Of a stretch of 33,148 nucleotides of DNA, positions 1 to 33,148 are shown piece by piece (position 1 is the stretch's first letter; each line of letters starts with the position of its first letter). The stretch is from Candidatus Thalassarchaeaceae archaeon (lineage in GTDB: Archaea; Thermoplasmatota; Poseidoniia; Poseidoniales; Thalassarchaeaceae). The position numbers were made by a program, and so were the translations under genes. Below the pieces are notes generated by a model. It did no database searches. It was not told the DNA's origin and saw nothing but the letters and a program-made list of their open reading frames with translations. Location: NCBI GenBank assembly GCA_030747675.1, contig JASLKH010000066.1, positions 1-33,148 of the forward strand, in the 5' to 3' direction.

Positions 1-753
1 AGCTCCGGCTGGAGGTGCGGTGGGAGGTCCTGCGGGTGGTGCGGATGGAGGTCCTGCCGGTGGTGCGGATGGAGGTCCTGCTGGTGGTGCGGATGGAGGT
101 CCTGCTGGTGGTGCGGATGGAGGTCCTGCCGGTGTAGGAACTTGCGCAGTAGTATACACGGTAGTAGTGTGAGAATTAGGTAGAGAGGATTGCGATTCTA
201 ACAAACCTCCTGCAAAAGCGGCTTGAATTGGATTTGAAGAATCAATATCTGAGGCTAACATTGAATCTTCTTCGAAACTTTCTCCAAAACCATCTAATGC
301 ATTTCCAAATATGGATGCCATCGGGTCATCTTCATAGATTAAGGTGGATGGAGGGAGAGAAGACATTTTTTGATCAATTTCGTTCTTCTTCCTTGGCTCA
401 TTTTCAATTCTAACCTCATTAGTAAATGGTCCAAGCTCAATTGTTTTGGGTCCCGAATCTGTGTTGTAATCAAGTTTAAACAACCACGCCCCAGTATCAG
501 CAGGAATCCAAAATGTCAAGTTATCATCATCATTAGATTCAATTCTTTTTGGAGCACTTCGTGTCAACCCATGGGTTCCATCCATTGCTCTTACATCACC
601 TCGAATATCCCACAAATCTTGCCTTGATTCATTAGCAACATCGATTGTTATTTCAAGAACATCATCATCATCATCATCAATTTCCTCTACTACAGTCCAC
701 AATGTTGCTGTGACTCCTTGAGATGAAGCGGATTGCTGATTTGATGGTGGCAT
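1..753 (-). CDS. Proline-rich repeat protein of unknown function (partial, C-terminus outside window)
   Basis: Translating the minus strand from the ATG at 753 gives 251 codons without a stop up to the left edge, so the C-terminus is missing. No in-frame start lies between this ATG and the TAA that ends the upstream RDD gene, and the gap between the genes is 51 bp. The first ~110 residues look like a soluble beta-sandwich: an ATLWTVVEEI strand, a run of five Asp, then DVANESRQDLWDIRGDV, reminiscent of an Ig/CARDB-like fold. An acidic linker follows. The last visible part is a tandem octapeptide of the AGPPSAPP type. No signal peptide or membrane segment is visible, so it is probably cytoplasmic, or the tail of a membrane protein that continues outside. 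It is likely co-transcribed with the RDD gene. No family was recognised; it is called coding because the frame is long and its composition is consistent. Confidence 0.75.
   Translation of the reverse strand, partial: MPPSNQQSASSQGVTATLWTVVEEIDDDDDDVLEITIDVANESRQDLWDIRGDVRAMDGTHGLTRSAPKRIESNDDDNLTFWIPADTGAWLFKLDYNTDSGPKTIELGPFTNEVRIENEPRKKNEIDQKMSSLPPSTLIYEDDPMASIFGNALDGFGESFEEDSMLASDIDSSNPIQAAFAGGLLESQSSLPNSHTTTVYTTAQVPTPAGPPSAPPAGPPSAPPAGPPSAPPAGPPSAPPAGPPTAPPAGA
11..130 (-). repeat. Five in-frame 24-bp tandem repeats (AGPPSAPP units)
   Basis: Copies start at 11, 35, 59, 83 and 107 with an exact 24-bp period. The last four are nearly identical (ggtggtgcggatggaggtcc plus four bases); the first has several substitutions. 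Read on the minus strand they encode Ala-Gly-Pro-Pro-Ser-Ala-Pro-Pro. Purity is highest in the middle, as expected for recent slippage expansion. The array may continue beyond the left edge. Confidence 0.9.
661..679 (-). repeat. (ATC)6 trinucleotide run encoding poly-Asp
   Basis: Six consecutive atc triplets on the plus strand read as five GAT (Asp) codons on the minus strand, inside the proline-rich protein. It is a small microsatellite that could vary in length between strains. Confidence 0.7.
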
Positions 754-804
754 TACCGTGACGGTATCGACACCGCTACTTGAATCCCGCTCTGTAAAGT
801 GCCC

Positions 805-1386
805 TTAACGAAGGTGCCTTCTTTTAGCGGGAGGCAATGAATTTGCAACAACAACAATACTTGCACACTCTAGATCTATACTGGATTGATGAGTGTGCCT
901 ACGGTGGATATGTCTTGAATCGATGATGAAGAATATGATATTCAAAAAGGGTAGGAGATATTTCAGTTTCATCACAGAACGTTTCCCACAATCTGAACGG
1001 GGCAACGGTTCTCCATCTTCGCGAACAACTGCTAGTCCAAACCAGCGTTGACCCAAAGTTCGGCCAAGTGTTGCAACGAGATACTTTTGATACAAATATG
1101 CAGCAACTAAAATAATCCCCCAATTTAGTACTGAAACCCACCACTGGGTAGATACAAGTATAGTGTAACTAAAGGCATCTAAGATTCTCCATTTAGTCAA
1201 AATTGAAAGAACTCCCATGAATGCAATTACATCTAACATGAATGCAGACAACCTTTTCCAAATAGGTGCCAAGATTGTTCCTTCTGGAATTGGCCAATGC
1301 CCCGAATTGTTCTGAATAGATTGTTTGGCTAGAGTAATTCCATCACCATGAATAGAAATGGGGTTGTCTTCACTCATGATTCTCAT
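805..1386 (-). CDS. RDD family integral membrane protein
   Basis: The RDD domain is recognisable. The first hydrophobic segment carries the Arg...Asp signature (WKRLSAFMLDVIAF), a second hydrophobic stretch follows (VLNWGIILVAAYLYQKYL), and then the conserved TLGRTLGQRWFGLAVVREDG loop. The C-terminal segment, LLPFLNIIFFIIDSRHIHRRH, matches the usual 'L.D...RQ.LHD' ending of the family in degenerate form. RDD proteins are multi-pass membrane proteins, mostly of unknown function, some linked to ion transport. Three starts are possible: TTG 1401, ATG 1386 and ATG 1377. A GGAAGG lies about 10 nt before ATG 1377 and only 1 nt before ATG 1386, so 1377 is a good alternative. It lies 26 bp after the helicase stop and 51 bp before the proline-rich gene, so these three may form one transcript. 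Confidence 0.8.
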   Translation of the reverse strand: MRIMSEDNPISIHGDGITLAKQSIQNNSGHWPIPEGTILAPIWKRLSAFMLDVIAFMGVLSILTKWRILDAFSYTILVSTQWWVSVLNWGIILVAAYLYQKYLVATLGRTLGQRWFGLAVVREDGEPLPRSDCGKRSVMKLKYLLPFLNIIFFIIDSRHIHRRHTHQSSIDLECASIVVVANSLPPAKRRHLR

Positions 1387-1412
1387 ACCTTCCGTGTTCA
1401 ACCCTGTTTATG

Positions 1413-3431
1413 TTACATATGTATGACGTGGTACGCTTCCAAACCTCTCTCACTAGCCCAATCACACCATGAAGCCCAATCTGAATCATTTCGTAAAGTT
1501 CGAGGATGACCGAGTAAAATCAAACCCCTACGAGCTCTAGTTATTGCGACATTTAATCTTCGATGATCCTTCAGGAAGCCCATTTCTCCAGCATCATTTG
1601 CCCTTACTGCTGACAGAACGATTACATCTTTCTCTCTACCTTGATAGCCATCAATACTCTTGATTTCTAATCCATGATATTTTTCACCAAGTTCTCTTCC
1701 CCCAGCATTTGAAAATAGATCATTCAATAGCCTTACTTGACCACTATATGGGGTAACTACACCAATTTCATCAGCAGTGATATCTCCACCTGAAAGTAAC
1801 ATATCGACAATTCTTAGGGCGAGTCCTGCTTCATCCAAATTCTGCTTTGAAGAGCCATCTCCACTAGTATCCTCCACCCCTTCAACTGGTACAAAAGCCA
1901 CAGGTGCATCCCAATTAGGCCAAACGAAACCAATTGGCGCAGGCCGTTCTTCAGCAGCAACTCCATCAGTCAATTCACCGCCATAAAACCGCTCACTGGG
2001 CCATTCACGAATTACTGGATGCATCCTGTATTGGGTAGTCAACATTGTTGCAGGTAGTCCAAGAGTTATTAATCGCTCAAAAAGAGATCTTGCTAGCCCT
2101 TTTTCTTCCGCCCTTCTAGAAATCACAGTCGGTGGTAATTGTCTATGGTCTCCTACCAGGACAACATGTCTTGCACCTTTCATTAATGGAACTAAGGAAG
2201 CAGGCTCAGTTGCTTGAGTAGATTCATCCATCAACACCAATGGGAATCTACGAGATTCTAGCAACAAGTGACCGGCTCCTATACAAGTTGAACAAATAAC
2301 TTCAGCATGATCTATGATGTCATCACGCATTTGATTTTCAATTCGTCTGATTTCTTTCCAACCTCGATTAACATCTCGATGAGCAATCCCCTTCTCTTTA
2401 CCTTTCATTGATGGTAATCTTCGAGTTAAATCTTCATTCAACTTTAGTAATACATCCACATCATCCCTTAGATGATGTTCTTCCATTTTAGCTGCCATTG
2501 TTGCATCTCTCAGATTTTCTCTCACTTTGACAGGTTGCCCGATTCGAATTGCCTTTACACCAGCATTCAGCATTCCTTCAAGCAAGTTATCTACTGCGAC
2601 ATTTGAATCTGCTACTGCTAGAATTGGACCGACCCCCGTCTTTGCCCAAGATGCCAAAATTTGTACTGCAGTGTGTGTTTTTCCAGTCCCAGGGGGCCCC
2701 TGAATTAATGATAATCGGCTCTTCATAGCAGTGTCAAAAGCAATTTGTTGCGACCCATTCAAGTTTTTGCTATGACCAGAAGATGCAACAAGACGTTTTT
2801 CCATCCCACCTAAATTTGCTACACGCCCAGCACTGCCCGCAATATCTTTGACTTGACCAAAAATCAATTCGCGAAGGGGTGAAGCACCTTCTTCAGAATA
2901 CATTGCATCAATAGCTTGAGCCATTCGGTCATGCGCTACACGATTTACCCCACGATCTAAGCGCCATACACCTTCACGAATTTTTGGAGGTTGTTCGTTG
3001 AAAACGATTCTGATGAATGAACGACTTCGTGACAACACAGTTCCTTCAAACACTTTTTCTTTCACTGGGTTCTTTCGAGACAATGTGACAATATCTCCAT
3101 GTGAGAAACGATGATGTGGGAGGCTCACTCCTTTACAAAAAACCTTCACCACACGATCTCCGAATAACCACCCGTCGTTTTTTGCTAACAAATCGAATAG
3201 AGTTAATCCATTTTCAACAAGTTGACTTCTTGTCCATTTCCGCAATCGTTCTTCTACTGCAGACATTTCATCTTCAAGTTCTAAATCGATCAAATTGTGA
3301 AACCTCTCATGATAATCTTGTGATCGTGGAAAGGAATCTAAGATGACACCTTCAGATTCTGATGGTGATATTGAAGTGCCCGTAGGGGGGCCGCGCCTAA
3401 TGCGGTGGACCCGTCCTTTCTTGTCAACCAT
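1413..3431 (-). CDS. Superfamily 1B helicase, Upf1/SMUBP-2 (IGHMBP2) type
   Basis: The 672-residue protein has all core motifs of Upf1-like SF1 helicases in order: Walker A GPPGTGKT (245-252), Walker B DEST (402-405), GDHRQLPP (427-434), QYRMHP (467-472), GYQGRE (595-600) and RRLNVAITRAR (624-634). The N-terminal ~200 residues, with a beta-barrel-like stretch around HGDIVTLSRKNP, match the accessory 1B region of IGHMBP2/DNA2-type enzymes. Family members are ATP-dependent 5'-3' helicases on RNA or DNA, so a role in nucleic-acid remodelling is well supported, but the exact substrate is not. ATG 3431 is the first good start. The gene is divergent from the zinc-ribbon gene at 3566, with about 134 bp between them, and heads a possible three-gene minus-strand unit with the RDD and proline-rich genes. 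Confidence 0.92.
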   Translation of the reverse strand: MVDKKGRVHRIRRGPPTGTSISPSESEGVILDSFPRSQDYHERFHNLIDLELEDEMSAVEERLRKWTRSQLVENGLTLFDLLAKNDGWLFGDRVVKVFCKGVSLPHHRFSHGDIVTLSRKNPVKEKVFEGTVLSRSRSFIRIVFNEQPPKIREGVWRLDRGVNRVAHDRMAQAIDAMYSEEGASPLRELIFGQVKDIAGSAGRVANLGGMEKRLVASSGHSKNLNGSQQIAFDTAMKSRLSLIQGPPGTGKTHTAVQILASWAKTGVGPILAVADSNVAVDNLLEGMLNAGVKAIRIGQPVKVRENLRDATMAAKMEEHHLRDDVDVLLKLNEDLTRRLPSMKGKEKGIAHRDVNRGWKEIRRIENQMRDDIIDHAEVICSTCIGAGHLLLESRRFPLVLMDESTQATEPASLVPLMKGARHVVLVGDHRQLPPTVISRRAEEKGLARSLFERLITLGLPATMLTTQYRMHPVIREWPSERFYGGELTDGVAAEERPAPIGFVWPNWDAPVAFVPVEGVEDTSGDGSSKQNLDEAGLALRIVDMLLSGGDITADEIGVVTPYSGQVRLLNDLFSNAGGRELGEKYHGLEIKSIDGYQGREKDVIVLSAVRANDAGEMGFLKDHRRLNVAITRARRGLILLGHPRTLRNDSDWASWCDWASERGLEAYHVIHM

Positions 3432-3533
3432 GGTACTACCGAAAAGATACTACCCCTTAGCCCTCTCCCTCAGAATCGGGTTTTCCATGGAGATGGTTGA
3501 ACACAAAAAACTCGGCGCGAAATGTAGCGACCC

Positions 3534-3538
3534 TTATA
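3534..3538 (+). promoter_or_regulatory. TATA-like box for the 3566 gene
   Basis: TTATA is centred 30 nt upstream of ATG 3566. That is close to the spacing expected for an archaeal TATA box and a leaderless or near-leaderless mRNA. It supports ATG 3566 over the upstream in-frame TTG at 3545. Confidence 0.5.
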
Positions 3539-3565
3539 CCATAATTGAGAGCGCCAAGAGTTGGG

Positions 3566-4774
3566 ATGGGTATGTTCGGCTGGCGAAAAAAGCAAGAGGT
3601 TGACGGCAAACAATGTCCGTTATGCCAACTTGTGAATACTGAAGATGCCGATCAATGCACAAGGTGTTACTACGAATTCACAGTGGCTGCTCATCGTCAA
3701 ACAGTGTCAGAAGTATCCAGTGAAGAACAAAGTGACTTATTTGATGCATTATTGGGTGAAGATGATCAAAATAATGAAGATGAGACTATGGTCGATTGGA
3801 CATCTCACAAATTCACTATGGATGATATGACAGTTGAGGTTTCACCATATGATGATGATGGAATCGTTGAAGTTGATAAAGCCATATCTTTGGAAAATCA
3901 ATTTGATTCCCCTAATCCGGTTGCACGAGTTAAGAAACAGGACGTTGGAGATGTTGAGGATGGATATGTACTGACTGCAGCCGATGCTCCAAAGAATGCT
4001 GAAAAGTTTGATTATGGTAGCGGACCCGACTTATCTTATGTTGAGGAACAACATGTTGCTCCAGTTGTCAAACTGGTTGAAATAACTGAGAGTGAAGATA
4101 GAGAACCAGTTCAATCAGCTTCATCAATTGATGATTTAGATGAAGAAGAGGTCATAGAACCTCCTCAAACCCAGCAAAAGGAACAATCAATATCCAAAAC
4201 ACCCCCCACATCTCATGAATTGGAGGTTCCATTTGATACAGAACCACCTAAATCAGTTCCAGTCCCCCAGATTCCCAATGCAAATACGCCATCAACTCCC
4301 CAGCCCCCTTCTATCCCAGTACTAAGTGCAACAGTATCGGTTACCGAAGCGTTTTCTCCTCTATCAGATTCAACTCAACCCTCACCTATTGTAGAGCCAT
4401 CACAAATTTCTCCAGCACCTCCTGTTGTGCAAACTCCTTCGATTCCATTGGTTCCTTCAATTCCTTCGTCACAGAACTCATCCATTTGGCCTTGGCCTCA
4501 ATCTGAACCTTGGGAAGATCCTGAACTTCGAAAGAGCCTTCGTGAAACGATGGAAGCAGCTAAATCAGGAAATATAGATGATGCGAAAAGGAGTTTGGTT
4601 TCTCTAGGTCCACATTTAGGAGAAAGAATTGATTTAATATTCCACATTGGAGTTTTGTTGAAGCGATTTGGTCAAGAAGAGACGATGCAAAAAATGATCC
4701 AAAATGCACAAGTAAAATATCCAGACTCCGCAGAAGTCTCGAAAGCAGTTGAACATCTGTTAGATGCAGAGTGA
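3566..4774 (+). CDS. Zinc-ribbon protein with acidic/proline-rich linker and helical C-terminal domain
   Basis: Starting at ATG 3566 the protein has 402 residues. Near the N-terminus two Cys pairs (C17-x2-C20, C31-x2-C34 in the context CPLC...CTRC) form a rubredoxin/zinc-ribbon-like knuckle. Next comes a ~260-residue low-complexity linker, first Asp/Glu-rich and then Pro/Ser/Thr-rich. The C-terminal ~85 residues are helical (ELRKSLRETMEAAKSGNIDD...), with a pattern like one or two tetratricopeptide-type helical pairs. No signal peptide is visible, so it should be cytoplasmic. This layout suggests a scaffold or adaptor, but no specific function can be assigned. Its TGA overlaps the GTG start of the acetyltransferase by 4 bp, implying translational coupling. 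An ATG two codons downstream (3572) is an alternative start. Confidence 0.75.
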   Translation: MGMFGWRKKQEVDGKQCPLCQLVNTEDADQCTRCYYEFTVAAHRQTVSEVSSEEQSDLFDALLGEDDQNNEDETMVDWTSHKFTMDDMTVEVSPYDDDGIVEVDKAISLENQFDSPNPVARVKKQDVGDVEDGYVLTAADAPKNAEKFDYGSGPDLSYVEEQHVAPVVKLVEITESEDREPVQSASSIDDLDEEEVIEPPQTQQKEQSISKTPPTSHELEVPFDTEPPKSVPVPQIPNANTPSTPQPPSIPVLSATVSVTEAFSPLSDSTQPSPIVEPSQISPAPPVVQTPSIPLVPSIPSSQNSSIWPWPQSEPWEDPELRKSLRETMEAAKSGNIDDAKRSLVSLGPHLGERIDLIFHIGVLLKRFGQEETMQKMIQNAQVKYPDSAEVSKAVEHLLDAE

Positions 4775-5385
4775 ACCTCAAACAGGACCCCCTCTTCGCC
4801 GAATTCATGCGTCCAACATCTTCTCTGATTTCAGAAGAAGGGATTAGGTTAATCCCTGCGGATCCTATTTGGCACGAATCAATCGTCGTGGCAATTAAAG
4901 AAAGTCAGCCTGATGTACGTCATGCATTGCCATGGTTTGAATGGAGTTCTCCGATAGATGTTCAAGTTTCAGAATATTTGGAAGAAGTGCAACGATTAGG
5001 AAGAGGTGGTCTATCACACCATTGGATTGTTGTTCATAGGGACACTTTTGTCGGGTTGATTGCATTGGATCATAGCCCACATTTAGTAATCGGCCATTGG
5101 AACCTAGGTTATTGGATACGTTCGGCATACCAGGGCCGTCGATTTGCCAGTTATGCCATTGATTCTGTCTTAACTTGGATTAGTGCAGCAGGGGGTGCCC
5201 CAACTGCAATTGAAATGCGAGTAGATCCATTGAATATTGCAGGAGTAGCCACTGCAATTTCAGCCGCACGAAGATGGAAAGGACACCGTTTTGAAGAAGG
5301 AGATGTCCATGTTGTGATTGGAGAGGAGTTTGTATTTCATTACTGTTGGTTGATTCCACGCTTACCTATTGAGGCATCGTCATGA
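4771..5385 (+). CDS. GNAT family (RimJ/RimL-type) N-acetyltransferase
   Basis: A 204-residue protein with the GNAT pattern. The N-terminal strand IRLIPADPIWHESIVVAI is like the 'L R p l ..D' opening of RimL-type enzymes. A central beta-hairpin (HHWIVVHRDTFVGLIALD) follows, then the acetyl-CoA-binding motif A region GYWIRSAYQGRRFASYAI, where QGRRFA replaces the usual Q/RGxGxA loop. The family transfers acetyl from acetyl-CoA to amino groups of proteins or small molecules; the substrate is not predictable here. The GTG at 4771 overlaps the previous stop in a GTGA arrangement; an internal ATG at 4807 is a shorter alternative. The stop overlaps the next ATG at 5382 (ATGA), so this gene sits in the middle of a three-gene coupled operon. 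Confidence 0.82.
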   Translation: MNLKQDPLFAEFMRPTSSLISEEGIRLIPADPIWHESIVVAIKESQPDVRHALPWFEWSSPIDVQVSEYLEEVQRLGRGGLSHHWIVVHRDTFVGLIALDHSPHLVIGHWNLGYWIRSAYQGRRFASYAIDSVLTWISAAGGAPTAIEMRVDPLNIAGVATAISAARRWKGHRFEEGDVHVVIGEEFVFHYCWLIPRLPIEASS

Positions 5386-6152
5386 ATTACTGGCTTAGTG
5401 TTGATACGGATGACATTTGTCATTTACCATCCAACCGGGGGCATCCAACACGTTCTTCTAATCCAATGGAGTTCTGGAAAACAGATGGATATCAGGCTTC
5501 TAAACAACTCCTGAAATGCACTGATTCATTCATGAATTGGGCATCAAATGGCCCTGACGTGACTATATTTTTAATTGCTGAACAATTGGATTGCCCAGCA
5601 TTTTATTCTAAGATGAAATCACTTCTTGATTTTCCAAATATCACGATAGCATGCCACGGGTGGGGACATAGATGTTGGTCTGCATGGCCGAAAGAAATTT
5701 CTGATTTTTCAGATATGCTAATTGCTGCAAAAAACCGTCTTTCAAAATTCGCCGGCCCCTCGTGGCGCCCATGGTTTCGAGCTCCGGGTGGATATGTATC
5801 TCAATGGATGGCGGCCCCTCTTGCTGCTGCCGGATTTAGTATAGACTCTTCTGTCAACCCCTCAAAATGGGTTGCTCGAAAGATGAATGGAAATTGGAAA
5901 AAAGTCATCACATCTATGAACAATTCAGGACTTAAAGAAAGACCGTGGCTGGTTTCAAAAATTGGACCAGCCTGTGGTCCAGCATTGAGTTTGTTTCCAT
6001 TTTCATTATTCGCAAAGAGGGCATGGAGTAATGCATCTAAAGGAAATACAGTTAATCCGGAAAATGAAGAAGTAAATACGCTATATTGGCATATACTTGA
6101 CCATGGTCGGAAAGCTGGAAAGTGGGAGCCACCATTATCTAAAGAGAAGTGA
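5382..6152 (+). CDS. Polysaccharide deacetylase (NodB homology, CE4-like)
   Basis: The 256-residue protein shows the CE4/NodB motif set. Asp residues in SVDTDD (D8-D11) match the catalytic base and metal ligand. HGWGHR supplies the metal-binding His pair (H92, H96). WFRAPGGY (about 131-138) is the motif 3 Arg-Pro-Gly loop. WHILDHGRKAG near the C-terminus carries the motif 5 His. Family members remove N- or O-acetyl groups from polysaccharides; the real substrate could be a surface glycan or glycoprotein sugar. No signal peptide is visible, suggesting a cytoplasmic enzyme acting on a precursor. It starts at an ATGA overlap with the acetyltransferase gene. Pairing an acetyltransferase with a deacetylase suggests sugar modification, which is inference. 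Its 3' end overlaps the convergent pyruvate dehydrogenase gene by 14 bp. Confidence 0.85.
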   Translation: MNYWLSVDTDDICHLPSNRGHPTRSSNPMEFWKTDGYQASKQLLKCTDSFMNWASNGPDVTIFLIAEQLDCPAFYSKMKSLLDFPNITIACHGWGHRCWSAWPKEISDFSDMLIAAKNRLSKFAGPSWRPWFRAPGGYVSQWMAAPLAAAGFSIDSSVNPSKWVARKMNGNWKKVITSMNNSGLKERPWLVSKIGPACGPALSLFPFSLFAKRAWSNASKGNTVNPENEEVNTLYWHILDHGRKAGKWEPPLSKEK

Positions 6153-8820
6153 CATCCTTTCTATCAAAAGAAAGGTTGAGATCTTCAATTGCTTTTTCAA
6201 AAACCTCTGAAGATATAACTGAATTTCTCACAAGAGAAGAAATAGCGGCGAGAGCAATATGTTCTCCATCAATTTCAAAAAATCGGCGGAGATTTTGTCG
6301 TGTATCAGAACGCCCAAACCCATCAGTGCCAAGAACCACATAATCACCACTGACCCACTGTCGAATTAAGTCTGGAACAGCCATCATGTTGTCACTAGCG
6401 GCAATTGTAACAGTGCATTTTGAATCATTCAATCGTTCGCTAACCCAAGAATCACGATACGTTTGATTGGGATTTAACCTGTTCCATCTTTCGACATCAA
6501 GTGCATCTCTGCGAAGTTCTCCATAGGACGTTACTGACCAAATTTCTGAAGTGATTCCATATCCTTGCAGTATTTCTTTAGCACGAAGAACTTGTAACAT
6601 AATTGGCCCTGAACCAAGCAGTCGACATTGTGCATTACCTTTCTCAGCACTGCTTTCTATTCGGTATAATCCACGAATAATCCCTTCTTCACAATTTATG
6701 GGTTTCTTTGGCATTGGGTAGTTTTCGTTGTAAACTGTGATGTAGTACATGGCATCCTTTTCATCAACATACATTTCATTAATTCCGTGCTGAATGATAG
6801 TGGCTAATTCGTAAGCATATGCAGGATCCCATGCCTTCACTGCTGGATTTGTTAAAGCCATCAAATGTGAGTGCCCATCTTGATGTTGCAATCCTTCGCC
6901 ATTCAGGGTAGTTCGACCAGCTGTCGCACCTATTAGGAAACCTCTTGTCCGACTATCGGCAGCAGACCAAATTAAATCAGCCACACGTTGGAATCCAAAC
7001 ATTGAGTAATAGATGTAAAACGGAATTGTTGGGCAAGATTGTGTTGCATATGAGGTGCCACTTGCAATGAAAGTAGACATCGCCCCCGCTTCATTAATCC
7101 CTTCTTCAAGAATTTGCCCAGTTAAACTTTCTTTGTACTTCATCAAAACTGCATGGTCAACAGGTTTGTACATTTGTCCAGCAGGAGAATAAATACCAAA
7201 TTCACTGAATAATGGATCCATTCCAAAAGTTCGTGCTTCATCAGGAACAACTGGAACAACAAGATTCCCGAAATCTCCTGATTTCATTAAACTCCTCATT
7301 AATTTGACAAATACCATTGTTGTACTTACTTGTAATTTACCCTTTGTACCTTCATCGAATTCAGAATATACTTTCTTTGTTGGTACAACCAACTCATTTT
7401 TAGGAACTCTTCGTTCTGGTACAAAACCCCCTAAACCTTTCCTCTTTGACAATAAATAATCAACCTCTTCGGGATAATTTTCTGGTTGTATGTAAGGTAG
7501 ATTTTCTAGTTGGGTATCGGTGAATGGTAAATTCATCGAATCACGCATAAATTGCAAGTCTTTTTGCTCCGCTTTTTTCTTCCCATGAGTAGAATTTCTT
7601 CCAGCAAATGAAGGTCCTAGACCCCACCCCTTGATGGTTCGAACTAGGATAACAGTTGGCCTTCCTTTATGCTCTCTAGCAGCATGATAGGCTGCGTTGA
7701 TTTTTTTGAAATCATGCCCTCCTACATCATCAGTTAATACTTCGAGCTCATCATCTGAAAGATGGGCTACAATTGCGGTAAGTTCAGCTGTATTGAATAA
7801 ATCAGTTCGAATGGTTGCACCATCTGCTGTCATTATTCGTTGCTCATCCCCATCGACTAATGATTCTAAACGCCTAGAGAGATGCCCATCGACGTCATTG
7901 GCAAATAGTGAATCCCAAGAAGAACCCCATAGACATTTTATGACATTCCACCCCGAACCTGTAAATCGGCTAGATAATTCTTGCACAATTTTCCCATTGC
8001 CTCGTACTGGCCCGTCTAAACGCTGGAGATTGCAATTGATAACCATTACAAGATTGTCTAAATTTTCACGTGATGCCATTACAATTTCTGATAGAGATTC
8101 AGGTTCATCAGATTCCCCATCCCCCATGAAATACCATACGGTAGATTCTGAAGTATCAGTAAGCCCCCTATTGTGTAAATATCGGTTAAACCTAGCTTGT
8201 CTAATGGCAGTCATTGCCCCAAGCCCCATACTTACACTTGGGTATTCCCAAAATTCTGGCATTAATCTTGGATGTGGATACGATGAAAGTCCAGTTCCAT
8301 CGACCTCTTGGCGAAATTGTTCGATGATGGCTTCATTCATTCTTCCTTCCATCCAGGCACGTGAGTAAATTCCCGGACTTGCATGACCTTGCCAGTAGAT
8401 ATGATCTCCATTTCCCACCCCATCTTTACCTCGGAAAAAGTTATTCTGAGCAACCTCCCATAAATGGGCAGTACTTGCGTAGGTCGAGATGTGCCCTCCA
8501 ATACCCTCCAATTTTTTGTTACTGCGGGTAACCATCATCATTGCATTCCAACGAATGATATCAAGAATTCTAGTTTCAATCTCGAGGTTTCCCGGATATT
8601 TGGGTTGATGAGACGGATGTATTGAATTAACATATGGAGTATGCGTTAATTCGCCTAATGGGACACCAATTTCATTAGCCATATTGACAGTTTCTTGCAG
8701 TAAATAACGAGCTCGTTCTGGCCCGAAATTTTCCTCAACAGAAAGAATAGAATCTCGCCATTCTTGGGTTTCATCCTCGTCGGAGTCCGGAAGAGCGCTT
8801 CGATAGTTACTACCCTCCAC
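6139..8820 (-). CDS. aceE: Pyruvate dehydrogenase E1 component, homodimeric bacterial (AceE) type
   Basis: From the GTG at 8820 the protein has 893 residues, close to the 887 of E. coli AceE, and aligns throughout from memory. Examples are EYPGNLE-like KYPGNLEIETRI, GHISTYAST, FRQEVDGTGLSSYPHPRLMP, the thiamine-diphosphate motif GDGESDEPE (GDGE at 233-236) closing at NCN (262-264), RTLNGEGLQHQDGHSH and LGTDGFGRSDTR. It decarboxylates pyruvate and acetylates the lipoyl group of E2. E2 and E3 are not in this window. An upstream in-frame ATG at 8943 would add 41 residues with no AceE counterpart; it has GGAGGAG 12 nt upstream, so it cannot be excluded. A TATAC at 8841-8845, about 23 nt before GTG 8820, mildly favours the short form. 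The TAG stop overlaps the deacetylase gene by 14 bp, tail to tail. Confidence 0.95.
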   Translation of the reverse strand: MEGSNYRSALPDSDEDETQEWRDSILSVEENFGPERARYLLQETVNMANEIGVPLGELTHTPYVNSIHPSHQPKYPGNLEIETRILDIIRWNAMMMVTRSNKKLEGIGGHISTYASTAHLWEVAQNNFFRGKDGVGNGDHIYWQGHASPGIYSRAWMEGRMNEAIIEQFRQEVDGTGLSSYPHPRLMPEFWEYPSVSMGLGAMTAIRQARFNRYLHNRGLTDTSESTVWYFMGDGESDEPESLSEIVMASRENLDNLVMVINCNLQRLDGPVRGNGKIVQELSSRFTGSGWNVIKCLWGSSWDSLFANDVDGHLSRRLESLVDGDEQRIMTADGATIRTDLFNTAELTAIVAHLSDDELEVLTDDVGGHDFKKINAAYHAAREHKGRPTVILVRTIKGWGLGPSFAGRNSTHGKKKAEQKDLQFMRDSMNLPFTDTQLENLPYIQPENYPEEVDYLLSKRKGLGGFVPERRVPKNELVVPTKKVYSEFDEGTKGKLQVSTTMVFVKLMRSLMKSGDFGNLVVPVVPDEARTFGMDPLFSEFGIYSPAGQMYKPVDHAVLMKYKESLTGQILEEGINEAGAMSTFIASGTSYATQSCPTIPFYIYYSMFGFQRVADLIWSAADSRTRGFLIGATAGRTTLNGEGLQHQDGHSHLMALTNPAVKAWDPAYAYELATIIQHGINEMYVDEKDAMYYITVYNENYPMPKKPINCEEGIIRGLYRIESSAEKGNAQCRLLGSGPIMLQVLRAKEILQGYGITSEIWSVTSYGELRRDALDVERWNRLNPNQTYRDSWVSERLNDSKCTVTIAASDNMMAVPDLIRQWVSGDYVVLGTDGFGRSDTRQNLRRFFEIDGEHIALAAISSLVRNSVISSEVFEKAIEDLNLSFDRKDVTSL

Positions 8821-8947
8821 CGAATCGCCTCGTTTGTTCGGTATACCGGTTGGTATTGAACCAATCGCTATTACTCCTAGATATCCATTCAAAATGATGA
8901 TTGTAGTTTTATTGCCACTTTGTATGAATAATCTGTATACCATTCAC

Positions 8948-8954
8948 TTTTTAT
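8948..8954 (+). promoter_or_regulatory. TATA-like box for the surface-protein gene
   Basis: TTTTTAT is centred 27 nt before ATG 8978, the normal archaeal TATA-to-start distance for a leaderless transcript. Confidence 0.5.
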
Positions 8955-8955
8955 G

Positions 8956-8974
8956 CTCCTCCTTATAGGAGGAG
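8956..8974. promoter_or_regulatory. Perfect inverted repeat CTCCTCC-TTATA-GGAGGAG between divergent genes
   Basis: The arms are 8956-8962 and 8968-8974 with a 5-nt loop. GGAGGAG on the plus strand ends 3 nt before ATG 8978, which is unusually close for a Shine-Dalgarno element. The mirror arm gives GGAGGAG on the minus strand, 12 nt before the alternative ATG 8943 of aceE. It may be an operator, or a hairpin that hides the ribosome-binding site. Confidence 0.55.
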
Positions 8975-8977
8975 TTC

Positions 8978-11900
8978 ATGAGCACACGCTATGTCCAAGC
9001 AATTTTACTGACATCAATTATGGTTTTAATGTCGTTAAGTGGTATGTTTGAGAATAGAGAACAAGAGTCAGAATCAGAAGAATTGTTGATCATAGAAGAA
9101 CCAAAATATGCTGCAACTAGCCCCGGGCACACCGTTTTTGCAGAATATGTTGGTGCTGATTGGTGTCCACCGTGTCAAAACGGTGGTTCGCCTTCCATGC
9201 ATGCTTTGAAAACTAATTTCCCTTCAGAGTTTACATATCTATCATACTTTGAATCAGGAGGTGCAGGAGTCCCTGACCCTCTTAATCGTCGAAGTCATGT
9301 GATGTACGATAGCACTGGTATTCCAACTGCATCCTTTGGAGATGCAAATACGGGTACTTATCACCCATCTGGAGCATCTACAGGAACTTCTGCTTATGAT
9401 TCTCAGTTTTCATCAGGTGGAGACATGAAAAATGTCAATGATTACTCAATATCACTTACCCAAACCGTGAATGGTGCAAATATGGACATTGATGTGACAG
9501 CCACCTATCTGGGTTCAGCCAGTAGTGTAACAGTGTATGTTCTTGCAGTAGTGACTGAAGAAACATGTCCTGATACCTACAACGATGGTACGACCCACCC
9601 TCACAATGTTATCAAGAAATGGTTACTTAATTCAGGGAACAATGGATTCCAATCACTGCAACTCAGTCCAAACAATCCAGTCACAACATCTTGGCAAGAA
9701 CCAATCAGCACAGTCCGGTCGTATGGTAGCGCTAGCGCGGCACAAAATTTCAACACAGTTGTTGCACTCATGAATGGGCCACATAGCACTTACAACGATG
9801 TTTTCGTGGCAACGGACGCTATGATGAATCCAATGGATTTGTCCGTGACTGGTTTGACAGTAACCAATAACGATGCAACTTATGACGGATTCCTTGCTCA
9901 AGATATACTAAGTCTTGAAGCAACTGTTGAAAATACAGGTACTGAAGATTATTCTGCTGGGGGCTCGATTCAATTATACCATGTCGATGGTGCTACAGAA
10001 AATCCAATTGGTCAATCCGTATCTCTAAACAATCTCAATGTAGGCCAAACACAATCAATCAGTACTCAGTTTGATACAACAGGTATCCAGATGAATCCAA
10101 ATGGGAAGGAAACGTTTCGAGTCAGAATGATGGGCACCACTGGTGAAAATGATCCGGTTGCAAATAACCGTCTTGATGTGCAGGTGGATCATGATTACTC
10201 CCCATCAACCGATACACCAGTTGCAGATGGACAAACATCGATAGCACGCGGCTCTGAATTAGATTTTGATGTTACCGGCAATGCACGAGATGCAATTGAC
10301 ACACTCGAAACCATGACCCCTGAATTTGAGACCTCACCTACTGGCCTGGACACATGGTCGTCTGATTGGGTTATTGCTCCCTCATCAGTTACTGCTCCAG
10401 GCACTCCTTCGGCACGTTATGTGTTTACGGTTGATCCTATACAAACGGCTGCGAGTGGAGATTATGATGTTCGTGCTAGACTTACTGACTCTCGTGGTCA
10501 GCAAAGTGATTGGTCTTCAGCCATAGGTGCATTCAGTTTGGAGAACGGCTTACCAATTGTAGTTGATCCGACACAACCGGAAAACACTCCTCCTAGTTGT
10601 TCCGCATTCCCTGGAGCCCCACAGGTGAAAGTTGATACTAACGAATTTGTATCTATATCTGGACTTGTTTGCGATGCCGAAACTCCTCTAAGTGATTTGC
10701 AAATTAATAGCCAAGACCCAGCTTTCATTGATTATCATTCAAATAATCAAACACTTGAAGTTAAATTCACTTCAATGCAATGGGATAGCAATTCCAATCC
10801 ACTACCACAGGGAATTAGTTTAACAATTTCTGATGGTGAAGATTCCAATACAGGTACATTGTTCTTTGACGTTATTGAAAATGGTCAACCACGCTGGTCA
10901 AGTGTACCAGCACAATCATTTGACGAGGGTATTGGTAATGGTGTATCTATTTCACTTGCGAATTCAATCACAGATACAAGTGCCCAAGGAACACCGACAA
11001 GCATCATGGGGATTTCTATTACTGTTGAGAAAATAGAGCCACAAGGAGTGATTAGTGGTGAAATTTTTGCAGGAGCAAGCCAAACATTAACCCTAACCGC
11101 AATTGATGATGATGCATATGGAACGGTTGTAGTCACAGTTCGTGCGACCGATTCTGATGGGCAATGGAGCGAGACAGATATTTTCGCCCAGGTGAATAAT
11201 GTAAATGATGCTCCTCGTTTTGATTCCACTGGGCTAGACAACCTCATGGTCCAAAAGGACAAAGATTTGAATCTTGAATTAAAATCTCGCTTTACAGATG
11301 TAGATAATGATGATAATGAGATCTGGGTGACTACATCCTTCGTTACTCCACCATATGATGGTGAATATTTGAACATGCGTTGGACAGAAGTTGGAATGCA
11401 AACAGTCACAATTACAGCTCAAGATTCAAGTGGTGCATCAGATAGTTGGAATATAGACATCAATGTTGTAGATATGTTACCATTGATATGGAGCACCAAT
11501 GGAACAGACGGCGATATTGATGTTGTAGTGGATGATTTGGCGCTACAAAAAGATCCAACTCTTTATCTTATACAGTTAAGTGAGTTGGAATTGTCAAACA
11601 TAGTGATTGTATGGTCAATCTGTAATTATCAAACTGGAATTTGCACCGACTTCGGAAGTATTGAGATAACTCAAAATGAAATATTGTCAGGATATACATT
11701 CTCTACGGTACGAGATACAGGGAATGGAATGGAAACTTATGATGAGTTGAAACTTCACGTTGAAGCGGATGACACCAGTGGCTTTGATCGAAAATCATCT
11801 GAACTTGGTTTCAAGATTTCAATTGATGATGTAGCCACGGGTGATGGAACAGATGAAATTGATGAGGGAGAAAATCAGGAATCTGAAGACTCTGCAAAGG

Positions 11901-12232
11901 AAAGCAGTGGTGGAATGGATTCAATGGTTTTGGTAGCCCTTATTTCTCTTGTCGTTCTCTTTGCTGTTGCGGGTACATTGGTAACTATGTTACTTCGCGG
12001 TGGACGAGGAAATGCAGAGGAGGCCCCAGTAGACTGGAATGCTGCTTCTTCTGAAACCCCCCTAGCATTTACACCAGTTGCGGCTCCCTCTACTCAATCT
12101 GTACCTGATTACACTCATTTGACACCGGGTGGACAATATGTATCTGGTCATGCAGGTGAAACTGTTTATCTTTCACCAGATGGAACCGCTTGGACAATGC
12201 AAGCCGACAGTTCGTTTATTCGAACATCTTGA
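8978..12232 (+). CDS. Large surface protein: thioredoxin-like (CPPC) N-terminus, Ig/cadherin-like repeats, C-terminal TM anchor
   Basis: The 1084-residue protein starts with a signal segment (VQAILLTSIMVLMSLSG). A thioredoxin-like domain of the Omp28-related kind follows, with CPPC at 63-66 in FAEYVGADWCPPCQNG, and continues to a cis-Pro-like GIPTASFGD. Next are repeated beta-sandwich modules: a CARDB-like unit (LSLEATVENTGTEDYS), Ig-like units, and cadherin-like segments with acidic loops (RFTDVDNDDNE, RATDSDGQWSE) that would suit calcium binding. A single TM helix lies at about 982-1006, followed by a 73-residue cytoplasmic tail containing HLTPGGQYVSGHAGETVYLS. The predicted role is an exported thiol-disulfide or cell-surface interaction protein anchored in the membrane; the substrate is unknown. 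It is divergent from aceE and transcribed alone. Confidence 0.88.
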   Translation: MSTRYVQAILLTSIMVLMSLSGMFENREQESESEELLIIEEPKYAATSPGHTVFAEYVGADWCPPCQNGGSPSMHALKTNFPSEFTYLSYFESGGAGVPDPLNRRSHVMYDSTGIPTASFGDANTGTYHPSGASTGTSAYDSQFSSGGDMKNVNDYSISLTQTVNGANMDIDVTATYLGSASSVTVYVLAVVTEETCPDTYNDGTTHPHNVIKKWLLNSGNNGFQSLQLSPNNPVTTSWQEPISTVRSYGSASAAQNFNTVVALMNGPHSTYNDVFVATDAMMNPMDLSVTGLTVTNNDATYDGFLAQDILSLEATVENTGTEDYSAGGSIQLYHVDGATENPIGQSVSLNNLNVGQTQSISTQFDTTGIQMNPNGKETFRVRMMGTTGENDPVANNRLDVQVDHDYSPSTDTPVADGQTSIARGSELDFDVTGNARDAIDTLETMTPEFETSPTGLDTWSSDWVIAPSSVTAPGTPSARYVFTVDPIQTAASGDYDVRARLTDSRGQQSDWSSAIGAFSLENGLPIVVDPTQPENTPPSCSAFPGAPQVKVDTNEFVSISGLVCDAETPLSDLQINSQDPAFIDYHSNNQTLEVKFTSMQWDSNSNPLPQGISLTISDGEDSNTGTLFFDVIENGQPRWSSVPAQSFDEGIGNGVSISLANSITDTSAQGTPTSIMGISITVEKIEPQGVISGEIFAGASQTLTLTAIDDDAYGTVVVTVRATDSDGQWSETDIFAQVNNVNDAPRFDSTGLDNLMVQKDKDLNLELKSRFTDVDNDDNEIWVTTSFVTPPYDGEYLNMRWTEVGMQTVTITAQDSSGASDSWNIDINVVDMLPLIWSTNGTDGDIDVVVDDLALQKDPTLYLIQLSELELSNIVIVWSICNYQTGICTDFGSIEITQNEILSGYTFSTVRDTGNGMETYDELKLHVEADDTSGFDRKSSELGFKISIDDVATGDGTDEIDEGENQESEDSAKESSGGMDSMVLVALISLVVLFAVAGTLVTMLLRGGRGNAEEAPVDWNAASSETPLAFTPVAAPSTQSVPDYTHLTPGGQYVSGHAGETVYLSPDGTAWTMQADSSFIRTS

Positions 12233-12265
12233 GCAATTTTGTTTGGCATTTGAATAACCCTCAAG

Positions 12266-12284
12266 AGTCCATTTAACACGGACT
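12266..12284 (+). promoter_or_regulatory. Inverted repeat around a weak TATA-like element
   Basis: AGTCC (12266-12270) and GGACT (12280-12284) flank ATTTAACAC, upstream of the Hc1-like gene. TTTAAC could be a weak TATA element giving a short leader before ATG 12329. This is a tentative promoter/operator. Confidence 0.3.
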
Positions 12285-12328
12285 TTGCATAGTGAATGAT
12301 TAAGAGCGTTCTACAGAGGCCAAGTGCC

Positions 12329-12508
12329 ATGTCTGTTGAGGCTATGGTACAAGGAATGATTGATACACTGAATGACGCACTAAACGATGCGGGTAAGCAC
12401 GACCGCGGTAATTCCGCAGCTGGCACCCGTGTTCGAAAGGCAATGCAGACCATTAAGGGCTGTGCACAGGACGTGCGAAAGCAAGTCCAGTCTGACAAGA
12501 ATGCTTGA
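12329..12508 (+). CDS. Small histone H1-like (Hc1-type) DNA-binding protein
   Basis: The 59-residue basic protein has an amphipathic N-terminal helix (MVQGMIDTLNDALNDAGK) and then NSAAGTRVRKAMQTIKGCAQ, DVRKQVQ. This strongly resembles the 'GNKAAGTRxRKxxQxLKxLAQxxRxxVQ' pattern of bacterial histone H1/Hc1-like proteins (Pfam Hc1), which bind DNA non-specifically and compact chromatin. The match is from memory of the family pattern, not from a search. The conserved domain starts at ATG 12329; an in-frame ATG at 12296 would add 11 residues of unlikely sequence. The gene stands alone: it follows the surface-protein gene by 96 bp and is followed by a perfect 14-bp hairpin. An abundantly expressed nucleoid protein is the best guess. 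Confidence 0.72.
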   Translation: MSVEAMVQGMIDTLNDALNDAGKHDRGNSAAGTRVRKAMQTIKGCAQDVRKQVQSDKNA

Positions 12509-12532
12509 TTTCAGTTCAATCTGAACGTTTGT

Positions 12533-12564
12533 GTCCCCGTCTTGACTTTTGTCAAGACGGGGAC
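12533..12564 (+). terminator. Strong 14-bp perfect hairpin, likely terminator or 3' stabiliser
   Basis: GTCCCCGTCTTGAC (12533-12546), loop TTTT, GTCAAGACGGGGAC (12551-12564): no mismatches. It lies 25 bp after the stop of the Hc1-like gene and 16 bp beyond the stop of the convergent GT-C-like gene. Only short T runs follow. Being palindromic, it would form on transcripts from both sides. Confidence 0.75.
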
Positions 12565-12579
12565 CTTTCACGTTTCAAA

Positions 12580-14118
12580 TCAACATCTACTTTCGGCACC
12601 AGCCCAATGGTAGACGCGCCATCGTTCATCTATGTCTCCTTGGATTTCAAAATCATCCCAATTTTCGTTTATTTCAGTATCAACTCTGAAATCAAAAATA
12701 ATCCATTCAACACCCTGTAGTGATTCATTACAGCCATCAATTTCTGTTATCCAATCCCCAGAATCTACTCTCCAATGTGCTAGAATATCTGAGTCACTAT
12801 TTGGATCCAGTGTCAATTGCATCGAATACAAACGATGCATTGCTAGAGGAGCAGGGGCGACAAAGAGAATGTGGTCATCTTTTTCGATTTGGTTTGACAA
12901 CTCTTCGCCAATTACTTCCATGCCCCGGGTTCCGGTTGTTGCAAGGTGATACGAATTCAAAACCAACATAATCAATATTGCACCAATTAGCAAAAATTCT
13001 CTTGATTTCTCAGGTTGTATTGAAATTCCCATTTCATCTCTTTCCATCCAAAACCACCACAATGGTATGATAAGTAAGGAAGCATATCTGGGATTATGCC
13101 TAAAAGATTCAGGCCATAATTCAAAGAAGGAGATGTCCAATGAAATTGCTTCTACCATCCACATTGCTGCAATCCATCCAATTATTACACCACTACAGAT
13201 AATGGAACTTAATTGCAATAATGTGATTTTGTTGTTATAATCATATTTTCTGATGAATAATCCCATTCCTGCATAAATGAATATGAATCCACCAGTGATC
13301 CAAGCAATAACCCAGGATTGGACAATATCAATGAAATAATCGTTTATTGAGAAATTAATTTGATATAGCCGAAATATTAGAGTAAGAATTGAGAATGAAA
13401 TGAGAATTAGCCCAATTTTTTTCAGATCAAGTTTGAACTCTTTTTTATCAATTTGAGGCCAAATCAACAGTACAATGAACAAGCCAATTGCATAATATTC
13501 AGGCATCCCCTTCATTGCTAAAGTAATTGCACACAATCCAATTGAACCAATCCACCAAAGAGGTAATTTCTCACTTTTCCTTTGTTTTTCTCCAAGAATT
13601 AATGCTGCAAAAGCCAAGGTCACGAGTAGTAATATTGCTCCTTCTTGATACACTCGACCAGCAGCACGAAACATTGGAGAATATACCGCAGTCAGAGCAG
13701 TTAATCGCAAAGCATCTTCTTCATTCCATAGACTCTTTGTTGTCAAATAGACAGTCAATAAGGAGAGGAACGATGTTGTAACACTCATAAAATGTAACGT
13801 TGTGATTGATGTCCCGAATATAGTGAACCAGGCTTCAATCCAAAGGTGCCATGGCCACCATCGCCCATCAGTAGGTACATCTGAAGGCGTAGATTGATCT
13901 GTTTCTGCAGTCCGTATAGGTCCCCACTCTAAATCCGCATCACCATCATCCATCCCGTCAGTGACCATGGTTGCATGCAAATGTCCATCAAGCCCTACAG
14001 GCATCATTACTGCAGCAAGAACATGCAGAGAAAATCCAACAAGCAATAATCCAAACCAGAATTTTCTTGATGCAAACATTCCATTGAAGTATTTGCTTAA
14101 ACTACTGGCCATGTTCAT
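12580..14118 (-). CDS. Multi-pass membrane protein, probable GT-C type glycosyltransferase
   Basis: The 512-residue protein has about ten hydrophobic helices (for example WFGLLLVGFSLHVLAAV, FLSLLTVYLTT, AILLLVTLAFAALIL, FIVLLIWP, IGLILISFSILTLIF) and an extracytoplasmic C-terminal domain of ~120 residues. The first loop carries an acidic and His-containing motif, GLDGHLHAT (D44, H46, H48), where GT-C enzymes place their catalytic Asp/Glu. GT-C enzymes move sugars from polyprenyl-phosphate carriers to proteins, lipids or glycans outside the membrane. The assignment rests on topology and motif placement only, so the fold is likely but the sugar and acceptor are unknown. It is the last gene of a minus-strand run with FEN1 and a signal-peptide protein, 33 bp after FEN1. 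An ATG two codons in (14112) is an equal start candidate. Confidence 0.62.
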   Translation of the reverse strand: MNMASSLSKYFNGMFASRKFWFGLLLVGFSLHVLAAVMMPVGLDGHLHATMVTDGMDDGDADLEWGPIRTAETDQSTPSDVPTDGRWWPWHLWIEAWFTIFGTSITTLHFMSVTTSFLSLLTVYLTTKSLWNEEDALRLTALTAVYSPMFRAAGRVYQEGAILLLVTLAFAALILGEKQRKSEKLPLWWIGSIGLCAITLAMKGMPEYYAIGLFIVLLIWPQIDKKEFKLDLKKIGLILISFSILTLIFRLYQINFSINDYFIDIVQSWVIAWITGGFIFIYAGMGLFIRKYDYNNKITLLQLSSIICSGVIIGWIAAMWMVEAISLDISFFELWPESFRHNPRYASLLIIPLWWFWMERDEMGISIQPEKSREFLLIGAILIMLVLNSYHLATTGTRGMEVIGEELSNQIEKDDHILFVAPAPLAMHRLYSMQLTLDPNSDSDILAHWRVDSGDWITEIDGCNESLQGVEWIIFDFRVDTEINENWDDFEIQGDIDERWRVYHWAGAESRC

Positions 14119-14151
14119 TCCAATACCTATTGAACTTAGATTATGGGGGTC

Positions 14152-15171
14152 CTAGAAATCAAAAAGTGATGATTGTCCTCTTTGTCTCATCCTGCCAGCA
14201 GATTGCATTCGATCTAGTGCTCGTGCAACTCTTCCTTCGCTAAAATCTCGTTCTTCGATTAGATATTGGCGTAAGGCATCTTCATCCACTAATCCCGAAG
14301 ATGGTAAATTCCCACTTGTTGGGTGATTTAAAAACAATTCACGAATCTCATCTAAGCGTTCAGGAATTTCCTTATCTTTCGCTTCACAAATATTTTCAAT
14401 CGTTCCAAATTCTTTTATCAATTTCAATCCAGTTTTAGGACCTATTCCTCTAATACCAGGGTGGAAGTCTGTCCCAATCATGATTCCTAAGTCGACTAAT
14501 TGTGCATATGTAATTTCGTGTTGTTGTAATAGATCGCTCAGAACTATACGTTCAGCAGAAACCATTCTACCGAATTTTTTAGTCCCATGACTTGTTAAAT
14601 TTCGAATCATAATTGGGCTTCCATACAGAAGAACATCCCAATCTTGACTTGCCACTCCAGAGACTAAGCCCTGTCTGCACCAAACACTTGCAGCCCCTTC
14701 TGCTTCCATTGGTGCCTCAATCCATGCGATTCCAAGTAAATTAAGCATATGCTGAGTTTCAAGTACCATTTCAGGAGTATATGATACAACTTGAGCACCT
14801 AGCTTATCAGCGGCTTTCCAATCTTCATCTTCAATCGCTTGCTCCCACTTTTTCACGGCGGCCACTCTTTTTTCCTTCCGACCTGCTAAAGTATCAAATT
14901 TGAGTTCATGAGGCCTACCATCAAAAACAAAAACCGGGTCAATTCCTGCAGCAACTAGTACAGAACATCGATCCAAGATTCCCATCAAGTGAGATACTGG
15001 TCGCCCATGGCTGTCGCGAAGATAAGTTCCATCCCTTCCTTCACCTCGGGCGCGTAAACTCGTGATGAATTGGTATGCTGTGAGAAAAGCGTCAACGGCC
15101 ACTCTTTGACCTGACAAATCATTGAGTTGTATTGGTGTTGGCGAAGCGAGGTCTCTCAGATTACAGCCCAT
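14152..15171 (-). CDS. fen: Flap endonuclease 1 (archaeal FEN1)
   Basis: A 339-residue structure-specific nuclease that removes 5' flaps during Okazaki-fragment processing and repair. The metal-binding acidic residues of the family are all present: D27 (VAVDAF), D84 (FVFDGRP), E156/E158 (APMEAEGAA), D177/D179 (SQDWDVLLYG) and D235 (GTDFHPG). The last leads into the helix-hairpin-helix-like RGIGPKTGLKLI. The C-terminus ends in QSSLFDF, a PIP-box variant for the PCNA clamp. The N-terminus starts MGCNLRDL, like the MGVxLxxL of other FEN1 proteins, which fixes the start. GAGGTG overlaps the stop of the upstream gene 7 nt before the ATG and is a usable ribosome-binding site. It is co-transcribed with the upstream membrane protein (9 bp gap). 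Confidence 0.96.
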   Translation of the reverse strand: MGCNLRDLASPTPIQLNDLSGQRVAVDAFLTAYQFITSLRARGEGRDGTYLRDSHGRPVSHLMGILDRCSVLVAAGIDPVFVFDGRPHELKFDTLAGRKEKRVAAVKKWEQAIEDEDWKAADKLGAQVVSYTPEMVLETQHMLNLLGIAWIEAPMEAEGAASVWCRQGLVSGVASQDWDVLLYGSPIMIRNLTSHGTKKFGRMVSAERIVLSDLLQQHEITYAQLVDLGIMIGTDFHPGIRGIGPKTGLKLIKEFGTIENICEAKDKEIPERLDEIRELFLNHPTSGNLPSSGLVDEDALRQYLIEERDFSEGRVARALDRMQSAGRMRQRGQSSLFDF

Positions 15172-15180
15172 TGGAGCACC

Positions 15181-16770
15181 TCAAATCTCTTCTAAATCGT
15201 ATAATTCGTCATCCTCATCTTCAAAGTCATCCAGTACATCTTCAAGTTCTTCATCATATTCTTCATCATATTCGCCATATTCTTGGATTGATTTGTGCAC
15301 TTGCCAAAAACCAAATCCTCCCAGAAGTAACCCTACAGCAGTTACGAGAAGAGGATAATATTGCCAAGAGAAATCTTGTCCGATGATTGTACAGTCTTTG
15401 TGTGGAATTGCATACCGAATACTATCAAATCCATTGACTGATACCGTTACAGTTTTGATATCGGGGTCATTTGGATCAGCGTGTTTAGGAACGATGATTT
15501 CTTGATTAGAATTGGGATCTGTTGTATTGATAATTTGAATTTCAGCAAGTACTGCTTGACCAGGTCTCAAATCCTCATGAAATAATGAAAAATATAGTTG
15601 CACGTACTCTTTCCCACGTCGACTGGTTTCAGGATCTTCTAGAATCTTAGAATCACTTTCATAGCCTAGTCCAGAAATTGTTTCACCACGATCAGTCGTA
15701 GTATACACTTCGTCATACTCTGCATATAATGTGAAGGAGTAACCAGCTTTCAACTCATCTCCAAGGAAAGTCCCATCTCGTTCTTCTAATTGCACCAGTT
15801 CCTCAATTGTCCAGACTTTGGGGTCCTCTGGGTCGGCAGCCATTCCAGTAAGGACTGGCCCAGATATTAGAGGAGCAACAAACATTGCCCCTAACAAACC
15901 CATTCCTGTAAGTAGAATTGAAATTTCCTTGTATGGGATTGGGGGCAATAGGGCGAATCCGCCTACAAAAATTCCAATTGAGAACAAGCACCAAAATACC
16001 AATCCGAACCAAGAACTAGTGGCAGCGTCCTCAGTATTGTATCCCGATGCGCTTGCGTAGGGTGATTCATATCCTTCACCTGAATTAAGCCCAGGTATAG
16101 TTTCAACGTATGGCGGTAATACAGGAACATTCATCCATGACTCTCCATTGCCTAAGTACAGTGTATATCCATCAGTAATTCCTTGTGGTTTTTGAAATGT
16201 AATCCTGAGCCCTAAAGTTTCACCCTCAGGTATTTCTTCGATATTATGCCCTAAAAATTCAAAATTATATACTTGATTTTCATCAGGATTATCTATGACC
16301 TGTTGAGCAATATCTTGATTCCCTAATCGAAGAACAATGGTAACTTGTTTCGTGCAACTATCTTGCTCTAAATTACATATAATCGAAAGATGTATTTGCC
16401 CTGAAATAGGAGATGATTTATCCACTGGTATTGGTTCAGCAGGTGGATGAGATCCTTCCCAAGTGAAGGTTCGAGGCCCTCCACCATTGTTTGGGTCTCC
16501 AATGGAATTTACTTCTCCAACGCTATCGTCTGAATCTGAATCACTTGAGGCTGAATGTGTCCACATGGGCCAAGAAGATTGCGCCCCTCCTTGATTATTT
16601 GAGCCATACATTCTCATGATGTTTTGATTATAAGTGAGATTTTTTGATTCATCAGATTGCATCACACCAACATCATGATATTGAGCTGTTACTGGAGAAG
16701 TAAGGGTTAGAGTTGAGAGCAATAGCAAGCCCATCACGGCTAGTAAAGAACACCCCCAACGGCGCGGCAT
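15181..16770 (-). CDS. Signal-peptide membrane protein with acidic cytoplasmic tail (unknown function)
   Basis: From ATG 16770 the protein has 529 residues. Residues 1-30 form a clear signal peptide (LLAVMGLLLLSTLTLTSPVTAQ). An exported domain runs to ~250, low-complexity and Ser/Asp/Gly-rich at first and then beta-rich (TFTWEGSHPPAEPIPVD). Two TM helices lie at about 253-276 and 284-307, then a second exported beta domain (~320-465), a TM helix at ~471-489, and a strongly acidic Tyr/Asp/Glu tail at 497-529. The frame stays open further upstream to 17247, but that part is antisense to the tRNA methyltransferase gene and has no signal peptide, so the start is placed at 16770. A TATA box 26 nt upstream agrees. 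No family was recognised. It leads the operon containing FEN1 and the GT-C-like protein. Confidence 0.82.
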   Translation of the reverse strand: MPRRWGCSLLAVMGLLLLSTLTLTSPVTAQYHDVGVMQSDESKNLTYNQNIMRMYGSNNQGGAQSSWPMWTHSASSDSDSDDSVGEVNSIGDPNNGGGPRTFTWEGSHPPAEPIPVDKSSPISGQIHLSIICNLEQDSCTKQVTIVLRLGNQDIAQQVIDNPDENQVYNFEFLGHNIEEIPEGETLGLRITFQKPQGITDGYTLYLGNGESWMNVPVLPPYVETIPGLNSGEGYESPYASASGYNTEDAATSSWFGLVFWCLFSIGIFVGGFALLPPIPYKEISILLTGMGLLGAMFVAPLISGPVLTGMAADPEDPKVWTIEELVQLEERDGTFLGDELKAGYSFTLYAEYDEVYTTTDRGETISGLGYESDSKILEDPETSRRGKEYVQLYFSLFHEDLRPGQAVLAEIQIINTTDPNSNQEIIVPKHADPNDPDIKTVTVSVNGFDSIRYAIPHKDCTIIGQDFSWQYYPLLVTAVGLLLGGFGFWQVHKSIQEYGEYDEEYDEELEDVLDDFEDEDDELYDLEEI

Positions 16771-16793
16771 AGACACGGGCAGAGGTGCGACCG

Positions 16794-16798
16794 TTATA
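16794..16798 (-). promoter_or_regulatory. TATA box for the 16770 gene (leaderless)
   Basis: On the minus strand CCTATAAC gives TATAA at 16798-16794, centred 26 nt before ATG 16770. This spacing predicts transcription starting at the ATG. On the plus strand the same bases read TTATAG and could serve the divergent methyltransferase gene with a longer leader. Confidence 0.55.
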
Positions 16799-16816
16799 GG
16801 ATTGAAGGCGGAGGGT

Positions 16817-16833
16817 GTGCTGCGGAGCAGCAC
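16817..16833 (+). other. Perfect 7-bp hairpin in the putative leader of the tRNA methyltransferase gene
   Basis: GTGCTGC (16817-16823), loop GGA, GCAGCAC (16827-16833), ending 19 nt before the GTG start at 16853. It is GC-rich and could affect translation or mark a binding site. Confidence 0.45.
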
Positions 16834-16852
16834 AGGTGCCTGCACGAGATGA

Positions 16853-17992
16853 GTGGTGAAAACGTTGCACGAGGAAGCAATTGTCATCGGTGCTGGTTGG
16901 CACCCAACATTGTTTCGAGAGGAAGCACAGGCCTTGCTCGGAAATACATTCAAAATTATACATTCACATGCATTAATGATGTCAAAAAAAGATGCGAACA
17001 AATTTTCTAATAGGTCAAGTTTGGTTACAGAAGTTTTGAATCCTGCAGGGTTTGTTAATTTGAAAGATGCACCAACAATTTCTGAAGAAATATCTTCAGC
17101 ATTTCTTTCTCTCAATTTGCCTGTAGAGAAAATTGCAGTTCGTGTGGACAGATCGGGGGATAAACCAGTAACATGGTCAAGTCGAGAAATCGCAGGTCTC
17201 GTTGGTTTCCATCTTGTCGAAGCTGGCTGGCCAATTGATTTGAGCAATCCAGAAATAGTTCTACGGATCCATTTGCTTGCTCCTTCCGAATCTACTTCTT
17301 ATCCGGATACGGTAAATGCTGAAACTGTAGTTTCTTGGGGTATTACAATTTTCGAGGGAGATAATTGGAGCGAGCGCACTGCTCCAAACCGCCCATTTTT
17401 CAAACCAGTTAGCCTTGATCCAAAATTAGCCAGAGCCATGGTAAACCTTGCTTGTCCTAAAGGAAAGGATTTGTTAGACCCATTTTGTGGAACTGGTGGT
17501 CTTGTGATTGAAAGTATCCTATGTGGCCTTGACTCATATGGTAGTGATCTAGCATGGCCTATGGTAACCGGTACACGCCAAAACTCAGAATGGGCACAGA
17601 GTACTATGAATGGCACAGGTTCTTTCGAAGTACGTAATGGATCAGCAGTAGAATTAGCCAGTGTCTGGAATGACATTGCGGCATTTGGAAGTTTTGCATT
17701 TGACCCTCCATATGGCCGAAATGCTTGGAAATCAGAAGATGGGTTTGATTTGCTCAAGGGTTCATTGAAATCATGTTCACAGGTGGCTAAAGAGAATGCA
17801 CGTCTTGTTACTTTGATTCCCTGGTCACCAGAATCAATAGCACAACCGATTGAAAGTGGAATTTCTTTTGGCCAAAGTTGGTGTGAAGTTGCTAAGGCTT
17901 TCGAGGCTGTGGGTTGGTCAATACTTAGTACCCACGAGATTCGTGTTCATAGAAGCCTAGCGAGACTGCTAGTTATTGCAGAAAAAGAGTGA
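16853..17992 (+). CDS. tRNA (guanine(10)-N2)-methyltransferase, archaeal Trm-G10/Trm11 type
   Basis: The 379-residue protein has the two-part layout of this family. The THUMP-type N-terminal region opens EEAIVIGAGWHPTLFREEAQALLG, like the 'sG.hPtL...E..aLL' opening. The Rossmann methyltransferase half has the family junction PNRPFFKPVSLDP and then KLARAMVNLA, SAM-binding motif I DPFCGTGG (209-216), and catalytic motif IV DPPYG (284-288). It methylates or dimethylates G10 of tRNAs using S-adenosylmethionine. Two adjacent GTG codons (16853, 16856) are the only starts that keep the conserved beginning; an ATG at 16850 is out of frame. The TGA stop at 17990-17992 abuts or overlaps the 3' end of the convergent tRNA-Arg. 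Confidence 0.9.
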   Translation: MVKTLHEEAIVIGAGWHPTLFREEAQALLGNTFKIIHSHALMMSKKDANKFSNRSSLVTEVLNPAGFVNLKDAPTISEEISSAFLSLNLPVEKIAVRVDRSGDKPVTWSSREIAGLVGFHLVEAGWPIDLSNPEIVLRIHLLAPSESTSYPDTVNAETVVSWGITIFEGDNWSERTAPNRPFFKPVSLDPKLARAMVNLACPKGKDLLDPFCGTGGLVIESILCGLDSYGSDLAWPMVTGTRQNSEWAQSTMNGTGSFEVRNGSAVELASVWNDIAAFGSFAFDPPYGRNAWKSEDGFDLLKGSLKSCSQVAKENARLVTLIPWSPESIAQPIESGISFGQSWCEVAKAFEAVGWSILSTHEIRVHRSLARLLVIAEKE

Positions 17993-18063
17993 GCGGTGCA
18001 GGATTCGAACCCGCGTCGACGGGTCCGAAGCCCGTCAGGATATCCAGGCTACCCTAACCGCCC
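17990..18063 (-). tRNA. tRNA-Arg (anticodon UCG)
   Basis: The minus strand folds as a cloverleaf. The acceptor GGGCGGT pairs with ACCGCTC (one G-U). The D-arm starts GGGT with GG in the loop. The anticodon arm is ACGGG-CTTCGGA-CCCGT, giving anticodon TCG (decodes CGA). The T-arm is GCGGG-TTCGAAT-CCTGC, and the discriminator is A. CCA is not encoded. The tRNA 3' end shares its last bases with the stop codon of the methyltransferase gene. The next minus-strand bases contain TTTTT (17986-17982), a plausible oligo-U terminator lying antisense inside that coding region. Confidence 0.93.
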
Positions 18064-18127
18064 ATTAGCAATCGGGACGCAGCCCCTCTTTCAATTCGAC
18101 GGAGGAATCAAATCCCTATTTAGGATA

Positions 18128-19219
18128 TTAAGGCCATTCATTTGAAGGCCATTCTAAGTTTGAGCGGGACCAAAATTTGACATTATCTCCACCCCAATTA
18201 CTGGTGCCAATCATATTCAGTCCAGCATTCTCCATCAGAGTAGCATCTAAATTTGCTTTTGGTCCTTCCCCAAGTTCAACACTAGATTGGATGATAATTG
18301 CTCGATCAACTAATTTTTCTTCAAGAAACTGCTTCCAAACGCTCGCCCCCCCCTCTACCAGAATGTCCTGAATACCTCTGTCGCCGAGATGATCGAGTAG
18401 CGCATTGAGATTGACACCATTATTTCCAGAGGGTAAGGTAACACCTTGTGAATCTGATAGAGAATGAACAATGATAGTTTCACCTCCGTCAGTGAGTAGA
18501 ATTGCCGATTTAGGGGTCCTTAGAGATCGGTCGAGAACAATACGAAGTGGTTGTTGACTTTGGCCTAGGGGTACACGCCTGATATTCAGCTGTGGATTAT
18601 CTTTGACGACTGTATTGACTCCGACTACTATTGCGTCACAATGACGTCGTAATCGGTGTGCAGCATCAAGTGAAATTTCAGATGTGAATCGGCCTGAAAA
18701 ATTCCCATCGATGACACCGTTTACATCCATTGCAGCCTTCAATGTAACAAGAGGTCTTCTATGTTCACACCAATTCATGAATGATTGCATTTGAAGTCTC
18801 GCCTTTGTTCCAAGCAACCCCTCTCTAACTGATATTCCAGCATCTAGTAAAACTTTGATTCCTTCTCCTCTAACCATAGGGTTTGGGTCACGTGTAGCCA
18901 CAATGACATCTTTTACACCAGCCCAAAGTAGTGCTTGAGTGCAAGGTGGTGTTAGTCCAAAATGATTGCATGGTTCAAGAGTAACGTATGCCATTGCCCC
19001 CTCTGTTGTTACTCCTCTTGATTCCGCATCTGCAATTGCAGCCTGCTCAGCGTGTAAATCTCCTAGATGATTATGCCATCCTTCAGCAATGATTCTCCCA
19101 TTCAATACCAATACACACCCTACTGGTGGATTTGGAGAAACTTGACCTCGCCCGCGTTCGGCTAACCCAATTGCACGATTCATACACGCAATATCAAACT
19201 CTGACCACACCTCTGCCAT
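18128..19219 (-). CDS. ribD: Riboflavin biosynthesis protein RibD (deaminase/reductase fusion)
   Basis: From ATG 19219 the protein has 363 residues, like the ~367 of E. coli RibD. The N-terminal cytidine-deaminase-like domain has the zinc motif HAE (H56, E58) and PCNHFGLTPPC (C84, C93). The C-terminal reductase domain has TLKAAMDVNGVIDG, VGVNTVVKDNPQLNIR and ILVEGGASVWKQFL. It deaminates and then reduces the pyrimidine intermediate of riboflavin (FMN/FAD) synthesis. A longer frame reaches ATG 19324, but the extra 35 residues precede the usual family start and would leave only 24 bp to the divergent lipid-kinase gene. Bifunctional RibD is the bacterial form; many archaea use separate enzymes of different type, so bacterial origin is plausible. 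No other rib gene is adjacent. Confidence 0.93.
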   Translation of the reverse strand: MAEVWSEFDIACMNRAIGLAERGRGQVSPNPPVGCVLVLNGRIIAEGWHNHLGDLHAEQAAIADAESRGVTTEGAMAYVTLEPCNHFGLTPPCTQALLWAGVKDVIVATRDPNPMVRGEGIKVLLDAGISVREGLLGTKARLQMQSFMNWCEHRRPLVTLKAAMDVNGVIDGNFSGRFTSEISLDAAHRLRRHCDAIVVGVNTVVKDNPQLNIRRVPLGQSQQPLRIVLDRSLRTPKSAILLTDGGETIIVHSLSDSQGVTLPSGNNGVNLNALLDHLGDRGIQDILVEGGASVWKQFLEEKLVDRAIIIQSSVELGEGPKANLDATLMENAGLNMIGTSNWGGDNVKFWSRSNLEWPSNEWP

Positions 19220-19348
19220 GTCCTTCGGGATGGGTAGAAGATACCCGTTCTTTTCGGTCTGAAAATCAGGCTTACCAGTTATTATTTGAATAATTATTGG
19301 GATTTGCTTACGAGGAAGACTCATGGTGTCCTCCCCTCTTCGATTAAC

Positions 19349-20377
19349 ATGGTTCGAATTGCATGCATTGTCAACCCGGCTGGTCGCGATGGTACTGTTC
19401 GCAAACGCTGGCCAGCAATTTTGGAATTAATTGAAGCCGAAGGATTGGATTGTGAAATTCATTGGACAGAGAGAACAGGCCATGCATCTGAAATAGCATT
19501 CAGTTTGCGAAATCGCGAGGATCTTGATTTGGTTGTTGCAGTTGGTGGTGACGGTACGATGAATGAAGTTGCTAGTGGTTTGCGAGGTTCAGACATGACT
19601 CTTGGAATAATTCCAATGGGAAGCGGAAATGATTACGCACGTGCACATGGAATACCTCTTCGCAAGCCAGCATTAGCGGTACCACTCCTCAAAAAAGGTG
19701 TAGATAGAAGAGTAGGTGCAATACGGATAGATGGTTATGCAGCTCCAGCATTAACTCATTACCCCTCTCCTGAAGAAACTGAATGGGATGGAATTGCAGA
19801 TGAAAAAGACATGGTTCGTCGCTGGGCGTTCCTAGAATCAGATGGAGGTACAACAAGTGATGTTTCTCGTCGAAAAACACTAGGGCAAGGCAAACGAATT
19901 CGTGGAACGATGAAGTACACATATCTTGGAATAAAAAGTATTCTTGGTTGGGAAAAGCAAGATGCTTGGTTAAAAGTCGACAATGAAGTCCATGGTCGTA
20001 AGGACATGAGTGGATTATTTACTGCAATTATGACTGAAACATTTGGTGGAGGTTACCGAGTTGCTCCTGGGATGTGTGTTACTCGGGAGTCATTTGATTT
20101 AATTCTCGCAAATGGGTTATCCAAATCACAGATGCTTCGAATTATGGGTCCTTTGAAAAAAGGAACGCATGTAGGTAAGTGGGGAATATCACAGCAATCA
20201 GCTGAACGATTTGAAATCCGTAATGTTGGTGAAAATGATCAGCCCAACAACAACCCCCACAACCCTCCAATGTGGGTTCAAGTTGATGGAGAACCTTGTT
20301 TAATGGCTCCAGCTGTTTTACAATTTGTCCCCAATCAATTAACTGTACGAGGCGGGCCCAATCTGCCCAATGAATAA
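19349..20377 (+). CDS. Diacylglycerol-kinase-like lipid kinase (YegS/DagK family)
   Basis: From ATG 19349 the protein has 342 residues. The N-terminus RIACIVNPAGRDG is the usual family opening. The nucleotide-binding motif VGGDGTMNEVASGL (GGDGT at 66-70) and IIPMGSGNDYARAHG (91-95 GSGND) follow. The C-terminal beta-sandwich includes GGGYRVAPGM and ends in VDGEPCLMAPAVLQFVPNQL, as in YegS/DgkB-type kinases. Such enzymes phosphorylate lipid hydroxyl groups with ATP; in an archaeon the substrate may be an archaeol-type diether alcohol or a polyprenol, which is inference. A ~70-residue charged insertion (around EETEWDGIADEKD...KTLGQGKRIRG) is longer than in most relatives. An upstream in-frame extension to 19286 is rejected because it precedes the conserved start. 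Its TAA is immediately followed by the stop of the convergent lipoprotein gene. Confidence 0.87.
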   Translation: MVRIACIVNPAGRDGTVRKRWPAILELIEAEGLDCEIHWTERTGHASEIAFSLRNREDLDLVVAVGGDGTMNEVASGLRGSDMTLGIIPMGSGNDYARAHGIPLRKPALAVPLLKKGVDRRVGAIRIDGYAAPALTHYPSPEETEWDGIADEKDMVRRWAFLESDGGTTSDVSRRKTLGQGKRIRGTMKYTYLGIKSILGWEKQDAWLKVDNEVHGRKDMSGLFTAIMTETFGGGYRVAPGMCVTRESFDLILANGLSKSQMLRIMGPLKKGTHVGKWGISQQSAERFEIRNVGENDQPNNNPHNPPMWVQVDGEPCLMAPAVLQFVPNQLTVRGGPNLPNE

Positions 20378-21667
20378 TCACAGTGAGAAATCACTGAAAT
20401 CATCATCGTCTTCTTTGTGTGGTGGGTCTTGGACCACCGAATCGCTTTCAGAATCATTCTTTGATACTGTTTTTCGGGTCTTACGAGTTTTGCGAACATT
20501 CTTTTTAAATTGCTTAATAGGATCTTTAGATATTACTTCTTCTATTTTCCCTTCAGATTTTGGCTTTACATTCGGACGAGATGTTCTAGTTACTCCTCCA
20601 GTCACTCTTTGACCCCGTCTTCCTCCTCCAAATTCTTGGACGATACCTCGGAGACCTTTTTGCTTCAATTCTTGTTCCATTGCATGATCTGCTTGCATTT
20701 CCTTGATCTCTTCTTCGAATTTTTTAGCCTCTTCTGTCGCAGTTACTCCTGTTCCAGCGACATAATGTTGAGGCTCTTTGTCACTATCAGCTGAGTCAAG
20801 CACAGCACTCACATCAAATGTAGCAGCAACATTCGATTTATTGCCATCTCCAGTATTTCCCTTCCCAGATGTGGCTGCCTCAACTCTTGCATCATGGCGT
20901 TTTGCCTCTATTGCAGCAGACTTACCTGCTCGTAATTGAGAAGCAGAGAGCATAGTTTGTGCCCGCTCTTCAGCAGACATCATGACAACATTCCTTGAAA
21001 ATATATACATCGCACCTGCCCCTACAATGGATAGTAATAGGATGATGGTATACAATGTCCTACCGAAGAGTGGCACATCCCCTTTGACAATTTCATTACT
21101 TGAATCAACAACTCTTTCACCATTCCCATAGGTAATAGAAGTCACTAAGAAATTACCATCGCCTAGGGAATAACCACTGATTTCGATGGCTTGGTTGGTA
21201 TCTAGATACAAAATCGCATCCATGACATTTTCATTTTCCGGGACTAAACCAATAACCATCCAATCATCACCATAATCCTCCAAAATTTTTGCTAGGGTTG
21301 GTGATTCCCAATCTTTCTCAAGGTTTGCAATGCTGACGTATACATCAGTTGGATCTACATCCTGCGCACTAGAATAGGACATTTCTTTGACAATCCATGA
21401 TGCCATGGCTCGATAACTGCGTGAAGGTGATTCAAAACTTCGAGTTTGGACAAGTCTACCTGTGATTGTACTTTCATTTTCACTAACAACAGTAATTTCA
21501 TCTGTAGTGGAGGCGCCCAAATTATTCCAAATAGTTAGATTATTGTCTTCAAAATCCGTGCTGTATTCGCCAGAACCAGTGCCCCATGCTACATCAGTAT
21601 CGGACAAACATCCAGCTAACGCAGGCATGAGCAGCAAGAAGAATAGCAGAGGGGCAACGCGTCGCAC
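20378..21667 (-). CDS. Lipoprotein with internal TM helix and charged cytoplasmic tail (unknown function)
   Basis: A 429-residue protein from GTG 21667. The N-terminus is a lipoprotein signal with the lipobox LAGC (C20). An exported domain of ~180 residues follows (DDWMVIGLVPENENVMDAIL). A TM helix at ~203-223 (TLYTIILLLSIVGAGAMYIF) follows, then a ~200-residue cytoplasmic tail. The tail has an Ala/Arg/Lys-rich helix (AEERAQTMLSASQLRAGK), a coiled-coil-like EEAKKFEEEIKEMQADH, an Arg/Gly stretch (GGGRRGQR) and a Lys/Arg-rich, then Asp-rich end. Having both a lipid anchor and a separate TM helix is unusual and could link the cell surface to cytoplasmic factors. AAATATC at 21701-21695, about 31 nt upstream, fits a TATA box. 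It follows yaaA by 76 bp. No family was recognised. Confidence 0.8.
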   Translation of the reverse strand: MRRVAPLLFFLLLMPALAGCLSDTDVAWGTGSGEYSTDFEDNNLTIWNNLGASTTDEITVVSENESTITGRLVQTRSFESPSRSYRAMASWIVKEMSYSSAQDVDPTDVYVSIANLEKDWESPTLAKILEDYGDDWMVIGLVPENENVMDAILYLDTNQAIEISGYSLGDGNFLVTSITYGNGERVVDSSNEIVKGDVPLFGRTLYTIILLLSIVGAGAMYIFSRNVVMMSAEERAQTMLSASQLRAGKSAAIEAKRHDARVEAATSGKGNTGDGNKSNVAATFDVSAVLDSADSDKEPQHYVAGTGVTATEEAKKFEEEIKEMQADHAMEQELKQKGLRGIVQEFGGGRRGQRVTGGVTRTSRPNVKPKSEGKIEEVISKDPIKQFKKNVRKTRKTRKTVSKNDSESDSVVQDPPHKEDDDDFSDFSL

Positions 21668-21694
21668 ATTGACTTGAAGTCTGCTTTCGTTGAA

Positions 21695-21701
21695 GATATT
21701 T
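21695..21701 (-). promoter_or_regulatory. TATA-like box for the lipoprotein gene
   Basis: AAATATC on the minus strand is centred about 31 nt before GTG 21667, consistent with a near-leaderless transcript and with the chosen GTG start. Confidence 0.4.
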
Positions 21702-21743
21702 CGCTTTACTAATGGTCCGATAAATCCTTTATTCGAACAGGTT

Positions 21744-22508
21744 TCATCTCACGAAAAGCCATTCTTTTTTATCGGATTTATCGGGTTTGAATTGGTACCC
21801 CTCAATGTCAAAATCCTTCAATTCATCAGCATTTTGAATTTTATTCTTTATGATGTATCTAGCCATCTCGCCTCTTGCTCTTTTTGCGGAGAAACTGATT
21901 AACTTGAGTTTACCATCTCGCATTTCTTTGAAAGAAGGAGTAATGACATTCAATTTTAGATTAGGTCGTGCAACTGATTTGAAGTATTCATTAGATGCTA
22001 AATTGATGAGGTTTCCATCACCAGAAAAAGTCGCCCGTTCTTGTAGTAGTGTCGCTATTTCATCTCCCCAATATGTGTACAAATTTGATCCTCTATTGGT
22101 GCTAAGACGTGTACCCATTTCCAAACGATGTGGCTGAATTAGATCCAATGGCCGCAATAGCCCATATAGTCCAGAGAGAATTCCAAGGTGTTTTTGAGCG
22201 AACTCCCAATCCTCATTTTTGAAATCACTTGATTTTAGGCCGACATATGTGTCTCCATCAAACATCAAAGCAGCAGGCTTCGCCTCTTCTGAATCGGTAT
22301 TTTGTGAAAATGATTGATACCGTTCATAGTTCAGTTCAGATAGTTTTTCGGAAATTTTCATCATACTCCCTATGTCTTCAGCACTCTTATTTTTCAGTTC
22401 AGAAATTAGACCTGAAGTATGATCAATTAATGAGGGGTGGGTGTAATTCAGACTTCGGTCCCAACCTGAGGAATTCAGTTTTTTTGCGGGTGAGATTACT
22501 GCATACAT
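21744..22508 (-). CDS. yaaA: YaaA family protein (DUF328/UPF0246, peroxide stress)
   Basis: The 254-residue protein begins MYAVISPAKKLN, matching the MLILISPAKTL start of E. coli YaaA (258 residues), which fixes ATG 22508 over an upstream in-frame GTG at 22526. It keeps the family landmarks throughout: FDGDTYVGL, HLGILSGLYGLLRPLDLIQP, RLEMGTRL, YWGDEIA, INLASNEYFKSV and ISFSAKRARGEMARYII. In E. coli YaaA is induced by hydrogen peroxide and limits damage by lowering free iron. A similar role next to an aerobic respiratory cluster makes sense but is inference. It lies 38 bp after the Sco-like gene on the same strand. Confidence 0.93.
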   Translation of the reverse strand: MYAVISPAKKLNSSGWDRSLNYTHPSLIDHTSGLISELKNKSAEDIGSMMKISEKLSELNYERYQSFSQNTDSEEAKPAALMFDGDTYVGLKSSDFKNEDWEFAQKHLGILSGLYGLLRPLDLIQPHRLEMGTRLSTNRGSNLYTYWGDEIATLLQERATFSGDGNLINLASNEYFKSVARPNLKLNVITPSFKEMRDGKLKLISFSAKRARGEMARYIIKNKIQNADELKDFDIEGYQFKPDKSDKKEWLFVR

Positions 22509-22546
22509 TTCATCCACCAATATCACTATGTTAACCTAATATCAAT

Positions 22547-24151
22547 CTAATGTTCGTGTTCGTCATGATTTGAATACTCGTCGCACCATGCTTGCTTCTC
22601 ATCTGACCACACTTCATCTGTCATGCAGTCGTACCACACCTCAGTCTCTTCTTCAAGAAGATATTCCAAGTCTTCGATAAAATCGGATGTGTCCCAGTCC
22701 GAACCAGTGTAGACAATCCGTTTGTGCCCATTTTTGTCAATAATGAATGTTACAGTATTATGTCCTACTTCGTAAACCTCGTCATCACCCATATTCATTC
22801 CGTGCTCACCATGATGGTTGTCCATTCCAACACTGCTTTGAGAATCATCTGTGCCCGGTGGTGCTTGATTTTGAACCCACATATGAGAGTTACAATAATT
22901 TTCATTTTCTATTAACATTGTATGGGTATGCATATTGTAACATCCCGTAAACACAGTTGCACCATAATTGATGTAATAATTGAATGCATCACATTCAGAT
23001 TGTGACATATTCGAATTTGGTATATGTGTACCACTATTATAGCAACCAGTGAATGATGATCCATCCTGCATAGTATGGTTCTCCAAATACATATACGATT
23101 CACAATTGGTTTCGTTATCATTAGATACTGAATGTGAGGCCATATTGTAACAGATATCTTGTCCATCATTCATCGTGTAATTTTCAAAATATGAATAGGA
23201 TTCACATGCTATTTGTTGACTGTCTTCAGTCAAGGCATGTGTATCCATATTGTAACAGACCATATTGCTATCTGGTGTTGGTAGATATGTGATGTTTGCA
23301 TTTGATGCAACCCAAGCAATGTGATCAGTGTCTTGCATGACAATGATATCATCTGCCCCTTTGTCGGGGTCATAATCCCAAGATGAATTAGTTTCATTCC
23401 AATAGTATAGGTTCCACCACCACGAGGAGTCACTTGGTGTAACATAGTTGTCAATCCCTGTTAACATATTTCCGCAGCATTCGTATGCAGTTGAATTTAT
23501 TGAGATATTATTCATCATCATCGTGCTTGTGGTTAGGTTCCATCCAGTAGGATTTTCCTCTGGTAACATATCATGATGCCCATCTAGTAACGCCGTTGTG
23601 CTGTCAGGATAGAGCACTGCAACTTGATGTAGCATTACAGAATGATTCTGATGCTCATCATGATTTGAGTGATCAGAATTGATGTGGTCATTATCAACAA
23701 GTAGGTTGTAGTTGTCCCAAACTCCAGTACGATTATCATTAGTGAAGTCTGAAGAATTATCACTAGTAAGGTGTGGCCAAGTGTAACCTCGTGCTTCAGT
23801 CCATTCAAGCAAATTCTCAGGTGTATCCCTTGCTGGGTCAATAGTAATTGATAAGATGACCAAATCTTCTTCTTCTCCCAATTCATTGTGCACTGTTTTC
23901 AAATTTGCTTCAATAGCTAAGCAAACATCGGGGCAGTGTGTATATGTGAAAGCAATAACTACAACTTTCCCATCAAAATCAGAGAGTGAAATAACTTGCC
24001 CGTCTTGAGAATAGAGAACAAAATCTGGCGCATTGGATGCAGGGTTGTATTCCATTCCATTGAAATCGTAATCATCCTTGTTAGATCCATTGCCAAGACA
24101 TCCAGAGAGTGCAATTAAAAAAGTCATCAAGAATGCTACTTTCTTGCTCAT
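22547..24151 (-). CDS. Sco1/SenC-like copper chaperone lipoprotein with large Cys/His/Met-repeat insertion
   Basis: The 534-residue protein (from ATG 24151) begins with a lipoprotein signal (FLMTFLIALSGC). The thioredoxin-fold Sco domain follows: NAPDFVLYSQDGQVISLSDF, then FTYTHCPDVC with the CxxxC copper motif, SITIDPARDTPENL and WPHLTSDNSSDF. The closing strand and copper-ligand His appear to be VGHNTVTFIIDKNGHKRIVY near the C-terminus. About 290 residues are inserted between these parts. The insertion has a His/Asp-rich run (HINSDHSNHDEHQNH), a CC motif, a Trp-rich patch, and four repeats of ~35 residues starting CYNM or CYNS. The C-terminus adds YDCMTDE...WCDEYSNHDEHEH. Sco proteins deliver copper to the CuA site of oxidase subunit II, and the cox genes lie just upstream. 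ATG 24169 is an alternative start; a TATA box 26 nt before 24151 supports the shorter form. Confidence 0.88.
   Translation of the reverse strand: MSKKVAFLMTFLIALSGCLGNGSNKDDYDFNGMEYNPASNAPDFVLYSQDGQVISLSDFDGKVVVIAFTYTHCPDVCLAIEANLKTVHNELGEEEDLVILSITIDPARDTPENLLEWTEARGYTWPHLTSDNSSDFTNDNRTGVWDNYNLLVDNDHINSDHSNHDEHQNHSVMLHQVAVLYPDSTTALLDGHHDMLPEENPTGWNLTTSTMMMNNISINSTAYECCGNMLTGIDNYVTPSDSSWWWNLYYWNETNSSWDYDPDKGADDIIVMQDTDHIAWVASNANITYLPTPDSNMVCYNMDTHALTEDSQQIACESYSYFENYTMNDGQDICYNMASHSVSNDNETNCESYMYLENHTMQDGSSFTGCYNSGTHIPNSNMSQSECDAFNYYINYGATVFTGCYNMHTHTMLIENENYCNSHMWVQNQAPPGTDDSQSSVGMDNHHGEHGMNMGDDEVYEVGHNTVTFIIDKNGHKRIVYTGSDWDTSDFIEDLEYLLEEETEVWYDCMTDEVWSDEKQAWCDEYSNHDEHEH
22870..23257 (-). 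repeat. Four ~105-bp in-frame repeats encoding CYNM-type Cys/His units
   Basis: The 12-mer catattgtaaca (minus strand: Cys-Tyr-Asn-Met) occurs exactly at 22931, 23141 and 23246, and a diverged copy (CYNS) lies near 23034. In protein, successive first Cys residues are 35, 36 and 34 apart. The unit consensus is C-Y-N-[MS]-x-[TS]-H, then ~9-10 residues, then C-[ED/N]-[SA], an aromatic-rich patch, and Asn. Each unit has two Cys and at least one His. Confidence 0.85.
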
Positions 24152-24173
24152 ATTACCATCTCGCAACATTATG

Positions 24174-24179
24174 AGTATA
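24174..24179 (-). promoter_or_regulatory. TATA box for the Sco-like gene
   Basis: TATACT on the minus strand is centred about 26 nt before ATG 24151. This predicts a leaderless mRNA separate from the upstream tRNA. Confidence 0.5.
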
Positions 24180-24208
24180 GTAGTTTGTTTTTACCGCTTA
24201 GACAAAAG

Positions 24209-24294
24209 TGGCGCGGACGGAGAGATTTGAACTCCCGCGGTAAATTACCACCGGATTTCAAATCCGGCGCGATACCAGGCTATGCGACGTCCGC
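24209..24294 (-). tRNA. tRNA-Ser (anticodon UGA), CCA encoded
   Basis: The minus strand starts GCGGACG, which pairs perfectly with CGTCCGC at the 3' end. The anticodon arm is CCGGA-TTTGAAA-TCCGG, giving anticodon TGA (decodes UCA). A long variable arm (GGTAA-TT-TACC region) is typical of tRNA-Ser. The T-arm is GGGAG-TTCAAAT-CTCTC. The discriminator is G, and CCA is encoded at 24211-24209. CTTTTG follows as a short oligo-T terminator. The gene sits between the cox operon and the Sco-like gene. Confidence 0.94.
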
Positions 24295-24320
24295 TTGGAA
24301 GGCCCTGAACCCATCTTACC

Positions 24321-24326
24321 CATATG
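24321..24326 (-). promoter_or_regulatory. TATA-like box for tRNA-Ser
   Basis: CATATG is centred about 30 nt upstream of the tRNA 5' end at 24294, in the 45-bp gap after the subunit IV gene. It suggests an independent promoter. Confidence 0.35.
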
Positions 24327-24339
24327 CGTTTCAGGTGAA

Positions 24340-24717
24340 TCAGTAGTAATTCCCGGGTCGACACCATGCAGGCAGTCCACCAGCAGCACCCGGGTGCGTT
24401 AAACCGATGAAGAGAACCATCACAATAATGAAAAAGACAGGAAATAAAGCGGTAGCAGTCAAAACCTGACTATCTGGGTCACCTTTAAGATGCATGAAAA
24501 TAGCTGCAATTCCATATCCCTTTACAATTCCAACAATGACTAAAATCCATACAACAGTAGTCATGCTAACAGTTCCTTTCATTGAGAAAGTTAGTGCAAC
24601 TGCAACGACTTCAATTGCTGTAAAAATCATCAGTATTGCAAAATTCATGTTGTACGCATCAAAGCCAAACAGTGTGTGGTGGTGTTCGTGTTCATCATGG
24701 TGTGTTTCTTCACTCAT
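24340..24717 (-). CDS. ctaF: Cytochrome c oxidase subunit IV (prokaryotic type)
   Basis: The 125-residue protein has a His-rich cytoplasmic N-terminus (THHDEHEHHH) and three TM helices, at ~26-46, 53-75 and 86-106. The second helix ends in GYGIAAIFMHLKGDP, equivalent to the 'K..lV..fFMHLk' signature of prokaryotic COX4/CyoD-type subunits. It is a small accessory subunit of the haem-copper oxidase. A clear Shine-Dalgarno sequence, GGAGG, lies 8 nt before the ATG and overlaps the end region of the subunit III gene. Unlike the first genes of transcripts in this window, this internal operon gene therefore uses a Shine-Dalgarno start. It is the last gene of the cox operon, followed by the tRNA-Ser. 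Confidence 0.85.
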   Translation of the reverse strand: MSEETHHDEHEHHHTLFGFDAYNMNFAILMIFTAIEVVAVALTFSMKGTVSMTTVVWILVIVGIVKGYGIAAIFMHLKGDPDSQVLTATALFPVFFIIVMVLFIGLTHPGAAGGLPAWCRPGNYY

Positions 24718-24730
24718 TTCTTCTTCCTCC

Positions 24731-25834
24731 CTAATACAAATAGAATGCTGGGAATACCAACACCCAAACTAAATCGACAAAGTGCCAATACAATCCAAAG
24801 TACTCGATACTAACTGCGTTTGCAGGTGTGTATCCCCCTTGGAACGCTTTGATTACCATATAGAATAGTGCCACCATTCCGCCAAAGACGTGAACTCCGT
24901 GGGTTCCAGTGGTCACGTAGAATGTAGAAGCAGACATTCTTACATCAACGATGTATGATTGCATCGCTCCTTCAGCACAATGATGCCCATCCCATTCAGA
25001 GCAGACTTGATATGTGTATTCGCTAGCATGTATGGTAAAACCATCTTCAAGTAAACTTGGAGAATAGAATAGAGGGTCATCGTGTGACCCAATCTCAAAC
25101 CCAATGAACCATTCCACCATCTTGAATATCAAGAATAATGTAGCCAATAGAAGTGTTGTTAGAAGGTACTTTCCAACTTTTCTACTGCGTTCCGCCTCAC
25201 TCAAACTCTTGTCTTTCGCAGTCTTAAGTGCTAGGACAATTGTAAATGATGAAATAATCAGTGCGAATGTATTGATTGCTCCAGGAATTAATGTATCAGG
25301 CATGAATCCCACAGCTGCATGGGCAGTTTCCTGATGCCAACCACCTTCTGCAATGAAGTAAGACGCAGGGAGCCAGCAGGGAGATCCCGGCTCAAATCCA
25401 GGTGTCCCTACAACTGATGCGCAACTGGGTATTCCAGAACGATATCGGATGTATGTGCTGAATAGGCTACTAAATACCATCATTTCAGACATTAGGAACA
25501 TCCAAAGTGCAATCTTACGAACATCGATATTACGGAATGGAACCCCCCTCGATTTGGCTTCATAGGAACCATCATGTCCCCAATCTTGTTTCCAGAATAT
25601 AATTATTCCAGCAAAGAAAATTGCTAGGCCAGTAATAAGTAGCCATACTTCACCCACATTGACCGCATATTCCCAAAAGCCATCTCCAGTATCATTCCAT
25701 GATTGTGTAAACACTTTTGCGAATCCAAGAAGGAAGATGCTTGAACCAAATGCCATCATAATAGGGGCCCATGAATTATGTGGTGTATGCCACCCATGAT
25801 GATCATCATGATGCTCGTTATTTCCGTAACTCAT
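24731..25834 (-). CDS. coxC: Cytochrome c oxidase subunit III
   Basis: A 367-residue membrane protein. Family landmarks are RKIALWMFLMSEMMVFSSLF, with the conserved Glu in the lipid-binding helix, TGTHGVHVFGGMVALFYM, and the ending YWHFVDLVWVLVFPAFYLY. Its His-rich N-terminus (NEHHDDHHGWHTPHN) resembles that of subunit IV. It is longer than the usual ~260-300 residues because of two exported loops with paired Cys (GIPSC...GSPC and VCSEWDGHHC). Subunit III stabilises the catalytic core and helps proton uptake. The ATG overlaps the stop of subunit I by 4 bp (ATGA), so translation is coupled. Confidence 0.93.
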   Translation of the reverse strand: MSYGNNEHHDDHHGWHTPHNSWAPIMMAFGSSIFLLGFAKVFTQSWNDTGDGFWEYAVNVGEVWLLITGLAIFFAGIIIFWKQDWGHDGSYEAKSRGVPFRNIDVRKIALWMFLMSEMMVFSSLFSTYIRYRSGIPSCASVVGTPGFEPGSPCWLPASYFIAEGGWHQETAHAAVGFMPDTLIPGAINTFALIISSFTIVLALKTAKDKSLSEAERSRKVGKYLLTTLLLATLFLIFKMVEWFIGFEIGSHDDPLFYSPSLLEDGFTIHASEYTYQVCSEWDGHHCAEGAMQSYIVDVRMSASTFYVTTGTHGVHVFGGMVALFYMVIKAFQGGYTPANAVSIEYFGLYWHFVDLVWVLVFPAFYLY

Positions 25835-28200
25835 TGTTCCACCTCGGTGTCATCTGGTACCATCATTCTTTCTAACATTCTACCAAACCAGCCAGGCTCT
25901 CCTTCATGCTCATGCAAACTCATGTCTAGTACAGGTGGGTTGTCAGGATCATGAGATGGAGTTGGAGGTGGACTTGAAGTCATCCATTCCATTGACCAGC
26001 CACCCCATGGGTTGTCTGGAGCTTTTGCTCCACGTAGTGAACTACTGAGCATATTGTAAACCAATATCAGATTGCTCGCAAAGAAACAGAACGCTGCAAT
26101 GGTAATCATCATGTTCCAATCTGCTGCTTCTGGTGGCAGTGCATCATACATATCTGTGGTGAGGAAGTATGTGTGCTGCCTTCGAGGCATACCCCATATT
26201 CCAAGACGATGCATTGGCCAAAAGATGAGATTGTATGAAATAAATCCAGTAACGAAGTGGATGATGCCCAATTTTTCATCTAACATTCTTCCAGTTGCTT
26301 TCGGGAACCAATAATATATTCCTGAATATATTCCGAACACAATACCTCCAACGAAAACATAGTGGAAGTGGGCGACTACGAAATAAGTTTCATGCAAATG
26401 TAAATCCATAGCAATGGAAGGGAAATACATTCCAGAGATTCCACCTAAGGTGAATGTTACTAAGAATCCTAAAGCCCACAAGGTATGTGTTCGATAGACT
26501 AAACTCCCACCATGCATCGTTTGTAGCCAGTTGAAGACCTTAATTCCGGTTGGAACTGCTACAAGCATAGTTGTCAGCATAGTGACGAATCGGAGTGTAG
26601 GGTCCATACCACTGGTGAACATGTGATGTCCATAAACGATGAAACCAAGAATACCAATACCTGCAAGAGCAAATACCATTGATTTGTATCCAAATACTGT
26701 CTTGCGAGCACTGGTAGAGATGACTTCTGAAATAATACCAAAAGCGGGAACAACAACAACATACACTTCTGGGTGACCAAAATACCAGAATAGATGACTC
26801 CAAAGTAGAGGGTCACCTCCACCGGCGACTTCGTAAAATGTAGTTCCTATTGTCCTATCAAGGAATACCTGAATTAGTCCAATTCCGAAAGCGGGAATTG
26901 AGATAAAGAGCATCAGAACAGAGATAAATATTGACCAACTGAATAGAGGCATTTGCATCCAACCCATACCCGGGGCTCGCATTGTGGCAAATGTAGTCAT
27001 GAAATTGACACCTGCTACGGTGGATGATGCTACTGCCAATATTTGTCCTGCAACCCACATAGTCGCTCCAGAGTGGGCTGTATTGGATACAATATAAGGT
27101 GCATATCCCGTCCACCCTGTATCTGCTGCTTGGCCTGAGAATATACCTGTGAAAATGAGGAGTGCCGCAGCGGGATTTAACCAGAATGCCAGTGCATTCA
27201 ATCTTGGAAGTGCTAAGTCATGCGCACCGATTTGTAGTGGTACAATCCAGTTTCCTAGACCTGCAATCATTGGCATAGCTGCAAGGAAAATCATGACAGT
27301 TCCATGCATTGTAAAGAATTGATTATACTCATCAGTAGTCAAGAAGTCATTTCCAGGGGTTGCTAATTGGATTCTAAAAATTAATGCAAATAATCCACCA
27401 ACACCAAGGAAAAATAAACCGTTAATGAAATACAAAGTTCCTACCTTTTTGTGATCGGTACTTGTCAACCAATCTGAAATCCAAGGCCAGAAATTGTCCC
27501 ATGTGAATGCATCAGGGTCCCGCCGGTAGAATACCCACAATAAGCATGATGACGTGATAACAACCATCAATAAAATAGCACTACCAAGGACAACTAAACC
27601 CCGTGCTTGTTCAATTGGTTGCTCTCCAATCGTGATGTCAATTTTGTTCCATTGATCCTCACCAGAAGCTTTGTGGTCACCATTTACTGAGTTGATGTGA
27701 AGAACAAACTTCACTCCACCTGAATCAGGCGCAGTCCATTCAACAGTCCAATTGGATTGATCATTTCCTGAATTTGTATCAGGAGTTGATGCGCCATTGT
27801 GTGTCAAACTACCATCAGGATTCATTTTAACCAGGTTTGAGTCAAGGATTGCAAAAGTTCCCGCACTTGCCCATAGATTGAAACCTGCTACAGCACTGGG
27901 TTCTGCAACAGTATCTGCACGTGAGTCAGTGAATGATATATCGAGAGTGTAAGTTTCACTTGCATTGAAGTAGATATTGCCAGAAGCATCAACAGGCAGC
28001 CCTTCTAAACTTGGTGCAACATCATCACTAGCTGAGGTGCTGTGACAATAACAGCCAGCATCTTTGATGGATTGATAAGGAATCCCAGTTGGTGAAGAAA
28101 ATGCATTAGGTGCAATTGCTATAGCAAAAAGTAAAACCCCAATAATTGCAATTGTGCGCGGTTTTTTCAAAGACTTAAACATCATTTCCACCTCAAGCAT
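25831..28200 (-). CDS. coxA: Cytochrome c oxidase subunit I (type A1) with N-terminal CxCH beta-domain fusion
   Basis: The 789-residue protein has two parts. Residues ~240-790 are a complete A1-type haem-copper oxidase. Haem a ligands are H299 and H613, and the haem a3 ligand is H611. CuB ligands are H476, H525 and H526. The catalytic GHPEVY carries E478 and the cross-linking Y480, and the K-channel Lys is in FGYKSM (K506). The first ~200 residues are an extra exported domain: a signal/TM segment (IAIIGVLLFAIAIAPNAFS), then DAGCYCHS (C50-Y-C-H53), then a beta-sandwich with AGFNLWASAGTF, SLTHNG and WTVEWTAPDSGGVKF. This matches Reeler-like 'choice-of-anchor V' domains. A TM helix (~200-225) links it to the oxidase. 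The ATG overlaps subunit II by 8 bp; a later start (M6/M7) is possible, with GAGGTGG upstream. Confidence 0.95.
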   Translation of the reverse strand: MLEVEMMFKSLKKPRTIAIIGVLLFAIAIAPNAFSSPTGIPYQSIKDAGCYCHSTSASDDVAPSLEGLPVDASGNIYFNASETYTLDISFTDSRADTVAEPSAVAGFNLWASAGTFAILDSNLVKMNPDGSLTHNGASTPDTNSGNDQSNWTVEWTAPDSGGVKFVLHINSVNGDHKASGEDQWNKIDITIGEQPIEQARGLVVLGSAILLMVVITSSCLLWVFYRRDPDAFTWDNFWPWISDWLTSTDHKKVGTLYFINGLFFLGVGGLFALIFRIQLATPGNDFLTTDEYNQFFTMHGTVMIFLAAMPMIAGLGNWIVPLQIGAHDLALPRLNALAFWLNPAAALLIFTGIFSGQAADTGWTGYAPYIVSNTAHSGATMWVAGQILAVASSTVAGVNFMTTFATMRAPGMGWMQMPLFSWSIFISVLMLFISIPAFGIGLIQVFLDRTIGTTFYEVAGGGDPLLWSHLFWYFGHPEVYVVVVPAFGIISEVISTSARKTVFGYKSMVFALAGIGILGFIVYGHHMFTSGMDPTLRFVTMLTTMLVAVPTGIKVFNWLQTMHGGSLVYRTHTLWALGFLVTFTLGGISGMYFPSIAMDLHLHETYFVVAHFHYVFVGGIVFGIYSGIYYWFPKATGRMLDEKLGIIHFVTGFISYNLIFWPMHRLGIWGMPRRQHTYFLTTDMYDALPPEAADWNMMITIAAFCFFASNLILVYNMLSSSLRGAKAPDNPWGGWSMEWMTSSPPPTPSHDPDNPPVLDMSLHEHEGEPGWFGRMLERMMVPDDTEVEQ

Positions 28201-28840
28201 GTACCTCTATAATTGCGGTCATGTACCCATGGTCATCTCCACAGTATTCTGCACAGTAAAGTAAGTTTGTTCCGATTTCATCAGTGCTGGGGGTGTAATA
28301 CATTCGAGTCTCTTGCCCAGGTAGAGCATCTTCTTTAATACCCCAATCAACAAAGAAAGGTGAGTGTGTCACATCTTCAGAGTATAGTATGAACGTATAG
28401 GATTCCCCCGCCTTTAAACTTAGAATCACGTTTGATCTTCCTTCTACATCCATGGTTTGACTACTATCACAAATGTCAGTGTTATTTACTTCTGAACAGT
28501 CAAAACTCCAACTCCATTGGGAAGCAGTAATTGTGACAATATGTGCATCTTCATCCTCAGTCCATATTTCATCAAGAGGACCCCATGAAATGAATGTGAG
28601 ATAAACAATGAGAATGAATGGGACAACAGTCCAAGTGACTTCCAATTTCAAATCGTCATTTTCAACAGGAAATACCCCTGGAGTCAGGTTGTCAATATTG
28701 TTATCCGAACCATCCTTAGAGCGGTATTTTAAGGAGTGATGAAACAACCATGAAAATGTGAAAATACCGACTAAAATAGCCCATAGCGTGAATTCATCAA
28801 ATAGGTCATTGAAGATGTCGCCTCCTGCCTTCATTACCAT
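28193..28840 (-). CDS. coxB: Cytochrome c oxidase subunit II with CuA site
   Basis: A 215-residue protein with two N-terminal TM helices (~16-36, 66-86) and an exported cupredoxin domain. All CuA ligands are present: H159 (DVTHSPF), then C196, C200, H204 and M207 in YCAEYCGDDHGYM. The aromatic electron-entry region is ASQWSWSF. It accepts electrons from a soluble or membrane donor and passes them to subunit I. An unusual Cys pair (C115, C124) lies in an insertion right after WSF and could form a disulfide near the entry site. This is the first gene of the coxBACD operon. A TATA box about 30 nt before ATG 28840 supports that start; ATG 28834 is the alternative. Confidence 0.95.
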   Translation of the reverse strand: MVMKAGGDIFNDLFDEFTLWAILVGIFTFSWLFHHSLKYRSKDGSDNNIDNLTPGVFPVENDDLKLEVTWTVVPFILIVYLTFISWGPLDEIWTEDEDAHIVTITASQWSWSFDCSEVNNTDICDSSQTMDVEGRSNVILSLKAGESYTFILYSEDVTHSPFFVDWGIKEDALPGQETRMYYTPSTDEIGTNLLYCAEYCGDDHGYMTAIIEVHA

Positions 28841-28867
28841 TCCTCAGGCTGCCCGGCGCGAGGACGC

Positions 28868-28872
28868 TATAT
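28868..28872 (-). promoter_or_regulatory. TATA box of the cox operon
   Basis: CATATAG on the minus strand is centred about 30 nt before ATG 28840, in a G+C-rich setting where it stands out. It is the likely basal promoter of coxBACD. Confidence 0.5.
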
Positions 28873-28883
28873 GAGAGTTGTCT

Positions 28884-28903
28884 GCCCCCCCGTAGGGGGG
28901 GGC
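28884..28903. other. GC-only hairpin C7-GTA-G8 upstream of the cox promoter
   Basis: GCCCCCCC (28884-28891), GTA, GGGGGGGGC (28895-28903). It lies just upstream of the cox TATA box, in the 156-bp divergent region with the DUF167 gene. It could be a regulator-binding palindrome, or the terminator-like remnant of an earlier arrangement. Homopolymer length is prone to sequencing error. Confidence 0.45.
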
Positions 28904-28996
28904 ACTGTATCGCATCTCTTACAAATTACCAGTAATAATTGCTTTACGACCCATCTAGCGATTTCCTCAAGCACCTTCTGTTGTATTGAAGCGATC

Positions 28997-29320
28997 ATGC
29001 GAGACCAATTCATTGGCATCATTCGCGAAGTCGGAGAGGATATTTTTCTCGCAATAGAAGTTCAACCAGCATCGAAAAGAAACAATATTGAAGGTATTAA
29101 TATGTGGCGTAAGAGATTACAAATCGCAGTTAAATCCTTGCCACAAAAAGGAGCTGCAAATGAGGAAGTTTGTGCATTGATTTCAGAAAAATGGGGTATA
29201 TCTTTTTCCTTGGTGAGTATAGAAAGAGGTCACAAATCACGTCAAAAAACAGTGCGTATTAAACAAATTTCACTGGATGAAATTACGTTACATCTTGAGC
29301 AGTTAGCGGGTGTAAATTAA
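28997..29320 (+). CDS. DUF167 (YggU family) protein
   Basis: From ATG 28997 the protein has 107 residues and matches YggU/DUF167: FLAIEVQPASKRNNIEGI, then RLQIAVKSLPQKGAANEEVCALISE, and VSIERGHKSRQKTVRI. The family is a small conserved alpha/beta fold found in all domains; its function is not firmly established. An upstream extension to 28871 crosses the G/C hairpin and lacks family similarity, so ATG 28997 is chosen. Its TAA is directly followed by the ATG of the Toprim gene, so the two are surely co-transcribed. Confidence 0.88.
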   Translation: MRDQFIGIIREVGEDIFLAIEVQPASKRNNIEGINMWRKRLQIAVKSLPQKGAANEEVCALISEKWGISFSLVSIERGHKSRQKTVRIKQISLDEITLHLEQLAGVN

Positions 29321-29800
29321 ATGGAAAAGAGAAAGCTTCCAGGTGTGGCTGATGTGGAAGCGCGGTATACCCTTGCAGGACGTGCTTTAGGGGAAGCGAG
29401 AATCCGAAATAGGCCTTTAGAAAAAGGTGGGTGTAATTGTCCGATTTTAGTCGAAGGGCGACGGGATAGGGTGACATTAGAAGCAATGAATTTTTCAGGA
29501 CCCATTGAATTAGTCAATAGGGGTTGGGATCAATCAAGATTGGTTGCATATTTGTTTGAGAAGTATGGAAAAATCAATCCCGTGGATGGGGGTACATCTC
29601 TTATTTTGTTGATGGATTGGGACCGTACAGGGGGTAGACTTCAACGCGGGGTAGGTAACCGATTAGAAGCATTTGGAATGCAAGTGGACCAGGAAACACG
29701 TCAAATATTGTTGCGTTCAATGAAGCCAGAGGGAAGAACAGTAGAGTCATTGAAGCCTCACGTAGAAAAATTAATTCCATACATTGATGCGATTGATTGA
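29321..29800 (+). CDS. Toprim domain protein (archaeal small primase/RNase M5-like)
   Basis: The 159-residue protein contains a Toprim fold. The catalytic Glu is in ILVEGRRDR (E45). The following helix and strand (LEAMNFSGPIELVNRGW) lead to the metal-binding DxD in LLMDWDRTGG (D99, D101). Small archaeal Toprim proteins of this size are grouped with RNase M5-like enzymes, and the fold cleaves or joins nucleic acid through metal ions; the exact substrate is unknown. The ATG begins right after the DUF167 stop with no spacer. The stop at 29800 lies 10 bp from the stop of the convergent SNF2 helicase gene. Confidence 0.85.
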   Translation: MEKRKLPGVADVEARYTLAGRALGEARIRNRPLEKGGCNCPILVEGRRDRVTLEAMNFSGPIELVNRGWDQSRLVAYLFEKYGKINPVDGGTSLILLMDWDRTGGRLQRGVGNRLEAFGMQVDQETRQILLRSMKPEGRTVESLKPHVEKLIPYIDAID

Positions 29801-29810
29801 ATTAGTCTAG

Positions 29811-32714
29811 TTATACAATACGAATTACCGCTCGAATTTTTAATTCACCAGATAAATTGTTTTGAATATCATCTAATTCCATCAATCGTCTTGCTAAATC
29901 ATCATGGAGTCGGGAAATGAGGCCATTCTTCATTCGAATCCAACGTGGATCTGGCACGCCACCATCTTGCTGTGTTCTCCACTCAGCTTCTGCTAGTTGC
30001 CCCATCTCTCTTTGGATTCGAGCATTCCATGCTTGTTCGGCATTAATGCGTAATTCATCCATTAAAGGAATTAATCGCTGATTTTCAGCGTTTAATAGTG
30101 CTAATTTGATAGGTTCTGTCAGAGATTCTAGATTCATCATTTGTTCATCAATTTCTGCTTGTTCTATCAACAGAAGTGGTTTTGCTCCGTAATCGTTTAG
30201 AGGAACGCCTGCAGCATCTAGATACAGCCATCTACGTACTGTTGTTTTGGTTAAACCGTTGACTGTCCAATCTATACATATACACCAGATGGAATTAAGA
30301 GGCGTAGAATCTATTCTAGGACTCTTTAGATTGTACAGAACTGGGTCTTTATTTTCATCAATAATCCATCTAACCAATGGATGATAAGGCGTTAAAAATA
30401 TATGCGCATGCTCTTTATTTCTCGCAATTTCCCGTTCAAATATCACATGAAACCAATGTGGTCCTGAACTGTTACTTGTTTTTCGAATTAATTCACTCCA
30501 TCCAACAGTGTCTTGATCATTTTTCATTTCATCCGAAACACGTTCTGCGAGAATTTGAACGATAGAATCATCTAAACGCAACATCCAGATCCCATCATCA
30601 CTGGCTTGATGTATTTGAGCAAGGTCACCAAGATGATACATAATCCATTCTCTTAATTGGGTTGATGTTACTCCCAATGAATGCTTTTTGATGGAATTTC
30701 GCAAGGCAGCAATTCCCGGATCAGGCCCAATCCATTCTCGTTCATCTACAGATCTTTCATTCAACCACATCTCTCTCTTATCAAGTAATGTTAGAACATT
30801 AGAATTGTCATCTTCAACATCTTCTGCAAGAATCATTTCAGGTCTTACTGGAGTACCTGCAACTCTATTTAACTCAGTTCTTGCAACCATTCGCATTGCT
30901 TGTCCAAGAAGAGGATCAAGCATACCTAGAGCATCTTCAAAGATTCGAATTCTGTGATACAAACGATGTAAAATTGCAGCATCAATTGTACCTTCCACAG
31001 CAAGGTTGAGGATTTCAATTTCTTCTGCAGTTTGACCAAATCGATCTAGTCTTCCAATGCGTTGCTCAATCCGCATAGGATTCCATGGAAGATCATAATT
31101 TACCAAACGGTGGCAGTGTTGTTGATCCAAACCCTCACTACCAACTTCACTTGAGAGAAGAATGTCAATTTCTCCGGTTCTGAATCTTTCTCTAATATTG
31201 TCTCGTTCATTCATATTGGTCCTTCCAGTGATTATTTCACTATTGAAACCGGCTGCATTCAGCCGTTCGTGTAAATGCTCAAGTGTAGCATGGAAATGGC
31301 TGAATAGAAGAATTCCACCCTCATCATCAGATTCTAAACTAGTGGTTAACCAAGCTTCAAATGCTTCATATTTTGAATCTGTAGCACCTAATGATTCAGC
31401 AGCTTCTATGAGTTCTGAAAGGTTGCCTAACCTTCTCAACATTCGAATTTCAACATCACCTAAATCGACATTTTCATCAAATTCAATATCTGTATTTTCC
31501 TCAAAATCTTCTCTTGCTTGGGTTCGAAGTTGTCTTAGCACATGTCGAGCAAATGCTGGTAGACACGATGAGGCCATTCGTTCAGGTACGATTAGTGCCC
31601 AATCGAAGACATAGCCCTCAGGATGTCTCATCTGTACAAGAGTTCTAGCCCATCGCCGTGCGGCTTCGTATAATCTCCATTCTTCAGTGCTTAATTGTAC
31701 ATCCAATGTAACAGCTTTGCGACTTGCGATGTGCCAATCTAAATCTCTCTTTCTAGTTCTTACCAATAAATCATTTAGAGGTCGAAGAGAACGAACCAAA
31801 TCTGCAAGTTTCTGCCGAGAATTTTCCAGACGATTTAATTGCCATTCATTTTCATTTAATGCCAACTCAATCGCTTTTTCTAAACGAGGGTCTCCAGTAA
31901 AACCAATAGTTTGTTCAAGTGCCCGAAAACGATCGATTGCTCGTGGTAAATTCGGCGTTGATTGTGCAATTCCATCGAGAACATCATTCAACATTCTTGT
32001 GGGCCCCATCGTGCGATGAAATTGTTCTATTGTAGGCCAACGATCAGGTGCAATCAAACTTAGTTGCACCCACAGTTCATCATCTCTAAGGTTTACAGGG
32101 GTCGCAGTCATTAAAACACACTTTTTGCTGCGCATTGCAAGTAATTGTACAGCATCATGTAACCGACTTCGAGGATTGCGGCAATGGTGTGCTTCATCAA
32201 TGATAGTTAGCATTGTTTCTGGCATTATTTCCATCAACCGTTCAAGTGTATTTGCTCGCCTTAGAATACCATGGCTAACAATAATTACACGTGGTTCACC
32301 ATTTGCAATTCTTTCGACAATAGAGAGTAATCTTCGTCCACTATCTGCAACGATTGCATCAATATCTCCACGATGGTGTAATTCTTGTTTCCATTTTGAT
32401 TTTAATGACCCTGGGCATGCAATAATCACGGCACCATTTTCGCCGATTGCGTGTAGTCTTCTTAGGATCCTGATTGCTGAGATAGTTTTTCCCAACCCCA
32501 CTTCATCAGCAATCAACAATCCACGCCATGGAGATCCAGCTAATTTAGCGGCAGGAAGGTGTTGGTGTGGTTGATCTTGCCACCTTCCAAACGCATGCAG
32601 TGGGGCGAAATCAGTGGTTGGATGAAGCAAATTCAGATTCACCCACCTTAGAGCGGGATTAATTCTACGAACGACTTCGTGCCCAGCCTCTTCAGTGGCG
32701 CCTGATGTGGTCAT
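29811..32714 (-). CDS. SNF2/RapA-family DNA translocase (Swi2/Snf2 helicase)
   Basis: The 967-residue protein carries the SNF2 motor. Motif I is ADEVGLGKT (70-77), motif II DEAH (173-176), motif III LMTATPVN (about 201-208), motif V SSEVGSEGLDQQHCHRLVNY, and motif VI QRIGRLDRFGQ (551-561). Between the RecA lobes is an insertion of ~250 residues with acidic stretches. The ~380-residue C-terminal region is unlike standard families, helical and Arg/Glu-rich at the end. RapA-type members recycle RNA polymerase; others (DISARM DrmD) act in phage defence. No defence neighbours are seen here, so a housekeeping RapA-like role is more likely. ATG 32714 follows the Lrp fragment by 54 bp on the same strand. 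Confidence 0.9.
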   Translation of the reverse strand: MTTSGATEEAGHEVVRRINPALRWVNLNLLHPTTDFAPLHAFGRWQDQPHQHLPAAKLAGSPWRGLLIADEVGLGKTISAIRILRRLHAIGENGAVIIACPGSLKSKWKQELHHRGDIDAIVADSGRRLLSIVERIANGEPRVIIVSHGILRRANTLERLMEIMPETMLTIIDEAHHCRNPRSRLHDAVQLLAMRSKKCVLMTATPVNLRDDELWVQLSLIAPDRWPTIEQFHRTMGPTRMLNDVLDGIAQSTPNLPRAIDRFRALEQTIGFTGDPRLEKAIELALNENEWQLNRLENSRQKLADLVRSLRPLNDLLVRTRKRDLDWHIASRKAVTLDVQLSTEEWRLYEAARRWARTLVQMRHPEGYVFDWALIVPERMASSCLPAFARHVLRQLRTQAREDFEENTDIEFDENVDLGDVEIRMLRRLGNLSELIEAAESLGATDSKYEAFEAWLTTSLESDDEGGILLFSHFHATLEHLHERLNAAGFNSEIITGRTNMNERDNIRERFRTGEIDILLSSEVGSEGLDQQHCHRLVNYDLPWNPMRIEQRIGRLDRFGQTAEEIEILNLAVEGTIDAAILHRLYHRIRIFEDALGMLDPLLGQAMRMVARTELNRVAGTPVRPEMILAEDVEDDNSNVLTLLDKREMWLNERSVDEREWIGPDPGIAALRNSIKKHSLGVTSTQLREWIMYHLGDLAQIHQASDDGIWMLRLDDSIVQILAERVSDEMKNDQDTVGWSELIRKTSNSSGPHWFHVIFEREIARNKEHAHIFLTPYHPLVRWIIDENKDPVLYNLKSPRIDSTPLNSIWCICIDWTVNGLTKTTVRRWLYLDAAGVPLNDYGAKPLLLIEQAEIDEQMMNLESLTEPIKLALLNAENQRLIPLMDELRINAEQAWNARIQREMGQLAEAEWRTQQDGGVPDPRWIRMKNGLISRLHDDLARRLMELDDIQNNLSGELKIRAVIRIV

Positions 32715-32768
32715 ATTTTCCTACGGTAACGCCGACGTTCTTGAAGACTCGGCTGGGGATGCCCATAA

Positions 32769-33023
32769 TCAGGGAATTCCAACACCATCTTGTTTGACAG
32801 TGTTGAGAACGACATGTGTGACTGTTCTGATAATCCCCTCAGATGAAAGAATTGTTTTTGATAAGTCATCCAAATGTGCTCGGTTCCGTACACGAGCTAA
32901 TACCATTGAGTCGAATTCACCAGTTACATCGTAAATCCCGAAAACTCTTTCGTCTTCAGCAATCCTTCTTTGTACCTCCATCAATTGACCCTTTTCGATT
33001 CGTAATCCACATAAAACAGTCAT
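32769..33023 (-). CDS. Lrp/AsnC effector-binding (RAM) domain fragment
   Basis: This 84-residue open frame starts at ATG 33023. It has the RAM (ACT-like) domain of Lrp/AsnC regulators: LCGLRIEKGQLMEVQRRIAE, FGIYDVTGEFDSMVLARVRN and IIRTVTHVVLNTVKQ. Upstream in the same frame, VIRGYQVKIDADKVGWN completes the first strand of the domain but lies after a TAA at 33081-33083. If translated alone from ATG 33023 it would be a truncated stand-alone RAM protein. See the interrupted-gene entry covering 32769-33148. Confidence 0.7.
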   Translation of the reverse strand: MTVLCGLRIEKGQLMEVQRRIAEDERVFGIYDVTGEFDSMVLARVRNRAHLDDLSKTILSSEGIIRTVTHVVLNTVKQDGVGIP

Positions 33024-33148
33024 ATTCCAACCTACTTTATCAGCATCAATTTTAACTTGATAACCTCTTATAACACAATGTTATTCCATTCGCTTTACAC
33101 GATTTGAAACATTACCATGTGCAACACCTACTTGCTCTGCAATAGACC
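32769..33148 (-). pseudogene. Lrp/AsnC regulator interrupted by in-frame TAA (partial, N-terminus outside window)
   Basis: Reading the minus strand from the right edge gives the recognition helix region of an Lrp/AsnC helix-turn-helix (AEQVGVAHGNVSNRVKRME). A TAA at 33081-33083 then interrupts, and HCVIRGYQVKIDADKVGWN continues in the same frame into the RAM domain. Lrp proteins normally read straight through here (R-x-x-x-LE/ME-x-x-GVI-x-GY), so one nonsense codon splits an otherwise intact gene with no frameshift. A single base change (for example AAA to TAA) would explain it. It may be a real loss-of-function mutation, a sequencing or assembly error, or a split regulator. The start codon lies outside the window. 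Confidence 0.72.

Follow-up and report, generated by a model that had tools for sequence, protein, structure and literature searches.

A putative Sco copper chaperone of a marine Group II archaeon with a composite insertion whose modules recur in iron, zinc and copper proteins

Introduction

How does a Sco-type copper chaperone come to carry about 280 additional residues immediately before its candidate copper-ligand histidine, and what might such an insertion do? The question is raised by a gene in a 33,148-nucleotide stretch of DNA from a Candidatus Thalassarchaeaceae archaeon (contig JASLKH010000066.1, positions 1 to 33,148), referred to here as the window. Marine Group II archaea abound in surface seawater, an environment poor in Fe, Zn and Cu, and to our knowledge their uptake and handover of these metals have been little described. 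An earlier, sequence-only reading of the window placed the gene in the Poseidoniales and recognized in its product a Sco copper chaperone that adjoins cox genes and has an unusual insertion, which it took for a built-in copper store or sensor, or for a set of disulfide-knotted adhesion units.

Results

The open reading frame, 22547..24169(-), encodes 540 aa if the first ATG is used. An alternative start at 24151 gives a 534-aa protein (22547..24151(-)) that has a lipobox (LSGC18) and is a better fit to the orthologues, and residues are numbered throughout in this form. The protein was identified as a Sco/SenC lipoprotein by orthologue matches in genus genomes and by Pfam family PF02630 (SCO1-SenC; residues 42-129, E=1.3e-21, 77.4 bits against a curated cut-off of 22.8). 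Its signal peptide and lipobox occupy residues 1-18 (24098..24151(-)), with G17-C18 invariant in alignments. The N-terminal part of the Sco domain, residues 30-152 (23696..24064(-)), is supported by Pfam, structure matches, alignment and model and contains the CPDVC motif at residues 73-77 (23921-23935(-)). The C-terminal part, placed by alignment at residues 458-503 (22643..22780(-)), contains the closing strand VGH464NTVTFIID (residues 462-472) and with it the candidate copper ligand H464. C73, C77 and H464 are invariant or almost so in the alignments. Both the AF2 model and Foldseek indicate a thioredoxin fold, and the solved structures nearest to the protein are Sco structures, which rank first at E about 1e-7.

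The gene is followed, in the direction of increasing coordinates, by a tRNA-Ser (tga) gene at 24209..24294(-) and then by cox4, cox3, an N-terminally extended cox1, and cox2 (24340..28840(-)), putative names that we assigned by reading the sequences. In cox1 (25831-28200(-)) the N-terminal extension is ~200 residues long, has a CYCH motif and resembles a separate extracytoplasmic domain. The order cox2-cox1-cox3-cox4-Sco is kept in sister genomes. The view of the protein as a Sco chaperone beside cox thus holds, and its Poseidoniales origin is likewise borne out. From its membership in the Sco family and the conserved gene order we infer that the protein delivers copper to the oxidase: C73, C77 and H464 would hold the metal and pass it to CuA of cytochrome oxidase subunit II.

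Long and ordinary Sco proteins coexist in these archaea. The source genome encodes a second, ordinary Sco of 222 aa (L024), and in most Poseidoniales genomes at least two Sco matches are found, commonly one short and one long. A search with the protein found a match in 17 of 17 genus genomes, the best one listed being an ordinary short Sco in at least one of them (G003), and the long orthologues with complete open frames are about 365 to 445 aa in length.

From W145 to H464 the window Sco spans 319 residues as against 39 in L024, an excess of about 280. The insertion is real, if a little below the ~290 residues first claimed for it, and it sits immediately before H464. It is enriched in Cys, His and Met relative to the Sco core and is composite, made up of a variable His-rich linker, a ~120-aa domain and four repeats that we call CYN repeats. 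The sequence-only reading had described all of it as Cys/His/Met repeats; the repeats are there, and ~120 of the residues that it had not set apart from them form a conserved domain. The possibility that the whole insertion is one novel domain was ruled out by the orthologue alignments, the repeat counts and the structure model. The first linker (residues 156-175, HINSDHSNHDEHQNHSVMLH; 23627..23686(-)) corresponds to a His/Asp-rich stretch of variable length in the orthologues, and the long genus orthologues, wherever they cover the region, have a His-rich linker of this kind followed by the ~120-residue domain. A second, His/Met-rich linker (residues 433-457; 22781..22855(-)) is His-rich in the orthologues too. 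A CC pair previously listed beside the repeats is present (C225-C226), lies in the ~120-residue domain outside them, and is absent from the aligned genus orthologues. The degenerate Cys pair and His tail noted at the C terminus also exist, the pair (C509/C523) being private to the window Sco and the tail common to the orthologues.

The same site is occupied in other Sco proteins of the class Poseidoniia by beta-grasp, CYN, EGF-like or second thioredoxin modules, for which reason the loop before the copper-ligand His is an insertion hot spot in this class. Sco proteins of other genera have a beta-grasp domain followed by an EGF-like Cys module in place of the CYN repeats. In Marine Group III there are Sco proteins, 471-491 aa long (L098-L100, L102, L103), with an EGF-like stretch inserted there, and a second thioredoxin domain is found at this site by Pfam in L102. 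The long Sco proteins of a second Poseidoniales family, f2 (L179-L182), contain two tandem beta-grasp domains within the insertion.

The conserved domain, residues 172-292 (23276..23638(-)), is a transcobalamin-like (SLBB/DUF4430-like) beta-grasp domain by AF2 and Foldseek, modelled at a pLDDT of about 90 whether taken alone or within the full protein. Foldseek gives as its best matches 3u7z, described in its entry as a 'putative metal binding protein' (E=2.3e-4; TM-score, by target, 0.75), and 5no0, human transcobalamin, in its beta domain (E=2.4e-4). The transcobalamin-like clade of the SLBB superfamily is defined by a beta-grasp fold with a beta-hairpin insert after the helix (PMC1796856), and the order of elements in the model, with its hairpin after the helix, agrees with that definition. 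The domain thus shares with the clade (PF14478; 5no0, 3u7z) the beta-beta-alpha arrangement, the hairpin after the helix, the further strands and an extracytoplasmic location, and differs in being set inside Sco and ZnuA proteins. We call it DUF4430-like because the DUF4430 model (PF14478) was reached only below threshold, in 2 of 16 members, with a best E=0.015 among the relatives. A lipoprotein aligned by the same beta-grasp profile passes PF14478. Small lipoproteins of 163-165 aa from the window's own family (L304-L306) contain a DUF4430-type domain (PF14478 at 2.3e-8 in L304).

The beta-grasp domain is present in every genus orthologue that covers the region, in long Sco proteins across the Poseidoniales, and, at the level of the order, in 157 of 194 genomes. 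The strong matches that we examined lie in ZnuA-type proteins and in long Sco proteins, the latter carrying the domain once or twice; weaker relatives outside the class are mostly beta-propeller proteins among those examined. With haptocorrin and intrinsic factor joining transcobalamin among the fold matches, the domain might bind a corrinoid or another cofactor, and the inserted region would then connect Sco or ZnuA with a scavenged ligand that has nothing to do with delivering copper. Soluble-ligand binding has indeed been predicted for the SLBB superfamily, and a distinct metabolite suggested for archaea (PMC1796856). We consider this unlikely, however, given that the Sco and ZnuA hosts are metal proteins and that the structural alignment with transcobalamin shows no more than 12-13% identity.

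The CYN motifs of the four repeats lie at residues 299, 334, 370 and 404, with the spacings of 35, 36 and 34 residues originally reported, and each of the four has, as was also claimed, two Cys and a His in the context CYNxxxH: C299/C316 and H305 in repeat 1 (23159..23263(-)), C334/C350 and H340 in repeat 2 (23051..23158(-)), C370/C387 and H376 in repeat 3 (22949..23050(-)), and C404/C420 and H410 in repeat 4 (22856..22948(-)), all recognized by sequence and carrier comparison. The consensus unit reads x-x-C-Y-N-x-x-(S/T)-H, about ten residues, then C-x-(A/S)-(Y/F)-x-(W/Y). A chance or low-complexity origin was ruled out, since in 20,000 shuffled versions of the region the motif appeared at most once, never four times, and related units occur in many genomes. 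An assembly artefact is unlikely, the four units differing from each other and the gene order matching that of sister genomes. The array has no Pfam match at E 10 and no NCBIfam match at E 0.1, and hence no known repeat family was found in either collection. Phage origin was likewise ruled out, as neither phage records nor viral contigs gave a match to the repeat.

The window array, used as query, detected the CYN repeat in 123 of the order's 194 genomes. When 293 genomes from across the phylum were searched with a single-unit profile, 55 were positive, all of them from the class Poseidoniia, to which, within this sample, the repeat is confined; three of the 55 are of a third family, f3, which we read as the family to which Marine Group III belongs. 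Among 12 genus orthologues that cover the region, eight have no CYN repeat and four have one (L002-L005), compared with four repeats in the window Sco. Because most genus orthologues are without them, the repeats are not required for Sco function.

Within a unit, the distance between the two Cys is mostly 16-17 residues. Every listed unit that has the first Cys also has the second by inspection; an automated count of pairs, made with a narrow pattern, missed some. Both Cys are absent from five Fea1 units of one genus, which retain YNxx(S/T)H and are probably the product of a single event. About 92% of units keep the His that follows CYNxx(S/T), among them those that lack both Cys. This joint retention or loss of the two Cys suggests a disulfide within each CYN unit, in keeping with the disulfide half of the original alternative, and would make a free-thiol copper store unlikely. 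In both structure models the repeats are mostly at pLDDT below 50.

Metallothionein-like and copper storage (Csp) proteins are Cys-containing and have a copper context, as the window Sco does. In contrast to them, the window repeats have their Cys in widely spaced pairs, with no Cys clusters or CxC array. The proposal that the insertion is a built-in Cu(I) store or sensor, with the eight repeat Cys as free thiolate ligands, draws on its enrichment in Cys, His and Met and on its host, a copper chaperone adjoining cox. We nevertheless judge it very improbable: the clustered Cys (CxC, CxxC) expected of a Cu(I)-thiolate store are absent, the Cys occur in pairs, most genus orthologues are without repeats, and, as described below, most carriers of the repeat are not Sco at all but proteins of iron, zinc or cupredoxin type.

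We classified the ORFs around the matches examined with their repeats masked, which gave 127 non-redundant carriers. Five metal-handling families (fasciclin-cupredoxin, Fea1, ZnuA, transferrin-like and Sco) account for 118 of the 127, a descriptive figure rather than an unbiased rate, the carriers having been partly hand-picked from ranked matches. The counts are 47 fasciclin (one of them, L246, assigned by eye), 31 Fea1, 24 ZnuA, 11 transferrin-like, 5 Sco and 9 others, the last including the acidic L065, L269 and L270, which were moved there by hand from ZnuA as lacking ZnuA motifs. Family searches support the Fea1, ZnuA, cupredoxin and transferrin classes, and the cupredoxin motif CxPHx(3-5)M is found in 37 of 39 long fasciclin carriers. 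The nine others are large proteins, namely EF-hand, LDL-A, type-3-like and pilin-containing ones. At the level of families the tally is five metal families against several others, and the host bias to metal handling is strong, not exclusive. The idea of a repeat that always accompanies cox or copper proteins is contradicted by the iron (Fea1, transferrin-like), zinc-type (ZnuA) and fasciclin-cupredoxin hosts that predominate; with Sco only 5 of the 127, a copper-specific or cox-linked repeat was ruled out.

Fea1 proteins (FEA1-related lipoprotein; PF07692, NF038033) are a low-iron periplasmic family concerned with iron assimilation and unrelated to Sco, with which they share the repeat, in 1-8 copies. 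Examples from the Poseidoniales (L040-L043, L202) have 2-8 CYN repeats, with NF038033 at E=1.1e-117 for L040. The ZnuA carriers, zinc/manganese ABC substrate-binding proteins (PF01297), resemble the window Sco in their inserted His/Asp-rich stretches, beta-grasp domain and CYN-type repeats and differ from it in their unrelated fold and additional EF-hands, and they are often 600-1100 aa long instead of about 300. In the set examined (L031, L032, L033, L165-L178) the His/Asp-rich stretches occur together with the beta-grasp domain, CYN-type repeats are present in many, and Pfam detects EF-hands in L031, whose gene adjoins znuBC-like genes and one for a COG0523-like GTPase.

On contig C82 of genome G000 (L039, about 5016-6102; L038, 1366-2451; both (-)), PhnC/PhnE-like ABC genes accompany the gene of a 362-aa lipoprotein that matches Transferrin (PF00405, E=1.1e-25) and also the phosphonate-binding family PF12974. 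By eye, comparison with lactoferrin and melanotransferrin shows the Asp, both Tyr and the CHTG..SAG anion motif to be kept, and the protein is possibly an archaeal transferrin with its own transporter. After the transferrin match, the PhnD-like host was dropped as an example of a non-metal protein. Two-lobe transferrin-like versions are about 700 aa in length, some adjoining Fea1 (L215, L216, L191). In the literature covered, which included few subscription papers, we found no description of an archaeal Fea1 or transferrin.

A serious rival account sees in the repeats simple spacers or protein-contact units, closed by disulfides and possibly glycosylated, that play no role in metal chemistry, the metal hosts being simply protruding lipoproteins that recombine. 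It fits the shared fate of the Cys pair, the range of 0 to 8 repeats per protein within host families, the nine carriers of other kinds, the Asn-rich array with its several N-x-S/T sequons, and the EGF-like Cys module that other genera have at the same place in Sco. Those nine carriers also make the adhesion proposed for the repeats conceivable, an idea of which the paired Cys favour the disulfide part. The concentration of the repeat in five unrelated metal-handling families and the retention of its His, even in Cys-less units, count against plain spacers. We give this account a real though minority chance of being correct.

Compared with all other carriers, the window units suggest a mixed ancestry. 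Unit 3 scores 149 against a Fea1 unit and 85 against the next host class, and unit 2 scores 123 against Fea1 and 76 against Sco, so that Fea1 holds the best match to both. The first 22 and last 32 residues of the array score best against the single repeat of sister Sco proteins, while units 1 and 4, taken whole, have their best score outside Sco. The simplest account, for which these short per-unit alignments are suggestive only, is that a Fea1-type repeat block recombined into a single Sco repeat to give the four-repeat array.

Discussion

We propose that the window protein, from a marine Group II archaeon, is a Sco copper metallochaperone linked to the oxidase and anchored to the membrane as a lipoprotein, and that an accessory arm has been built in this lineage into the loop just before H464. 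The arm would consist of the His-rich linker and the transcobalamin-like beta-grasp domain and, in some species, of disulfide-closed CYN repeats as well. It may act upstream of the metal site, either by capturing a metal or a metal-ligand complex or by docking to a partner that its hosts have in common on the cell surface. We favour capture or docking for the arm since proteins that handle Fe, Zn or Cu contain the same modules: the beta-grasp domain and the repeats in ZnuA, and the repeats alone in Fea1, transferrin-like and cupredoxin proteins. The best explanation that we can offer is a Sco whose accessory arm is common to metal-uptake proteins, its disulfides and function being predicted from sequence comparison, and taken as a whole we give it about an even chance.

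In comparison with Sco1/SenC/PrrC (PF02630; 4hde, 4wbj, 6n5u), the window protein has the same thioredoxin-fold core, CxxxC, distal His, lipid anchor and cox neighbour, and is distinguished by the long stretch before the His, by the separable modules that compose it and by the ordinary Sco encoded alongside it in the genome. What is new here is an undescribed CYN repeat together with a variant of a known chaperone; in the literature within our scope, which took in few subscription papers, no description was found of the repeat or of a Sco with such an insertion.

A broader and rather doubtful extension is that a single interchangeable Poseidoniia module, the CYN repeat with or without the beta-grasp domain and a His-rich stretch, gives unrelated extracytoplasmic proteins for Fe, Zn and Cu a common interface for capture or docking. 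If this were true, copper delivery to the oxidase and the uptake of Fe and Zn would share one surface system. The CYN repeat marks candidate metal proteins in metagenomes and, as a small unit, is suited to binding and docking tests, and the window Sco indicates that a conserved chaperone can accept large modular insertions next to its metal ligand.
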